Shown piece by piece: positions 1 through 64,000 of a stretch of DNA of 64,000 bases; within the stretch, counting starts at the first letter, position 1; every line of letters starts with the position of its first letter. A model generated the notes under the pieces. The model was not told the DNA's origin. It saw only the letters and a program-made list of their open reading frames with translations, and did not search any database. Position numbers and translations under genes: made by a program. The stretch spans positions 310,001-374,000 of the forward strand of contig NZ_NFHH01000001.1 of assembly GCF_002161285.1 (NCBI RefSeq), read 5' to 3'. The stretch comes from Blautia sp. An81 (GTDB lineage: Bacteria > Bacillota > Clostridia > Lachnospirales > Lachnospiraceae).

Positions 1-1175
1 TACCTCTGGTCCAGGCATACCAGGCGAAAAATCCCTGTTTCAGCTCTGTAATAGCTTTCCACACTGGGAGAAGCAGAGCCCATTACCACATAGGCCCCTT
101 CTGCCTTTCCCCTCTGTATGGCAGTTTCCCTTGCATGATAGCAGGGGTTTTTTTCACTTTTATAAGAATCCTCATGCTCTTCATCTATCAAAATCAATCC
201 CAGTTCTGGGAAGGGTGTAAACAGTGCTGAACGAGGGCCGATCATAACGGAGATTTCACCTTTCTTTGCCCGCTCAAACTGATCATACCGTTCTCCCTGA
301 GACATTCTGGAATGGATAAGAGATACTTTTTCTCCGAATCTGGCGTAAAATCTGGACACATTCTGGTAAGTCAGGGCAATCTCCGGGATAAGGAGGATCA
401 CCTGTCTCCCTCTTTCCAGAACATGGCTGATAAGTTCCATGTAAACCTGGGTTTTCCCGCTGCCGGTAACGCCTTTGATCAGACATGGCCGGGGAGCATC
501 TGATTCCCATTCTTCCAGGATATCCTTTACTGCCTGCTGCTGTTCTTCACTGAGGACTGCCTTTTCTTCCGGAGAAATTCTTCTTGGAAGAGGCGTTCTG
601 TAGTCTCTCTCCCTTTCAATGGAAACCAGTCCTTCTCTCTCAAAGCTCTTCACTGCTTCTCTGCTGATCTTCATTTCCTTTACCGCAGCGGAATACTCCA
701 ATGTCTTCTTCTGGAGCAAGGCCCGCATAAGGCGTTCCTTTGCCCGGTAGTGTTTTCTCACATACTCTTCCAGCAGGCTGTCGCAGACTTTCGGGTCTGC
801 TTTGAGGCAGATATATTTTTTCTCTCTGGCAGCCGCTTTTTCCTTTACAGGAAGAACTGTCTTCAAGGCCTGGTTCATGGTAGAACCATAGTTTCTGGCT
901 ATCCACGCTGCAAGAGAGATCAGCCTGGATTCGATTTCCATTCCCTGTTCTTCCACAGCCAGGATCGGTTTTATTCTTGAAACTTCAATCTTTGGTTCCC
1001 GGGAAAGGCCTATCACATATCCGGTAATCTCTCTTCCTCCGTTTCCGAAAGGAATCCTGACCCTTTTCCCTGCCTCAACCTGGGCTGCCATTTCCGGGGG
1101 GACCAGATACTGAAAGGTCTTATCTAATTTTTCCTGAGAAATATCTACAATAATATCTGCGTATAAATCCTTCAT
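1..1175 (-). CDS. priA: Primosomal protein N' (PriA helicase), C-terminus cut by window edge
   Basis: Superfamily 2 helicase that reloads the replisome at stalled forks. About 391 N-terminal residues are visible. The N-terminus (MKDLYADIIVDISQEKLDKT) matches the PriA 3'-DNA-binding domain. A Walker A motif GVTGSGKTQ lies near residue 234 and a DEEH Walker B box (LILIDEEHEDSYKSEK) near residue 329. The zinc-binding and C-terminal domains lie outside the window. The ATG directly abuts the murE stop codon, so the two genes are almost certainly translationally coupled. No defect is seen in the visible part. Confidence 0.95.
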   Translation of the reverse strand, partial: MKDLYADIIVDISQEKLDKTFQYLVPPEMAAQVEAGKRVRIPFGNGGREITGYVIGLSREPKIEVSRIKPILAVEEQGMEIESRLISLAAWIARNYGSTMNQALKTVLPVKEKAAAREKKYICLKADPKVCDSLLEEYVRKHYRAKERLMRALLQKKTLEYSAAVKEMKISREAVKSFEREGLVSIERERDYRTPLPRRISPEEKAVLSEEQQQAVKDILEEWESDAPRPCLIKGVTGSGKTQVYMELISHVLERGRQVILLIPEIALTYQNVSRFYARFGEKVSLIHSRMSQGERYDQFERAKKGEISVMIGPRSALFTPFPELGLILIDEEHEDSYKSEKNPCYHARETAIQRGKAEGAYVVMGSASPSVESYYRAETGIFRLVCLDQR

Positions 1176-2645
1176 TTATTTTCTGCTGTCTTCTTCCAGG
1201 ATCTCCTGGATCAGCACTCTCTCATCCATAGGATATTTTTTCCCTTTGATCTCCTGATAATCCTCATGACCTTTTCCTGCAAGCACGATAATGTCTCCAG
1301 GCTGTCCATGGTGAATGGCATAGGCAATAGCTTCTTTTCGATCTATAATCTCCACATATTTCCCCTTGGTTTTTCCGATTCCCACTTTAATATCATCAAT
1401 GATCGCCTGGGGCTCCTCGTTTCTTGGGTTATCAGAGGTAATAATAGTCAGGTCTGCCAGATTTCCGGAAACTTCTCCCATCTCATATCTGCGGAGTCTG
1501 GAACGGTTTCCTCCACAGCCGAAAAGACATACCAGCCGGTTAGGCTTATATTCTTTTAAAGTAGTCAGAAGGCTTTCCAGACTCATGGCATTGTGAGCAT
1601 AATCAATCATCAGCGTAAACTCATTGGAAACCTTTACCATCTCAATCCTGCCCTTTACATGGGCGTTTTTTAAAGCCTTCTGGATATTTTCCACCGTCAC
1701 GCCGAAATGACGGCATACGGCGATGGCTGTAAGAGAATTATAAACGCTGAACTTCCCTGGCAGATCGATCTCCACAGGAAAATCCATCAGACCCTTCACA
1801 TTATACGCAATACCCAAAGTTCCCTTTCCGGTAACCAGACGGGTATCCTCTGCTCTCAAGTCTGCATTTGGTGAAAATCCAAATGTCTCTGCCTGGCAGG
1901 TATGTCCCTCCAGTATTTTTTCCAGATGGGGATCGTCTCCGTTAAAGATTCCTACCTTGCACTGTCTGAACAGGAGGCTCTTACAGTGGAGATAATCGTC
2001 AAAATCCTTATGCTCGTTAGGACCGATATGGTCCGGCTCAATATTCGTAAAAATTCCGATATCAAAAATAAAACCAGCTGTCCGGTGGAGCATCAGTCCC
2101 TGGGATGAAACCTCCATGACCACGCTGTCGCAGCCCGCCTTCGCCATTTTTGCAAAATATTCCTGGATCAGATAAGATTCGGGAGTAGTATTGGCAGAAG
2201 GTATTTTCTCCTCTCCGATAACGGTCTCGATAGTTCCGATAAGTCCTGTCTTGTGACCTGCATTTTCCAGAATAGATTTAATCAGATAAGTTGTTGTGGT
2301 TTTTCCCTTAGTGCCTGTGATTCCGATAGTTTTCAGCTTGTCGGAAGGATAGTCAAACCATGCCGCCGAGATACAGGCCAGGGCGTATCTGGTATCTTCT
2401 ACCTGGATCACAGTTACCTCTGGCCCTACCTGGACCGGATCCTGGGCTACCAGTACAGAAACTCCCTTCTCCGTCACCTCTGCCCCATAACTGTGGCCAT
2501 CTGAGACAGCTCCTTTAATGCAGACAAAAAGGGCGTCTTTTTCTGCCTTTCTGGAATCATATATCACGGCTGTAATTTCTTTATCTAAAGTTCCCTGGAT
2601 ACATTGGTACTCAAGTTTTTCTAACAAATCCCTTAATTTTTTCAT
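1176..2645 (-). CDS. murE: UDP-N-acetylmuramoyl-tripeptide synthetase MurE
   Basis: Cytoplasmic Mur ligase (489 aa, normal length) adding the third amino acid to UDP-MurNAc-L-Ala-D-Glu. Mur N-terminal domain about 25-100; ATP-binding loop GTKGKTTTTYL at 111-121; NTTPES substrate motif; C-terminal ligase domain. The DNPR box (TSDNPRNEEP, about residue 405) is the family signature for meso-diaminopimelate rather than lysine, so a DAP-type peptidoglycan is expected. It heads a two-gene murE-priA operon. A terminator separates it from the upstream Fic gene. Confidence 0.96.
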   Translation of the reverse strand: MKKLRDLLEKLEYQCIQGTLDKEITAVIYDSRKAEKDALFVCIKGAVSDGHSYGAEVTEKGVSVLVAQDPVQVGPEVTVIQVEDTRYALACISAAWFDYPSDKLKTIGITGTKGKTTTTYLIKSILENAGHKTGLIGTIETVIGEEKIPSANTTPESYLIQEYFAKMAKAGCDSVVMEVSSQGLMLHRTAGFIFDIGIFTNIEPDHIGPNEHKDFDDYLHCKSLLFRQCKVGIFNGDDPHLEKILEGHTCQAETFGFSPNADLRAEDTRLVTGKGTLGIAYNVKGLMDFPVEIDLPGKFSVYNSLTAIAVCRHFGVTVENIQKALKNAHVKGRIEMVKVSNEFTLMIDYAHNAMSLESLLTTLKEYKPNRLVCLFGCGGNRSRLRRYEMGEVSGNLADLTIITSDNPRNEEPQAIIDDIKVGIGKTKGKYVEIIDRKEAIAYAIHHGQPGDIIVLAGKGHEDYQEIKGKKYPMDERVLIQEILEEDSRK

Positions 2646-2688
2646 CGTTGAATCCCCTTTCCATATACTATCTAGGATACCATAAAAG

Positions 2689-2715
2689 AGGGAGAAGGGG
2701 CAACCCCTTCTCCCT
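2689..2715 (-). terminator. Intrinsic terminator of the Fic gene
   Basis: Perfect 12-bp stem (AGGGAGAAGGGG with its complement) and a 3-nt loop, followed on the minus strand by CTTTTAT. It lies between the Fic stop and the murE start. Confidence 0.85.
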
Positions 2716-2734
2716 GAGGAATATCCACGGAAAA

Positions 2735-3874
2735 TTAAGTATCCTTTCTTAAAACTTTAAGATACTCTTCATATGCAAAAACACGATTTCTGGAAGCATT
2801 CGTTGTTTCCTTTAGAATTCCAAGTTCCACTAATTTTTTTACAGCGGTAGAAACAGTGTTATAGCTTAGCCCCAAAGCCGCTGACGTTTTTTTTATTTCA
2901 ATAATTGGATACTGCTCAATATAATCAAAAAGTGCTCTTAAATTATCCCTTTTACGGTTTGTTTTCGGCAATTTTTCCAGATTTTTTTCATGAAGTTCTG
3001 ATAATGCTTCTATAGTCACCAGAGAATCTTTTGCAGCCGCTGACACCGCCTCAAGAAAGAATGCCACCCATTGCTCATAGTTACCACTTCTTCTCACTTC
3101 TGAAATCCGGTCATAATACTCTATCTGATTTTTCTTTAGAAAGTAAGAAATATATATAACTGGTTTATCCAGCAATCCCTGCACCATTAAATACAGTAAA
3201 ATAATCAATCGTCCTACACGGCCATTACCGTCTAAAAATGGATGTATCGTTTCAAATTGATAATGAATCAGTGCAATCCTGATCAATGGATCATAATCAT
3301 CACCTTCATTCATATATCTTTCCAAATCTGACATTGCCCGATTCATATCTTCTACATTAGGCGGTATATATCTGGCTTCCGATAAAGAACAATTTGCTGC
3401 TCCGATCCAGTTTTGTGATTTTCTAAATTCTCCCGGATTTTTTTCTTGTCCACGAACACCAGACAATAATTTCTCATGTACCTCTCTGAATAGCCGCCCA
3501 CACAAAGGTAATTTTTTTATTCTTTGCAAAGCATAAAAGCATGCATCCACATAATTGATGACATCAATAACATCCAAATTAGCAGTATTGTCCAGCTCTG
3601 GATCCAACACATCGTCCAATGTACATTGCGTTCCTTCAATCTGAGAAGAAATAAGAGCTTCTTTTCGAACATACATGGAAATAAAAAGTTCAACATTTGG
3701 TATCAGTTTTGAGGCTGTATCCAATTTTACCAGTTCTCGATTGGCTTCCACCAGTTTTTTTACCATATCACTATTTATTTCTAATGCCGGATCTGGCGGT
3801 AAAGCTGCAGGCTTAAAAGATTTATACTGTGCACTGCCTGTTAAATTATTTACCCATTCTCCTGAACGGTTCAT
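2735..3874 (-). CDS. Fic-family AMP transferase with C-terminal winged helix
   Basis: Class II Fic protein (about 379 aa). A Fic_N-type region is followed by the inhibitory helix motif SSQIEG (about residues 76-81; S/T-x3-E-G/N), and the catalytic loop HPFLDGNGRVGR lies at about 211-222 with all key residues present. The last 70 residues read as a winged helix (IIEIKKTSAALGLSYNTVST), typical of Fic proteins that bind their own promoter. The longest open frame begins at a GTG at 3883, but that GTG lies inside the Shine-Dalgarno AGAGGTG; the ATG at 3874 has ideal spacing. Single-gene transcript with its own terminator. The target of AMPylation cannot be read from sequence. Confidence 0.9.
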   Translation of the reverse strand: MNRSGEWVNNLTGSAQYKSFKPAALPPDPALEINSDMVKKLVEANRELVKLDTASKLIPNVELFISMYVRKEALISSQIEGTQCTLDDVLDPELDNTANLDVIDVINYVDACFYALQRIKKLPLCGRLFREVHEKLLSGVRGQEKNPGEFRKSQNWIGAANCSLSEARYIPPNVEDMNRAMSDLERYMNEGDDYDPLIRIALIHYQFETIHPFLDGNGRVGRLIILLYLMVQGLLDKPVIYISYFLKKNQIEYYDRISEVRRSGNYEQWVAFFLEAVSAAAKDSLVTIEALSELHEKNLEKLPKTNRKRDNLRALFDYIEQYPIIEIKKTSAALGLSYNTVSTAVKKLVELGILKETTNASRNRVFAYEEYLKVLRKDT

Positions 3875-3885
3875 CAAAATCACCT

Positions 3886-3980
3886 CTTTTTGAAATATAC
3901 ATAAAATTATAGCCTTCTTATTTCAAAAAGTAAACATTATTTGAAATAAATAACTTTTTGGAAGTTTCTTATTTCAATTT
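3886..3980. promoter_or_regulatory. Operator-like repeat array upstream of the Fic gene
   Basis: Four copies of a TATTTCAAA-type half-site: 3886-3897 and 3919-3930 form a perfect 12-bp inverted repeat (CTTTTTGAAATA / TATTTCAAAAAG) with centres 33 bp apart (about three turns); 3937-3949 is a perfect palindrome TTATTTGAAATAA; a fourth TTATTTCAA lies near 3968. The most gene-proximal copy touches the Shine-Dalgarno. Autoregulation by the Fic winged helix is inferred. Confidence 0.6.
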
Positions 3981-3984
3981 CTCT

Positions 3985-4923
3985 CTAACTGTTTTCCGGC
4001 CAGAGCCGGAACAGTTCCTGCACTGCTGCCCGATACTCCGGCAGTCTCTGGGCCTTTTTTATTTTCTTCATAGCCTTTTTGTCCTCTCCAAAAAGGCTTC
4101 CCATATAGAACCACAGTTCCTTCATTTTAAACAGCACATTTTTATCTCCGGACATGACTTTTTCATATTCCTGGCATAAAGCGTCATGAAAAGCCAGAAA
4201 TTTTTCTTTATCCAGCTTCCCTTCCCCTTTGATCTCCTGTACCAGGGCCGGATTTCTCAGAAGCCCTCTTCCCATCATGACCTTTTCCATCTGAGGGAAT
4301 CTCTTGCAGAAATCTTCGTAAAGCTCTGCCGTAAACAGGTCTCCGTTATAGCAGACGGAAGCTTTAGCCTTTTCCAGGGCCATTGCAAAAACTTCCAGAT
4401 TAGGAGAGTTTTTGTAGTAATCTGTCTGGATTCTGGGATGGATGATCAGCTCTTTTAAAGGATATTTATTGTAGATTTCCAGAAGTTCCTCAAACTCTTC
4501 CGGCTCATCCTTTCCAACCCTGGTTTTTATAGAAATTTCCAGATCCGTTTCCCCAAAGATCTCTCCTAAAAACCGATCCAGTTCATTGGGATATTCCAGA
4601 AATCCTGCTCCCTTTTTCTTGGAAACTACCGTTCCTGAAGGACATCCCAGGTTCAGATTCACTTCTTTATATCCGTATTCTTTCAGATCCCGGCACAGTC
4701 TCAGAAAGTCTTCCGACCTGTTGGTGAGGATCTGAGGGATCAGGGTATAGCTCTGGTTATTCTCCGGCAGGATATCCCGAAGCTCCTTCGGGGTCATAGT
4801 CTTCTTCGTCCCCGGGGAGAGAAAAGGTGAAAAATATTTGTCTATTCCGGGAAAAAATCTGTGGTGGACATTTCGGTAAATGTATCCTGTAATGCCCTCC
4901 ATAGGGGCGAAATAATACTGCAT
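3985..4923 (-). CDS. tRNA-dihydrouridine synthase (Dus family)
   Basis: FMN-dependent reductase of tRNA uridines (312 aa). FMN-binding start YYFAPMEGITGY at residues 3-14; catalytic-loop signature NLNLGCPSGTVVSKKKGAG at about 90-108 with the conserved Cys94; KTRVG and MMGRGLLRNP motifs later. Length and motifs fit an intact Dus barrel plus helical domain. The subfamily (A, B, C or a clostridial branch) cannot be assigned by eye. Downstream of and codirectional with yfhO. Confidence 0.9.
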   Translation of the reverse strand: MQYYFAPMEGITGYIYRNVHHRFFPGIDKYFSPFLSPGTKKTMTPKELRDILPENNQSYTLIPQILTNRSEDFLRLCRDLKEYGYKEVNLNLGCPSGTVVSKKKGAGFLEYPNELDRFLGEIFGETDLEISIKTRVGKDEPEEFEELLEIYNKYPLKELIIHPRIQTDYYKNSPNLEVFAMALEKAKASVCYNGDLFTAELYEDFCKRFPQMEKVMMGRGLLRNPALVQEIKGEGKLDKEKFLAFHDALCQEYEKVMSGDKNVLFKMKELWFYMGSLFGEDKKAMKKIKKAQRLPEYRAAVQELFRLWPENS

Positions 4924-4983
4924 TTTCAGAGGCTCCTTCTTCTGCTTTTTCTATGAAAAGCTGGTTTTGACTTTCCCATCTTA

Positions 4984-7605
4984 TCACGGCAGTTTACGAT
5001 TGACAAGGTTTCTTTCCCAGCATCCCGCCAGCAGTCTCCGGCACAGCCTCCCCATCACCAGGACCGCCAGACAGACCAGTCCCCCTCCAGTGAGAAAAAG
5101 ACCTGCATTTTTCCCCGGTGCCTGATAGGAAATGGAAATGCTGTGTACCCCTTTCGGAATCTTGGCTCCCAGAAAAGCTGTATTTACCTTTTTCTTTTCC
5201 ACATTCTCCCCATCCACAGTAATCTTAAAATTCTTATCATAGGGAATACTTGTGATCAGATAGCCCTGCTTCTCTGTCCGGACTGCTCCTGTCAGTCTGT
5301 CTCCTCCTTCAGAAAACCAGATACCCTCCAGGGGATTTTCACAGAGTTTTTCTTCCCGCAGCTCTTCCAGATTTCCTGTAAAAATCTGGATATCTTCTAT
5401 AATATAGCTGCCTTTTCCAAAAATAAAAACCGCCTTGTCTTTCTGCTTTTCTGTGGTTACTGTATAAGAAAAATCCTGATTCTTATTTGCGTATTCATAA
5501 CCCTTTTCTGCCGAAAGCCGGTTGGTCTGTCCTTCCAGACGGATATACATATCTCTTTGGAGATTTTGATTTTTTACATGAAATTTTACTGCCAGAAGAT
5601 CATCTGTCTCACCCCTTCCGGAAAGCTGTGCAGTTATCTCTGTCTCTTTTAAGGCATGTATCTCATATCCTTTCTCTGTTTTTCTGATCTGGATATTCTG
5701 GTTCTCTGTAACCGGCAGTTCCAGGCTGCAGGCTTTCATGGAAGAAATGGGCTTCTTTTTCCCCGGTTTTTCCTGATCTGCTTTTTCTATTACCCCGTAT
5801 TGCAGCAGCACGCTCTGATTATCCGGAAAAGAAAGTTCCTGGTATTCTTTCTCGCTGATGACTCTGTCCGTAACAAAGGCCAGAGGAAAAGCCTTTTCAT
5901 TTTCGTAAAGGCAGGTGTCACCTTTCTTTTTCAAAAGAGTATAGCCTGCCGGAGGCCTGTTCCCGGTCACATATCGCACACCCATCAGGTTTAGAAAAAT
6001 CGGATTATCTGTTGCCGCCTCCATAAGGCAGTTCCGGAAATGCCGGTTCACCTGAAAGGTTTTATTCCGAAATCCGGCATAATCCTGATTGTAGGCGGAG
6101 GAGTATATGCTGGAAATGTTTTGCCCTATATCCCGGATCCGGTTCATATCCGCAAATTCCTGGGTGCCTCCTTCCAGTTCCTCCATACGGTACCAGCCTT
6201 TGTCTTTTTCCAATGTTTCTTTTATAAGATCTGTTTTTTCTGGCTTTATGATTTCCTCATAGTCCCCTGCCGGGAGCATTTTCTTCCACTGACTATTCAT
6301 GGCCCACCCGGAGAAGAAAAGGATCCCAACGGAAAACAGCAGAGGCCACGGGAACCTGGGAAATTTTCCATATATCTTTTGAGATAATAAAAAAAAGGCC
6401 ATGTCAGCCGCTACTGCCAGACCGATACCCCCAATGAGCCATTTCTGGGAAATTCCCTGGGCAGACTCCCTGAACAGGCTGTATCCAATGAGAAAAATCC
6501 CCGGTAAAACCTGAATCAGTAAATCTGCCCAACCTGATCTGTCCCTGCCTTTTCTGAGATTTTCTACATACTTCCCTGTTTCCAGACAGACCAATGGAAG
6601 AAAAGGAATAAACACTTTATCCTTCACATACAGTCCGCCGTTTAAAAGATATCCGAATACCGGAACAAACAATATAAGCAGAAGTCCTGCGGGAAGGATT
6701 TTTTTCTTCCAGCTTTCTTTTCTAAGAAGATTTCCCATAAGGCCGCCCAGGCTAAGATAGGTCAGGCCCACTCCATAAGGACTGTAAAAGAAACGAAGAG
6801 GAGATATAGAAAAGAGTCCCATTCCTTCTGTTGTATTTCCCCCACTTTCCCTTGACAGCAGCACCAGCGCCGTAGGAACCAGAAGTATCCCGCACAGGCA
6901 GACAGAAAGTATAAGGGGTCCGGTAAAACCTCCTGCTTTTTTTCCAAAGTCTTTCCAGGAAAATTTTTCTGTCTGGGCTATATAAGTCCCTGCGCCATAC
7001 AACCCCAGTGCCAGAATTCCTCCCACACTGAAATAAAAGCTGGTCAGTATCATTCCTGTGGTTCCCAGGAGCAGCAGACCTTTCTTATTCTTCTGCAGAA
7101 ATCTGTCTGTTCCTATAAGGGCCAGACACAGAAAGGGCATATAGTTTACAAACATGATCTGATTATAAGAGTGAAAGATCAGCGGTCCAGCCAGGGCAAA
7201 CATACAGGCTGTCCAAAAGCCCATATTGCCTCCGGAAAATTTCTTTTTTATCCATTGGTAAAACAATACCGCAGAAGCTCCGTAAGCAGCCATACTGCTT
7301 GCCATTATGTACAGGCCCATCGGCACAAAAGGCAGCAGATAGGAGAACAGGATCACCGGACTGAAAAGCCCGTAATAAGAAAAATTATAGATATTCTGTC
7401 CCCCGCCCAGGTTCCAGGCTATATCAGGAAAAAGATTTCCTGTAGCATAAAATCTCTGCCGGAAGTAATCCGGAAGCACACTGTGCTGGCTGATCCAGTC
7501 TACTCTGGAGCCGAAAATCCCGTACTGGAGGACAAAGAGCCAGCACAGTATCAGCGCAGCGGCCAGTAAGATCCCGGCTTCTTTATCTGTCTGTATTTTT
7601 TTCAT
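4984..7605 (-). CDS. yfhO: YfhO-family polytopic membrane protein (probable envelope glycosyltransferase)
   Basis: About 873 aa with at least a dozen hydrophobic segments in the N-terminal 550 residues, a large soluble beta-rich stretch, and a final helix near the C-terminus. This is the layout of YfhO/GT-C-like proteins. In Bacillus subtilis YfhO works with the GT2 enzyme CsbB to glycosylate lipoteichoic acid, and here a GT2 gene directly precedes it with a 23-bp overlap. The open frame extends to 7644, but the ATG at 7605 follows a good GGAGAAG site. Predicted to transfer a sugar from undecaprenyl phosphate to a surface polymer; the polymer is unknown. Confidence 0.85.
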   Translation of the reverse strand: MKKIQTDKEAGILLAAALILCWLFVLQYGIFGSRVDWISQHSVLPDYFRQRFYATGNLFPDIAWNLGGGQNIYNFSYYGLFSPVILFSYLLPFVPMGLYIMASSMAAYGASAVLFYQWIKKKFSGGNMGFWTACMFALAGPLIFHSYNQIMFVNYMPFLCLALIGTDRFLQKNKKGLLLLGTTGMILTSFYFSVGGILALGLYGAGTYIAQTEKFSWKDFGKKAGGFTGPLILSVCLCGILLVPTALVLLSRESGGNTTEGMGLFSISPLRFFYSPYGVGLTYLSLGGLMGNLLRKESWKKKILPAGLLLILFVPVFGYLLNGGLYVKDKVFIPFLPLVCLETGKYVENLRKGRDRSGWADLLIQVLPGIFLIGYSLFRESAQGISQKWLIGGIGLAVAADMAFFLLSQKIYGKFPRFPWPLLFSVGILFFSGWAMNSQWKKMLPAGDYEEIIKPEKTDLIKETLEKDKGWYRMEELEGGTQEFADMNRIRDIGQNISSIYSSAYNQDYAGFRNKTFQVNRHFRNCLMEAATDNPIFLNLMGVRYVTGNRPPAGYTLLKKKGDTCLYENEKAFPLAFVTDRVISEKEYQELSFPDNQSVLLQYGVIEKADQEKPGKKKPISSMKACSLELPVTENQNIQIRKTEKGYEIHALKETEITAQLSGRGETDDLLAVKFHVKNQNLQRDMYIRLEGQTNRLSAEKGYEYANKNQDFSYTVTTEKQKDKAVFIFGKGSYIIEDIQIFTGNLEELREEKLCENPLEGIWFSEGGDRLTGAVRTEKQGYLITSIPYDKNFKITVDGENVEKKKVNTAFLGAKIPKGVHSISISYQAPGKNAGLFLTGGGLVCLAVLVMGRLCRRLLAGCWERNLVNRKLP

Positions 7606-8566
7606 CTTTTCTTCTCCTGCTTCTCTCTTCATAGTCCTCTTCACTGGATTCTTTCAATAGATAAATGGGCCGGTGCTTCGTCTCCAAATACGTTTTCGCC
7701 AGATACTCTCCTAAGATCCCCATGCAGAACAGCTGGATCCCACCCACCAGAAAAATAATACAGGCCATGGACGGCCACCCCCGTACCGGGTCCCCGAAGA
7801 TCAGCGTCCGAAAAGCAATAAATCCGATCATCAGGAAAGAGATCACACAGAAAACCAATCCTATGACCGCAGCCAGAGAAAGGGGTGCCACCGAAAATCC
7901 GGTAATCCCTTCCAATGAATAAGAAATCAGCTTTCTGAAAGGCCACTTGCTTTTTCCCGCACATCGTTCCTGATTAGGGAACTCTATCCAGGCAGTACGA
8001 AATCCCACCCATTGAAAAATCCCTTTGGAAAACCGGTTATACTCGCTCATCTGCAGCACACTTTTGACCATCCGTCTGGTCATAAGCCGATAATCTCTGG
8101 CCCCGCTGACCAGATGAATCTTTGAGAGCTTATTGATCACTTTATAAAAACAGTCTGACAGAAAGGATTTCAGTTTCGGTTCTCCCTGACGGTCTTTTCG
8201 GCGGGTAGCCACACAGTCCCAGTCCTCCTGGCAAAGCTTCCTGTACATTTCCGGAAGAAGCCCGGGAGGATCCTGAAGGTCTGCATCCATAATCCCTATA
8301 TAATCTCCGGAGGCATGGGAAAGGCCGGCATAAATAGCCGCCTCCTTTCCGAAATTTCTGGAAAAAGACAGGTACCTGCATCTTGGATCCCGTTCAGCCA
8401 GTTTTCTCAGCTTTATCAATGTCTGATCTACAGAACCGTCATCTACAAAAAGGATTTCAAAGCAGACTTCCTGCATTTTTTCCATAACTTTTTTTATCTC
8501 TGTGTAAAAATATTCCAATGCTTCTTCTTCATTGTAGCAGGGTACTACGATCGTAATCTTGTCCAT
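7583..8566 (-). CDS. GT2 glycosyltransferase, undecaprenyl-phosphate type (CsbB/GtrB-like)
   Basis: 327 aa. Starts with the GT2 nucleotide-sugar fold MDKITIVVPCYNEEEAL, has the metal-binding DADLQDPPGL motif near residue 95, and ends with two membrane helices (about 235-290), typical of CsbB/GtrB/DPM1-like enzymes that load a hexose onto undecaprenyl phosphate. Overlaps the histidine kinase by 38 bp upstream and yfhO by 23 bp downstream, so the four genes RR-HK-GT2-yfhO form one coupled operon. Confidence 0.9.
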   Translation of the reverse strand: MDKITIVVPCYNEEEALEYFYTEIKKVMEKMQEVCFEILFVDDGSVDQTLIKLRKLAERDPRCRYLSFSRNFGKEAAIYAGLSHASGDYIGIMDADLQDPPGLLPEMYRKLCQEDWDCVATRRKDRQGEPKLKSFLSDCFYKVINKLSKIHLVSGARDYRLMTRRMVKSVLQMSEYNRFSKGIFQWVGFRTAWIEFPNQERCAGKSKWPFRKLISYSLEGITGFSVAPLSLAAVIGLVFCVISFLMIGFIAFRTLIFGDPVRGWPSMACIIFLVGGIQLFCMGILGEYLAKTYLETKHRPIYLLKESSEEDYEERSRRRKDEKNTDR

Positions 8567-10166
8567 ATGCGCTGCCGCCTTTCTCTTCTGTTACCGGGAA
8601 CTCCAGGATCACTTTAAATAAGTCCCCGTCAATCTCTACATGCAATGTTCCTCCCATATTTGCCGCATAAGCGGAAGCTATGGCAAGCCCCAGACCATGG
8701 CCCTGGGTGGTTCTGGCCTTATCTCCCCGGACAAACCGCTCCGTGATCTCTTCCGGGGCAAAATCCATTTCATAGGAAGCGATATTCTTGATTACAGCCT
8801 GGATCCGATTTCCCTGTCTTTTCGTTTCCATATAGACCCTGGTATTCTCTAAAGAATACTTCAGGGCGTTCTCCAGGAGATTCTGGACCACCCGGTACAT
8901 TTTCAGATTATCTCCCAGGAAAGGAAGGGGCTCCTGGGAAAATTTCCGCCGGATATTTCTCCCGCTGGCTGTAATGGCATCTTCCATATCTCCCAGGGTC
9001 TGCTCCAGAAGTCGATTCATATCCAGCACCTCCATATTTAGCTGCTCGGAACCACTGGAAGCTTTAGAAAGATCAAAAAGATCCTGGATCATATCCTTTA
9101 ACTGCTCCTGCTTTGCAGCAATAGCCTCCACATAATCTCTGGCCTGATCCGAAAGTTCTTCCTGTTTCAGCAGGTCCGTATAGCCCACCATAGAGGTAAG
9201 AGGCGTTTTCAGGTCATGGGACATATTGGTGAGAAGTTCCGCCTTCAACCGCTCTGCCTGGACCTGTTTTTCCACACTTTTTTTCATGGCAGACTCAATA
9301 TTTTCCAGAGAATTTTCTGCTTCTTTTAAGAAAGAATGCTCCGGGATCCGGTACTCTTCGTCCAGCTTTCTACCATCAGATACCTCTTGTATCTGATGGT
9401 ACAGATAACCGGCGTCTCTTGCCAGCGGATTATTGAAACAGACTCTTAAAAGCAGACAAAACACCGCCAGACTAAAGAATCCTGCCGTTAAAGTCCCCCA
9501 GTTGGTATACCAGTTCCAGGGCCCTACTGTCAGCCATAAAACTCCAGCCGTAAGGATTCCTCCTGCTCCCAGAAGGATCCGGAACTTGTGCTGAAACTGT
9601 TTTTCCAAAGATGTTCTCTTTTGGTACTGCCAGATCTGCTGCCAGATAAAAGAGGTTTTCTTTCCGATTCCAAGACAGATCTTCCTGACCGCCAGAAAAA
9701 GAGACGGGATCAGCAGGATCAGATAGAAAGACAGTCTCGTCAGATATTGAACAATATCATAAGAATCGATCAAAACATATCCCCATATGTAGATCTCTCT
9801 TCCAAAGGCAGGAAAAGCCCGGAAATAATTTAAAATGCACACAGCCAGCAGGAACACGTTGATTTCTGTCCAGATTTTGTCCGGCTTTGAAATTTTGAAA
9901 TTGGATTTTAAAGGCCCTCTTTTCAGATAGTCATGAAATATAAAACCAATCCCGATACTGCAGACCACTGTCAGGATTCCCAGAATCACAGCGGCTTTAA
10001 AGCAGGAGTCTTTCAGTTCCTGCTCCACGTAATAATAAGCTTCACTTATACCTGCGTAGCATGCATATATATAGGTGAGATTCAGAAAAATCAGGACTAA
10101 AAATAATCCGGCTCCCAACAGGATTTCTTCCTGTCTTTTACTTAATCTTTTCAATTTTGTATCCAA
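8529..10166 (-). CDS. Sensor histidine kinase (VanS-like)
   Basis: 545 aa. Several membrane segments fill the N-terminal 240 residues. A coiled linker is followed by the H-box NMSHDLKTPLTSMVGY, N-box (NLLENALKYSLENT) and G-box (GHGLGLAIASAYA). Overlaps the response regulator by 29 bp. It probably senses an envelope signal and controls the GT2/yfhO pair in the same operon; the ligand is unknown. Confidence 0.92.
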   Translation of the reverse strand: MDTKLKRLSKRQEEILLGAGLFLVLIFLNLTYIYACYAGISEAYYYVEQELKDSCFKAAVILGILTVVCSIGIGFIFHDYLKRGPLKSNFKISKPDKIWTEINVFLLAVCILNYFRAFPAFGREIYIWGYVLIDSYDIVQYLTRLSFYLILLIPSLFLAVRKICLGIGKKTSFIWQQIWQYQKRTSLEKQFQHKFRILLGAGGILTAGVLWLTVGPWNWYTNWGTLTAGFFSLAVFCLLLRVCFNNPLARDAGYLYHQIQEVSDGRKLDEEYRIPEHSFLKEAENSLENIESAMKKSVEKQVQAERLKAELLTNMSHDLKTPLTSMVGYTDLLKQEELSDQARDYVEAIAAKQEQLKDMIQDLFDLSKASSGSEQLNMEVLDMNRLLEQTLGDMEDAITASGRNIRRKFSQEPLPFLGDNLKMYRVVQNLLENALKYSLENTRVYMETKRQGNRIQAVIKNIASYEMDFAPEEITERFVRGDKARTTQGHGLGLAIASAYAANMGGTLHVEIDGDLFKVILEFPVTEEKGGSAYGQDYDRSTLLQ

Positions 10167-10842
10167 TTCCCCACACCACCTTTAAATATTTTGGATTCTT
10201 CGGCGTGATCTCAATTTTTTCCCGGATCCGCCGGATATGGACCATTACTGTATTCTCCACTCCATAGGCCTGCTCCTGCCAGACCTGAGTATAAATCTCC
10301 TCTGCTGAAAAAACATAGCCGGGATGGCTCATGAGAAGTTCCAGAATTTTATATTCTGTTGCAGTCAGGCGCACGGGCTGACCATCTACAGTAAGCTCTT
10401 TGGTATTTCTGTCCAGTATCAGACCGCCGTTTCTAAGCTGGTTTTCGTCCTCCTGTACCCTGGCTGCTCCCAGTGCAAAATATCTCCGAAGCTGCGACTT
10501 CACCCTGGCCATCAGTTCCTGGGTATTATAGGGCTTGGTCACATAGTCATCTGCCCCCATAGAAAGTCCCAGAACCTTATCGCTTTCCTCTGTTTTCGCT
10601 GATAGTATGATAATCGGTATATTATTTTTTTCCCGGATCTTCATCAGAGCTGAAAGGCCGTTGAGTTTCGGCATCATTACATCCAGCAGGATAAGGTGGA
10701 TTTCCTCTGTCATGAGGCGGTCCAGAGCCTCCATACCATCGTAGGCTTTATACACTTGATATCCTTCCAGTTCCAGCAGTTTTCCAAGGGATTTCACGAT
10801 CTCCCGGTCATCATCTGCAAGCAATATATGGTAGTTATCCAT
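10138..10842 (-). CDS. OmpR-family response regulator (VanR-like)
   Basis: About 234 aa. Receiver domain with acidic pocket ADDDRE, phosphoacceptor in LILLDVMMPKL and the conserved Lys in YVTKPYN, then a winged helix (ENTVMVHIRRIREKIE). The open frame reaches 10884, but the ATG at 10842 follows GGGAGGA at the right distance. First gene of the RR-HK-GT2-yfhO operon. Confidence 0.94.
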   Translation of the reverse strand: MDNYHILLADDDREIVKSLGKLLELEGYQVYKAYDGMEALDRLMTEEIHLILLDVMMPKLNGLSALMKIREKNNIPIIILSAKTEESDKVLGLSMGADDYVTKPYNTQELMARVKSQLRRYFALGAARVQEDENQLRNGGLILDRNTKELTVDGQPVRLTATEYKILELLMSHPGYVFSAEEIYTQVWQEQAYGVENTVMVHIRRIREKIEITPKNPKYLKVVWGIGYKIEKIK

Positions 10843-10874
10843 TTTTCTGATCCTCCCTTTATTTTTACAGGCAC

Positions 10875-10928
10875 ATTGTAGCAAAAGAAACTAAGAATTT
10901 ATTAAAGGTATTCTTACATTTTTCTTAA
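10875..10928 (-). promoter_or_regulatory. Candidate promoter with 11-bp spaced direct repeat for the RR operon
   Basis: On the minus strand TTAAGAA and GTAAGAA lie 11 bp apart (10922-10928 and 10911-10917), the geometry bound by OmpR-family dimers, upstream of a TACAAT -10 (10875-10880) that lacks a good -35. Autoactivation is inferred. Confidence 0.4.
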
Positions 10929-10941
10929 CATTTCTGAAACA

Positions 10942-10990
10942 GAAAAATCGCCGCACATCAACCGGCAAAGGCTGTTGTGCAGCGATTTTC
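10942..10990 (-). terminator. Terminator after the ABC permease
   Basis: Hairpin with arms GAAAAATCGCCGCACA and TGTGCAGCGATTTTC; the minus-strand 3' arm runs into TTTTTC. It separates the ABC transporter from the response-regulator operon. Confidence 0.75.
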
Positions 10991-10995
10991 TTTCT

Positions 10996-13647
10996 CTATT
11001 CACTTTCCCTGAGCCGTTCCACCACGCTCTTTTTCTGGGTCTGTCGATAGGCTGCCAGGGAAATTCCCAGTCCTAAGACCATACACAGTGGTATCATAAG
11101 GATAAAGGGCAGAGCCGTATACCGATACTGGAAACACATGATCACATCGTTCAATGCACTTACCAGATAATAGGCCCCCAGGCTTCCAAAAGCCACACTG
11201 ATCAATCCTGAGATCAGGATATAATACCCGCTTTCCCAGAGGAGCATTTTCTTGATCTGTCCTTTCGTCATGCCGATGCTCTGCATAGTAGCCAGCTCCT
11301 GTTTTCGGGAGATAATCCCCGTAAGCATAGAATTGGCATAATTCAGGATTCCGATGATTCCGATCACCGCACACAGAGCATATCCTACTGTGGCCATAGA
11401 ATTTACCATGCCGGAAAAGTCTTCCTCCAGACTGGACTTTGAAAGATAGCCCATAGAAGTATTTACCTGCTCTGTATAGTTTTCCAGATAACTTTCAAAA
11501 GCCGGCTGGTCTTTCTCATCCACTGTATAGGTTTTCGCAAACATAATGGCATTGGGAGATTTTTTCATATCCTCCAGAGGAACCACTACAGTCAGAGAAT
11601 TAAGAGAAAAAGCATGCATATTCATGCTTGCAGGCAGCGGTTCAATAACTGCCATGACTTCATATTCTTTCTCTTCCGTATTGGTATAATGCCAGTTCAC
11701 AACTTCCCCATTCTCATTGTATTCGAAAACTTCTTCTGATTCTTCTGTAGTATAGGAAAGAGTGAGCCTGTCTCCTGGTTTATAAATGCTGTCATTTTCA
11801 CTGCTGTACCGGTCAAACTTCTGTACCAGTACATAATCTCCTGTGGCAAATTTTCCCAGATCTATGGTTCCTTCCACTGCTTTCAGCTTTGGCAGAAGGG
11901 AATCTGAGTAGGCGTATCTTTCCTCATCGATCTGTCCCTTACCGGCAATAGCCTCCAGAGCCTGCTCTTTTGTATCCTCGTATTCTGTATTCATCTTCCC
12001 AGCCTGATAAAGAGCCTCATACCTTTGCCGTCCGGTCTCGGTAAGGGTATGTTTCATCCCCCGGTCTCCCCACAGCTCTCCGCTTTCTAAAATTCCTGTC
12101 TGGCTGTCCGCTCCGGCAAGGTAGTTTTCATCTATGGTATAGTCCATATTCATTGGAGAAGACCTGGTAAAGTCTACACTTCCCACCATATAGTCTCCGG
12201 TAAGCCTGGTCTCCAGATACTGGTCCATACGGAAGCTTCCTACTGCAGTCATAACGATTTCCAGAAGAATCATGCTCAATGATACTGACAATACCACAAT
12301 GGCCGTTTTCTTTTTATTTCTCCCCAGATTTGCCAGAGCCATCCTGGATATTCTCCCGCCCTTCAGCCCTTTCTTTTTTCTCCGTCGTTTCACTGTTCCA
12401 TCTGTATAGCGGAGAGCCTCTACCGGGGAAACCTTTCCTGCAATCTTTGCCGGTTTCCTGCAGCTGATAAACACCGTTGCCAGGGAAAACAGAGCGCCGA
12501 AGACAAAAATCCAGGGACTGAAATAAATCCCGGCAGGGCCTTCATATCCCGAAAGACTGGTAAGAAGGGGAATCAGCATCTGGCCTGCAAAGAACCCCAG
12601 GAGCAGCCCTAAAGGAATTCCCACTGCCGAAAGTTTCCACACCTGGCGGTAAACCAGTTTTTTCAGCTGCCTCTTGGTAGTCCCCACCGTTTTCAGAAGT
12701 CCATAAAAACGGATTTCCTTTAGAATAGAAAGCTGGAAAATATTATAGATAATCAGGTATCCGGTAACCAAAATCACCAGAAAAGCCCCGGCTAAAAGGA
12801 CCACAGTCCCCATATCCAGGTTTTCTGTCCGGGAGGTAAGATACGCCCAGTTTACCCCATAGCTGATTACTTTATCAGGGTCTGTTCCTTCTTCCGCCTG
12901 TCCTTCCGGCACATAGCCGGCATCCTGGATGATTTTCTGCACATTTTCCTCTATATTCCTGGCATCAGAAAAGAAAATATTACCGGCAGTGAGGCCGCAT
13001 ATCTCTCCTGTTTCTCTGTAATGCTCCACAAAGTCCTGTTCTGTATAACCCCTGCTCAGCTCTTCAAAATAAGCCTGGGACACATAAAGCTCACTGGCAT
13101 GGCCGATCTCGTTCCCCTGGTACCAGCCGCAAAGTGTGAATTCCTGTTCTGTTTTCTCCCCCATAAATTCAAATTCCAGGGGAACTTTCTCTCCTATTTC
13201 CGCCGGTATTCCCAGAGCTTCCAGAGTAAGGGTATCTGCTGCCAGCTCTCCTTTCTCCCTGGGAAGCCTTCCCTCCTTCAGTCTGGAAAAACTCTGGTCC
13301 AGCTCTTCTATTCCGCTTGCTACCCGGATTTCTGCCTGGCGCTGTTTTACATTTTCTGCAATTCCCACATAGATGTTATAGGAGGAAGATTTTACCAGAG
13401 GATTATCTGTGATCTTTTCATATTGTTCCCTGGTAACATTCTTTAGTCCGGCGTGAAACTTTCCTCCCACTTCCATCATAGTCTGTTCCTGGAATGCCTG
13501 CCCCATCCCGATTCCCATGGAAAATACCGCAGTGAATAAAAGACTGGTCAGGCAGATGGCACCTATGGCAAAAAGGTTCCGCATCCGGTTCTTTTTCATG
13601 TTTCTGGAGGAAAGCTTTCCGATGACTTTTCGGTTATTATTACGCAT
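10996..13647 (-). CDS. FtsX/MacB-family ABC transporter permease
   Basis: 883 aa. A first membrane helix (about 23-47) is followed by a large extracytoplasmic region, three helices with an FtsX core (about 280-400), a second helix near 450 with another extracytoplasmic domain, and a final FtsX core (about 770-875). This is the duplicated layout of eight-helix permeases in antimicrobial-peptide or lipoprotein-type exporters. It starts 4 bp after the ATPase stop. Substrate unknown; no dedicated two-component pair lies in the same transcript, although one is immediately downstream. Confidence 0.9.
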   Translation of the reverse strand: MRNNNRKVIGKLSSRNMKKNRMRNLFAIGAICLTSLLFTAVFSMGIGMGQAFQEQTMMEVGGKFHAGLKNVTREQYEKITDNPLVKSSSYNIYVGIAENVKQRQAEIRVASGIEELDQSFSRLKEGRLPREKGELAADTLTLEALGIPAEIGEKVPLEFEFMGEKTEQEFTLCGWYQGNEIGHASELYVSQAYFEELSRGYTEQDFVEHYRETGEICGLTAGNIFFSDARNIEENVQKIIQDAGYVPEGQAEEGTDPDKVISYGVNWAYLTSRTENLDMGTVVLLAGAFLVILVTGYLIIYNIFQLSILKEIRFYGLLKTVGTTKRQLKKLVYRQVWKLSAVGIPLGLLLGFFAGQMLIPLLTSLSGYEGPAGIYFSPWIFVFGALFSLATVFISCRKPAKIAGKVSPVEALRYTDGTVKRRRKKKGLKGGRISRMALANLGRNKKKTAIVVLSVSLSMILLEIVMTAVGSFRMDQYLETRLTGDYMVGSVDFTRSSPMNMDYTIDENYLAGADSQTGILESGELWGDRGMKHTLTETGRQRYEALYQAGKMNTEYEDTKEQALEAIAGKGQIDEERYAYSDSLLPKLKAVEGTIDLGKFATGDYVLVQKFDRYSSENDSIYKPGDRLTLSYTTEESEEVFEYNENGEVVNWHYTNTEEKEYEVMAVIEPLPASMNMHAFSLNSLTVVVPLEDMKKSPNAIMFAKTYTVDEKDQPAFESYLENYTEQVNTSMGYLSKSSLEEDFSGMVNSMATVGYALCAVIGIIGILNYANSMLTGIISRKQELATMQSIGMTKGQIKKMLLWESGYYILISGLISVAFGSLGAYYLVSALNDVIMCFQYRYTALPFILMIPLCMVLGLGISLAAYRQTQKKSVVERLRESE

Positions 13648-13651
13648 CTCC

Positions 13652-14326
13652 TCACCCCCTGTTTCCTACAATCCTGCCGTCTTCGATCCGGATGATCCGG
13701 TCACAGAGCTGAGCCAGTTCCTCTGAATGAGTAATCATCACAATCGTCTGAGAAAACCGGGAGTTGGTCAGTTTCAGCAGTGCCAATACCTCCTGAGAAG
13801 TCTTGGAATCCAGGTTCCCGGTAGGCTCATCTGCTAAAAGGATGGCCGGTTTTGAAGCCAGAGCTCTGGCAATAGCCACCCGCTGCTGCTGTCCTCCGGA
13901 AAGCTGGTTGGGAAGGTTATAGATCTTATCTTTGATCCCCAGAGTTTCTATAATCTCCTCCACATATTTTTTGTCCGGTTCTTCCCCGTCCAGTTCAATG
14001 GGAAGCACAATATTTTCGTAGACATTCAATATAGGAACCAGGTTGTAATTCTGAAAAACGAAGCCGATATTCCTTCTCCGAAAAATCGTCAGCTTTGTCT
14101 CATTGAGTCCGAAAATATCCTTTCCTCTCACAAAAACTTTTCCCTGTGTAGGGTAATCCAGGCCTCCCAGCATGTGAAGAAGGGTAGATTTTCCTGAGCC
14201 GCTGGTCCCTGCCACAGCTACAAACTCCCCTTCCTCCACAGACATATCCACGCCATCCAGAGCCTTCACCAGACTGGCGTCTTTTCCATAATATTTTTTC
14301 AGGCCTACTGTCTTCAAAATTTCCAT
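13652..14326 (-). CDS. ABC transporter ATP-binding protein (LolD/MacB type)
   Basis: About 224 aa. Walker [13 protein letters not shown]-loop FVFQNYNL, signature [15 protein letters not shown], Walker [13 protein letters not shown] and H-loop MITHS are all present. The open frame extends to 14371; the ATG at 14326 follows GAGGTG with correct spacing. Partner of the downstream FtsX permease. Confidence 0.95.
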
Positions 14327-14362
14327 ATAAGCACCTCGTTTCCATATTTTAATGCTTCTTAT

Positions 14363-14426
14363 ATTATACATAAGGTTCCTGACATTTCCTGGACATTTCC
14401 CGATATTTTCCTGACAATTTTGTCAG
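14363..14426 (-). promoter_or_regulatory. Phased operator repeats and -10 upstream of the ABC transporter
   Basis: Three ACATTTCC-like units recur every 11 bp (14382, 14393, about 14404), followed by a perfect palindrome with arms CTGACAA/TTGTCAG (14411-14426). On the minus strand a TATAAT -10 (14363-14368) has only a weak -35 overlapping the repeats, which suggests an activator-dependent, response-regulator-controlled promoter. Confidence 0.5.
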
Positions 14427-14557
14427 TTTTCCTCGTCCAAAGAACCATTCTTTTACAAGGGAAGAAAATTAAACTCAAAATTATAATCAGTAATTACATA
14501 AAATTCTTCTTTAATTATTGCTTTTTTTAATATTTATATAATATTTACAGAAATCAA

Positions 14558-14586
14558 TTGACAAAATAACCAAAAATGGTAAAATA
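14558..14586 (+). promoter_or_regulatory. Sigma-70 promoter for the RyR-TIR operon leader
   Basis: TTGACA at 14558-14563 and TAAAAT 16 bp downstream, in an AT-rich 470-bp gap between divergent genes. It would start an RNA near 14592 reading toward the RyR-TIR operon. Confidence 0.5.
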
Positions 14587-14638
14587 AGCATATTAATATA
14601 ATTATTTTCTACATGCGGGAGATAAAGGTCAGCATGGT

Positions 14639-14703
14639 AAAAACAGAGCTGTCGCATTAAATAACGATCAAAATATTTAATGCAGCAGCTCTGTTTTTAT
14701 TCT
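14639..14703 (+). terminator. Strong hairpin terminator inside the leader of the RyR-TIR operon
   Basis: Arms AAAACAGAGCTG and CAGCTCTGTTTTT enclose an inner CATTAAATA/TATTTAATG stem, followed by a T-rich tail. It lies after the promoter and before the first gene, so it either terminates a short RNA of about 110 nt or acts as an attenuator. A minimal 8-codon ORF (MVKTELSH) begins at about 14634 and stops inside the first arm. The rest of the 14327-14804 gap shows nothing gene-like. Confidence 0.6.
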
Positions 14704-14804
14704 TGACAATGAGCCAGACGGACATGCTTGCATCTGTGTCTTTGACCACTCTGCATCCCGCAGCAGTCGCCTGTAAACAGCCGAAACAGTGAGAGGAAAG
14801 ATTC

Positions 14805-16706
14805 ATGGGAGAAGTGCTGGTTTTTTGTCTGACCTGGATCATCGGGTTGGCTATGATGCTTTTTTTGCTGTATTTTGTATCGAAACATAATCTTTGGTTT
14901 CGAAAATACGGCCTGACATTATTTATTGTATTTCTTGTAATTGGATTCAGCGTTTATTTTTGGGGATATTTCTGGGGGTTCGCCGTAGATGACAGCAGTT
15001 TGCTCCACGCAATCGGCAGCCTATTTCTTGCTTTATTCAGTTCTGGCCGTATCATGGTAATGGAATTGGATATCGGATCTACAAAGGCTTCGGAAAATAT
15101 AGAGCTGTATCGGGCAATTTATGGTGTAGTCATGTTTTCTGCAATGGTATTGCTGGCGGTCATGGTAGTCGCTAATATAGGTGGCGGCATTATGGGCAGG
15201 CTGCGTCTTCTGTTCCTGCAGACTATAGGAAGCAGACACAATGTTTACTTAATTTATGGCGTTTCCCAGGAGTCTGTTTTTCTGGTAAAAGATATCCACA
15301 AAAAAGACCCGAACGGAACCATCCTTGTTCTATGCGGCAGAGATGAATATGCAGATGACACGGAAGACAGAAAGCATCTGGAAAACGATATTTACCGGTA
15401 TGGTGCATTCAAACTTTCTTTTGCATTGGAGCGGCGAAACCTTTTCCTCTTAAAGATTGCCTCCAGATGCAGAAAACATTCCTACATTATCTGTATGCAT
15501 TCTAAAAGATGGAAAAACATTAAGCTTCTGAATGAAATATGCCAGGCTGAAGGCAAAAAAATTCCGGACAGGCTTCATTTATATGTATTAAGTGAGCGTG
15601 AGAGAATACGCAGGATTGCAGAAAATAATATCTATCAGAAATGGGATATTCATTGGGAGGATCCTGAAGAGCTGGCAGCCAGACAGTTAATCCTATCTAA
15701 AGAATATCTGACGGTCTTCCCCAAAAGTGACAATATCCTTGGGCGTGTGGAACGTGATTTCAATCTGGCAGTTATAGGTTGGTCCGGTACTGCGGAAGAA
15801 TTGTGCAGATATCTGATCCCAGGAGTCCAGACAGCCGGAATGCATATACGAATCCAGCTTTTTGGTGCAGAAGCAGCGGAAAAAACTGCCTATTTTCAGG
15901 TCAGCAATCCGGCCCTCGGACAGGCAGTACAGCTTGATCTGTGCAGGGAAGAGCCTGACACAAAAGAGTTTTACGAATATTTTATACATACCTCCCATTG
16001 CCCGGACGGGATCTTCTTCACAGGGACTGACGCAGCAAAAAACATGGAGCTGGCTCTGCGTCTCGATGACATCCTGCAGCGGTATCAAAAGAAGGTTCCA
16101 TTATTTGTAAAAGAAAGAAACATCAGTGAAGACAGCGGTATATTAAAAATCGAAGGGATTGCAGGTTTCGGCTGCCAGGAACAGATTTACAGCTATGATA
16201 TCCTGATCAACGAAAAACTGGATGGAATGGCCAAGGCGGTACATTGTTTTTATAAACAATACTATGGGGAACAGGGAGATGAGGATACCTTCTGGAAAAC
16301 TGCAAGTATTTACGAAAAATTTTCCAGCCGTGCCATGGCTGTCCATATTCCATGGAAAGTTTGCGCAGCAGGTTATGTGATCGTCTCCGGCCTTCCCGAC
16401 GGTTCCTACGAACAGGATCTTGAAAAAAATCCTGTTCTTGTAGAAAATCTGTCCATAGGAGAGCATCTGCGGTGGGAAGCCAGCCTTTTCTGCGAAGGAT
16501 GGAAAAGCGGGACACCGGAGCAGATGCCTCCCGGCTCCAACAAGGATCCGAAAAAACGGCTCCATACCTGTCTTGTCCCATGGGAAAAACTTCCTGAAGT
16601 CGGCAGGTACTATGACACTGACTACCAGTACTTGGATACGCACCTGGTAAAATCCATAGGACATATACTAAAAACTGCAGGATATGCAATGAAGAAGGAG
16701 GAGTAA
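14805..16706 (+). CDS. Membrane TrkA-N-like double-Rossmann protein with C-terminal RyR-like domain
   Basis: 633 aa. Three hydrophobic segments (about 4-26, 37-58, 108-130, with a possible pore-like stretch between) precede two nucleotide-binding-like Rossmann units (starting near NVYLIYGVSQES, about 144, and FNLAVIGWSGTAEE, about 320). The C-terminal 90 residues read as a RyR-type domain: SIGEHLRWEASLFCEGWKSG, then KRLHTCLVPWEKLP and DTDYQYLDTHLV. TrkA-N/RyR combinations have been described in comparative-genomic work on nucleotide-centred conflict systems. The start has GAGAGGAAAG upstream. First gene of a plus-strand operon; only 2 bp separate it from the next gene. Role as ligand-gated channel or sensor is inferred. 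Confidence 0.75.
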   Translation: MGEVLVFCLTWIIGLAMMLFLLYFVSKHNLWFRKYGLTLFIVFLVIGFSVYFWGYFWGFAVDDSSLLHAIGSLFLALFSSGRIMVMELDIGSTKASENIELYRAIYGVVMFSAMVLLAVMVVANIGGGIMGRLRLLFLQTIGSRHNVYLIYGVSQESVFLVKDIHKKDPNGTILVLCGRDEYADDTEDRKHLENDIYRYGAFKLSFALERRNLFLLKIASRCRKHSYIICMHSKRWKNIKLLNEICQAEGKKIPDRLHLYVLSERERIRRIAENNIYQKWDIHWEDPEELAARQLILSKEYLTVFPKSDNILGRVERDFNLAVIGWSGTAEELCRYLIPGVQTAGMHIRIQLFGAEAAEKTAYFQVSNPALGQAVQLDLCREEPDTKEFYEYFIHTSHCPDGIFFTGTDAAKNMELALRLDDILQRYQKKVPLFVKERNISEDSGILKIEGIAGFGCQEQIYSYDILINEKLDGMAKAVHCFYKQYYGEQGDEDTFWKTASIYEKFSSRAMAVHIPWKVCAAGYVIVSGLPDGSYEQDLEKNPVLVENLSIGEHLRWEASLFCEGWKSGTPEQMPPGSNKDPKKRLHTCLVPWEKLPEVGRYYDTDYQYLDTHLVKSIGHILKTAGYAMKKEE

Positions 16707-16708
16707 AT

Positions 16709-17614
16709 ATGCGGAGCATCAATCCCAGAGATTATTACCATCCCCAGGACCAGAAAGCGCTGTGGGAGCTGCAGCAGATTCCCGGATTTTCCGCTGCACT
16801 GAAGGCTTTTATGAAAATGTTCAGCGAGAATATGATCCGGGGGATTAATATGTCAAACAAAGTGCAGATCGGCCCCCGGCAGCTGCCGGAACTTTATGCA
16901 TTGCTGCCGCCCATCTGTGAAGTACTGGGTATCCGGGAACCTGAATTTTATCTGGAACTGGATCCGGCAGCCAACGCATATACCATGGGTGACAGTATTA
17001 TCTCTATAACCGTTACCTCCGGCCTTGTAGATCTGATGAACGAAAAACAGATCAGCGCCGTACTTGCCCATGAATGCGGACATATTGCCTGCCGCCATGT
17101 CTTATATCAAACTATGGCAAGCATGCTTCTGTCTGCCGGGGCCAATATTCTGGGAGGAAATCTTATTACCAGCGGACTTCAGCTGGCGTTTTTCCACTGG
17201 CAGAGATGCAGTGAATTCAGCTGTGACAGAGCAGCAGCTATCTATATGGACGGTTCTGAAACCGTAGCACAGGTCATGGCCCTTCTGGCATCCGGAAGCA
17301 GGGAAATGGCTGAACGTCTTGACATGGAACTTTATATGCGTCAGGCGGAGGAATACCGGGATTTTATGGACGATTCTAACTGGAATAAAATGCTTCAGTA
17401 CTATGCTTTAATGAGCCAGAACCATCCCTTCCTGTCGGTGCGGGCGCTGGAGATCAAAGAATGGTGCTCTTCCCCGGTCTTCAAAAACATTATGGATTTC
17501 AAATATGAGCGGGAACCTGCAAAAATCCTGGAAAAGAACCTTTGTCCGGCATGCGGCAAACCTGTGGAAGGCGACTGGGGATTTTGCCGGCATTGCGGAA
17601 ATAAATTGCATTAA
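16709..17614 (+). CDS. M48-type zinc metalloprotease with C-terminal zinc ribbon
   Basis: 301 aa. HECGH at residues 121-125 (HExxH) in LAHECGHIACRHVL; a following helix carries the third-ligand region SEFSCDRAAAIY with the ExxxD pattern. One hydrophobic segment follows the active site (about 136-160). The C-terminus NLCPACGKPV...FCRHCGNKL is a four-Cys zinc ribbon, shared in style with the 17892-18440 protein. Excellent GGAGGAG Shine-Dalgarno. Likely cleaves or activates a membrane partner of the operon; the substrate is unknown. Confidence 0.85.
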   Translation: MRSINPRDYYHPQDQKALWELQQIPGFSAALKAFMKMFSENMIRGINMSNKVQIGPRQLPELYALLPPICEVLGIREPEFYLELDPAANAYTMGDSIISITVTSGLVDLMNEKQISAVLAHECGHIACRHVLYQTMASMLLSAGANILGGNLITSGLQLAFFHWQRCSEFSCDRAAAIYMDGSETVAQVMALLASGSREMAERLDMELYMRQAEEYRDFMDDSNWNKMLQYYALMSQNHPFLSVRALEIKEWCSSPVFKNIMDFKYEREPAKILEKNLCPACGKPVEGDWGFCRHCGNKLH

Positions 17615-17632
17615 AAGGAGGAAGAAAACTTT

Positions 17633-17905
17633 ATGAAACTATTTGATGCAGAGACAGGTTATTTATTGCTGGATGAAGTTGTGGAAAGCAAAGACAGCTT
17701 CAAAAAAATCATGGAAGATGGGATCATTACAGATGAAGAAATGGAAGATCAGGTAAATCGGGTGATCGACAGGCTGAAAACAATGGAGGAAATCCTGTCT
17801 GACTATGAGAAAACTCTGGTATTGGATGCCATCAGTGAATTGGCGGTACTTTATGAGATGAATGCCAGAAGAGAAAAACAGGAGGGGGATTATGGGAACA
17901 TTTAA
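17633..17905 (+). CDS. Small acidic helical protein of the RyR-TIR operon
   Basis: 90 aa, Glu/Asp-rich and almost entirely predicted helix, with no Cys and no signal or membrane segment. Preceded by AAAGGAGGAAG. The family is not recognised. It overlaps the next gene by 14 bp, so translation is probably coupled. Its position between the protease and the zinc-ribbon membrane protein suggests an adaptor role (inference). Confidence 0.75.
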   Translation: MKLFDAETGYLLLDEVVESKDSFKKIMEDGIITDEEMEDQVNRVIDRLKTMEEILSDYEKTLVLDAISELAVLYEMNARREKQEGDYGNI

Positions 17906-18440
17906 TTCAACGAAATTCGTACCGACACAGATGCAGGACTATTCGGAGGTCATCCGGCAGACCGGAGAACAGCTTTCCCAACAGGGCTATACCTTTACTA
18001 CCGGGGACAGCGCTCTGGGAAATTATTTCAGCATAACTAAAGGCGGTTTATTCAAGTCGGTTTTGGGTATGAAAACTGCACTTAATGTAGAACTGACGCC
18101 TGTCTCAGGGGGCGTAAACATCGAAGCAAAAGTCGGGATTTTCGGTCAGCAGATCGTCCCTACCATGATCATGCTCTTTGTGGCATGGCCGGTATTGCTG
18201 ACACAGATCGGCGGCATGGTCCAGCAGGCAAAACTGGATGATCAGGTAATCCAAATACTGGAGACCAATATCCGGCTACTGGAAGGCCAGGCTTCCACTG
18301 CTGGCAGAACAGATACCTCCGGAACCACTCAGGACAGTCAGACGGCAGGCGGCGGCCAGTCTGAGTTCTGTACGCAATGCGGCGCAAAAGTACCTGTCGG
18401 TTCCAGATTCTGCAATTCCTGCGGAAGCAAGATAAGATGA
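17892..18440 (+). CDS. Zinc-ribbon protein with hydrophobic middle segment
   Basis: About 182 aa from the ATG at 17892, which follows GGAGGGGG; the longer frame from 17862 lacks such a site. The N-terminal 80 residues look alpha/beta, a hydrophobic stretch IVPTMIMLFVAWPVLLTQIG probably spans or enters the membrane, a low-complexity Ser/Thr/Gln linker follows, and a zinc ribbon FCTQCGAKVP...FCNSCGSKIR ends the protein. Family not recognised beyond the ribbon. Confidence 0.75.
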   Translation: MGTFNSTKFVPTQMQDYSEVIRQTGEQLSQQGYTFTTGDSALGNYFSITKGGLFKSVLGMKTALNVELTPVSGGVNIEAKVGIFGQQIVPTMIMLFVAWPVLLTQIGGMVQQAKLDDQVIQILETNIRLLEGQASTAGRTDTSGTTQDSQTAGGGQSEFCTQCGAKVPVGSRFCNSCGSKIR

Positions 18441-18481
18441 TTATTTAAGCCTGGAAATCGAAAACGAAGCAGGAGGAGATT

Positions 18482-18730
18482 ATGGGAATTGGATCTAAAG
18501 TCTCGGAAAGGGATATAGAATTTATTGCCAAAGGAGTACACGAGGCCTGGCAGCAGGAACGTACCAGACAGGGCTGGAAATACGGAGAAACAACAGACAG
18601 GGCTCGCAAAACACATGAATCCATGATTCCTTATGAGGACCTGACAGAAGATGAAAAAGACCTTGACCGGCGTACTGTAAAACAGGTGATCGAAATGTTG
18701 GTTTCTCTTGGATACAGAATAGAAAAATAA
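18482..18730 (+). CDS. Stand-alone RyR-domain protein
   Basis: 82 aa made of a single RyR (ryanodine-receptor repeat) domain: IAKGVHEAWQQERTRQGWKYG, then HESMIPYEDLTEDEKDLDR and VKQVIEMLVSLGYRI, all hallmark positions of the bacterial RyR family. Preceded by AGGAGGAG. RyR domains are proposed to bind nucleotide-derived ligands in conflict systems. It sits just ahead of the TIR genes and duplicates the domain type at the end of the 14805-16706 protein. Confidence 0.85.
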   Translation: MGIGSKVSERDIEFIAKGVHEAWQQERTRQGWKYGETTDRARKTHESMIPYEDLTEDEKDLDRRTVKQVIEMLVSLGYRIEK

Positions 18731-18739
18731 TGACCGAAT

Positions 18740-18784
18740 AAAGACAGGCTTTGGAAATCCTCCCAAAAGGCAAAGCCTGTCTTT
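18740..18784 (+). terminator. Hairpin between RyR gene and first TIR gene
   Basis: Perfect 14-bp arms AAAGACAGGCTTTG / CAAAGCCTGTCTTT with a 17-nt loop. The tail (GTCAC) is not T-rich beyond CTTTG, so termination may be partial, lowering TIR expression relative to the upstream genes. Confidence 0.6.
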
Positions 18785-18813
18785 GTCACATATAACCGGG
18801 AGGAGGACAATCT

Positions 18814-21705
18814 TTGACCGAGAAGAGAAATATCACTGATTATCATTATGATGCCTTTATTTCCTACAGACATCTTCCAAAGGATATGGCTGTGGCAGAT
18901 AAGCTCCAGAAACTTCTGGAAAAACATAAAATCGTTATCAAAGGAGAACACAGTACAGAAAAAAGAAAGCTGCGGATATTCCGGGATCAGACAGAACTTC
19001 CTACCAGCGGCGACCTGGGAGAGGATATCCGGCAGGCCCTGGCCCAGTCCCGTTATCTTATCCTCATTTGTTCCCCTAATCTGAAAGAATCCCGGTGGTG
19101 TATGGAAGAAGTCAATTATTTTAAACAGATATGGGGTAACAGCAATAACCGGATCCTCCCTCTGCTGATCGACGGTGAACCGGATGAGGTCTTCCCGGAA
19201 CAGATCCGCTGGGAAAACCGGAGGACTATTGGGAAAGATGGAAAAGAGACCCTGCTGCGTGTAGAAGTGGAACCACTGGGGGCTGATATCCGGGGGGAGT
19301 CATTAAAAAAGCAGCTGCACCGCTTGAAAACAGAGTACTATCGTATTGCTGCCCCAATCCTGGGATGCCGGTTTGATGATCTATACCGCAGGGCCCAGAG
19401 AGCAAGGCGAAGAAATGTTTCCATTGCCGTTGCTCTGATTCTCTGCGCTGCTCTGAGTTTTTCTGCTTACAGCCTGTTTATGCTGGAGCAGATTTCAAGC
19501 AGGCAATCAGCCCTTTACGAAAACGAATCTCTGCGTCTGGCCTCGGAAGCCGAAACCGCTGCAGGTTCCGGCAACCATCGTCTGGCCATACTCCTGGCCC
19601 AGGAATCTCTTCCAAAAAATTTGGAAAATCCGGAACGCCCAATACTTCCTGAAGCAGAGGCTGCGCTGAGAAGCGCCGTCACCCAGGAAATCGCCGATGA
19701 AGGAAAGCTCCCGCTACTATCCCGGGCCGTAGTCCCTTTTAACGTAGTATCCTGGTGGATCTGCAAACCCTATGATGAAGGAAAAAAAGTCGCACTGACA
19801 GATTTCGATAATACCTATCTCTATGACACCTATAACGGCGATCTGATCTTTTCCTGTGATACAGAGCAGGTTTATTTCGACGAAAGTGCAGAAAGAGCCT
19901 CCAGACAAGAATGCCTGACAGAAGACGATAAAATATCTCTGCAACTGGATCTGTATTGGACAGACACCGGAGAAAACTATTTTTCCGGACAGTATGAAGC
20001 CCAGAATCGGGAAGATGCTTCTGTAAATCTTTTTGCCATATGGGAGGAAGATTCCCGAAACTGCTGGGTGGTAAAACAAACCTTCCCTTTAGGACAGAGA
20101 AATGGAGACGCCGTAGAATCGGAAATAGAACTGCTAGACAGAATTGATGAAAAGGGGCAAAGCCATACAGAAGAAACGCTTCCGGAAAAGATCCGGGAAA
20201 TAGGGGAAAATTATCAGCATTCCTATCTCAATACGGATGACTATATCACAGCGCATTACGATTATATACCTGATAATACCGGAAGCACCGGAAATGAAGA
20301 AATTGATATTCTGGCAGAGGCGCTTATGTCTAACGGCTATAAAGTGCATGGGGTCAGAGAAATGAAAAACGGAAATGTACTTGCCTTTTCCTGTGGCTTT
20401 GCTGATAATTCTGAAATCACGTATAACGGTTATCCGGAAACCGCAGCCGCTGCTCTTTGGTCCAGAGAAGAAGAGCAATGGCTGACAGTCCTTCCCGGAT
20501 TTGTCTATGAAGAACCGGAAAGCGGACTTCTTTATCAGCATACCTCCGTAGAATTCCGTACCTATTCCTGGATAGAGGAGAACTTTGGAATTGAATCTCT
20601 GGCAGCCGAACAATATCTTATGATCAGTGAAGACGGGGAAAAGTACGCAAATGTGGAGATGGAAGGAGAAAACCTCTATCTGTCTGTCTGGGAAGCCGAT
20701 AACCTGAAGGAACCTGTGATCCGGGTTCCTCTGAAAAATCATAAGGCATATTATATAACTCCGGATTTCTCTCATGTTTTTCTGCAGACACCAGATGACC
20801 GCCTTCAATTATGGTCGGCTGAAGGAAACTGCCTGGCAGAACTGGAACCGGAGGTTGCTTCAGAGGAAATCTGTTTGACCGTTGACCGGGATCACCGGCG
20901 ATTAGCTGTCAGTTACCACATCGGCGAGGGGGAAAACCATATTGTGATCTACAGCGGAGAAACCGGGGAGACTTTAGATTCTTTAGACATCCATGATCTG
21001 GGGAATTACGGGATCTCCCATCTGGAGTTTGAAGGAGACTTACTATTAGCAGCTTCTATGTCCAGATCAGCCGTCATTGATCTGACAGGTGAGAAGGATG
21101 TCTCTTTCTTTGAAGATTCCAACTATGGAAGCAGAAAGGACGGTATGCTTACCTCGGACGGTTTATTGATCTGTACCTCAGAAACCAATGTAGGAAATTC
21201 CCTGGAAGCAATCTATGATCTGAATACAGGGGAAAAGCTTTTCGATTATGCCAGCGTTTTCCAATACGACGAGTCCACCGGCACATTGGCATATATTAAT
21301 CATGAGAGCCAGGCTACTCTCAGCGGCTCTGTATATGTCGCACATCGGGATGAAAACGGAGCATTCCGGGAACCCATAGAAATCATTTCCCAGAATGCAA
21401 ATATGGCCTTTGGCAACGGTGGCCAGAATCTGGATGGCAGTTATCTGCTGCTCAATGGAGAAAACTGCTGCGAGATCTACGATACCGATACCGGTGAGAA
21501 AGTACTGGAACTGAATTCCGGAGGTTATGGGCTTGCAAACGGATTGATCTGCGATCTGCAGAAAAACGGAAGTAAAAAGGCTTTACAATTTCCTGTCTTA
21601 TCTCTGGATGAGTTGTACTTAAAGGCTGATCAGATGTTAACCTCAGAAAACGGTATCCGAAGCCTTTCCAGCAAAGAAAAAGAATTATACTATATTGTTG
21701 ATTAG
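18814..21705 (+). CDS. Membrane-anchored TIR-domain protein with large beta-rich C-terminal region
   Basis: 963 aa from a TTG start after GGGAGGAGG. TIR domain at about 10-125: YDAFISYRHLP, FRDQTELPTSGDLG, and SRWCMEEVNYF, which holds the probable catalytic Glu (98 or 99). After about 200 residues a basic RRAQRARRR stop-transfer precedes one membrane helix (about 201-223), a helical stalk, then some 650 residues of repeated beta-strand sequence (phrases such as IYDLNTGEKLFDY, IYDTDTGEKVLEL), suggestive of a WD40-like propeller. Layout implies cytosolic TIR and an external or periplasm-equivalent sensor. NAD-cleaving or signal-making activity is inferred from the family. Confidence 0.85.
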   Translation: MTEKRNITDYHYDAFISYRHLPKDMAVADKLQKLLEKHKIVIKGEHSTEKRKLRIFRDQTELPTSGDLGEDIRQALAQSRYLILICSPNLKESRWCMEEVNYFKQIWGNSNNRILPLLIDGEPDEVFPEQIRWENRRTIGKDGKETLLRVEVEPLGADIRGESLKKQLHRLKTEYYRIAAPILGCRFDDLYRRAQRARRRNVSIAVALILCAALSFSAYSLFMLEQISSRQSALYENESLRLASEAETAAGSGNHRLAILLAQESLPKNLENPERPILPEAEAALRSAVTQEIADEGKLPLLSRAVVPFNVVSWWICKPYDEGKKVALTDFDNTYLYDTYNGDLIFSCDTEQVYFDESAERASRQECLTEDDKISLQLDLYWTDTGENYFSGQYEAQNREDASVNLFAIWEEDSRNCWVVKQTFPLGQRNGDAVESEIELLDRIDEKGQSHTEETLPEKIREIGENYQHSYLNTDDYITAHYDYIPDNTGSTGNEEIDILAEALMSNGYKVHGVREMKNGNVLAFSCGFADNSEITYNGYPETAAAALWSREEEQWLTVLPGFVYEEPESGLLYQHTSVEFRTYSWIEENFGIESLAAEQYLMISEDGEKYANVEMEGENLYLSVWEADNLKEPVIRVPLKNHKAYYITPDFSHVFLQTPDDRLQLWSAEGNCLAELEPEVASEEICLTVDRDHRRLAVSYHIGEGENHIVIYSGETGETLDSLDIHDLGNYGISHLEFEGDLLLAASMSRSAVIDLTGEKDVSFFEDSNYGSRKDGMLTSDGLLICTSETNVGNSLEAIYDLNTGEKLFDYASVFQYDESTGTLAYINHESQATLSGSVYVAHRDENGAFREPIEIISQNANMAFGNGGQNLDGSYLLLNGENCCEIYDTDTGEKVLELNSGGYGLANGLICDLQKNGSKKALQFPVLSLDELYLKADQMLTSENGIRSLSSKEKELYYIVD

Positions 21706-21775
21706 TCAAAGACCCCGATGCAAACATGCCCCCTTGACTCGTTGCCCGCAGGAATAAAGAGGTAAAACAATAAAA

Positions 21776-22582
21776 ATGGATAACTATAAATATGATGCAT
21801 TTATATCTTACAGGCATTTACCCCTGGATATGTCTATTGCTATAAAACTTCAAAAACTTCTGGAAAATTATCGTCCTCCAAAAACTCTGAGAAAAGCAGA
21901 AAAAGCCAAAATCCACCGTGTTTTTCGGGACCAAAGTGAACTTCCTACCAGTGGAAATCTCGGAAATGATATTCGTGAAGCCTTGATGCAATCCTGTTAT
22001 CTAATCGTAATCTGTTCAGAGAAAACAAAAGAATCTGCCTGGTGCATGGAAGAAATACGCTTCTTTAAAGAGATCCATCAGGGAAAAACTGACCACATTT
22101 TAACGCTTCTGGTTTCTGGAGAGCCTGAAAATGTATTTCCCGATCTCCTCAGGCATGTAACACAGGAAATGGTCATGGATAACGGCGAGATCCTGGTGCA
22201 GGAGGAATACATTGAGCCGCTAAGTGCCGATATCAGAGCCGATACTTTGCATAAGAGCCTGAGAAAATTAAAAGTAGAATTTTTGCGCTTGGCCGCTCCT
22301 TTGCTAGACTGCGGTTTTGATGAGTTATATCAAAGACACAGACGGCGTAAGAAAAAGCGGATCATCCGTGCCTCACTTGTCAGCACAGCAATCCTGGCCG
22401 GTATTTTTATCCTGGCTTCAGTGTCGGTTTTACGTGCCCGTTATCAGGATATTACGGAAAATGTATTAAAAATCCGTTCTGAAATTCAAATGGACAATAT
22501 GCTGAATGCCCTTCAAAGCATTAAGGAACTTAATGATACTTATCCCGGTCAGCCATATACAGAATATATCCAGGGCTGTTAG
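21776..22582 (+). pseudogene. Second TIR-TM protein, N-terminal part, ended by frameshift
   Basis: TIR domain (YDAFISYRHLP, FRDQSELPTSGNLG, SAWCMEEIRFF) plus basic linker and a membrane helix (about 199-222), clearly paralogous to the 18814-21705 gene. The frame stops at 22582, while the natural continuation (LLESEYLKANYREAFSQLG) runs in frame 1 from the same point. One missing base near the GGG at 22575-22577 explains it. It may still make a 268-aa TIR-TM protein. The Shine-Dalgarno is weak. Confidence 0.75.
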
Positions 22583-24066
22583 AATCTGAATACTTAAAGG
22601 CAAATTACAGAGAGGCATTCTCTCAGCTTGGCACAATCGAAACAAATGGCAGACTTCTCGGGAAAACGCAGGACAGCAGCTGTCTGTTTAGTGCGGCTGT
22701 GAAAGAAGATGGTATTTTTCATATAGAAATCTTTAACCGGTTACTCCAGCCTCTGGACAATTTTCTCCTGAAAGGAAACGATTATACAGAGGAGTGGTTC
22801 TTTTCAGAATATGTGTCAAAAGATAAGGTTCCTGAAATCGCCTATGATGCTGAAAGACAGCAAATCACCATATGCAGAAACGGACAGAATTATATTTACG
22901 GTTCAGATGGAGCGCTTTTAGAAGAAAAAGCTGCAGAAAACCTGGATGAAACGGAGAACTCAAAAGAAAAAGCAACCCTTATTGCCTCCATCAGTGAAAA
23001 TCCTTCAAACGGCCCCCTGTATATAGAATCTCCGGATGCCATATATTATCTGCAGGCTCAAAGTTCTGCAGAGCCGATAAATCTTTTAAAGAACGCCTGC
23101 CTGGTACGTCACCCTTTAACATCCGGGAATCCAGAGATTTTATTTCCTGTTTCCGCTCCGGCTGACGGATATGCATTCAGTAAAATTTATATAACACCCG
23201 ATAAGGCCTATGCTATCATCCTTGCAGAGCGAGGGATTTATTATACCAATATTTACGTCTATAATCTGGATAGCGGAAAACAGTGTTTGTCTATATCTGA
23301 ATTTCCGGGTACGGCGAGCATCAGCTTTGATTTTTATAGCAATTCCGGCCAGATTCTAATATATAGTGACAGTATTTTGACCCGGGCAGTTCTCAGCGGT
23401 TTTACCATTCCCCATGATAACTCCTTGACCCATTATTCAGAATTTTCTTATGAATCCGCCTCTGGCCTAGCACCGGAATATGTTTTTGACCAAGAATCTG
23501 GATTAGCGTATATTTTAGATCATGGCGAGGGAGGAAATCGAATATACGCCGTTACCTTAAAAGATATTTCTCTGTGTGATCAATGGAAAAACTTGTCGGC
23601 AGTCCATCCGGACTTTGCTGCAAAAACAGAAGAAACTTATAATGAAAATGTAAGCCTTAAACCGGAGGATAATGACTTGATAAAAAATCCATCATCTTTT
23701 TCGGAAGAAAGTATTTCCGAATATTCCCTGACCACAAATTTTTTTCAAATCGAAGCTACCGGCACTGTTCACCGCACAGGACCTTCAGAAGCTGCATTTA
23801 GCGGCAGCGATATCGTTTTGAATGTTAAAGATTCCAACGGACAGCCATTGATACAATTCACTAATATGGATTTTGCTCACCCTTATTATAACGAATCAGA
23901 TGCTATCTTTGGCTTCATAAATTATAGAACAAATAAAGTTTGCGCAGCCTACAAATTGTACACTTATCAGGAATTAATTGACTGTCTTTCTATTGTCGAG
24001 ACATCTGATCTTTTAGAAGGAACAGGGAAAAACAGCTTCCCTGCCCTTCCCTGGAAAACACCGTAA
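22583..24066 (+). pseudogene. Second TIR protein, C-terminal beta-rich part, out of frame
   Basis: Open in frame 1 from 22537; a GTG-initiated ORF of 455 aa starts at 22699 but has no good ribosome site. The sequence resembles the C-terminal sensor region of the first TIR protein (beta-strand repeats, no membrane helix). The final 77 bp overlap the 3' end of the convergent histidine kinase, so the terminal residues are probably not native. Confidence 0.65.
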
Positions 24067-24922
24067 TATAACCTTTCTCTTTCTGCAGGATAAGCTGGGC
24101 CAGATAAAGACCCAAACCGGTGCCTTCTTCCTGCTCCACCTGGTTGCCACGGTAAAAACGCTGAAAGATCTTATTGAAATCCTTCTCCGGTATCCCCGGT
24201 CCCTGGTCCCGGATATTCACCTGTACATACATCTCCAGAGGCCGGACTTCTATTTTTACAGTGCTCCCGGCAGGAGAATACTTCACTGCATTTTCCAGGA
24301 TATTCCCCATAGCCTCGGCAGTCCATTTGGGATTATGCACCGGAAAGCACTCGGTAAAAGGCCCTGCCTCCAGCTCTATATCCTTTTCTCTGGCCTGGGC
24401 ATACACCCCGTTTATACTCTTGGCAATGGTCTCTCCCAGGGGAGCGGGACGGCTCTCAAAGGTCAAAATCCCCTGTTCCAGCCGGGAAGCCTTTACCAGA
24501 TTTTTCATCAGCCACTGCATTTTCTCTGCCTGTTCCTGATTCCGTTTCAGAAATACTTCCTGTTCTTCTTTTGTAAGCTTTTCCTCCTTTAAAATTTCTG
24601 TGTTCAGGAGAATATTTGCCAGAGGAGTCTTTAACTGGTGGGAAAGATCAGAAAGAAGAGAAGCTATCTCTCCTTTCTCCTTTCCTGCCTTCTCCCGCTC
24701 CAGAGAAGACCGTCTCAGTACCCGGAACAGCTGGCTGAAAAGTTTGGATTCCATCTCCTCCTTACAGTCCTCATCACCTAAAAATCCTGTCTGTTCATAG
24801 GTCTGAAGTGCTCTGGAAAACCGCCTTAGTTCCCTTCGGTAATACAGCATCGTTCCCAGACAGCAGGCCAGACAGAGGAGGATACAGACGCCGCAGATTC
24901 CATATAAAATCCTCTCTGTCAT
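23990..24922 (-). CDS. Sensor histidine kinase
   Basis: About 310 aa. One N-terminal membrane helix (about 7-27), then a dimerisation domain with H-box DLSHQLKTPLANIL and an ATPase domain with NILENAVKYSP, DQGPGIPEKD and GTGLGLYLAQ motifs. Start at the ATG overlapping the response-regulator stop (ATGA). The 3' end overlaps the tail of the convergent TIR pseudogene. Similar kinases usually pair with an FtsX-type ABC exporter; none is adjacent here. Confidence 0.9.
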   Translation of the reverse strand: MTERILYGICGVCILLCLACCLGTMLYYRRELRRFSRALQTYEQTGFLGDEDCKEEMESKLFSQLFRVLRRSSLEREKAGKEKGEIASLLSDLSHQLKTPLANILLNTEILKEEKLTKEEQEVFLKRNQEQAEKMQWLMKNLVKASRLEQGILTFESRPAPLGETIAKSINGVYAQAREKDIELEAGPFTECFPVHNPKWTAEAMGNILENAVKYSPAGSTVKIEVRPLEMYVQVNIRDQGPGIPEKDFNKIFQRFYRGNQVEQEEGTGLGLYLAQLILQKEKGYITVFSREGQGSCFSLFLLKDQMSRQ

Positions 24923-25599
24923 GGCCGCTCCTCCCATATATAGCCGATTCCGTGAATGGTTTTAATAAATCTTGGTCTGGAGGGGTCTTCCTCGATTTTC
25001 TTTCTCAGCCTTCTGATATTTACCTGAAGGGTATTGGGATTTACAAACTTTCCTTCCCGGTCCCACACAGCTTCCAGGATCTGATTCTGGGTCAGCACCT
25101 GGTTCTTATTTTCCAGGAAGTATTTCAGGATCTTGAACTCCGTCACACTACATTCCATTTCCTGCTGTGCCTTCCATACCTTGATCAGATCCGTGTCCAT
25201 CACTATATCCCCGGAGCTTAAAATATGAGATTTCGCCTTTTCTCCTTTTCTTCCCAGAAGCTTTTCCAGGCGAAGCTTCAGAACCGCTACAGAAAAAGGC
25301 TTTGTCATATAGTCATCTGCCCCGCTGGACAATCCCATGATCTCATCTGTCTCCATATCTCTGGCCGTCAGCATGAGAATGGGAACCTGGGAGCTTTCTC
25401 TGATCTTCCTGCACAGGTCATTGCCGTCCATATCCGGGAGATTCAGATCCAGCAGGATCCCCTGGGGAGCTTCCTGTAAAAAAAGCCGGTATCCCTCCTT
25501 TCCGTTCTGAGCCTGAAGAACTTCATAGCCTTCCTGGGCCAGAGAAAAGGCAAGGCCCTGGCGCAGACCCTGGTCATCTTCAATGATCAATACTTTCAT
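24919..25599 (-). CDS. OmpR-family response regulator
   Basis: 226 aa. Receiver with IIEDDQGL, phosphoacceptor in ILLDLNLPDMDG, Lys in YMTKPFS, then a winged helix (NTLQVNIRRLRKKIE). It follows the HelD-like gene by 12 bp, so the three genes HelD-RR-HK likely share a transcript. Confidence 0.94.
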   Translation of the reverse strand: MKVLIIEDDQGLRQGLAFSLAQEGYEVLQAQNGKEGYRLFLQEAPQGILLDLNLPDMDGNDLCRKIRESSQVPILMLTARDMETDEIMGLSSGADDYMTKPFSVAVLKLRLEKLLGRKGEKAKSHILSSGDIVMDTDLIKVWKAQQEMECSVTEFKILKYFLENKNQVLTQNQILEAVWDREGKFVNPNTLQVNIRRLRKKIEEDPSRPRFIKTIHGIGYIWEERP

Positions 25600-25611
25600 T
25601 TTCTCCTCCCT

Positions 25612-28600
25612 CTATACACCCAGTTTTTTATGCTGTCTTACTACCGTTTCATAATCTCCATAGATAAAATAATAATCTGCCTGGGCCTCTCCTTTTGTAT
25701 ATACATAAGTACCATACATGGGAATATCACAGCCCAGCACCGTATGTCCCGCTCCAATGCTGATGCCATATCCCTGATAAGAATAGATCAATGGCATACG
25801 CATCTTTTTCCCGCCAAAGCTGATATATCTGGCCTTATGACTTAAAGGTTCCTGGTTGCCTGCCAGGATACCTTTGGCAAAAATCTTTTCTTCTTTTGGC
25901 CATTGAAAATAGGCCCAGGTTCTGGAAATTCCATCCAGCTGCCGGGGAATCTCCGGATTTTCCTCCAGCAGTTTCCGCCCCTGTCTGTCAAAAAAAGTCA
26001 GGGCTCCTGTCTTCTTTCGGATCCTTACTATAAGCCTGTCTGTAGCAAGCTCCACCGTATCCTTTCCTGCCCTGGCGCTCCAGTTTACCCCGGTTTCCGG
26101 CTCACTGTCCCAGTAGCCCTGAGGGAATTTTCCCTCATTTTCCCTGACAAACTGAATCCGGATCACAGTCTCTCCCAGAGGCGTCAGCCGCAGAGTTCCA
26201 TATGCTCCCTTTAGTGTCAGCCAGGCTCTGCTTTTCTTTACTTCTGTAATCTCCAGTTCCCTGGGATGTATCCTTTCCTGTATCATCAGATTCTTTAGGA
26301 CCTGGGTATCCGGAATATCTCCGAAATGCCGTGGAGAAGGATTGACTGGAAGAGGTCTGGGTGCCTTCTGGATCAACCGGATATCCTCTGCCGGTTTCTC
26401 CTGACACTCTTTTTCTTTGCGGGAAATCTCTGGGCTTTTTGCTCCTGCCTTCCTACTTTCTTCTGAGGTTCCTGCTCCAGCTGCATCCCTCTTTTTTAAA
26501 GCCGGAATCTTACTGGAAACATCTCCTTTGGGCTGTCCTTCCTTCTGTATTCTGTCTGTATCCCTGTCCTGTTTTTTCTCCGGATTTTTTTCTGTTTTTT
26601 GAGTTTTTCCTTCCAGGAATTCCATATGTTTTTCTCTGGATACTGGTTTTCCGATAAGCTCTGTTAGGTCTTCCCCATGAACCACTGCCAACTCATGAAG
26701 GGCTCTGGTAGCCGCCACATAGAGCAGTTTTACATAGCCGTCTTCCCAGGGATATTTCTCCTTAGAGGGGTCATAGAGAAGCACTGCGTCAAACTCCAGT
26801 CCCTTGGTATATTCCACTGGAAGGACCATGATCCCTTCCCCGAATTCCGCTCTTTCCAGGTCGCTCTCTGCTAAAGAAAGATGCTCTTTCAGACAGCCGC
26901 TGAGCCAGGAGGCTTCCTCCTGGTCCCGACAGATCACTCCAATAGTTTCATGGCCCTCTTTCTGCCAGTTCTGGAGAATTTTCACTGTCTCCCGGACCAT
27001 TTCCTCCTTCCTGCAGGGAACCAGGGACACTTCTTTTCCATAGCGCTCCACAGGTTCTACAGGATATACCGGAAAGTTTCCATGACGGAGGATTTCCGTG
27101 GCAAATCTGGAAATTTCCACAGTATTCCGGTAGCTTTTCTTCAGTATCCCGAAGGTATCACGGGGGCCGGTAAGAAGCAGTTCCTGAAGCTCTTTCCAGT
27201 CATTCAGTCCCCAGCCGAAATGTATATTCTGGGAAACATCTCCCATAACCGTATAGGTACAGCCCCTCAGACAGTAGTCCAGGACTCCGTAGGCCATCAT
27301 GCCGAAGTCCTGGGCCTCGTCGATGATCACATGGCTGGCTTCCCGGATGCCGTCTGTCTCTTTGATCCGTTTATAAATATAGGCCAGAGCCCCCAGGTCG
27401 TACAGGTCAAATGCACTTTCCCGGAAAGGCGCTGTTTTCCCTTTTTCCTGCTGTGTCTGGAGGAACTCTCTATAAAAATCATAGACAGATCCCTTCCAGT
27501 TTCTTCCGCCGAAATGTTTCCGGTAGGTCCGGAATAGTTCTTTTCTCTCTTCCAGTGTATAGATAGTTCCCACACAATTCAGTTCATTTTCCAGCTTTGC
27601 CATAAGAATTTTATTCAGCATACGGATCTTGCTCTGCATAGACATCAGAGGATTGTCTTTCAGATAATTTTCTATGGCTGTCCCGGACATGATCAGTCTC
27701 CTGCCTCTTTTCAGACGGATTTCTTCCCGGGGTATCTGCTGCCTTTCATATTCTCTGCAGAAGTTTTCCAGATCCCGGAACCACTCCAGACTCCCCTTCA
27801 GGCAGCTGCTTTTGTCATTCTTATCTGCCGGAATGATCTGGTATTTCTCTCCGTCCCATTCTTCATAGAGCAGCCTTACAAAGAGCTGTTCCATCGTCAT
27901 CTGGGACACCCCGTATACATCCAGATCCGGCAGGACACTGGTAATATAGTTCAGCAGTATACGGTTGCTTCCGATAATATAAAAGTCCTCCGGACGAAAG
28001 GTCTCCTCATAATTATACAGAATATAAGAAATCCGGTGCATGGCCACTGTTGTCTTTCCGGAACCGGCCACACCCTGAACGATCATATTGGTCTTTGGGG
28101 ATTTACGGATGATCTGGTTCTGCTCTTTCTGTATCGTTGCAATGATCTCTCCCAGAACTGCTTTCTTGCTCTTTGCCAGGTATTTGTTCAGCAATTCGTC
28201 TGTAGCTACAATATCTGAATCATAAAAATCTTTTAAATGATCATTTTCAATCTCGTAGGTACGCTTCCGACGCAGGTCAATGTTGTAGGTTCCATGCTCT
28301 TTTACCGTATAGCTGCATGGTCCCAGAGCGTTCTCATAATAGACAGAAGCCACCGGCGCTCTCCAGTCTATGACCAGGGGGTCTGTACTATCTTTGGTGA
28401 TTCCCACTCTTCCCACATAATAGGACTCCTCCCAGGGGATCTTAGAATCTTTAAAATCGATCCGCCCGAAATAAGGTTTTTTTCTTGCCCGCTCATATCT
28501 CAGAAGCTCCCTCTGGCTCTCCCTTAACTGAGACTGGGTATTATGGAGAAGAGACAGCCCCTCCTTGTCCTTTGGTCCATAGGTCTCTATCAAATCATGG

Positions 28601-28740
28601 ATATCTTCAGACAGAGTCTGGATATTCTTTCTGGTCTTTTCAAGATTTTCCTGAGCTGTGTCCAGGATCAGGGCCAATTGTTTCTCTTCTGCTTCTCTGG
28701 ACAGCCCTGGAACAGGGCGGAAAGTCTTCTTTTCATTCAT
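25612..28740 (-). CDS. helD: HelD-like UvrD-family helicase fused to a GH31 N-terminal domain
   Basis: 1042 aa. Residues 1-725 form a HelD-type motor: N-terminal coiled coil, Walker A GVAGSGKTTVAMHR at 223-236, HVIIDEAQDFGM Walker B, and LLYVAATRALHEL motif VI. HelD strips or recycles stalled RNA polymerase. A charged Lys/Glu linker (about 725-827) leads to about 215 residues that read as the galactose-mutarotase-like N-terminal domain of GH31 alpha-glucosidases (TDRLIVRIRKKTGALTFFD, GRKLLEE, MPLIYSYQGYGISIG), ending exactly where the GH31 catalytic barrel would begin. The reading frame is uninterrupted across the junction. Function of the tail unknown; carbohydrate binding is a guess. Confidence 0.85.
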   Translation of the reverse strand: MNEKKTFRPVPGLSREAEEKQLALILDTAQENLEKTRKNIQTLSEDIHDLIETYGPKDKEGLSLLHNTQSQLRESQRELLRYERARKKPYFGRIDFKDSKIPWEESYYVGRVGITKDSTDPLVIDWRAPVASVYYENALGPCSYTVKEHGTYNIDLRRKRTYEIENDHLKDFYDSDIVATDELLNKYLAKSKKAVLGEIIATIQKEQNQIIRKSPKTNMIVQGVAGSGKTTVAMHRISYILYNYEETFRPEDFYIIGSNRILLNYITSVLPDLDVYGVSQMTMEQLFVRLLYEEWDGEKYQIIPADKNDKSSCLKGSLEWFRDLENFCREYERQQIPREEIRLKRGRRLIMSGTAIENYLKDNPLMSMQSKIRMLNKILMAKLENELNCVGTIYTLEERKELFRTYRKHFGGRNWKGSVYDFYREFLQTQQEKGKTAPFRESAFDLYDLGALAYIYKRIKETDGIREASHVIIDEAQDFGMMAYGVLDYCLRGCTYTVMGDVSQNIHFGWGLNDWKELQELLLTGPRDTFGILKKSYRNTVEISRFATEILRHGNFPVYPVEPVERYGKEVSLVPCRKEEMVRETVKILQNWQKEGHETIGVICRDQEEASWLSGCLKEHLSLAESDLERAEFGEGIMVLPVEYTKGLEFDAVLLYDPSKEKYPWEDGYVKLLYVAATRALHELAVVHGEDLTELIGKPVSREKHMEFLEGKTQKTEKNPEKKQDRDTDRIQKEGQPKGDVSSKIPALKKRDAAGAGTSEESRKAGAKSPEISRKEKECQEKPAEDIRLIQKAPRPLPVNPSPRHFGDIPDTQVLKNLMIQERIHPRELEITEVKKSRAWLTLKGAYGTLRLTPLGETVIRIQFVRENEGKFPQGYWDSEPETGVNWSARAGKDTVELATDRLIVRIRKKTGALTFFDRQGRKLLEENPEIPRQLDGISRTWAYFQWPKEEKIFAKGILAGNQEPLSHKARYISFGGKKMRMPLIYSYQGYGISIGAGHTVLGCDIPMYGTYVYTKGEAQADYYFIYGDYETVVRQHKKLGV

Positions 28741-28870
28741 ATCTGTTGTCTCCTATTTTTTAGTATCATGCGCAGAAATCCAAGGGTTTTGTACTCTGAG
28801 GGTACCACCTTCCTGCATAAAATTCAATAGGCTTCTGTCAGCTCCCGTGTGTCTGGGCTGGCTTTGTAAA

Positions 28871-28972
28871 TTGAACTTTTCCTGTTTTTCTCATATTTAT
28901 TTTGAACTTTTCATTTTTCTATTGAACTTTTAACTAAAATATACTATAATGCACTCAATCTATTGAACTTTC
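28871..28972 (+). promoter_or_regulatory. Promoter with four phased TTGAACTTT operators
   Basis: TTGAACTTT occurs at 28871, 28902, 28922 and 28963, spacings 31, 20 and 41 bp, i.e. near multiples of 10.3. The third copy is the -35 of a promoter (TTGAAC, 17 bp, TATAAT at 28945-28950) and the fourth lies just after the start point. Probable repressor sites for the XRE domain of the downstream protein. The same gap is the upstream region of the divergent HelD-like gene. Confidence 0.7.
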
Positions 28973-28984
28973 GGAGGAAAAACC

Positions 28985-30448
28985 ATGTTAAAGGGAACTT
29001 TTGCAGAGCGACTAAAGACGGCAATGGACCTTCAGGGCAAAAAGCAGGTGGACCTGGTCCACATAGCTTCTGAAAAAGGGGTCAAGCTGGGAAAAAGCCA
29101 TATCAGCCAGTATGTAAATGGAAAGACCCTTCCCAGAGGAGATATTCTCCACTTTCTGGCGGAAACCCTCCAGGTAGATGAAGAATGGTTAATGGGAAAA
29201 GAAAAAGAAAATCAAACCTTGGGAGAAAGAGAAATGAGAGAATTCAAAAAATCATCAAAATTAGACAATGTATTATATGACGTAAGAGGACCAGTAGTAG
29301 ACGAAGCAGAGCGTATGGAAGACGCAGGCATGCATATCCTGAAACTGAATATCGGCAATCCTGCCCCCTTTGGTTTTAAGACACCAGATGAAGTGATCTA
29401 CGATATGCGCCGGCAGCTTACAGACTGCGAAGGCTACTCCTCTGCAAAGGGTCTGTTCTCTGCCAGAAAAGCCATTATGCAGTACGCCCAGCTAAAGAAA
29501 ATCCCGAATTTATCTATAGAAGACATTTACACCGGAAACGGTGTCAGCGAACTGATCAATCTGAGTATGTCCGCCCTTCTGGACAATGGGGACGAAATCC
29601 TGATCCCTTCCCCGGACTATCCTTTGTGGACAGCCTGCGCTACTTTAGCCGGAGGAAAAGCCGTCCATTACATCTGCGACGAACAGTCAGACTGGTATCC
29701 GGATATGGAAGATATCAAAAAGAAGATCACAGACCGGACAAAGGCCATAGTGATCATTAATCCTAACAATCCTACAGGTGCCCTGTATCCAAGAGAAGTC
29801 CTTCAGCAGATCGTGGATATTGCCAGAGAGCATCAGCTTATTATTTTCTCTGACGAGATTTATGACCGGCTGGTCATGGACGGGGAAGAACATGTTTCCA
29901 TCGCTTCCCTGGCTCCCGACCTGTTCTGCGTTACCTACAGCGGCCTGTCAAAGTCCCACATGATCGCCGGATTCCGTATCGGCTGGATGATCCTCAGCGG
30001 AAACAAAAAAATCGCAAAAGACTACATTGAAGGCATCAAAATGCTCTCCAATATGCGTCTCTGTTCTAACGTTCCCGCCCAGTCCATTGTTCAGACTGCT
30101 TTAGGCGGCCATCAGAGCGTAAATGACTATACCCTGCCGGGAGGAAGGATCTACGAGCAGCGGGAATTTATCTACAAGCAGCTTATAGACATTCCAGGAA
30201 TCACCTGTGTAAAGCCCAAGGCAGCTTTCTACATCTTTCCTAAGATGGATGTGAAAAAGTTCAATATTCTGGATGATGAGAAATTTGCCCTGGATCTCCT
30301 CCGGGAGAAGAAAATCCTGGTAGTCCACGGAGGCGGATTCAACTGGCGCCAGCCAGATCATTTCCGCATCGTATATCTGCCCCGGGTCGAGGTCTTAAAA
30401 GAATCCATGGAAAAAATGGGCGATTTCTTCAGCTATTATCATCAGTAA
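28985..30448 (+). CDS. XRE-domain / class I-II aminotransferase fusion
   Basis: 487 aa. Residues 1-70 are a Cro/C1-type helix-turn-helix (FAERLKTAMDLQGKKQVDLV, SHISQYVNGKTLPRG). After a short linker comes a full PLP-dependent aminotransferase resembling alanine/aspartate transaminases: NPNNPTGALY, DEIYDRLVMD and SGLSKSHMIAGFRIGW with the Schiff-base Lys at about 323. GGAGG lies before the ATG. The order XRE-then-aminotransferase differs from MocR regulators (GntR-type). Could be an enzyme that represses its own gene in response to PLP or substrate; followed by a MATE exporter. Confidence 0.9.
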   Translation: MLKGTFAERLKTAMDLQGKKQVDLVHIASEKGVKLGKSHISQYVNGKTLPRGDILHFLAETLQVDEEWLMGKEKENQTLGEREMREFKKSSKLDNVLYDVRGPVVDEAERMEDAGMHILKLNIGNPAPFGFKTPDEVIYDMRRQLTDCEGYSSAKGLFSARKAIMQYAQLKKIPNLSIEDIYTGNGVSELINLSMSALLDNGDEILIPSPDYPLWTACATLAGGKAVHYICDEQSDWYPDMEDIKKKITDRTKAIVIINPNNPTGALYPREVLQQIVDIAREHQLIIFSDEIYDRLVMDGEEHVSIASLAPDLFCVTYSGLSKSHMIAGFRIGWMILSGNKKIAKDYIEGIKMLSNMRLCSNVPAQSIVQTALGGHQSVNDYTLPGGRIYEQREFIYKQLIDIPGITCVKPKAAFYIFPKMDVKKFNILDDEKFALDLLREKKILVVHGGGFNWRQPDHFRIVYLPRVEVLKESMEKMGDFFSYYHQ

Positions 30449-30472
30449 AGGCTTTTTAGGAGACACAGACTG

Positions 30473-31756
30473 ATGAAAGACCATAAAGAATTTTTTCAAT
30501 ATGTAATTCCCTCCATGCTGGCTTTCGCCCTGTCCGGAATCTACTCCATCGCCGACGGTTTCTTTGTGGGAAATGCTATGGGGGACAGCGCCCTGGCTGC
30601 CATTAACGTGGCCTATCCCCTCACCGCCTTTCTCCAGGCCACAGGCACCGGCATAGGCATGGGCGGAGCCGTAGAATACTCCATTGCCATGGGCAGCCAA
30701 AAGCCCAGAAGAAGCCGGGAATTTTTCAGCATGGCCCTTTTTCTCCTTCTGGGACTGGGGATTCTCTTTACTTTTCTGCTTATGGCTATAGGAGCTCCGG
30801 TGCTGAGACTTTTTGGAGCCACAGGAGAAATCTATACCCTGGGCAGAGAATATGTTTTCTTTATATCTCTGGGAGCTGTTTTTCAGGTTCTGGGCACTGG
30901 GCTGGTGCCTTTCATCCGGAATATGGGCGGCTCCGTAACAGCCATGGCGGCCATGATCGCAGGTTTTCTCACCAACATTGTCCTGGACTATCTCATGGTA
31001 TGGCGTTTTCCCATGGGAATGACGGGGGCCGCCATTGCCACAGACATCGGCCAGGGAGTTACTTTCCTGGTGTGCCTGGGCTTTTTCCTGAGAAAAAAAG
31101 AAAAGCCTGTCTTCTCCTTTGGAAAGCATGCTTTTCTACTTATCAAAAAAATATTCCAGGTAGGGATTTCTCCCTTTGGACTGACTTTTGCTCCCAACAT
31201 CACGCTGATCCTGGTAAATAAAAGCGCCTCTGTTTTTGGAGGGGCCATGGCTGTAACCTGCTATGCTCCCGTAAGCTATATATGCTGCGTGGTACAGCTC
31301 CTGCTCCAGGGAGTCAGCGATGGCTGCCAGCCTCTGTTAAGCCTTTCCTATGGTCAGGGGAAGGAAGAGAAGACCCTGCAGCTTCGGAATCTGGCCTACC
31401 GCTTTTCTTTCCTGGTCAGCCTGGTATGCGTAGTGCTGCTTTTTCTCCTCCGGGACCAGGCCGGAGCCCTTTTCGGCGCCTCCCGGTCAGTCACCATAGA
31501 GATCAGCCGGATCCTGCCGGTTTTCCTGGCAGGGTACCTCTTTGTGAGCATATCCAGAGTGACTACCTCTTACTTTTACGCCACTGGAAAGGACCTAAGG
31601 GCCTATACGCTGATCTACGGGGAGCCCGTGCTTCTGGCCCTGCTGCTTCTTTTTGTGCCTGCTCTGGCAAGTATCTGGGGAACCTGGGCCAGTGTGCCTC
31701 TGTCCCAGCTGTTAGCCATGATATTGGGAATTCTGTTTATACGTATAAAGTCATAA
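30473..31756 (+). CDS. MATE-family efflux transporter
   Basis: 427 aa with about 12 membrane helices and the two-fold MATE repeat; typical stretches are IADGFFVGNAMGDSALAAIN and an equivalent GVSDGCQPLLSLSYGQ in the second half. It starts 24 bp after the aminotransferase and is probably cotranscribed. Export of drugs or a metabolite by cation antiport is expected from the family; the substrate is not evident. Confidence 0.92.
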   Translation: MKDHKEFFQYVIPSMLAFALSGIYSIADGFFVGNAMGDSALAAINVAYPLTAFLQATGTGIGMGGAVEYSIAMGSQKPRRSREFFSMALFLLLGLGILFTFLLMAIGAPVLRLFGATGEIYTLGREYVFFISLGAVFQVLGTGLVPFIRNMGGSVTAMAAMIAGFLTNIVLDYLMVWRFPMGMTGAAIATDIGQGVTFLVCLGFFLRKKEKPVFSFGKHAFLLIKKIFQVGISPFGLTFAPNITLILVNKSASVFGGAMAVTCYAPVSYICCVVQLLLQGVSDGCQPLLSLSYGQGKEEKTLQLRNLAYRFSFLVSLVCVVLLFLLRDQAGALFGASRSVTIEISRILPVFLAGYLFVSISRVTTSYFYATGKDLRAYTLIYGEPVLLALLLLFVPALASIWGTWASVPLSQLLAMILGILFIRIKS

Positions 31757-31760
31757 CCCG

Positions 31761-31804
31761 GCCAGGAGGCAGGAGATGTTTACTCTTCCTGCCTCCTGGC
31801 TTTT
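31761..31804 (+). terminator. Terminator after MATE gene, overlapping the convergent permease end
   Basis: Perfect 14-bp arms GCCAGGAGGCAGGA / TCCTGCCTCCTGGC with TTTT after. The right arm lies inside the last codons of the convergent ABC-2 permease. Confidence 0.85.
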
Positions 31805-32928
31805 CCAACAGTCAGAGCCACCGCTACACAGGCCAGAGCAAAGAGAATCTGGATTCCCATTCCCTGAATCAGTGTGGTCTTCAGAGAGTCCGTCAGGGTT
31901 TCGTTAAAGCTGAGGATGGAAATATTCTGAGCATACCAGTAAGTAGGGAAAAACTGGCCGATTCTCCGGACCACTCCTGTTAATAATTCCAGAGGAACAA
32001 AAATCCCTCCCAGGAAGCAGAATCCCAGACTCAGCACATTGGCCATTCCATTTACCGCAGCCTCTGTCCTGGCCATGGATCCTACAAAAAAGGCTGCTGC
32101 AAGGGCTCCCAGCATAATGGTAAATCCATTAAGCAGGATCAGCCATTTATTAGGGCTGCTCCAGAATTCGGAAAAGCAGGTTGCTATCCCGATCCCCTCG
32201 CAGAGTATCCAGGAAAAAATCCCCACTGTGAGAAATGCCAGGAGGCTTTGGATATTCTTATTTTTCAAAGTCATGCTGGAGGCCTCCAGTCTCCGACGGA
32301 TGTCTATATTCTGATATTCCTTCTGGATAAGTCCCAGGACAAAGCAGAGGATACTAAAGTACAGATAGGGCATAAAGCGGAATACATTGTAGATTCCCAG
32401 ATCTTCCCTGGAACTTTCCAGCTCTACCTGGGCCTGGATATCTGCTGTATCCAGCACATTCTCGGCGGCTTCTTCCTGGGTATATCCCCCAGCCAGATAT
32501 ACTCTGGCACTGTTGATAAAATTATCTACACGGCTATTCACATAATATTCCCACTGACTTCCAGATTCGGTAACAGATTCTACTTTTCTCTCTCCCTGAA
32601 TACACTCCTCGTAAAAATTCTCCGGTATGATCACTGCATAGCGGATACGTCTGCCATAAACCGCCTCTGCCAGCTCATCCATGTCATCTTCCATTACCGT
32701 CACATCATGATACTGCTCCAGATATTTCTCCAGAGCCTGGGACCACAGGCTGTTGTCCCTGTCTACAATTCCAATAGCAAGCCTTTCCTGAGAATAAGCC
32801 CCGGTGTTTTCTCCTCTGTTGGAAAGATATACCATAGAAACTGCCACGCCGAAAAAAATGGTGCAGTACAGAATAACTGTGGATACATTTCTTTTTAAAG
32901 CGATCAGATATCCTTTATATACTTTCAT
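31780..32928 (-). CDS. ABC-2 type transporter permease (second subunit)
   Basis: 382 aa. One N-terminal helix (about 17-34), a large external domain, then five to six C-terminal helices: the YhgE/Pip or ABC2_membrane_3 layout. Overlaps the preceding permease by 14 bp. With the ATPase and the other permease it forms a heterodimeric drug or peptide exporter next to a LiaRS-like two-component system. Confidence 0.88.
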   Translation of the reverse strand: MKVYKGYLIALKRNVSTVILYCTIFFGVAVSMVYLSNRGENTGAYSQERLAIGIVDRDNSLWSQALEKYLEQYHDVTVMEDDMDELAEAVYGRRIRYAVIIPENFYEECIQGERKVESVTESGSQWEYYVNSRVDNFINSARVYLAGGYTQEEAAENVLDTADIQAQVELESSREDLGIYNVFRFMPYLYFSILCFVLGLIQKEYQNIDIRRRLEASSMTLKNKNIQSLLAFLTVGIFSWILCEGIGIATCFSEFWSSPNKWLILLNGFTIMLGALAAAFFVGSMARTEAAVNGMANVLSLGFCFLGGIFVPLELLTGVVRRIGQFFPTYWYAQNISILSFNETLTDSLKTTLIQGMGIQILFALACVAVALTVGKARRQEE

Positions 32929-34048
32929 ATCGCATTCTCCTCATTGATAAGACTGCCGCTCCCAGAAGCAGAATTCCGAAAAAAGTCAGCAAAGACAGGC
33001 TTCTGAAATATTTTTCTCCATCTTCGTAGATCAGCACGCTGTAAAAAGCATCAGTGATCAGGGCCCCCGGATTAATCCGGTTGATGACAGGCACATATGT
33101 CTCAATGGTCTCTTTCACTCCGCTGATCATCAGATCTGCTGCAAAAGAACAGGCAAGACTTTCTGCTACGATAATACCGTTTTTCAGGTTTGTACTCCAG
33201 GTTCCCACTGTTCCTATGACCATTCCGATACTGGAAGAATAAAGGGTCGCAACAAAACAGATCAGCAGGATTTCTCCTCCCTGTTCTCCAATGTGGATAT
33301 CTCCCAGAACTGCGTCCATGTAAAAAAGCAGTACCAGAACTTCTGCGAAACTTATCAGCCAGGAAGAAAGGAGACTGGCGGTAATGGTCTTATAACGCTT
33401 TACACATCCTGCCGCCAGCCTGGCCCCTAAGTCAGAGGTATTTGCCTGGACGCCTACTGTATTATACATTCCCATAAAACTTCCATAGAGGCAGGTCATG
33501 GCAATCAGGGCAAAGAAATAATTCTGAGTATAATCCAGGGAATCTCCCCGGAACGTCACTGTTTCTGTATAAGTTCCCCACTCTCCCATGGCTTCTGCTG
33601 CTGCCTGGAGATTTTCCGGATGTTCTTTGACAATCTGGGCCAGCATATGTTCATTTTTCTCATAAATCTCCAATGTCTGGGAAAGAATGCTGGTGTATGT
33701 AGAGTCCTCTCCGATAACCAGCTTCTTCTCCTCCCCTCCGTAGAAAATCCCCAGAATTTCATCGTTTTTCAGAGCTTCCCTGGCCTCCTCCTGGCTCATG
33801 GGAATAATCTGAAACCAATCCTGGTCAAAGCTTTCCAGGTATTTCAGAAAAGCCTCTTCTTCCTGGCTGTCCGCATTTTGGTCTGTGACAAAAGCTGCCC
33901 GGATATCCTCCATGGCATGTTCTCCTATGGTCCCTCCCAGGGTAAAATGAAAAAGCGTAGACAGGATCAACGGAAAAAGCATGGTCCAGAAAATATTGGA
34001 TTTCTCCCGGATATTTACCAGGATCTGTCTTTTCATGATCTGAAGCAT
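32915..34048 (-). CDS. ABC-2 type transporter permease (first subunit)
   Basis: 377 aa with the same organisation as the next gene: helix near residues 20-38, external loop to about 175, six helices after. It starts 12 bp downstream of the ATPase. The paralogous pair indicates a heterodimer. Confidence 0.88.
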   Translation of the reverse strand: MLQIMKRQILVNIREKSNIFWTMLFPLILSTLFHFTLGGTIGEHAMEDIRAAFVTDQNADSQEEEAFLKYLESFDQDWFQIIPMSQEEAREALKNDEILGIFYGGEEKKLVIGEDSTYTSILSQTLEIYEKNEHMLAQIVKEHPENLQAAAEAMGEWGTYTETVTFRGDSLDYTQNYFFALIAMTCLYGSFMGMYNTVGVQANTSDLGARLAAGCVKRYKTITASLLSSWLISFAEVLVLLFYMDAVLGDIHIGEQGGEILLICFVATLYSSSIGMVIGTVGTWSTNLKNGIIVAESLACSFAADLMISGVKETIETYVPVINRINPGALITDAFYSVLIYEDGEKYFRSLSLLTFFGILLLGAAVLSMRRMRYESI

Positions 34049-34060
34049 TTTACGTCCCTC

Positions 34061-34996
34061 CTAATCTCTCAGCTCTTTCCCTGTGATCTCCAGGAACACA
34101 TCGTTTAAAGTAGGCAGCTCTGAAAAACATCTGCCGCAGGTAAGATTTTCTTCCTCCATATAGTGGAGAAGGCCCAGAAGATGACTGCCGGTTCCCTGGA
34201 AACGCAGAGTAAGGTCTGCATCTTCATAAACAGTGGAAAATACCTGGGGCATATGGCAGATCACTTCCAGCTGCTCAGGTGTAAGATGGATACCTTCTAC
34301 ATGGACTTTCTCCCCGGTCTTAATCATATTTTTCAGCTCTTCCTTAGTTCCCAGGGCCAGACATCGCCCCTTATCCAGTATGGCGATCCGGCTGCAGATC
34401 TGTTCCACCTCTTCCATGTAATGAGAAGTATAAATAATGGTAGAGCCCTGGCGGTTCATCTGGCAGATTCCCTCCAGGATCTTATTCCTGCTCTGAGGGT
34501 CCACTGCCACCGTAGGTTCATCTAAAATGATCAGTCTGGGCTTATGGGCAATACCGCAGGCAATATTCAGTCTCCTTAAAAGCCCTCCTGACAGCTTTTT
34601 GGGCCGTTTTTTCTCATAACCCTCCAGTCCGGTGAAAGCTATGGCCTCCTCCACCAGTTTTTTCCTTTCCCTTTTATCCGGCACATAGAGACCGCAGAAA
34701 TAATCGATATTTTCATAGACTGTCAGCTCATGAAATACCGCCACATTCTGCATGACAATTCCAATCTGCCGCTTGATCTCATAGCTGTCCGGCTCCATTT
34801 CCTGGCCAAAAATCTTAATGCTTCCTTTGTCAAATTTCAAAAGAGCCAGCAGACAGTTGATCACTGTGGTTTTTCCGGAACCGTTTGGCCCCAGAAGGCC
34901 AAAAATCTCTCCCTCCTCTATATCCAAATTCAGATGGTCCAGGGCTACGGTGTCTTTATATCTTTTTACCAGATTTCTGATTTCAATCATAGACAT
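34061..34996 (-). CDS. ABC transporter ATP-binding protein (ABC-2/DrrA type)
   Basis: About 311 aa. Walker A GPNGSGKTTVI, signature LSGGLLRRLNIACGI, Walker B LIILDEPTVAVD, H-loop TSHYMEE, and a DrrA-like C-terminal extension. The frame opens at 35026; the ATG at 34996 (MSMIEIRN) is placed after AAAGGAGA. First gene of the three-gene exporter operon. Confidence 0.93.
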   Translation of the reverse strand: MSMIEIRNLVKRYKDTVALDHLNLDIEEGEIFGLLGPNGSGKTTVINCLLALLKFDKGSIKIFGQEMEPDSYEIKRQIGIVMQNVAVFHELTVYENIDYFCGLYVPDKRERKKLVEEAIAFTGLEGYEKKRPKKLSGGLLRRLNIACGIAHKPRLIILDEPTVAVDPQSRNKILEGICQMNRQGSTIIYTSHYMEEVEQICSRIAILDKGRCLALGTKEELKNMIKTGEKVHVEGIHLTPEQLEVICHMPQVFSTVYEDADLTLRFQGTGSHLLGLLHYMEEENLTCGRCFSELPTLNDVFLEITGKELRD

Positions 34997-35120
34997 GTTC
35001 CAGTCTCCTTTCCTGTAAGGTTTCACAAAATCCTGCTGCGGACTGCTCCGCTGTCTGATTCTGAATTTATCATAACAGACTTCACGGCTCCTTCACAGTG
35101 TCTCCTGTCAGAATCCTCCA

Positions 35121-35163
35121 TGACAAATGTCACATAGGCAGTTGGGAAAAATCATGATATACT
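35121..35163 (+). promoter_or_regulatory. Putative promoter with TGACAAATGTCA box for the LiaRS-like pair
   Basis: Palindrome TGACA-AA-TGTCA at 35121-35132 sits just upstream of a poor -35 (TAGGCA, 35135-35140) with a TATACT -10 17 bp later (35158-35163). The position suits an activating NarL/LiaR-type regulator acting on its own operon and possibly the divergent exporter. Confidence 0.4.
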
Positions 35164-35191
35164 GATAAAAACGGGAAAGGGGGATTGTATT

Positions 35192-36292
35192 TTGAACCGT
35201 CTTACAGATAAGGCTCTGCTTCTTCTCTATTCGCTGGGCTCCTGTCTGCTTCTCCAGACAGGCCCTGTATATGTATGTTTCTTTTTTCTGGCCGCAGCTC
35301 TTTCTGCCCTTTTTGAAGTCTGCCCAAAGAAACCCTTTCCTCTTCTATCTCTGGCCCTCTATGGCCTCATAACCCTGATTTTCCCTCAGGGAGTTTTCTT
35401 CTTTCCCCTTCTGGCCTATGACTATTTTTCTGCCCTCTTCTCTGCTTCCGGCAGATTCTGGGCTCTGGTGCCTCTGGGAGTCCTGTTTTTCTTCCCTGCC
35501 TCTAAGTATTCTTCCTTTGTCATCTATTATCTTCTCATGGGAATCTGTCTTGGAGGACTTTTGTGGTACCGCAGCACTTCTTATGAAAAACTTTCTCAAA
35601 ATTACAAGAAAGTCCGGGATGATGGAATTGAACATAATCTGTTGTTAAAGGAAAAAAATAAGACTTTGATCGAGAAACAGAATTATGAGATCTACGCCGC
35701 CACCTTAAAAGAACGGAACCGGATTGCCAGGGAAATCCATGACCACGTAGGCCACATGCTCTCCCGGGCCATCTTACTCACCGGGGCTATGAAAACAGTC
35801 TTCCGCGATCCTTCTGCCAAAGAACCTCTGTCTCAGTTAGAAGACACCTTAAATACTGCCATGAACAATATCCGGGAAAGCGTCCACGACCTTCACAATG
35901 AGGCCGTAAACTTAAGAGAAACTGCCGAAAATCTGGTAGCAGACTTCCATTACTGTCCGGTCTCTCTGGAATACGATATAGACAATCCGCCTCCGCCTCA
36001 GATACGTTACTGCTTTATCGCCATTTTAAAAGAAGGGCTTTCTAATATTTCTGCCCACAGTCAGGCAGATAAGGCCTGGGTGACTATCCGGGAGCACCCG
36101 GCCATGTATCAGCTCATCATCCGGGACAACGGCACTGGAGGAAACTTCTCTCCCGGCAAAGGCATTGGCCTGTCCAATATGCAGGAGCGTGTGGAAGCGC
36201 TGAAGGGTACCATTCATTTTCAGGAAAATAAAGGATTTCAGATTTTTGTTACGATCCCAAAGGAAAAAACGGAGAATTCTATTTTAGAATAA
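35192..36292 (+). CDS. Sensor histidine kinase, NarL/DesK type (HisKA_3)
   Basis: 366 aa from a TTG start after GGGGGA. About five membrane helices in residues 8-130, a coiled coil, then the HisKA_3 box ERNRIAREIHDHVGHML and the ATPase boxes DNGTGG and GIGLSNMQERVEAL. Followed 13 bp later by its response regulator. Likely senses the drug exported by the divergent ABC-2 transporter (inference). Confidence 0.93.
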   Translation: MNRLTDKALLLLYSLGSCLLLQTGPVYVCFFFLAAALSALFEVCPKKPFPLLSLALYGLITLIFPQGVFFFPLLAYDYFSALFSASGRFWALVPLGVLFFFPASKYSSFVIYYLLMGICLGGLLWYRSTSYEKLSQNYKKVRDDGIEHNLLLKEKNKTLIEKQNYEIYAATLKERNRIAREIHDHVGHMLSRAILLTGAMKTVFRDPSAKEPLSQLEDTLNTAMNNIRESVHDLHNEAVNLRETAENLVADFHYCPVSLEYDIDNPPPPQIRYCFIAILKEGLSNISAHSQADKAWVTIREHPAMYQLIIRDNGTGGNFSPGKGIGLSNMQERVEALKGTIHFQENKGFQIFVTIPKEKTENSILE

Positions 36293-36305
36293 CAGGAGAT
36301 GTATT

Positions 36306-36926
36306 ATGAGAGTTTTGCTTGTAGACGATGATTTTTTAATTACCACTGCCCTAAAAACCATTTTAGAGGCAGATAAAGAGATTGAAGTCTGTGGTTCCGG
36401 AAAAAGCGGAAAAGAAGCAGTATCCCTGTATGCCTCCCTGATTCCGGACATTCTTCTTATGGATATCCGTATGGAAGAGATGGACGGTCTGGCAGCTTCA
36501 AAAGAGATTCTTTCCAGGCATCCCCAGGCCAGAATCCTGCTCCTCACTACCTTTTTGGATGACGAGTACATAATCCAGGCCTTAAAGCTGGGGGCTAAAG
36601 GTTATCTTTTAAAACAGGATTACAACAGCATCATTCCTGCTCTGAAAGCAGTATTCTCTGGCCAGACAGTCTACGGAAGCGAGATCACGGCAAAACTCCC
36701 GGGACTTCTGAACAATCAAAAAAGTTTTCCCTGGGAAGATTATCACATCGGTCCCAGGGAATTAGAAGTGATCGATCTGGTTGCCCAGGGGCTGAGCAAC
36801 AAAGAAATTGCTGGCAAATTATATTTAAGCGAGGGAACTGTCCGGAATTATCTCAGCGCCGTACTGGATAAACTGGAACTTCGAGACAGGACGCAGCTGG
36901 CGGTGTTTTATCTGAAGAACAAATAA
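36306..36926 (+). CDS. LuxR/NarL-family response regulator
   Basis: 206 aa. Receiver with LLVDDDFLI, phosphoacceptor in ILLMDIRMEEMDG, Lys in YLLKQD, and a C-terminal LuxR helix-turn-helix (LSNKEIAGKLYLSEGTVRNY). AGGAG upstream. Partner of the preceding kinase. Confidence 0.95.
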   Translation: MRVLLVDDDFLITTALKTILEADKEIEVCGSGKSGKEAVSLYASLIPDILLMDIRMEEMDGLAASKEILSRHPQARILLLTTFLDDEYIIQALKLGAKGYLLKQDYNSIIPALKAVFSGQTVYGSEITAKLPGLLNNQKSFPWEDYHIGPRELEVIDLVAQGLSNKEIAGKLYLSEGTVRNYLSAVLDKLELRDRTQLAVFYLKNK

Positions 36927-36956
36927 CAGTGCCGGCTCTTTTCCAGATAGAGCAAT

Positions 36957-37002
36957 CGGGGTGCCGCAAAATTGCCAAATTCGGTAATTTTGCGGCACCC
37001 CG
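36957..37002. repeat. Long near-perfect inverted repeat after the response regulator
   Basis: 17-bp perfect arms (CGGGGTGCCGCAAAATT and complement), extendable by three more pairs to a 6-nt loop. No T-tract on either side, so it may be a bidirectional transcript-end structure rather than a classical terminator. Confidence 0.6.
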
Positions 37003-37011
37003 TCATTTCTG

Positions 37012-37263
37012 CTAATATTTAATTTTTACAATCTCGCCTGTTTTCCAGGCTTCTGTTGTGGCAAATCCAATCTGTGTAGACTTTGTTCCATCGTACACTG
37101 TAACTTCCGGTTTTCTTCCGTTCATTACGCAATCGATAAATTCTTCCATCTGATGTATATTCATGGGATTTCTGACATATAGAAATCCTTCTTTCAATCT
37201 ATTGATAAACCAGTCCGAATAATAGTTAGGCACGTCTGTTCTTCTGCTTACGCTTAGTATCAT
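37012..37263 (-). pseudogene. Chimeric remnant: DUF1848 start joined to oxidoreductase end
   Basis: 83-aa open frame. Residues 1-38 (MILSVSRRTDVPNYYSDWFI, KEGFLYVRNPMNIHQ) match the start of DUF1848 proteins; the rest (EEFIDCVMNGRKPEVTVYDG, TTEAWKTGEIVKI) matches the extreme C-terminus of Gfo/Idh/MocA oxidoreductases. Each parent is normally 250 or more residues, so this looks like a deletion scar fused in frame. Whether it is translated is unknown. Confidence 0.6.
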
Positions 37264-37301
37264 AACGGCTCCTCAGCATCGATTCCATCTGCTCTTTTAA
37301 T

Positions 37302-37985
37302 TCATCGGCAGAATGGACAGCGTTTCCCAATACATTGATTATTTTGACTGCTGTAAGAACATCGGATCTTTTGCATCTCCATAGAGATCCCCAGATTTTC
37401 TTTTACAAAATCAACTGCTTTAAGAATGGAAAGATAAGAATCGCGTTTGCAGCACCGGGGACCGCCGATTTCTCCGATGGCTCCTAAAGCGCTGGCCGTC
37501 ATTTTATGAGAAAGTCCAAAATTTTCTTTTCCTAAAGGTGTAGAACCGGTAACAATGGAAATAAACATTCCTGTACTGATTCCCGCTCCACAGGCGCCCC
37601 AGAATCCACATGCTCCTCCTGGAACAGAACTCCCCCGGCTGTTCATCTCTACCAGCGCTTTTTTCAGATCCAGTTCTCCGCCGGAATTTTTATAAGCAGT
37701 CAGAAGGGCCATGCCTACCATGATATGGTGTTCCGGTCCATGCATATGACAAAAAGGCAGCGCCATCATTTCATTGAGGATTACAACCGGATTTTTCGAC
37801 GGCTGACTCATGCAGAGTCCCACAAGGCTGTCAATCCCCTTCATATGACATTCATTGCAGACATAATGACCATTGATACATCTTGTTTTGCTCTTTTCTT
37901 TCTTATGGCACAGCTCACATTCCATTTCTATATCTTCCTGAAGATACTCCAGGGGCGCTTTACAAATTAAACATTCTTCTTTCAT
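37302..37985 (-). CDS. DUF5714 cysteine-rich protein
   Basis: About 227 aa. Two CxxC-type clusters near the N-terminus (ECLICKAPLEY, CELCHKKEK, RCINGHYVCNECH) suggest metal binding; a Gly/Cys-rich central part (GGACGFWGACGAGISTG) and a Cys-rich tail (KRCPFCR) match the DUF5714 family as I recall it. The upstream frame extends to 38066, but only the ATG at 37985 starts at the conserved ECLIC. Function unknown; relatives often sit near SAM-dependent methyltransferase or radical-SAM genes. Confidence 0.75.
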   Translation of the reverse strand: MKEECLICKAPLEYLQEDIEMECELCHKKEKSKTRCINGHYVCNECHMKGIDSLVGLCMSQPSKNPVVILNEMMALPFCHMHGPEHHIMVGMALLTAYKNSGGELDLKKALVEMNSRGSSVPGGACGFWGACGAGISTGMFISIVTGSTPLGKENFGLSHKMTASALGAIGEIGGPRCCKRDSYLSILKAVDFVKENLGISMEMQKIRCSYSSQNNQCIGKRCPFCR

Positions 37986-38100
37986 ATCATCTACCATTCT
38001 CCCGATTGCCGGAATCCTTTGCTTTTTTTCTGATTTGATTATAGCAAAAGGGCTCTGATGCTTCAATCAGAACCCCTTTATATCTTTAAGTTATAATAAA

Positions 38101-38199
38101 TTACCGCAGACAATAATCCGAATTGCTGCCAAAGATACGTTCCATTACCTCAACCTGCTCTTTTGGGGAAATCAGTAAAGAGGATTCAATCCCAAAACC
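38101..38199 (-). pseudogene. Fragment resembling a class D beta-lactamase / BlaR1-type domain
   Basis: A 32-residue open stretch on the minus strand, with a stop codon on both sides, reads GFGIESSLLISPKEQVEVME..., like the S-x-L-x-ISPxEQ region of class D beta-lactamases and penicillin sensors. No start and no active-site motif. Probably debris. Confidence 0.35.
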
Positions 38200-38249
38200 T
38201 GTTTACATCATCGAACTTTTCTGATCTAAAACAGTCATAAGATATCTAT

Positions 38250-38930
38250 TCATATTCTATCCTGAAATTTTCTTCGCTCATATCTTTTACCAAGTCTTTC
38301 TCTGCTATTATAATCGGCATTAATTTTCTTTTTCCAATCAACCGACAATGGTGCTGCACTCGCTCTCACGCTGGTAATCGCCTCGCTGATAACCTCGTAA
38401 TTGAGAGCAGTTCCAATCTGATCACAGTGATAATTTGCAGCCATAGATTCATCAATACCAAATCTTTTCGCTTCTGCCGCCGCATCAATATTAGCTCCAA
38501 GGAAAAGAAACTCCCAGCCATAATGCTCCTTTTGACGTTTAATCATACGGCTGACCTTATCATAAGTGTAATGATGACTTGCATTTTCCATGCCGTCAGT
38601 GGTAATAATAAAAAGCGTCTTCTCCGGCACATCTTCCTTCCGGGCATATTTGTGGATATTCCCAATATGATGGATCGCCCCACCCACGGCATCTAAAAGT
38701 GCTGTACAGCCGCGGACAAAATAGTCCCTTTCAGTAAGGTTTGGCACATCTGCAATGGCAATACGGTCATGGACAACTTCCGTCTGGTTATCAAACAGCA
38801 CTGTAGATACTACGGCATCCCCTGGTTCCTTACGCTGCTTTTTCAACATAGAGTTGAAACCACCAATGGTATCCATCTCCAGCCCCGACATGGAACCACT
38901 ACGATCTAAGATAAATACTAATTCAGTCAT
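38250..38930 (-). CDS. VWA-domain (TerY-like) protein
   Basis: 226 aa, a single von Willebrand A domain. The metal-binding MIDAS DRSGSMSG is at residues 9-16 and the rest follows the Rossmann-like pattern (TEVVHDRIAI, FIITTDGMENASH). It lacks a signal peptide, so it is cytosolic. Lies 82 bp downstream of the macrodomain gene in the same orientation. TerY-like VWA proteins accompany ADP-ribose and phosphosignalling modules; partner unproven. Confidence 0.85.
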   Translation of the reverse strand: MTELVFILDRSGSMSGLEMDTIGGFNSMLKKQRKEPGDAVVSTVLFDNQTEVVHDRIAIADVPNLTERDYFVRGCTALLDAVGGAIHHIGNIHKYARKEDVPEKTLFIITTDGMENASHHYTYDKVSRMIKRQKEHYGWEFLFLGANIDAAAEAKRFGIDESMAANYHCDQIGTALNYEVISEAITSVRASAAPLSVDWKKKINADYNSRERLGKRYERRKFQDRI

Positions 38931-39012
38931 TTTAAAATCCTCCTGTTTTCTTTATTGTGATTTTAGTATAAGTAAAATAGGAGGATAAATGGTCGAATGG
39001 TATGCGACATTT

Positions 39013-40083
39013 TTATGCGCCGATCAACGGTTGGTCAAATGCAAACAGGACTTCATTTAATTCAAACACATTGTAATTTCCATTTACAAGAAAATACTCC
39101 ACGATCACATCAAATTTACTGCTATAAGAAAGAGCAAATCCAGCCCGTCCAATAAAATCCTTTGTTTCATCGATATCTAATTCCAAGGCGAAGGCAAAAG
39201 CCAGCGCCGTTGTCTTGGATGGCTTGTATTCTGGGTTGTTCCGGATTTTTGAAAATAATTTTCTATCGACATTAGCCTTTTTGTAAATCTCTGAGTCCTT
39301 TTTCCCGGTACGGTCAATCAGCTTTAGGAGCGTCTCGGAAAATCCCGCATCCAAATTATTTAGAAGAGTCCCCCAATCATCAACCTCCGTTGGAGCCGGT
39401 GCTCCAACAGACATATCAAAGTTCGCTTTTGATGTCTTGGACTTATCAATCTCCCCAAAGATTTGATTACGACCCTTCAGTCGTTCACTTCTTCTCCTTG
39501 TTTTAAGCCGAGAAGTATATACACTCTCCGTACCATACTCACCAAGTATTTTGCTACGAATGTAATTTTCATCAATATAACTGCTTACGGATTTGAACAG
39601 CTTCTCTGATAGGGCAAAGGCTTCCCTTTCAAACACAACCAGATAGATCTGCATCTCATTTTCCAAAAGGAAAGAGCTGATCTCACGGACAGCTATTTGC
39701 AAGGCCAATGGCTTAGGAAAACCATAATTACCTGTGGATATCAGAGGGAAAGCAATGGACTCACACCCATGCTCCTTTGCTAACGCCAGGGACTTCCGGT
39801 AGCATGATGACAGTATCTGTTCCTCACCATGATTACCACCATCCCATACTGGGCCGACAGTATGGATCACATATCTGGCATCTAATTCAAAACCAGGGGT
39901 GACAACAGCATCACCAAAGCCGATACAGCCAATCTTCTGTCTAGCTACAAGCAGTTCATGTCCTGCCTTTTTATGTATCCCACTGTCAACTCCAAAGCCA
40001 ATGACTGGATTAGGATTTGCAGTGTTCACCACTGCATCCACCTTCATATTTACAATATCATTTCGTACTATTTCAAAAGGCAT
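39013..40083 (-). CDS. Macrodomain (ADP-ribose-binding) protein with extra C-terminal domain
   Basis: 356 aa. Residues 1-175 are a macrodomain: VDAVVNTANPNPVIGFGVDS, YVIHTVGPVW, SIAFPLISTGNYGFP. The last 150 residues (ETLLKLIDRTGKKDSEIYKK, RKLFSKIRNNPEYKPSKTTA) look like a helix-turn-helix-like helical domain seen in other Firmicutes macrodomain proteins. Expected to bind or hydrolyse ADP-ribose-type ligands. The 46-aa gene precedes it and the VWA gene follows. Confidence 0.88.
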   Translation of the reverse strand: MPFEIVRNDIVNMKVDAVVNTANPNPVIGFGVDSGIHKKAGHELLVARQKIGCIGFGDAVVTPGFELDARYVIHTVGPVWDGGNHGEEQILSSCYRKSLALAKEHGCESIAFPLISTGNYGFPKPLALQIAVREISSFLLENEMQIYLVVFEREAFALSEKLFKSVSSYIDENYIRSKILGEYGTESVYTSRLKTRRRSERLKGRNQIFGEIDKSKTSKANFDMSVGAPAPTEVDDWGTLLNNLDAGFSETLLKLIDRTGKKDSEIYKKANVDRKLFSKIRNNPEYKPSKTTALAFAFALELDIDETKDFIGRAGFALSYSSKFDVIVEYFLVNGNYNVFELNEVLFAFDQPLIGA

Positions 40084-40092
40084 ATCAATACT

Positions 40093-40233
40093 CTATCCTT
40101 TCCGTTTCACATATTCCAGTTCAATATCATATCCTAATCCCTCAAGCATCTGCACGAAGGTCTTATTTACAACTCTATACTCACAAGCAAATTGATTCGT
40201 AATTTCGTTTCTTAATTCGTCAACTTTCCTCAT
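40093..40233 (-). CDS. Small protein upstream of the macrodomain gene
   Basis: 46 aa (MRKVDELRNEITNQFACEYR...), ATG after GGAG with 7-bp spacing; ends 9 bp before the macrodomain ATG. Mostly helical, charged. Family not recognised. Spacing indicates cotranslation. Confidence 0.6.
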   Translation of the reverse strand: MRKVDELRNEITNQFACEYRVVNKTFVQMLEGLGYDIELEYVKRKG

Positions 40234-40258
40234 TGTTGTCTCCACAATTTAATAATTT

Positions 40259-40270
40259 AATAACGTTATT
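40259..40270. promoter_or_regulatory. AATAACGTTATT palindrome upstream of the macrodomain operon
   Basis: Perfect 12-bp palindrome in an AT-rich tract with two TTTAATAA direct repeats, 26 bp before the start codon of the 46-aa gene. Possible operator; no clear promoter could be fixed. Confidence 0.3.
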
Positions 40271-40312
40271 CTATCATATTTTGTCACCCTTTACTATCCG
40301 GAAAAAGTACAA

Positions 40313-40350
40313 GAAAAAAAGCCGATCAGGACTCTTACATCCCAATCGGC
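40313..40350 (-). terminator. Terminator of the tape-measure-like stub
   Basis: GCCGAT/ATCGGC stem followed on the minus strand by TTTTTTT; lies 9 bp downstream of the 57-aa ORF. Confidence 0.6.
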
Positions 40351-40358
40351 CTCTTTTC

Positions 40359-40532
40359 TTATGCTTCTTCACTTCTACACTCAATCTCCGATCCGTCCAG
40401 AAATATCACCAGCAGTGTCTCATCCTCAAATACCCTGATATGATCCAGCGTTTTCAATATGGCAAGCGACTTTTCCAGTCCGCTGGTATCGCCGCCAATC
40501 TCCACTGTAATGCCCTTGATCCGGCTCGACAT
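40359..40532 (-). pseudogene. 57-aa stub beginning like a phage tail tape-measure protein
   Basis: Strong Shine-Dalgarno (AGGAGGTGG) and a start MSSRIKGITVEIGGDTSGLE that matches phage tape-measure N-termini; from about residue 27 the sequence (RVFEDETLLVIFLDGSEIEC) is unrelated. A normal tape-measure protein is many hundreds of residues. Likely a prophage remnant formed by internal deletion, perhaps still expressed since it keeps a ribosome site and a terminator. Confidence 0.5.
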
Positions 40533-40659
40533 GTGTCACCACCTCCTGAAAATGGACGTAGAAAAAGCCCGGATCACTCCGGGCGGAATCTTTGCATATT
40601 TTCTTTTTTCTTCGAATACAATAATCGAAGGACAAAGCCGCTGGATTTGCTAAAAGCCA

Positions 40660-40688
40660 TTGACTTTTGAGTGGATCCGTGCTAGACT
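40660..40688 (+). promoter_or_regulatory. Sigma-70 promoter of the AbiF leader RNA
   Basis: TTGACT at 40660-40665, exactly 17 bp, TAGACT at 40683-40688. Predicted transcription start near 40695. Confidence 0.65.
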
Positions 40689-40694
40689 CTGTCT

Positions 40695-40762
40695 TAGTGA
40701 TCAGGTTTCAGATACTCGTGAGGACTGAGACCGGGGGAGGACCTGCGGGCCCTCCTTTTTTT
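40695..40762 (+). ncRNA. Candidate AbiF-associated small RNA
   Basis: About 68 nt between the promoter and a T7 tract. A first hairpin pairs GTTTCAG with CTGAGAC around an inner CTC/GAG; a GC-rich second hairpin (GGAGG...CCTCC) runs into TTTTTTT. It lies 28 bp ahead of the AbiF-like gene. Recent work describes AbiF-type HEPN proteins as toxins controlled by an adjacent non-coding RNA; this fits that arrangement. The boundaries are inference. Confidence 0.5.
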
Positions 40763-40790
40763 ATTCTGAAAACAGGAAGAGGGGAAAGCT

Positions 40791-41726
40791 TTGTCAAAAC
40801 CGTTTCTTACATATGACCAGCAGCTTGATAAACTGCAGAATGAAAAAAAACTTCAAATTCATGACCGGGCAGCCGCAAAAGAAATCCTAAAAAATATCGG
40901 ATATTTTTCCTTGATCGGAGGATACAAAACACCGTTCATCAACCCCATGACTCGTATTTACCAGAACAATACTTCTTTTGAGGATATCTATGCCCTGTAC
41001 CGGTTTGATCTTTCCCTGCGTGAACTTGTTTTCAAATATTTGTGTGAAATAGAATGTAAAATCCGGCAGCTTGTTTCCTACCATTTTTGCAGTCTCCATG
41101 GCGAACAGCAGACCGCATACCTCACTCCTGGGAATTATAATCATACAAAAAAGAATGCTGCTGATATCACCCGCCTGATCCAGATCTTATCCTACCAGGC
41201 AAATAAAAATACGGAACATAATTATGTTGTCCACCAACGGAAGGTTTACCATAACGTTCCTCTATGGGTGCTGACCAACACCCTGACTTATGGACAGATT
41301 TCCAGATTTTACGCCTTGCTCCCCTTCCAACTGCAAAGCGGTATCAGCAAAGATTTTCCAGGCGTAAATGAAAAGAACCTGGAACGTTATCTGAAAATCC
41401 TTACCCTGTTCCGGAACGTATGCGCACATAACGAGCGGCTTTATTCTTTCCGGACCCAGATTGATTTTCCAGATACAATGCTTCATCAGAAACTGAATAT
41501 ACCAAAAAAAGGGAATCAGTATCTTTCCGGAAAACGGGATCTGTTCGGTCTGGTCATCGCTTTCCGTTACCTGCTCCCCAAACAGGACTTTCTGGAATTT
41601 AAACGCGAATTAATCGGCATTATCAATAAGTACATAAAAAACAGCGGGCAGATCAGTGAATCTTCCCTTTTGGATATAATGGGATTCCCTGCAAACTGGA
41701 AAGATATTACCCGATACCGCATTTAA
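40791..41726 (+). CDS. Abi family (AbiD/AbiF-like, Abi_2) HEPN protein
   Basis: 311 aa from a TTG after AGGAAGAGGGG. Abi_2 start KPFLTYDQQLDKLQ and the GYFSLIGGYKTPF motif. Two HEPN-type motifs: RQLVSYH at 92-98 (RX5H) and RNVCAH at 208-213 (RX4H), the arrangement of AbiF-like RNases considered relatives of the Cas13 ancestor. Predicted abortive-infection or toxin RNase whose activity would be held in check by the leader RNA. It sits in a defence island just beside the type I restriction locus. Confidence 0.88.
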   Translation: MSKPFLTYDQQLDKLQNEKKLQIHDRAAAKEILKNIGYFSLIGGYKTPFINPMTRIYQNNTSFEDIYALYRFDLSLRELVFKYLCEIECKIRQLVSYHFCSLHGEQQTAYLTPGNYNHTKKNAADITRLIQILSYQANKNTEHNYVVHQRKVYHNVPLWVLTNTLTYGQISRFYALLPFQLQSGISKDFPGVNEKNLERYLKILTLFRNVCAHNERLYSFRTQIDFPDTMLHQKLNIPKKGNQYLSGKRDLFGLVIAFRYLLPKQDFLEFKRELIGIINKYIKNSGQISESSLLDIMGFPANWKDITRYRI

Positions 41727-41766
41727 GACGGCCTCACAAGCTAGTAAAAGCACTCAAAACCTGTAT

Positions 41767-41877
41767 CCCCGTCCGGCCACGAAAAAAGGACTTGAAATTT
41801 GTACTCCAAGCCCTCGTCTTATTTTGGCAATTCTAATGTTAGCACAGCCGATCTGAAAAAACAGTACACCTTTAGTA
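41767..41877. repeat. 111-bp direct repeat, copy 1 (with minus-strand terminator)
   Basis: About 85% identical by eye to 43176-43285: shared blocks CCCCGTCCGGCCACGAAAAA, CGTCTTATTTTGGCAATT and GATCTGAAAAAACAGTACAC. On the minus strand it contains a hairpin (GGGCTTG...CAAGTCC) followed by TTTTTTC, ending the 41891-43034 gene. Confidence 0.8.
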
Positions 41878-41890
41878 CACTTGTCATTAA

Positions 41891-43034
41891 TTACGAATAA
41901 TATGTACCAGACTGATAATGTGGAACATATTTAATAGTATAATCATTGGGATTGATTTCTCCATCAAACCATGCACTAACAGATGCCTCTTGGCCTGGTT
42001 GCCAAGAGTTAAGTTGATCTGTGTTTCCAGTTCCTACAATTACCTGCTTCTCATCATACAAATTAATCTCTGCACTAAAATACTCAAAAGTACGATCTGT
42101 AGTATTTTTCATAGATATCTTGTAGGTCTTATACCCCCATTCGTCTTCCGTTGTTTCGATTTTGAACTGCTCAGTCATTTTTTGAATCGAATCTTTTATA
42201 TCAATTTGTTCCTGTGCCGCTGATGCATCCACCAAGAGATCATCCAGAGTATCCTGATATTCTTCTTTTACAACTAAGCCATAATCATCTACAAACTTTT
42301 TCAATAATATTGTTCTATTTGCGTATGTATCTGCCCATTGTGTACTAAATGTCGTATAATCCACAGTATAGAATTTAGTTGCTTCTTGAGCCTGATTTAA
42401 GTATTCTATATATTGCTTTGCGTCCGCCTCAAGCTCACTATTATCAAACGTCTGATCTGCAAAATCTCCAACCTGTTCTAATTCAAGCTCGCAGTACTTG
42501 CTGTACAGATCTGGATCTTCCCCTATAAAACCTTGCTCTGCCTGAGCGTCTGATTCAGCCCATCGAGCCATTAATCCCTTCGAAAGGCTTCTCATAAACT
42601 GACCATCTATAGATAATTCATACTCACATTTTTCTACCATCTCTGCCGAATCTTCATAATCACCAAGTTCAGCGAAAATTTCTAACGCTTCTTGAAATTT
42701 TTCTTCTTCAAACAGTTCCTTTGCAGAATTATAATTTCTAGAATCCGTGGTCAACACATAGTAGGCAATAGCTGCAACTGCAATCACTACTACTGCAACA
42801 ATAATTGCAATAACTCCTCCTTTAGATAATTTCTTTCTCTCTTTTGGTTTGTTTTCTTCGGATTTAATTTTTTCTTTATTGTTTTCTTCTTTGTTTCCCT
42901 CTGAATCGTTTTTCTCCACAGCAAGTTTTTCTACCAGTTCTTCTGTTCCTGTTACCGGACAGCCACATTGAGGACAACTGCTAGCCTTATCGCTGATTTC
43001 TCTTCCACATTCTGAACACTTAATTAGAGCCAAA
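41891..43034 (-). CDS. Zinc-ribbon membrane protein with FxLYD-like C-terminal domain
   Basis: About 380 aa from a TTG at 43034 placed after GGGGGGAG; the longer frame to 43141 has no ribosome site. N-terminal zinc ribbon (KCSECGREI...CPQCGCPV), acidic/lysine linker, one membrane helix (about 75-97), a TPR-like region (EEKFQEALEIFAELGDYEDS), a helical middle and a C-terminal beta domain of FxLYD type (FSAEINLYDEKQVIVGTG). Surface-exposed C-terminus predicted. The gene is bracketed by two copies of a 111-bp repeat, so it may have moved as a cassette. Confidence 0.75.
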
Positions 43035-43175
43035 ATGCTCCCCCCTTTATCATTTAATATTGAAATAATTATAACCTGAAGGATTGAAAAAAACAACGAA
43101 AAACTTTTTTCACATATACAGTCATGCAGTAACACTTTCACTCTCTTCTATGTACAGGCGAGTGAAAGGATATAG

Positions 43176-43285
43176 CCCCGTCCGGCCACGAAAAAAGGGC
43201 CTGAAGTTTTCACTTCAAGCCCCGTCTTATTTTGGCAATTATTATCATAGCTCAGTGGATCTGAAAAAACAGTACACCTTTAGTA
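43176..43285. repeat. 111-bp direct repeat, copy 2 (with minus-strand terminator)
   Basis: Same orientation as copy 1. The minus-strand hairpin is better conserved here (GGGCTTGAAGT-GAAA-ACTTCAGGCCC then TTTTTT). It would end the transcript from the SOS-type promoter at 43767-43795. Confidence 0.8.
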
Positions 43286-43311
43286 AACCAGTTCTGCGTA
43301 ACCTACCTCTT

Positions 43312-43428
43312 TTATAAAGGAAATCTGAACACAACAAATACGAACCGCATTCTCGTGAATAAATCCACATTATTTGTTTTCTTCCGGTTTTCCCAGACAT
43401 TGTATAAAATGTCTTTTAAAACTAGCAT
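43312..43428 (-). CDS. Doubtful 38-aa ORF
   Basis: MLVLKDILYNVWENRKKTNN... ATG preceded by GGAGG but with only 2 nt spacing. No family recognised. It follows the SOS-controlled small gene on the same strand and may simply be untranslated sequence. Confidence 0.2.
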   Translation of the reverse strand: MLVLKDILYNVWENRKKTNNVDLFTRMRFVFVVFRFPL

Positions 43429-43441
43429 AGCCTCCAAATCG

Positions 43442-43666
43442 TTATATTAAATTGCAAATATGTATTCTACTATCGCGGTTATTCTTTGAAAGATACTGTT
43501 CTGCAGCTTCCCTGGTAGGGAAGATCCGGCTTTTGCGTAACTGGATACTGCCATTGTTGTCAAACCGAACAATATAGAAATCTGAGTTCTTACGAACTAT
43601 GGTTACTTCTCGAAGAATTCGATTACTTTCAATGATGAAGGCTTTGGATCCTATTTCATATTCCAT
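43442..43666 (-). CDS. Small SOS-controlled protein of unknown function
   Basis: 74 aa (MEYEIGSKAFIIESNRILRE...) from the ATG at 43666; AGGAGG lies 12 nt upstream. Beta-rich core with RFDNNGSIQLRKSRIFPTRE. I do not recognise a named family, though similar short proteins occur in clostridial mobile DNA. It is driven by a near-consensus promoter with a LexA box in the spacer. Confidence 0.65.
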   Translation of the reverse strand: MEYEIGSKAFIIESNRILREVTIVRKNSDFYIVRFDNNGSIQLRKSRIFPTREAAEQYLSKNNRDSRIHICNLI

Positions 43667-43766
43667 ATAATCATTACGCCTCCTAAGCAAGATTAAACTC
43701 AAGGGAAAGTGTCTGTTTAATCTCTTCTCGTTTCGTATCAACGATTCCTACTGTAGCGATGATTAT

Positions 43767-43795
43767 ATTATACGAACATACGTTCTATTTGTCAA
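43767..43795 (-). promoter_or_regulatory. Consensus promoter with LexA (SOS) box in the spacer
   Basis: On the minus strand TTGACA (43795-43790), a 17-bp spacer and TATAAT (43772-43767). The spacer plus flank reads CGAACATACGTTCT (43773-43786), matching 13 of 14 positions of the Gram-positive LexA consensus CGAACRNRYGTTYG. Binding would block RNA polymerase directly. Confidence 0.75.
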
Positions 43796-43841
43796 TAGTT
43801 CCATTTTCCTTACGAACACTAATATATCATGCCTGCAAGAA

Positions 43842-45383
43842 TTAATCCTTCTTTCCATATGGTGTTTTCGGTTCTGCTACCATCGACAGCGACTCCTTTC
43901 CGTCAAGATCATAAGTAATCATGTTATGTCTCGGCTCGATAAAAGATGCTGAACCGCCAATACCAAAATATTTTTCAAAAAATGTCTTTAACTTATCAAT
44001 GACGCCTTGCTTCTTCTTCGCCCTGGTACCAGTGCCGCCGAAGCGTGAGATCGGGGGCAAAAGTTTATCAATGTCAGTCCCGGTTGTCTTGATTTCCCCG
44101 TCCCGAAAAGCGTTCTCCATGAACTTCCGGGTGTCCTCCGGGCGCAGCCTTTCTTCCACGATAATCTCATCAAGATCTTGTTCTCGCCGCTGTGCCACGT
44201 AGTTATTCCATTCGTCCATGACGTCATCCACCTCGTTGATCCCGGCAATAAAATTCTCGATCAGTTGTTTCTTGCTCCGCAATTCCGGACTGGCGTCTAC
44301 GGCTTTACGGATCGTGATCAACACTTCCTTATCCTCACAGTGGGTATCGTGGTATTTTTTCACAAGCATCAGGATATAATCAATATTAATCTCTATCTGG
44401 TGAATCAGTTCCACTTCAAAGACCACGTCATCCGTGATATCCGTGCTTTCTCTCCGTTTGTGACTCCACTCGTCTCGTAAGTCCTGATAACGCCCCAGAT
44501 AATCCTGCAGATCACGCTCGGAGATCCTCTCCTTGCCTTTAAAGTCATCAAAGGATATCAGAAGGTTTCGCATGCGGAGAATAGCGCCAAACAAGGCAAT
44601 AAACTCTTTCTGGTTCTGCTCCCCGGTGATTCGTGGCTCCGACAATGGAAATTTCTGATTCAGTTCTTCTATCAAATCCACGTATCCCGGCATTGGCTTA
44701 CCGTCTATGGATTCGTACCCGTAATAATAATCTTTAAAACTTTGTAGGAGGACGATTCCTCCCGCATTCTTATCCCCAAAAAGGGAAATGGCGCTATCCA
44801 CACGCTTTTGCAGGTTTCGGAAGCACACGACATTCCCAAAGGTCTTAATGGAATTCAGGATACGATTGGTACGGGAAAACGCCTGAATCAACCCATGCAT
44901 CTTCAGGTTTTTGTCCACCCACAGCGTGTTCATAGTCGTAGCGTCAAATCCCGTGAGGAACATGTTCACAACAATCAATAAATCCAGTTCCTTGTTCTTC
45001 ATACGCAGTGACACGTCTTTATAATAATTCTGGAATTTCTCACTGGAGGTGTCATAGTTCGTATGGAACATTTCGTTATAATCCTGGATAGCTTCTTCCA
45101 AAAACTCCCGGGACGGCTGGTCAAGGGCAGAGGTATCTTCGGAATTTTCCTCATCCAGAATACCATCTGCCTCCCCTTCATTTGCGCCATAGCTGAAGAT
45201 GGTCGCAATCCGCAGCTTTTTGGTCGGATCTTCCCCCATCTGTTTCTGGAACTCTCGGTAATACAACTTGGCCATCGGCACGCTCGCCACCGCGAAGATG
45301 GAATTAAAACCACTGATGCGCTGTTTCCTCTTGATTTCTTCCACTTCGTCACGCTTGGCAGATACCACTTCCTTGATATTCAC
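43842..45383 (-). pseudogene. hsdR: HsdR, C-terminal part (type I restriction subunit R), out of frame
   Basis: Second helicase half and C-terminal coupling domain: NMFLTGFDATTMNTLWVDK and the helicase motif QAFSRTNRILN are recognisable, and the C-terminal helical region is complete. The annotated GTG start at 45383 is only the first start codon after the frame change and lacks a ribosome site. See the N-terminal part. Confidence 0.8.
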
Positions 45384-45390
45384 CAGTGTA

Positions 45391-47061
45391 TTATATTATG
45401 TAGGTTTTATCGCCACGGTACGTCTTCTGGTCGAAATGCTCCAGGATATAGCTGGTCACAAGCTGGATGCGCTTGGGCGCCATCATGGCCTTCTCCCGGT
45501 TAATATCCCAGACCATCTCATCCGTGATTTCTTCCTCAGCCTTCATCGTCTGGACATAATCTACCCGGAATGGGAGTACATTCTTGTCATTGATGGCATC
45601 CACAATAGTATAGCTGTGAAGCTGGTCGCCAAACGTCTGCGCCGTAGTAAAGAATTCCGGGTTTTTCGCCCTGCCCGAATTCACGGAAAAGATTGGTGTA
45701 CCGGTGAAGCCGAACAGATGGTATTTCTTAAAGTGTTTCACAATCGCCGTATGCATGTCCCCAAATTGGCTCCGATGGCACTCGTCAAAAATGATGACTA
45801 CGTGTTTCGTATACACCTCATGAACAGGGTTCTTCTTGATAAAGGTTGCCAGTTTCTGGATGGTTGTGATAATGATATGGGCTTCCACGTCCTCCAGTTG
45901 CTTTTTCAAAACCGCAGTGGATGTATTGCTGTTCGCCGCCCCCTTTTCAAAACGGTCATATTCCTTCATAGTCTGGTAGTCCAGATCCTTACGGTCTACC
46001 ACGAACAGTACTTTGTCAATATACGGGAGCCTTGAGGCAAGCCTTGCTGTCTTAAAAGAAGTCAGGGTCTTGCCGGAACCTGTAGTATGCCATATATAAC
46101 CGCCGCCTTCAACGCTGCCATATTTTTTATAATTGTTGGCAATCTCAATCCTGTTAAGGATGCGCTCCGTAGCTGTGATCTGATAAGGGCGCATGACCAT
46201 CAGCATATCCTCGGACGTAAAGATACAATATTTTGTCAAGATATTTAAAATCGTGTGCTTTGCGAAAAACGTCTTCGTAAAATCGATCAAATCAGGGATC
46301 ACACGATTATTGGCATCTGCCCAGAAACAGGTAAACTCAAAACTGTTACTGCTCTTGGTCTTACTTGCGCCTTTCTTTTTATGCTCCCGCTCTGCGTTCC
46401 ACCGGGTACTGTTAGAATAATATTTCGTATTTGCTCCATTGGAGATAACAAAAATCTGGATGTATTCATACAGCCCACTGCCCGACCAGAAAGACTCTCT
46501 CTGGTAGCGCTCAATCTGATTGAAAGCCTCCCGGATGGCCACGCCCCTGCGTTTCAGTTCTATATGTACTAACGGGAACCCGTTGACCAGCACTGTAACA
46601 TCATACCGGTTGTCGTGCTTTGCCCCATCTTTTGTACTAACCACATACTGGTTGATGACCTGCAGACGGTTATTGTGGATATTTTTCTTGTCGATCAGCG
46701 TGATGTTCTTAGTCGATCCATCGTCACGGCGCAGATTCTGGATATGATCCTCCTGTATCTTCCGGGTCTTTTCCACGATGTGTTCATTCGGGTTTGCTAT
46801 GGCATTGTGGAAGAAGTCCTCCCATTCCGTATCAGAAAAGGTATAATGGTTCAATTCCTCCAGTTGCTTGCGGAGATTACTGACCAGATCACTCTCCGTG
46901 TGAATCGGAAGGTATTCATACCCTTGCTCACACAGCATGCGGATGAATTCCTGTTCCAAGGCGGCTTCGCTCTGGTAACTGTCGGAACGCTTCTTTACCG
47001 GCTCATATTCCGTGACAACGGTATTTTCTGACGTTTCCGCCACGATATTAAAATATGGCAC
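45391..47061 (-). pseudogene. hsdR: HsdR, N-terminal part, ended by a frameshift
   Basis: 556 aa with the PD-(D/E)xK nuclease core (FPLVHIELKRRG), helicase motif I (HTTGSGKTLTSFK), motif II (VIIFDECHRSQFG) and motif III region (FGFTGTPIF). It stops at 45391 in an AT-rich stretch where the minus strand reads ACATAATATAATACA; removing one base gives KTYIYNTLVNIKEVV, restoring a single protein of about 1070 aa. Restriction is probably off unless the sequence is a sequencing error, recoded or a reversible slip at the ATTAT pentamer pair. Confidence 0.85.
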
Positions 47062-47075
47062 AGCATTTCGCCTCC

Positions 47076-47624
47076 TTACTTTTTCTGTAGTTCTTCAAAG
47101 GATAATAACTTATCCCGATAGTATTCATACTGCTTCCGGCGCGCCTCAATTTCCGCCGGAAGGCCTTCGGACAGGTCGTTGCAAAGGGTATCAAATCGGT
47201 CGAGTATATTTACAATCTTATTTTGTTCTTGCAAAGCTGGTATAAGCAGCAGCACATTAGAAAGTGTCTCCCCACTAACATGTGGGACACCTGCCCCTCT
47301 TTTCATTGCATTCAAAGCAGGCTCCATATTTTTTAAAACATAATATAAATATTTTGTAGTGACCAGTTCGTTTCTTCCTTCATATCCAAAGCCATCTGTA
47401 ACATATATTTTCCGATTCCAATAGGAAACAAAGCCAGCAGAAACTCCACTCCTGGCAATAACTACAATTTCCCCATCATGGTTATATTTATTGATATAAT
47501 AAGCTGGCTCTTGACCACCAAGGATCACTGGAATATCTCCTTTTGTAGTACTTTTCTTGGTGATGTATTCCCCTCTGAATACATTTGCAACTTTTCTGAG
47601 CGGTAAGACAGCATAGCCAAACAC
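47076..47624 (-). CDS. hsdS: HsdS-like third target-recognition domain (half-specificity ORF)
   Basis: 182 aa: one target-recognition domain (VANVFRGEYITKKSTTKGDI, YYVLKNMEPALNAM) plus one conserved helix (LPAEIEARRKQYEYYRDKLL) of type I specificity subunits. It begins with GTG at 47624, but its frame is open upstream through the tetranucleotide tract into hsdS. Loss of one CTGT unit (14 to 13) or gain of two would join it to the 437-aa frame, giving about 623 aa. As a separate half-subunit it might also dimerise. Confidence 0.8.
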   Translation of the reverse strand: MFGYAVLPLRKVANVFRGEYITKKSTTKGDIPVILGGQEPAYYINKYNHDGEIVVIARSGVSAGFVSYWNRKIYVTDGFGYEGRNELVTTKYLYYVLKNMEPALNAMKRGAGVPHVSGETLSNVLLLIPALQEQNKIVNILDRFDTLCNDLSEGLPAEIEARRKQYEYYRDKLLSFEELQKK

Positions 47625-47637
47625 ATACTGAATAAGC

Positions 47638-48907
<1,270 letters not shown>

Positions 48908-48915
<8 letters not shown>

Positions 48916-49528
48916 TTTCGCCCATATCCCTTCCTTTGTAAAATTCATCACCGCTTTTAGCTAGCTCTGCAAAAACCTTTTCCATGTCTATTGGTGGCAA
49001 ATGCGATGTAACTTCGTCCCAGTCAATAATTTCATAATTGAAATGAAATTTATCTCTATTATCTCTAAAATAGGATTCTGCCACATTACACAAAATCATA
49101 CATATTCTTCTAACATTCATCCTATATTCACGTTTCTGTTCATTTCCAAATCTAGTTATCGTACTAGCATCTGAATAAATATCAAATGGTTTAGCTTTTT
49201 CAATGACCAATGAAAAATGATCTATAGGTTGATTAGTCCGTAAATTATCATTTTTCATATTTGGATTTCCCTCATGCAACAAAGAACAGCGTAAACTATA
49301 AATTACCTCTCCCGACAAATATGGCATATCATCCTTATCTTCTGGATTCTTTTCATATTTTCCTATTTCCTCATCATACCATGAAATATATCTTTTTCGA
49401 CTACTCCGTTCATCTGGATAAGCAGCCTTTCCACAAATATCTGGTAATGTCAAAGCCGAACTCAGCGCAACAAAATACAATTCGTTTTCCAATGCCTTTC
49501 TTATGTCCTGAACAAGACGAACAACCAT
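48908..49528 (-). CDS. HEPN-like protein embedded in the type I RM operon
   Basis: About 206 aa. The helical protein contains YSLRCSLLHEGNP with R80-x4-H85, the RX4H signature of HEPN nucleases, preceded by the long helix MPYLSGEVIYSL. ATG at 49528 lies 1 bp after the hsdM stop, while the 3' end overlaps hsdS by 8 bp. Proteins like this recur between hsdM and hsdS in other bacteria as far as I recall, but no function is established. A toxin that acts when modification fails is possible. Confidence 0.7.
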
Positions 49529-49529
49529 T

Positions 49530-51092
49530 TTACACCTCGATTTCTGCAATGATCTTATCGATCTCATCTCGAAGCATCTGCTCCCGAGCCACGATTTCCT
49601 TGATCTCCGCATTCAGCTTCACAATATCTATTTTCTCTCTGGTATCTTTGGCTTCCACATAAGTGGATACGGACAGGTTATAATCATTTCCAGAAACTTC
49701 TTCATAGGTAGCCAGATGAGTGAAATGTTCCACTTCCTCCCGTTTTGTGAATGCATCGACAATGTGGTCAATATTCTCGGGAGTCAGTTTATTGTTATTC
49801 GTCACCTTAATACACTCATCCGTTGCATCAATAAACAGGGTTTTGTTGTCTGTCTTATTTTTCTTCATAACCATAATACAGGTTGCAATAGAAGTCCCGA
49901 AGAACAGGTTACTCGGAAGCTGAATGATACAATCCACATAGTTATTATCAACCAGATATTTACGGATTTTCTGCTCGGCTCCGCCACGGTACATAATACC
50001 TGGAAAGCATACAATTGCAGCGGTACCGTTTGAAGCAAGCCATGAAAGACTATGCATAATAAATGCCATATCCGCCTTACTCTTTGGTGCCAGAACTCCG
50101 GCAGGAGCAAAACGGGGATCATTAATCAGCAACGGATTATCGTCTCCCACCCATTTGATAGAATAAGGCGGATTTGAAACAATCAATTCAAACGGCTCGT
50201 CATCCCAATGCTGCGGACTGATCAATGTGTCCTCGCAGGCAATATTAAATTTATCAAATCCCACATCATGTAAAAACATATTAATACGGCACAGGTTATA
50301 AGTGGTAATATTGATTTCCTGCCCATAAAAGCCATTTCTTATCGCATCTCTGCCCAGAATTTTTTCTGCCTTTAGCAGCAGGGAGCCGCTCCCACAGGCC
50401 GGATCATAAACTTTATTGATCTCTGTTTTTCCCACAGTTCCAAGCCTTGTGAGCAGTTCTGAGACGTCTGCAGGGGTGAAAAATTCCCCTCCTGATTTTC
50501 CCGCATTGGAGGCATACATCATCATAAGGTACTCATATGCATCACCAAACGCATCGATGGAATGGTCTTTCACATCACCAAGTTTCATTTCTCCCACGCC
50601 ATTCAGCAATTTGACCAGTTTCTCATTCCGCTTGGCTACCGTAGAACCTAATTTATTACTATTCACATCATAATCATCGAACAGTCCAGCAAAATCGTTC
50701 TCTGCCTCGCTGCCTTTCGCGGATTCTTCAATATGGCGGAACACTCGTTCCAATGTCTCATTTAAGTTTTCATCATTCGCAGCATTGGCACGAACATTGC
50801 AGAATAATTCGCTCGGCAAAATGAAAAAGCCTTTTTCTTCCACTAATCCGTCACGTGCTTCTTCTGCATCCTCGTCAGGCATTTTTGCAAAGTCAAAATC
50901 AGAGTTTCCTGCTGCTGCCTCTCCACTGTTTATGTAATTACACAAATTTTCAGAAATATATCGATAGAACATCGTTCCAAGAACATAATTCTTAAAGTCC
51001 CATCCGTCAACTGCTCCCCTCAATTCATCCGCAATTGCCCAAATAGCACGATGCAGTTCATCACGCTCTTGTTCCTTTTTAGTATCAACCAT
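49530..51092 (-). CDS. hsdM: HsdM, type I adenine-N6 methyltransferase
   Basis: About 520 aa. Helical N-terminal domain ([20 protein letters not shown]), SAM-binding motif [15 protein letters not shown] and catalytic [12 protein letters not shown] (NPPY). Start at the ATG 51092 after CGGAGGA; the open frame to 51146 lacks a site. The coding region overlaps the upstream XRE gene by 8 bp. Intact, so methylation with HsdS is expected even if HsdR is broken. Confidence 0.95.
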
Positions 51093-51312
51093 TCTCTTTT
51101 CCTCCGTTATCTTCCGGTATAAATTCCAGAATATCGTCCACACCACAATTCAAAACACGGCAGATACTTTCCACACTTTCAAGGGAAATATACCCGCCTC
51201 GTTTCAATCGCGTGATAATATTTGCGGAAAAACCCGCTTCCTGCTGCAGCTGTGCATTCGTCATGTTTTTCTCTATCAATAAATGGAATAATTTCTTATA
51301 GCTAACTGCCAT
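51085..51312 (-). CDS. XRE-family regulator heading the type I RM operon
   Basis: 75 aa; helix-turn-helix [20 protein letters not shown] with [20 protein letters not shown], the compact single-domain type that often controls restriction systems. ATG at 51312 after TGGAGGTG. Likely times expression of modification before restriction (inference). Confidence 0.88.
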
Positions 51313-51349
51313 ATCGCACCTCCATTTTTCTGCCAGAAAATATAAGAAA

Positions 51350-51378
51350 AGTATATCACGCAAAAGTGAATTTTTCAA
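51350..51378 (-). promoter_or_regulatory. Promoter of the type I RM operon
   Basis: Minus strand TTGAAA (51378-51373), 17 bp, TATACT (51355-51350), 38 bp upstream of the XRE ATG. Confidence 0.65.
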
Positions 51379-51439
51379 TTCAGGAATACCTTTTGAAAAA
51401 GAAATTTTCTTTCAAATAAACTGTTATTCATAACAAAAC

Positions 51440-51478
51440 GGCATTGCACTTCCAGTTAATTAAAGAAAATGCAATGCC
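51440..51478. terminator. Inverted repeat / bidirectional terminator
   Basis: 9-bp arms GGCATTGCA / TGCAATGCC around a 21-nt loop; plus-side tail ACTTTTTTC, minus-side tail CGTTTTG. It separates the type VII accessory genes from the RM operon. Nothing else was seen in 51379-51635. Confidence 0.55.
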
Positions 51479-51635
51479 ACTTTTTTCTGATTTTGTGAAA
51501 ATATATCCTTTCGTCAAAATGTATATCACTTGTTTCCTATGTCTATCCCCCTGGGTAAATCAATTTCCCTATACCCATTCTACGGAAACAGAAACACACA
51601 CCTATTTTCGCTCCAAATCGGCAGAAACCTTTGAT

Positions 51636-51941
51636 TTACTGGGCTTTTCTCGTGAGCAGAGCGACCGTCTCGTCTTTATTCACAATATCCAGACTGTACA
51701 AATCCGGATCGCTTTTGATCTGGCGTATGATGGCCGCCCATTTCTTTCCACCTGTATAGTCCTTTGTGCTGTCAGGATTTCCCGGATCTTCAAGCCTTTG
51801 CAGCGCATCATCATCAAACTGCTGGAGCAGATCCTCCACGCTGTCATACGGGCCGAGGAGCACCCCGGCTGCATCCGCCACATCGTCTGTAAGATAGGTC
51901 AATTGCTCGAGCAGCATGATTTGTTCATCTGTAAGATACAT
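51636..51941 (-). CDS. Acidic hypothetical protein of the toxin-accessory cluster
   Basis: About 101 aa (MYLTDEQIMLLEQLTYLTDD...), acidic and helical, no signal peptide. Start chosen at 51941, 9 nt after CGGAGG; two upstream in-frame ATGs are too close to it. Family not recognised. Last gene of a tightly packed minus-strand operon. Confidence 0.65.
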   Translation of the reverse strand: MYLTDEQIMLLEQLTYLTDDVADAAGVLLGPYDSVEDLLQQFDDDALQRLEDPGNPDSTKDYTGGKKWAAIIRQIKSDPDLYSLDIVNKDETVALLTRKAQ

Positions 51942-51955
51942 GATCATTTCCTCCG

Positions 51956-52789
51956 TCAGTAAACCGTAACCTTGCCGGAAGCCGAAATTGCACATTCTGC
52001 CTCAGCCGTAAATATGTCCGCTCTCAGCTTGTCCTCATATCCGGTTGCATCGATCAACTCCCACTGAGCTGCATCTGTCAGTCTCAGACAGATCTGTGCC
52101 GCCACACCCTGGCACTGGCTTTCCATCCACTGCGCACACTCTTCTGTAAAATCCCGGAACTGCGCCTCCGTACACACGCTTTCAGAAATGAAGATATACG
52201 TGACTGCGGATACGGTGTGCAATACATTTTCCTCCGTTACACTTTGTCCGTCTGTACCCTGTCCTAAGTTCCGGATATCGCTGAATACTTTGATCCCGCT
52301 CTCCGGAAAAGACTGTACGGCAAATTCTCTCACCCTGCTCTCATAAAGAGGTCTGACTCCGATATTGCCGTAATCATCTTCGTAATGATATTCTCCGTCC
52401 TCATATGTCCGATATACGGTCACCACATCTGACGGTGTTCCCGACGCTGGATATGCCTCCAGGTGCTCCTTCTCCAGAGTCCCCGCTTCTGCATAAGACA
52501 GATAACAGAATTTCTCCTGATATTTACTCTCCAGATACGAAAGCATCGCCTCGATCGACGTGACCGCGTTCTTCTGAGTGTCGGTAAGTTTATCATAATC
52601 AGCCGGCAGTCCCATCTCTTCCAACAGTTCTCTCTGCCTCTGTGTCAGTTCTGTGCTCACCTCTTCATCCTCCCTGTCCATTCCTGTTCCCGCTCCTGCG
52701 CATCCGGCTGCTGACCACAGACAGGCTGATGCAAGGAATACAGCAAACGTTCTCTTCCAAAAGGTTTTCCTTCTTATCCCCACTCTCAT
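51956..52789 (-). CDS. Lipoprotein of the toxin-accessory cluster
   Basis: 277 aa. Basic N-terminus RRKTFWKRT, hydrophobic core and a lipobox WSAAGC, so anchored on the outer face of the membrane. A mixed alpha/beta mature domain follows. Overlaps the preceding small helical gene (ATGA type). Family not named, but its place beside DUF5082-like and WXG100-like genes ties it to type VII export. Confidence 0.72.
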   Translation of the reverse strand: MRVGIRRKTFWKRTFAVFLASACLWSAAGCAGAGTGMDREDEEVSTELTQRQRELLEEMGLPADYDKLTDTQKNAVTSIEAMLSYLESKYQEKFCYLSYAEAGTLEKEHLEAYPASGTPSDVVTVYRTYEDGEYHYEDDYGNIGVRPLYESRVREFAVQSFPESGIKVFSDIRNLGQGTDGQSVTEENVLHTVSAVTYIFISESVCTEAQFRDFTEECAQWMESQCQGVAAQICLRLTDAAQWELIDATGYEDKLRADIFTAEAECAISASGKVTVY

Positions 52790-53073
52790 TCTCCTCCCCT
52801 GTAGAATCCTGCGGTACGTTCGTCCGCGGCGGTGAATTCCGTCTCTGCACTGTCAAGGCGTTCCGCCGTCACAGCCGCCAAGGCGCCAAGAGCATTTCCC
52901 ACGCTTTTAAGCTCGGCGGCCATTGCTTCTAACTCCTTTACGAAAGCACCTTCCCCCTGCTCAAATTCCAGACGGTACGATCTGGAGCTTATCTTTGATG
53001 CAAGTTCCCGCATCCTCTCCGCCTGTATCTTCAGCATTGCCCTCTGTACTGTAATCGTCATCTCTGATATCAC
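52786..53073 (-). CDS. WXG100-like small helical protein
   Basis: 95 aa from a GTG after GGGGTGA. Two helices with a central break, about the size of WXG100/LXG helper proteins; no clear WxG is seen, only the short helical hairpin and position suggest it. Probably a chaperone or targeting partner for a type VII toxin. Confidence 0.6.
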   Translation of the reverse strand: MISEMTITVQRAMLKIQAERMRELASKISSRSYRLEFEQGEGAFVKELEAMAAELKSVGNALGALAAVTAERLDSAETEFTAADERTAGFYRGGE

Positions 53074-53105
53074 TGTATTTCACCCCATTTCCGCCTGCCG
53101 GGAAT

Positions 53106-53438
53106 TTATAAAAATCCTGCAAGAGTGCTCATGATGTCCCCAAACGATATGTCCGGGTATGTAAAGTTATCCGTGTCCTCAATGTCCTGGATCTCCCTGG
53201 CGACAGCCTCCGAAATGTCCGGAAGCACTGCATCCAGCTCTTTCTTTATCTCTGACACCTGCCCTGAAAGCCGTGCAAGCTCCGTGCAGACCAACACGTC
53301 GTCGATCCCGATGCCTGCCGTATCAGACAGGATCTTGTTATATTCCCGGATACACTCATCCAGGAACTCGATGTAACGCTCTGTCTTATTCAATGCTGCG
53401 GACAGTTCCCCGTCCGCACATACAAGTTCTCTGCTCAT
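53106..53438 (-). CDS. Small helical LXG-accessory protein
   Basis: 110 aa from the ATG at 53438 (MSRELVCADGELSAALNKTE...), which overlaps the upstream stop and follows GGAGG. Long helices resemble DUF5344-like or related partners of LXG toxins. The longer frame to 53684 is an antisense-style extension without a site. Confidence 0.6.
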   Translation of the reverse strand: MSRELVCADGELSAALNKTERYIEFLDECIREYNKILSDTAGIGIDDVLVCTELARLSGQVSEIKKELDAVLPDISEAVAREIQDIEDTDNFTYPDISFGDIMSTLAGFL

Positions 53439-53890
53439 TGTTGTGCCTCCCGCGCCGCGCGCTCCTGTTCTTCCCTGGCAGTATCGATCATGCTGTTGAT
53501 CGAGTCTATGGATCTCTCGAGTGATGATATCCTGTTCTCGCAGTTCTGTATCTTCAGTCTGTACTCCGCAAGCTTCAGCCGTATCATCACATCCAGTCCG
53601 GTAAATGCCGCCCCTACGATCTTTGCCCCGAATCCGTTCAGAGTTCTCTGTGAGCCCTCCAGATAAAGCTGTGCTGTACGGCACCTTGAAGTTATGGATG
53701 AAAGTTCTGATGTACGGTTCAGTTTTACTGTATTTACATTGTGGAAATTACTCTGAGCCGTATCTACAGCTCCATCAAACCTGCGCAGCGACTCATACGC
53801 CCTTTCGTATTCCTGTATCTTCCGTTCCTGCTCCGCGATCTCCTGTTCGCAGGCCGCGCGGCGCCTGATAAGGTCATTTACAATATCCAT
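53435..53890 (-). CDS. DUF5082/YwqH-like coiled-coil protein
   Basis: 151 aa, almost all coiled coil with the pattern IVNDLIRRRAACEQEIAEQE and a C-terminal Glu/Arg-rich helix. In Bacillus and Listeria such proteins precede LXG toxins secreted by the type VII system. AAGGAG upstream of the ATG. First of four overlapping genes. Confidence 0.7.
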   Translation of the reverse strand: MDIVNDLIRRRAACEQEIAEQERKIQEYERAYESLRRFDGAVDTAQSNFHNVNTVKLNRTSELSSITSRCRTAQLYLEGSQRTLNGFGAKIVGAAFTGLDVMIRLKLAEYRLKIQNCENRISSLERSIDSINSMIDTAREEQERAAREAQQ

Positions 53891-53961
53891 CTTCTTCTCC
53901 TTCCGCTCTCCAGACTACAGTTCCTCAGATAGTCCGGGATGTTCCGGACACTGCTCGCACG

Positions 53962-54474
53962 CTATAGATACCTTACGATCCGCCCGGTATGTCTGTAATA
54001 TTCAACCGTGACGCTGCTGCTTCCCGACAGTCTGGTGTAGTCGTCTCCCGATATCTCCAACCGGACACGTTCTCCCCGGCTGTCCGTTCCTGTCAGGTAG
54101 TAGTGGAGCGAAAAGATACCTGTATGCGCCTGGGATCTGCTGACCTGTATATCCGTCAATTGCGCCGTCTCCGGTCCGGACACAAGATCCAGAGCCGTGC
54201 TCCTCGTAAACAGTACGCCGATCACCACACATGCGGCTATGACAAGGATCCGGGCTGCTTTCACGGAAGCCTGGAACCGCCCTCTGGACTGTATGATCCG
54301 CACGATCACATAGATGCATACAGTCCAGATGGCAACTATGTCGCAGATCTCATCGATCATTACAAGAGGGCCTGTCTTCGGCATGAGCAGTCCCGCCGCG
54401 ACCACGGCAAGTACAAAAATGCATAAAATAATCTCATAAGTCTGTATTTTTCTTTTCACCAACTTGTTATCCAT
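53962..54474 (-). CDS. Hypothetical membrane protein
   Basis: 170 aa. Hydrophobic segments about 13-31, 42-60 and 72-92, then a beta-rich soluble tail (GIFSLHYYLTGTDSRGERVR). No family recognised. Could be an accessory or membrane immunity protein, given its neighbours. Confidence 0.65.
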   Translation of the reverse strand: MDNKLVKRKIQTYEIILCIFVLAVVAAGLLMPKTGPLVMIDEICDIVAIWTVCIYVIVRIIQSRGRFQASVKAARILVIAACVVIGVLFTRSTALDLVSGPETAQLTDIQVSRSQAHTGIFSLHYYLTGTDSRGERVRLEISGDDYTRLSGSSSVTVEYYRHTGRIVRYL

Positions 54475-54489
54475 TTGAAACTAGTCCTC

Positions 54490-54888
54490 TCATCTCTTGA
54501 TCCACTTGTACTCTCCATTAATCTCCTGATAGGGTTTTCCGTTTATGGATCTATAAAAAACAATATCGCCTTTTAGTACATTCTTCAGTTTTTCTATGGA
54601 ATCACATATATCTTTCTCAGTAAGATCATTGCTGTAATCAGTCAGTTTCTTCAAAGCAATATAAGCGTCATCGTCTTTCGTTATCCTAACATTAAAACAG
54701 TTAAATTCTCCTTCAAATTGAATCATATATGGTTTCGGTATATACTGGAATTTCAACAAAAACCATCCATGATGCTCCCAGGCGTGCTTTTCCTCCTCCA
54801 GCAATATTTCGTCTCCAAACTGCCGGTGCATTTCTTTCTTTACACAGGACATTGTCGTATGCCCTGACATATATCTGCCTGACCGCAT
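54490..54888 (-). CDS. Putative immunity protein
   Basis: About 132 aa, soluble, alpha/beta, with WEHHGWFLLKFQYIPKPYMI and a C-terminal FYRSINGKPYQEINGEYKW. ATG at 54888 after GAAGGTGA. Family not recognised; a decayed copy of its 3' end lies at 56757-56830, a usual sign of an immunity gene in a polymorphic-toxin array. Confidence 0.55.
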   Translation of the reverse strand: MRSGRYMSGHTTMSCVKKEMHRQFGDEILLEEEKHAWEHHGWFLLKFQYIPKPYMIQFEGEFNCFNVRITKDDDAYIALKKLTDYSNDLTEKDICDSIEKLKNVLKGDIVFYRSINGKPYQEINGEYKWIKR

Positions 54889-55012
54889 GCCATAAATCAC
54901 CTTCTTTTATAAACTTTCGGTATCACAGAAATATTTTATCTCTCGTCATCAAACCGAAAAGAAAACCGCCTGTTTCTTCCGCACGTTCACGGACATATCC
55001 GTTCAGGATTGA

Positions 55013-55693
55013 TTACTTATAATGGACCAGATCGTACGGGTAATAGGGCACATGTTCCATGCCTGTATCGTCTATATTCAATATTTTTGCCACAGCCCCG
55101 GCTTCAAAACTCCAATACCCATAATATATCTTCTGGCTGCTCTTATGCGCTTCGTAACATCCGCAGTCTTCCCTGTACCAGCAAGACAAGTATTCCTGTA
55201 GAGATTCTCTTCTATTATGAGTCAGTACCACCTTCTGCAGCAAAGAAAAATCTTTCGGAAAGATCAGATCAACGTCTTTATTATCAATTCCACTCCCTGT
55301 CCATGAGTTCAACAGAAAACCCAAAAGCCAATCGTCAATGTTTGCAGCATCCAGCATAGCTTTCGTCTCTTTTGCCAATACGATATCTCCCTCAAACAAA
55401 ACTCCCAGTGAGATCATTTTCAGGTTTTTATTATAATTATCCAGTTCCCCTACTTCTCCCCAGCTTTTCAATAATTCTGCATATTCACCTTCCAAAGCCG
55501 AAAGTTCGTCCCCTCTGGAATATCTGGCTGTTAATATTCCCAGCTTTAAATCATGTATTTTTGTTTTTACTGCCAGTTGCCTCTCCGGTTTTACTTCACC
55601 ATTTGCCAGCTTATCTGAGAATCTGGTTATCCTCGCCTGCTCCTCTTGCAAAAATTCATTAAAATATTCTCGATCTTTTATCTGATCTCTCAT
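55013..55693 (-). CDS. PoNe-type immunity protein (PoNi, DUF1910/DUF1911-like)
   Basis: 226 aa, all helical. The C-terminal stretch WYREDCGCYEAHKS..., YYGYWSFEAGAVAKI and DDTGMEHVPYYPYDLVHY is characteristic of the PoNi family, which neutralises PoNe DNase toxins delivered by type VI or VII systems. No PoNe toxin gene is in the window, so it is an orphan immunity gene here. Confidence 0.82.
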   Translation of the reverse strand: MRDQIKDREYFNEFLQEEQARITRFSDKLANGEVKPERQLAVKTKIHDLKLGILTARYSRGDELSALEGEYAELLKSWGEVGELDNYNKNLKMISLGVLFEGDIVLAKETKAMLDAANIDDWLLGFLLNSWTGSGIDNKDVDLIFPKDFSLLQKVVLTHNRRESLQEYLSCWYREDCGCYEAHKSSQKIYYGYWSFEAGAVAKILNIDDTGMEHVPYYPYDLVHYK

Positions 55694-55762
55694 TTGCAGT
55701 CCTCTGTTCCATTCTGAAAAACTTCGGCAGCTTTGACCCTTATGGGCATCAGAAGCATCGTC

Positions 55763-56215
55763 TCAACAAATTCTTTTTCTCAACTGTCCTCTCCTGACAA
55801 AAGCAAGAATAAGCGCGATTACCTGAAATGCTATAGCAAATACAAGTAAAATACAACTAAGTGTCAGGTTCTCCTCTGAAATGATAGAAAACGGTGTCAT
55901 AACCGCAGAATCACCTGTAAGGCTTCCGCTTGCAAGCATCCACACCCCGATCTCTACTATTGCAGTTATTATTGTAAAAAAAGCAGTGAGAACACATTCT
56001 GCTGCTGCAAGAACCTTTCCTGATTTCTTCAGCCGTTCCGAGCGGGACAGATTTTCCGCAGATACTTTATGGCTCAATTTGATCCTGACATTTGCATTGA
56101 TGTCAACACAAAGGATAATAATTATTTCTACTAGTGTGAATATACCAAACAATCCCACATAAGGATTCACAAATGAACACACTACTGACAGTATTAATGG
56201 AATAAGAATATACAT
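55763..56215 (-). CDS. Hypothetical four-helix membrane protein
   Basis: About 150 aa with hydrophobic segments near the N-terminus (two), 75-100 and 120-142. ATG at 56215 after GGAAGGTG. No family recognised; probably a membrane-embedded immunity or accessory protein. Confidence 0.65.
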   Translation of the reverse strand: MYILIPLILSVVCSFVNPYVGLFGIFTLVEIIIILCVDINANVRIKLSHKVSAENLSRSERLKKSGKVLAAAECVLTAFFTIITAIVEIGVWMLASGSLTGDSAVMTPFSIISEENLTLSCILLVFAIAFQVIALILAFVRRGQLRKRIC

Positions 56216-56231
56216 GAACACACCTTCCGCT

Positions 56232-56726
56232 TTATCTGCTCCCTATCTGACTCCTGAGATACTTAATACAATGTTCCGCATCCCCCTGTATAAATCCAGT
56301 CTTTTTTACCGGCAGGATAAGATTCCCCCGCAAACATATCACTATCATATCAGGGGTTTCCAACACTTTTTTAATATCCGACAGGGATAAACATTTTTCT
56401 TTGTCCTCTATTCTGTAAAGAATATCCTGACCTATTTCGATATGCATCAGAGGTACCGTATTCCTGTAATTTACCTGATATCTTTCTTTTTCTACTTTAA
56501 TTGCCCTGCTGACCTTGAATCTTATGAGCAGCAGGAGCAGGACCGGCAGAAGTTCCAGAAACAGATAAACAAGATTTCTCCGTATGATCAACATCAAGGA
56601 AAAATACAGGAAAACCAGCGCTGTTAAGATATGCGATACTATCAGGTTTTCTCTCCACCACCGTTTCAGATATTCCGGAATACATTCTTCTGTGTATTGA
56701 AATTCACTTACAAAAAAGTTATCCAT
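56232..56726 (-). CDS. YcxB-like protein
   Basis: 164 aa. Two membrane helices (about 32-70) followed by a PH-like soluble domain ending IVICLRGNLILPVKKTGF, the recognisable YcxB-like C-terminal motif. GAGGGGA upstream of the ATG. Widespread near toxin/immunity genes; function not established. Confidence 0.75.
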   Translation of the reverse strand: MDNFFVSEFQYTEECIPEYLKRWWRENLIVSHILTALVFLYFSLMLIIRRNLVYLFLELLPVLLLLLIRFKVSRAIKVEKERYQVNYRNTVPLMHIEIGQDILYRIEDKEKCLSLSDIKKVLETPDMIVICLRGNLILPVKKTGFIQGDAEHCIKYLRSQIGSR

Positions 56727-56756
56727 TTCTGATTTTCCCCTCTCTTAATACGCCTG

Positions 56757-56830
56757 TAGCCCCTGCTAATCTCCTGATAAACTTTCTGTTTATGGAGAAC
56801 TTTCTGCTTATGGATCTATAAAAAGCTACG
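56757..56830 (-). pseudogene. Decayed 3' end of an immunity gene
   Basis: The plus strand carries CTAATCTCCTGATAAAC... and TTTATGGATCTATAAAAA, matching the 3' end of the 54490-54888 gene (TTAATCTCCTGATAGGG..., same downstream words) with a small internal duplication. No intact frame. Confidence 0.5.
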
Positions 56831-56896
56831 GCAAAATGTCGATATCATATCTGATATTTCATGTTTCCGGCAAATGTTCTGCAAAAACATATTTTT

Positions 56897-57130
56897 TTAT
56901 TCAAATATAATCTGAACTGTATTTTCACTCATACTTTCCTGCACTTCCCGAATGATTTCTTCTATTTGTTCTTTACTGAGTTTCTCATTCTCATGCGGTG
57001 GCTCCCATGTTTTCATAGTGTCTGTATATACTACAAATTTTCTCCCTACAAGCATTTCTCCTTCCGCTTTTATGATATAACCATTTTCCAAATCAAATTT
57101 AACATAGTTCATACTACCTGTAATTTTCAT
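56897..57130 (-). CDS. Imm74-family immunity protein
   Basis: 77 aa from the ATG at 57130 after AGAGGTGAG. Beta-rich start MKITGSMNYVKFDLENGYII with the conserved GEMLV, TMKTWEPPH and EEIIREVQESM helix typical of Imm74. It follows the truncated toxin by 4 bp, the classic toxin-immunity order. Confidence 0.78.
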   Translation of the reverse strand: MKITGSMNYVKFDLENGYIIKAEGEMLVGRKFVVYTDTMKTWEPPHENEKLSKEQIEEIIREVQESMSENTVQIIFE

Positions 57131-57134
57131 TTTC

Positions 57135-57785
57135 TCACCTCTCAAAAATAACATGCTCTATACCTGTTTTCGGGTCAATTGTTGTTATCTTTGTAACATT
57201 AGGATTATTCTTAAGACGTGGCAGCTCAATATTTTCCCATATATTGCCCGGTCTTAATTCTGAACCAATGACCGCTCTTATTTCTCCTGATACCTGTTCG
57301 GCATATGCTCCAGATGCCAAGTCCCAGGCTTCCATTGTACTTGGATTATTAAAATCCCATTCCGGCATAACAATTTTTTGTTTTTCAATTGTAGATTCTA
57401 ATGTAACTCCACCTCTACTTTTAGCGATATTTGCTGCATTCTCAGCTCCACCTATTCCGTCTGTTCTTCCAGACCAGAAAAAAGCCGTATCAGGTTCAGT
57501 TTTTAACTTAGGACGTATTGCATCAATATCCAGCAGTGACGAACTGCTGATTTCATCTATACTATTTTTTGATGTAATAAAACTATCGTACGCGGTAGCC
57601 TCATTTGCCCTCAATTTAACCACGGCATCCGTATCCACCTTACTGATAGCGATATGTTCATCGAGTTTAATATCCGCTAATTTCCACGCGTCTATATCCG
57701 CCTGTGTCAGTCCAGGATGATCTATATGTACTCCCTTTTCCAACTCATCCCAATACTGATTATACCGCTTTGCATCAGCAAAATT
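57135..57785 (-). pseudogene. Polymorphic toxin C-terminal domain, 5'-truncated
   Basis: Open frame of about 215 codons with no ribosome site; an internal TTG at 57743 starts the 202-aa ORF. After a linker (IDHPGLTQADIDAWK) comes a compact domain: AFFWSGRTDGIGGAENAANI, a GGVTLES strand, EWDFNNPSTMEAWDLASGAY and GIEHVIFE. The combination with Imm74 resembles toxins proposed to have an ADP-ribosyl-cyclase-like NAD-using fold, but I cannot confirm that. The export domain is missing; sequence upstream of 57785 is mobile-element DNA. Confidence 0.6.
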
Positions 57786-57891
57786 CCTCCTGATAGGTTG
57801 CGTCTGCTTCCAACAGCGGAGTGATCGTCTTTTCCCTCAGTGTTTCCACAGCTGCCTTGAACAGTTCTTTAAATTCTACGCCATCCATCAT
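57775..57891 (-). CDS. Truncated mobile-element ORF (38 aa)
   Basis: MMDGVEFKELFKAAVETLRE..., translation-coupled to the preceding gene (its ATG overlaps the stop) with GGGAGGG upstream. The frame ends abruptly at the toxin-remnant junction, suggesting loss of its C-terminus. Confidence 0.5.
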   Translation of the reverse strand: MMDGVEFKELFKAAVETLREKTITPLLEADATYQEEFC

Positions 57892-58079
57892 ACCCTCCCG
57901 CAATCGTGTTGTACTTTGAGTTTTTTCAGCGGTGCGCCCGTAACCTTAAAAATCAGTTCGTCAACGCAGTCCGCATATCTGCCTTGCGCAAGGAGCTGAT
58001 TTTTCAGTTCCACAAGGCTATGTAGCAGGATTGTCCTTTCGTGGCTATCCAGATAAATGTGGAATTTCTGTTCTCTCAT
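57888..58079 (-). CDS. Small conserved mobile-element protein
   Basis: 63 aa (MREQKFHIYLDSHERTILLH...), ATG at 58079 after GGAGGTGG. Proteins starting MREQKFHIYL are common in clostridial conjugative elements; role unknown. Own promoter at 58107-58135. Confidence 0.7.
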   Translation of the reverse strand: MREQKFHIYLDSHERTILLHSLVELKNQLLAQGRYADCVDELIFKVTGAPLKKLKVQHDCGRV

Positions 58080-58106
58080 ACAAGCCACCTCCGTTTCTTC
58101 ACTTTC

Positions 58107-58135
58107 ATTATATGTAGGAACGGAGAGCAGCTCAA
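58107..58135 (-). promoter_or_regulatory. Promoter of the small mobile-element gene
   Basis: Minus strand TTGAGC (58135-58130), 17 bp, TATAAT (58112-58107). Confidence 0.6.
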
Positions 58136-58170
58136 ATGTGCAAAAATGTATAACTATTTCCGAGATAGCG

Positions 58171-58509
58171 TCAGATCATACGAAAATATTCCAATGCCTC
58201 TTTTATAGCTTTTTCTTTTTCTGGCGGGCATTTCGGCTGTCTGGAGTTTTCTGATTTCGGTAGGTTATAATTTACCCTCTCAATAATACCGCATTTCTGC
58301 TTTACCTGTGCGATATATAAATTACTGACCTTTAATCCCGTATACTCCAGTACATACTTCTTGATTTCCTCATAAGTGGCTTTGCTCTCCGCAGCCGTCA
58401 AATCAAGCTCGTCCATTTTCACTTCTACCTCGATATGTTGGTCTGAATGAAGTTTGGACAATAAACATACCGTCTCAACATGTGTTGTCACTAATATTGG
58501 AATACACAT
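58171..58509 (-). pseudogene. 3' end of an RlmD/RumA-like rRNA methyltransferase gene (attachment-site scar)
   Basis: 112 aa starting in frame near THVETVCLLSKL, the conserved end of 23S rRNA m5U methyltransferases, followed by the C-terminal extension usual in Lachnospiraceae (ATYEEIKKYVLEYTGLKVSN, LYIAQVKQKCGIIER, CPPEKEKAIKEALEYF). The whole catalytic part is missing and the 5' end overlaps the recombinase gene by 35 bp. This is what remains when a serine-recombinase element integrates near the rlmD 3' end; the 5' part should lie at the far end. Confidence 0.7.
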
Positions 58510-60211
58510 CCTTCACCTTGTCACTGACATCGGAACACATTTTTTTCGCTTTGTCCCCGACACCAACGGACTTTCCAAAACGCTTCTTTGCATTTCCAAT
58601 TCCGTTTGTAAATCCTGTTTTATATATGAAAGTGATTTTATAGGGATCTTTTTCTCCATTTTCATCGTAACCGCCAACGATTACCTTTTCAATTATACTC
58701 TCAAAGATACCTCTGTCAAATTCCTCCAGCACCTCATTTTGAGACAGTGCTTTCTTAAAATCTGTAATTCTCCTTTGCAGCGAACTTTCTTCATCTGCCT
58801 GCTGTTGGAAATACTCCAGCTTAGCTTTTGTATTACTTAAATCTGTTTTGAGACTTACGTCTGTTTCTTCATAAATATCCTGCTCCACAATGCCGCTCAA
58901 ATAATTATCCAACAGCTTTTTTCTCTTATATGAAAGATTATCAATCTTTTTTTGAAGCTTGTTCAACTGATCCTTTGCAGAATTTTCTCCAAGAGCTTTT
59001 TCAGTACGCTTCAAAAATTCTTCCAATACATCCTTATTGTCTCTGCAAAGCATCCGGTATGACTCCACAAAGGCTTCCTCTATTACCTGCTCTGGGATTC
59101 CTTTACTATCCGGACAAAAACGCTTACCTTTTTTCGTAGCTTTCACGCACTGCCATATTGTTTTTTTATACTTTGAATTGCTGTGCCAACGTCTGCGTGA
59201 AAGATTGGCTCCACAAAATCCACATTCCAGCAAACAGCTAAACGCATACTGACGACTGAATTTTTCTCTTTTTCCAGGTGTAACGCCATGCTTGCGGTTT
59301 ACGTTTCTGCGCCTTCTGATTTCCTGCGCTCTGGCAAACATTTCTTCTGAAATAATCGGTTTGTGATGATCATGTATATAATACCGATCTTCTTCCCCCA
59401 AATTTTGCAACCGCCTTTTTGAGATCGGATCAGCCGTAAATGTCTTTCCCTGTAAAATGTCGCCCTTATACTTTTCGTTATTTATAATTCCCATGACACT
59501 AGATGGCACCCAAAGATTTCCTTTAATCGTCATTATCCCTTGTTCATTTAGTTCTCTGGCAATCATAGTGCTTCCGGCTCCCGCTACATACCGCTCAAAT
59601 ATATAACGAACAACTTCTGCCCCTTCTTCGTTAATAGAAATTGATTTTGTTGCCACATCATAATCATATCCAGTACAACCCTGAAAACCAACAAGTTCCC
59701 CACGTTTCATTTTCATCTTTAATCCTTTTTTCACATAGGCAGAAGTATTTTCAACCTCCTGCTGCGCCACAGAACTTAAAATTGTCATAAGAAATTCGCC
59801 GTCTTTTATGGTATTGATTTTTTCTACTTCAAAATAAATTGCGATATTTCTCTCTTTCAGCATGCGAACATATTTTAAAGTATCCAGCGTATTTCTGGCA
59901 AAACGTGGGATACTTTTTGCGATGATTAGATCAATCTTCCCGTCCATACAATCCTGGATCAGCCTTTGAAATTCGTTTCTCTTATCCGTTTTAGTTCCTG
60001 TAATAGCTTTATCAGCATAAATGCCTGCAAAAACCCACTCATTGTTATTTTGAATGAGATCCGTATAATATCTCACCATAGAATTATAACTTTTAGTTTG
60101 ATCCTCATCGTCCGTACTCACACGACAATAAGCGGCAACTCTCAATCGCTCAACACGTTTTCCGGCAGAACCTTTGGAAAAGTCATTTGCCTTAATCAAT
60201 TCTATTTCCAT
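58475..60211 (-). CDS. Large serine recombinase (TndX/TnpX-like integrase)
   Basis: About 578 aa from the ATG at 60211 after GGGAG. Resolvase catalytic domain with the nucleophile serine in AAYCRVSTDDEDQ and the IAKSIPRFARNT helix, recombinase domain (YDYDVATKSISINEEGAEVV), zinc ribbon (CGFCGANLSRRRWHS ... C) and a coiled-coil tail. Mediates excision and integration; its C-terminus overlaps the rlmD fragment, placing the crossover site right at the gene's 3' end. The element therefore extends to the right, beyond the window. Confidence 0.93.
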   Translation of the reverse strand: MEIELIKANDFSKGSAGKRVERLRVAAYCRVSTDDEDQTKSYNSMVRYYTDLIQNNNEWVFAGIYADKAITGTKTDKRNEFQRLIQDCMDGKIDLIIAKSIPRFARNTLDTLKYVRMLKERNIAIYFEVEKINTIKDGEFLMTILSSVAQQEVENTSAYVKKGLKMKMKRGELVGFQGCTGYDYDVATKSISINEEGAEVVRYIFERYVAGAGSTMIARELNEQGIMTIKGNLWVPSSVMGIINNEKYKGDILQGKTFTADPISKRRLQNLGEEDRYYIHDHHKPIISEEMFARAQEIRRRRNVNRKHGVTPGKREKFSRQYAFSCLLECGFCGANLSRRRWHSNSKYKKTIWQCVKATKKGKRFCPDSKGIPEQVIEEAFVESYRMLCRDNKDVLEEFLKRTEKALGENSAKDQLNKLQKKIDNLSYKRKKLLDNYLSGIVEQDIYEETDVSLKTDLSNTKAKLEYFQQQADEESSLQRRITDFKKALSQNEVLEEFDRGIFESIIEKVIVGGYDENGEKDPYKITFIYKTGFTNGIGNAKKRFGKSVGVGDKAKKMCSDVSDKVKDVYSNISDNTC

Positions 60212-60278
60212 TTTCCGCTCCCTAATTTGTATCCCTATCATAGTGTTAATTTTATTATATGTTGACACAAATGATTCG

Positions 60279-60428
60279 TCAAGCGGTAATATTGGAAACG
60301 ATACCATAATCTTTCATCAATCTTTTCTGTATCAAAGAATACTCATTTTCATCAATCAATTTCTTTGTTAAAAGCTGTTTTAACATAGCCAACTGCATTG
60401 TATATCGCAGTAACTTTTTTGTATCCAT
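60279..60428 (-). CDS. Small conserved protein preceding the recombinase
   Basis: 49 aa (MDTKKLLRYTMQLAMLKQLL...), SHOCT-like helical hairpin, ATG after GGGGAG. It commonly precedes serine recombinases in clostridial elements; possible recombination directionality or accessory factor (inference). Confidence 0.65.
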   Translation of the reverse strand: MDTKKLLRYTMQLAMLKQLLTKKLIDENEYSLIQKRLMKDYGIVSNITA

Positions 60429-60794
60429 TTCATTCTCCCCTTTCATCACTGCAAAAGAATCCTGCAGGTGGCTGTCGGGGGAACAGCCTCATTGGTATCT
60501 CACCATCTTTTCAGACCGGAGTAGCCTCTCCGGAAGTATCCTCGCCACAAAGTTCCCACACTCTGCCCGCAGCATGATATTTCTTCGCTCCTATCCATCT
60601 TCAAATTCCCTATTTGTATATAAACCTAAACTTTACGTCACGATGTCGCAAAGTGAAAATTGATGCTGAATCATCCTGGCGTATCTGCCGCCCGGCTCCA
60701 CTGTTTCCTTACGTCCTGCAGGATAAAATATTCAGTTTTCAAGGTACAGTACGTTCAGGATCAGAAATAGAAAGGGAATATTCCTGTCCTTAGC
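60429..60794 (-). other. 366-bp non-coding leader with two hairpins
   Basis: Minus-strand leader of the recombinase genes. Hairpins GGCTGT/ACAGCC (60470-60488) and CCGGAG/CTCCGG (60516-60533); a five-codon micro-ORF MVRYQ (60489-60506) ends beside the first. Nothing else gene-like. Confidence 0.4.
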
Positions 60795-61034
60795 TTATAG
60801 CCGGATCTTAAAATCCAGAATTTTTGTAATCAGCTTTGTCTCCATCCGCCTTTTCATATATTCATCCGTCACATAGTGAACTCTCCCAAAATCATCCTTG
60901 TATTCTCTCTTACACTCACTCTTGATAAATGACTGAAAATAGGAAAGCACCTGATTGATTGCTTCGGCGTCACCTTCGATAGCCGCCTGGATGGTTTCAA
61001 ACTCCGGCGGTTCTCTATGCTTCTTAGATTTCAT
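60795..61034 (-). CDS. HTH_16-type conjugative-element protein
   Basis: 79 aa from the ATG at 61034 after GGAGTGA. FETIQAAIEGDAEAINQVLS is the Tn916-family HTH_16 signature, with a C-terminal KRRMETKLITKILDF helix. Encoded next to the sigma-like factor as in Tn916 (orf7/orf8 pair). Confidence 0.82.
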   Translation of the reverse strand: MKSKKHREPPEFETIQAAIEGDAEAINQVLSYFQSFIKSECKREYKDDFGRVHYVTDEYMKRRMETKLITKILDFKIRL

Positions 61035-61042
61035 ATGTAGAT

Positions 61043-61453
61043 TCACTCCATCAATTTTCTCATAAGTCTTAAAGAATCATCTTTGTGATAATGCACGGTA
61101 CTCTGCACCAATTTCAGGCAGGCAGCGATTTCTTTCTCCGTCATATCCAGGAAATAAAGCATCAGAATAATTTCCCGTTTTTTTATGGGAAGTTTTTTCA
61201 GTGCTTTGTATATCCATTCATTACGGACTGGAACCTGCCTGCCCATAACGGTGAAATAATCTGCTATATCATAATCATCACAGCAATACAGAGCGTCTAG
61301 GTCTTTCTGCAGAAGTTCTGAAAAATTCACTTCCCGTTTTCTCTGCCGCTCCAATTCATCAAGATAATTCAGTGCCTCACCATGCAGAACTTTAATGCAG
61401 TAAGCACAAAATTTTCTCCGCACGATTTCTTTTTCCTGACGGTTCAATTTCAA
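61043..61453 (-). CDS. Sigma-70-family-like regulator of the element
   Basis: 136 aa from a TTG after GGGAGGTGA. Region-4-like C-terminus IKKREIILMLYFLDMTEKEI with KLVQSTVHYHKDDSLRLM recognition helix; the N-terminal half is less conserved. Tn916 Orf7-like factors activate transfer or excision genes. Confidence 0.8.
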   Translation of the reverse strand: MKLNRQEKEIVRRKFCAYCIKVLHGEALNYLDELERQRKREVNFSELLQKDLDALYCCDDYDIADYFTVMGRQVPVRNEWIYKALKKLPIKKREIILMLYFLDMTEKEIAACLKLVQSTVHYHKDDSLRLMRKLME

Positions 61454-62061
61454 AAGGGATCACCTCCCTTCTGCTTAAAGCCGTAGTAAAAGACGCCTGA
61501 TCCTCCCTTTCACAGCGAGGACAGGAGGGAAACTGACAAAAAATCGAAAAAGCGGAAAATTTTTTTAAAAAACTTTTCTCCAACTTCTCCAAAACCTTTC
61601 ATCAGAATCTTCCTCTGATGATCGGTGGCCCTCGATTTCGAGGTTTGTGGAGAAAGTTCCACAAAATTCGACAAAAAATAACGCCAGGGAGTTTTTTGAG
61701 CTTCCTGACGCTGCTTTTTAGCTTTATGCCATATGGAATTTTATACCAGTGAAATAGGTATGATAATACTCTTTGAAGAGTGTACGGTAGCCCATCTGCA
61801 GATAAAATTTTTTTAACTGATCACCTAGACCAACCCTTTTTCTTTTCTTCAAAACAAAACCATCCATGTTTCTCCTGACGGCAGAACACAGATGGGAAAC
61901 GCAAATAAGCCCTGCTGTGAAAAGCCGTTTTTTTTAATTGGCTTTTCACCAAGGCTATAAATTCATTTATATATCGGCATAATATTGCCTATCAAATATG
62001 CACGATAAGGTTATGCAAAAACCTTAATCGGCAAGATAGAATATATGTGAGGTGAATAATT
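61454..62061. other. 608-bp regulatory gap with hairpin cluster
   Basis: Contains three consecutive hairpins (61599-61621 TCATCAGA/TCTGATGA; 61630-61641 CCTCG/CGAGG; 61643-61665 TTTGTGGA/TCCACAAA) and a 10-bp stem GTGAAAAGCC/GGCTTTTCAC at 61918-61950. Upstream AT-rich repeats of GAAAAA type. No gene. Confidence 0.4.
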
Positions 62062-62427
62062 ATGCCTAAAGACAGGTTACTATATCTGGGCAACTGCATA
62101 CGGAATGCCAGAATTTCTTGCGGTCTGACGCAACAGGAACTGGCCGATCAATCCAATGTGGCCATCAAAACAGTCCAGATGATTGAAAAAGGACAAATGA
62201 ACCCTTCCTATGAAATTCTGTATCCACTCATCAAACGTCTGGGAATCTCCGCCAATACTCTGTTCGAGCCGGAAATTTCTGATACAGACGAGAAGATTCA
62301 GCGCTTCATCGGAAAGTTCCAGTCCTGCAGTCCTCAGAGCCGCCAGATTCTTTTAAACACACTGAACTATCTGGCTGAGCAGCTCCTGGCTCTCCAGAGC
62401 AATCCAAAAAACAAAGATTCTGAATAA
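62062..62427 (+). CDS. XRE-family regulator of the element
   Basis: 121 aa. Helix-turn-helix NCIRNARISCGLTQQELADQ and VAIKTVQMIEKGQMNPSYEI in the first 65 residues; a helical C-terminal half probably dimerises. GAGGTG upstream. Divergent from the sigma-like gene, so likely controls the element's lysogenic-type state. Confidence 0.88.
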   Translation: MPKDRLLYLGNCIRNARISCGLTQQELADQSNVAIKTVQMIEKGQMNPSYEILYPLIKRLGISANTLFEPEISDTDEKIQRFIGKFQSCSPQSRQILLNTLNYLAEQLLALQSNPKNKDSE

Positions 62428-62467
62428 AACCAGTAGGGTTAATAAGTTTTTATGCCCTGCTGGTTTT
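62426..62467 (+). terminator. Terminator of the XRE gene
   Basis: AAAACCAGTAGGG pairs with CCCTGCTGGTTTT around a 16-nt loop, with T tail. The following gap to 62725 shows no gene. Confidence 0.8.
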
Positions 62468-62680
62468 ACTCATTTTATATTATTCTATCCTTAAAAAGAA
62501 ACGGCGGCTAAATTTGTCATTCGTTCAAATGGACTGCAAAGCTGCCGTTCAATCAGAACGGGTTCCTACTTATGGAATCTAAGGAAATTATATCGTTGTC
62601 AAATCATGGGGAAGTTTGTCTGCGATAGGAGCGCAGTCAGAATAGTCGTCAAATCTCGACAGAATAAGTCGAGCGGGAAG

Positions 62681-62719
62681 AAAAAGGAGCCCGGCAGCCG
62701 GTGAAGGTCAGCGGGTTCC
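62681..62719 (-). terminator. Terminator of the winged-helix gene
   Basis: Minus-strand hairpin GGAACCCG / CGGGCTCC followed by TTTTTC, 7 bp after the stop codon. Confidence 0.7.
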
Positions 62720-62725
62720 CGTGTT

Positions 62726-63136
62726 TTATTCCTTTGGTACGACAAACTTATATCCGGTATGAATCACGGTCTGGATATAAACCGGCTGCGCCGGATCAGG
62801 CTCTACCTTCTTGCGGAGCTGGTGAATGATACTGACAACAGAATGTTGACATGTTTCACTGTCCTCATTCCAGACAGCTTCAAAAATCTGCTGCTGGCTG
62901 AACACCCGTCCGGGCTGCTGCGCCAGATAAAGAAGGACGCTAAATTCCAGATGGGTCAGTGGTATTTCCGTTTCTCCCCGGAACACCTGACGCTGATAAG
63001 GGTGGATTGTGAGGCCGGGGAAGGTGAACACTGGAGCAGTATCATGTTGAACAGTCATAAACTTTGGTTCACCAGATAACAAGGTCAATACTTTATTCAA
63101 AACCTGATCCTCGTCATCCTTGAAAGTTAAAATCAT
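62726..63136 (-). CDS. Winged-helix (OmpR/PhoB-type) regulator without receiver domain
   Basis: About 136 aa. N-terminal 40 residues (MILTFKDDEDQVLNKVLTLL) do not form a receiver; the rest is a PhoB-like winged helix (YLAQQPGRVFSQQQIFEAVW, HSVVSIIHQLRKKVE). The ATG at 63136 lies directly after a mini-ORF MGK (stop and start overlap as TAATG) which carries the good GGGAGG site, suggesting re-initiation. Common in clostridial elements; target unknown. Confidence 0.8.
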   Translation of the reverse strand: MILTFKDDEDQVLNKVLTLLSGEPKFMTVQHDTAPVFTFPGLTIHPYQRQVFRGETEIPLTHLEFSVLLYLAQQPGRVFSQQQIFEAVWNEDSETCQHSVVSIIHQLRKKVEPDPAQPVYIQTVIHTGYKFVVPKE

Positions 63137-63244
63137 TACTTTCCCATGTAAACACCTCCCTTTCAATTTGTGGTATGCTGATTGCATTTAAAATAAGAGC
63201 ATATTTTGAATCTTTTAATTATCCCCAATATTCTATTTTTAGGA

Positions 63245-63979
63245 TTATTTGCTTTTATTTTGGATAATCAAAATTAGCAATGATAGAAATAGTGTGGACA
63301 ATAACACAATACCCACAATTTCTGGCCGGAAGTCGGTTGTTGTACTTCCTGTATCTCCTGAATATTGAATAATCGACAATCCTGCGCTTATAGGGTAATA
63401 ATCCTGAAATCCGTGTCCAGCCAATGGGATTCCTAAGAATCCATACACAAATACAAGAACTGTCCCTACCCAAAAACGGTTTTTAGCAGCCCCGCACCAA
63501 CAAACAAACGGCAGTATGGAAATACAGATACAAAGTCCCATCCCGCAGATTTGAATGAGTGCCTTTATTACTGCCATACCGTTCAAACCACCGGGATAAA
63601 AAATCGCACTTATTCCTGTCGCCAGAAGAAAGCTATAACAACTGTAAAGAATAGATAATATAAGCAAAGCGCCGATTTTCCCCAGCATCAATTTCTTGTA
63701 AGAAATGGGGATCGTAAATATTTCTTTCAGCGTATCGTCCGTGTATTCCCGGTTTATCATGTAACCGCCCAGCAGCATCAGTGTAACAGGAAGGAAAAAG
63801 CCCATATTGTTCCAAATTACCCCGTTTACCAAATTGGCATACCCATAATCAGTAATAGGGGCGTTTAAGGATTCCTGCTGCAATACGGACAGCAGAGGCG
63901 AACACAACAGCGTTATGATCCCTACCCAAAGGATGTTACACCGCTTTAATTTTATAAATTCATCTTTTATCAAACGCAT
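63245..63979 (-). CDS. ABC-2 type permease (lantibiotic-immunity-like)
   Basis: About 244 aa with six hydrophobic segments, starting MRLIKDEFIKLKRCNILWVG, similar to the permeases of lantibiotic immunity exporters (MutG/EpiE-like). Start 63979 chosen because the preceding in-frame GTG at 63988 overlaps the GGTGA site. The gene comes near the window edge; an ATPase gene is expected upstream beyond 64000. It continues the mobile-element cargo. Confidence 0.8.
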   Translation of the reverse strand: MRLIKDEFIKLKRCNILWVGIITLLCSPLLSVLQQESLNAPITDYGYANLVNGVIWNNMGFFLPVTLMLLGGYMINREYTDDTLKEIFTIPISYKKLMLGKIGALLILSILYSCYSFLLATGISAIFYPGGLNGMAVIKALIQICGMGLCICISILPFVCWCGAAKNRFWVGTVLVFVYGFLGIPLAGHGFQDYYPISAGLSIIQYSGDTGSTTTDFRPEIVGIVLLSTLFLSLLILIIQNKSK

Positions 63980-64000
63980 ACCATTCACCGCTAATTATCC

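Follow-up and report, generated by a model that had tools for sequence, protein, structure and literature searches.

An operon of seven codirectional genes in Blautia sp. An81 combines TIR proteins, RyR domains and an M48 protease. We propose that it is a messenger system based on TIR domains, probably directed against phages, which resembles Thoeris with a new class of receptor/effector. The probability of this reading is roughly one half. The gene set, its domains, the pocket residues, the linkage between RyR and TIR and the horizontal acquisition are all read from sequence comparisons, according to which the gene set is conserved and moves horizontally.

The window we have analyzed is the whole stretch of 64,000 nt of Blautia sp. 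An81 (NZ_NFHH01000001.1, positions 310,001 to 374,000 of the forward strand), and all coordinates are window positions. A single operon of tightly packed open reading frames is found at 14805-24066 on the forward strand, with the genes in the order listed below. An earlier note on this DNA described seven codirectional genes. All their reading frames are found where that note placed them, but the second TIR-TM-beta gene is not one open gene: It contains a frameshift. The features are the following:

14427..23992, + strand: horizontally acquired insertion carrying the operon, 9,566 bp, from alignment with the empty sites of the same genus (L119-L121)
14558..14585, + strand: probable operon promoter, TTGACA-16-TG..TAAAAT, 11 of 12 consensus matches, the top-scoring one in the region
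14805..16706, + strand: RyR-RCK membrane protein, 633 aa, with N-terminal TM helices, two Rossmann/RCK units (aa ~145-469) and RyR (aa ~545-611)
16709..17614, + strand: soluble M48 metalloprotease with C-terminal zinc ribbon, 301 aa, Pfam E 2e-17, HECGH, E169, D173
17633..17905, + strand: acidic helical protein, 90 aa, position kept in L112-L116 and L052
17892..18440, + strand: zinc-ribbon TM protein, whose conserved start is residue 11 of a 192-aa reading frame
18482..18730, + strand: stand-alone RyR domain, 82 aa, Pfam E 9.5e-21, with H20, W23, H45 and D62
18814..21705, + strand: TIR-TM-ectodomain protein, 963 aa, TTG start, Pfam TIR_2, Glu at W95+4, TM at ~200
21776..24066, + strand: second TIR-TM-ectodomain gene, frameshifted, with two reading frames at 21776-22582 and 22699-24066

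The promoter comes from a consensus scan, and a consensus match by itself is no proof of function. A strong hairpin is found between this promoter and the first gene (14638-14699, with 26-bp arms, 92% complementary, followed by T-rich sequence). It is possibly an attenuator or a small repeat element. No counterpart appears upstream of the operons in loci L112, L114 or L115, and membership in a microRNA family was rejected, the matches being far below cut-off. Further along the window, the reading frame at 25612-28740 has a helicase-like N-terminal part and a C-terminal part resembling the start of a glycoside hydrolase (domains read by eye), and its match is split at two places in the same-genus genomes G006 and G015.

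A search with the M48 protein over the genomes of about 85,000 species gave five loci, L112-L116. They present the gene order of the window wherever their contigs extend: The contig of L113 stops within the first TIR gene, that of L116 starts within the M48 gene. L115 has a single TIR gene. Proteins in these loci are ~43-76% identical to those in the window. The flanking DNA is unrelated among the window, the Mediterraneibacter-type loci (L112-L114, L116) and L115, so they correspond to three genomic contexts. Since the whole order recurs in other genomes, the gene set is far beyond chance.

That the operon entered this genome as a clean insertion is seen from three relatives in the same genus (L119-L121), which have an empty site: Their flanks are 93-98% identical to those of the window, with about 5 bp between them. 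The insertion takes the place of these ~5 bp. The RyR-RCK protein is absent from all other genomes of the genus (19 of 19). The 14427-23992 insertion showed no integrase gene, and neither a target duplication nor terminal repeats. In plasmid sequences, M48 proteins are merely 24-30% identical, with no sign of the M48 cassette.

The genes had been taken as one system. They do form a conserved set which moves, but the TIR+RyR part and the TIR+M48 part are also found separately. In genome G294, a TIR gene is followed by a cassette coding for the M48, acidic and zinc-ribbon TM proteins. The TIR protein has RHS repeats in this case, and a response regulator and a kinase come after the cassette. No RyR gene was found in this genome, which is 97% complete, so the cassette seems to be tied to TIR rather than to RyR. 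TIR and RyR are found together without the protease in many genomes. G294 and these TIR+RyR loci rule out that the seven genes are an inseparable unit. By sequence, the operon is made of two modules, each tied to TIR: TIR+RyR and TIR+M48-acidic-zinc-ribbon TM.

The 301-aa protease has the features of M48 peptidases, HExxH and a downstream Glu, and the Pfam match (E 2e-17) bears out the M48 protease with zinc ribbon of the earlier note. In NCBIfam/PADLOC it matches HtpX far below every cut-off, and a PDB sequence search with it gave no match. The acidic 90-aa protein is 50-60% identical in L112-L116 and L052; no Pfam family is found above cut-off. The 192-aa TM protein was correctly described as a zinc-ribbon membrane protein (Pfam zinc ribbon, 57-60% identity in six loci), but its conserved start is at residue 11, that is, at 17892. 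The low-confidence model of this protein (pLDDT 59) shows no clear fold: No match is found at E<0.001, and weak Bet v 1-like rows were set aside. The cassette is rare, its TM protein appears in one other genome among 391 of the class, with a weak match. Other M48 relatives of about 330 aa (L056-L059) belong to a different conserved set, which contains proteins of ~600 aa, ~690 aa with TM helices, M48 and ~600 aa, with zinc-ribbon proteins nearby.

A release of TIR or channel domains by the protease, as suggested in the earlier note, is unsupported. In a rival reading, the M48 protease is the main effector: Activation of TIR would start host/phage proteolysis via the zinc-ribbon TM protein, and the RyR parts would merely sense or clear the messenger. 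The active-site residues H121, E122, H125, E169 and D173 are invariant in eight relatives, as expected from such a role, and the cassette of G294 suggests that TIR and cassette can work without RyR. Nevertheless, the protease has no messenger-binding domain and is absent from most TIR+RyR loci, so this explanation seems unlikely to us.

In favour of the TIR-messenger reading is the association of RyR with TIR, which is not limited to this operon. A RyR domain is found in 55 of the 397 genomes of the family to which the window belongs. The expected co-occurrence is present: TIR genes make up 14 of the 65 genes that closely neighbour RyR genes in the same direction, as compared to 11 of the 713 others (Fisher p 4.4e-10), in addition to the recurrence of the full order in L112-L116. 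When the TIR label is mapped on the tree of 56 RyR-RCK proteins, about 11 changes are required, and supported branches force at least nine of them, so the link between TIR and RyR-RCK has been gained or lost many times. Seven RyR loci outside the family were fetched. TIR directly adjoins RyR in three of them: L124 (TIR-beta-helix), L129 (TIR-LRR) and L130 (RyR-TIR-RyR). L127 has TIR genes two places off on both sides of RyR, one of them TIR-NACHT, and L128 has a TIR near RyR on the opposite strand. In L125 and L126, DUF4062 proteins adjoin RyR or are near it. A TPR-S / guanylate-cyclase-like protein is found in L124 (9736-11178), directly upstream of the stand-alone RyR and the TIR-beta-helix protein.

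TIR neighbours are lacking for about 20 RyR-RCK proteins of ~525 aa, which counts against the TIR-messenger reading: RyR-RCK may serve another input too. The ~525-aa proteins without TIR (L080, L081, L086, L089-L092, L095-L098) group in one clade with good support, which may be a housekeeping branch.

RyR domains are part of animal calcium channels, and a direct response of animal ryanodine receptors to cyclic ADP-ribose has long been debated. A comparative study of 2015 reportedly linked RyR to nucleotide conflict systems. The stand-alone RyR protein of the earlier note is confirmed: The 82-aa protein matches Pfam RyR (PF02026) with 74.3 bits, the cut-off being 27.4 (E 9.5e-21), and solved RyR domains with E values down to 5.5e-37. 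The tail of the 633-aa protein (residues 545-606) matches Pfam RyR below cut-off when used alone (E 0.0054, 17.4 bits), and a family profile of 15 sequences matches the RyR1 chimera 6uhi with E 3.5e-24. By this profile comparison, the tail is a RyR domain.

According to a 2026 preprint (PMC13232231), phage RyR proteins bind 2'/3'cADPR, immune messengers made by TIR, and one of them, RyDEP, cleaves 2'/3'cADPR with H75 and D117, with W78 and H100 also holding the ligand. The 82-aa protein has these pocket residues at the same spacing (H20, W23, H45, D62), and they are kept in its counterparts from the other loci of the system. In a set of 67 fused RyR domains, 62 keep the first His, 64 the Trp, 60 the second His and 33 the Asp. 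All four are present in the fused RyR of the window; in L112-L115, the fused domain has no Asp at the aligned position, which we count against the TIR-messenger reading. Such a distribution of residues fits a binding role for the fused RyR, and either binding or hydrolysis for the 82-aa RyR. Hydrolysis by the latter is not implied, because sponge-type phage relatives are similar in sequence.

The 633-aa protein has predicted helices at 2-28, 30-60, 65-77 (a short one) and 96-124, followed by two Rossmann units and the RyR tail. The sequence SSGRIMVMELD is invariant after the short helix in four close relatives, and no known selectivity filter motif is recognisable in the pore region. Both structure searches place the gating ring of LjCASTOR first (Z 10.9), with an rmsd of 10.8 over two domains for a model with pLDDT 52; the next matches include DMI1, MthK, Kch, BK and TrkA. 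This model is poor, and the consistent matches come from the RCK part only; the poor model and the lack of a recognisable filter count against the TIR-messenger reading. The alignments behind the structure models are shallow and were made from sequences other than the loci of the whole-genome searches. The earlier description of a TrkA-N-like membrane protein with a RyR-like end holds for the tail (E 3.5e-24, 6uhi), but for the body, two predicted Rossmann/RCK units like those in the gating ring of a channel are a better description. The protein probably forms a gated ion path.

Two loci (L065:1300-11342 and L093:875-12229) have a CASTOR/POLLUX-like channel gene next to genes for RyR-RCK and TIR proteins. 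It matches Pfam with E 0.001 and 0.007, below cut-off, and is preceded in both by a TM protein of ~1,445 aa of no known family. Profile comparison of RyR-RCK with these neighbours gave a poor alignment, and a PDB sequence search with them gave no match.

Both TIR proteins of the window match Pfam TIR_2 (E 5e-15 and 2e-9). They and their relatives contain the Trp-x3-Glu of the catalytic Glu, as aligned with plant TIR structures. A basic stretch is found directly before the TM helix in every TIR protein that has one; by the positive-inside rule, TIR should be inside the cell and the remainder outside. The window and L112-L115 share 51-66% identity in their TIR halves; the window ectodomains have no detectable similarity to those of L112-L115 or to each other. 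Ectodomains of the relatives resemble propellers, RHS repeats and PDZ-like ends, mostly with matches below threshold. Sensor exchange over a fixed signalling half is the pattern expected of a set of receptors.

Variable ectodomains outside the cell might also belong to an envelope or ion-homeostasis sensor, unrelated to phage defence, which would read an envelope signal and adjust ion flux through RyR-RCK. The response regulator and kinase beside the G294 cassette, the existence of RyR-RCK genes without TIR and the location of the insertion, which adjoins an ABC-transporter and two-component locus, are in favour of such a sensor. But the distribution is patchy, a single genome in the genus has the clean insertion, and the chemistry of both TIR and RyR is known from phage conflict: We regard such a sensor as rather improbable. 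The flanks of the operon show no defence island, which counts against the defence reading.

The second TIR gene is in two halves, with a one-base frameshift near 22576. Its natural end was lost at the edge of the insertion (23992), and the last ~74 bp are host DNA: The edge is within the last codons of the gene, so the reading frame ends in host DNA. This frameshifted gene is the orthologue of the first TIR gene in L112-L116; the 963-aa TIR is more distant. In L114 (15710-18567) the second TIR gene is also broken, with ~277 bp missing as compared to L116. The breaks in both the window and L114 hint that the second TIR is dispensable. That one of the two TIR genes is broken in this genome counts against the TIR-messenger reading, and the two breaks, together with the stop codon lost at the insertion edge, might be taken as signs that the operon is decaying and no longer functions in this genome. 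Such decay is very improbable: The order has been kept in independent contexts at 43-76% protein identity, active-site and pocket residues are intact, and the other TIR gene and all remaining genes in the window are open.

A messenger, channel activity, defence and a role for the protease are what we infer from this set. In the TIR-messenger reading, the TIR-TM proteins would be seated in the membrane, with TIR inside and the variable ectodomain outside. A trigger sensed by the ectodomain would lead TIR to turn NAD+ into an ADP-ribose messenger, such as 2'cADPR or 3'cADPR. On binding to the RyR domain that ends the double-RCK membrane protein, this messenger would open an ion path, which would de-energise the cell and stop the infection. 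The 82-aa RyR would bind or hydrolyse the messenger, setting a threshold or resetting the system. The least certain step is that of the M48/acidic/zinc-ribbon TM cassette, which may act on the TIR receptor or beside it, in processing or quality control. In its most specific form, a pathway of transmembrane TIR receptors in which a cyclic messenger derived from NAD directly gates a RyR-domain ion channel, with the paired RyR as an off switch, our proposal is tentative.

The operon shares several features with known systems. As in Thoeris, its TIRs have a catalytic-type Glu and should produce an ADP-ribose messenger that a partner protein receives. However, there is no ThsA (SIR2-SLOG or macro-TM): A RyR-RCK membrane protein is present instead, the TIRs are membrane receptors with ectodomains, and there is an extra M48 cassette. 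No SIR2, SLOG or macro domains were found in the proteins of the operon. Because the ThsA-type effector is a defining feature, we have not classified the operon as Thoeris. The stand-alone RyR has the same four pocket residues and spacing as RyDEP (PMC13232231), but it is host-encoded within a TIR operon, which makes it more likely a regulator than an evasion protein, and RyR is also found fused to an RCK membrane protein. The RyR-RCK protein resembles CASTOR/POLLUX (DMI1), MthK and BK in its predicted membrane helices followed by tandem RCK-like Rossmann units, the gating-ring fold being the best structural match of the poor model. It differs from them in its C-terminal RyR, in having no recognisable filter sequence and in a similarity undetectable with HMMER. 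The protease shares HExxH and the third-ligand motif with HtpX/M48, but lacks TM helices, has a C-terminal zinc ribbon and is far below HtpX cut-offs.

The gene set is absent from PADLOC and NCBIfam, where besides the sub-cut-off HtpX match only weak partial TIR matches are found, in agreement with the earlier view that no named system has it. A literature search, with subscription journals mostly outside its scope, found no paper describing it. The new elements are the RyR-RCK protein and the M48 cassette.

In summary, host operons repeatedly pair RyR with TIR, whether RyR is a separate protein with all four pocket residues or the C-terminal end of an RCK membrane protein. Thanks to this repeated pairing, small proteins offer a direct test of the idea that TIR messengers are received by RyR domains. 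Beside the TIR and RyR parts, the operon has the M48-acidic-zinc-ribbon cassette as an additional component. If the proposed pathway is true, it would be a bacterial counterpart of the proposed animal cADPR-RyR signalling and of plant TIR-to-channel signalling.
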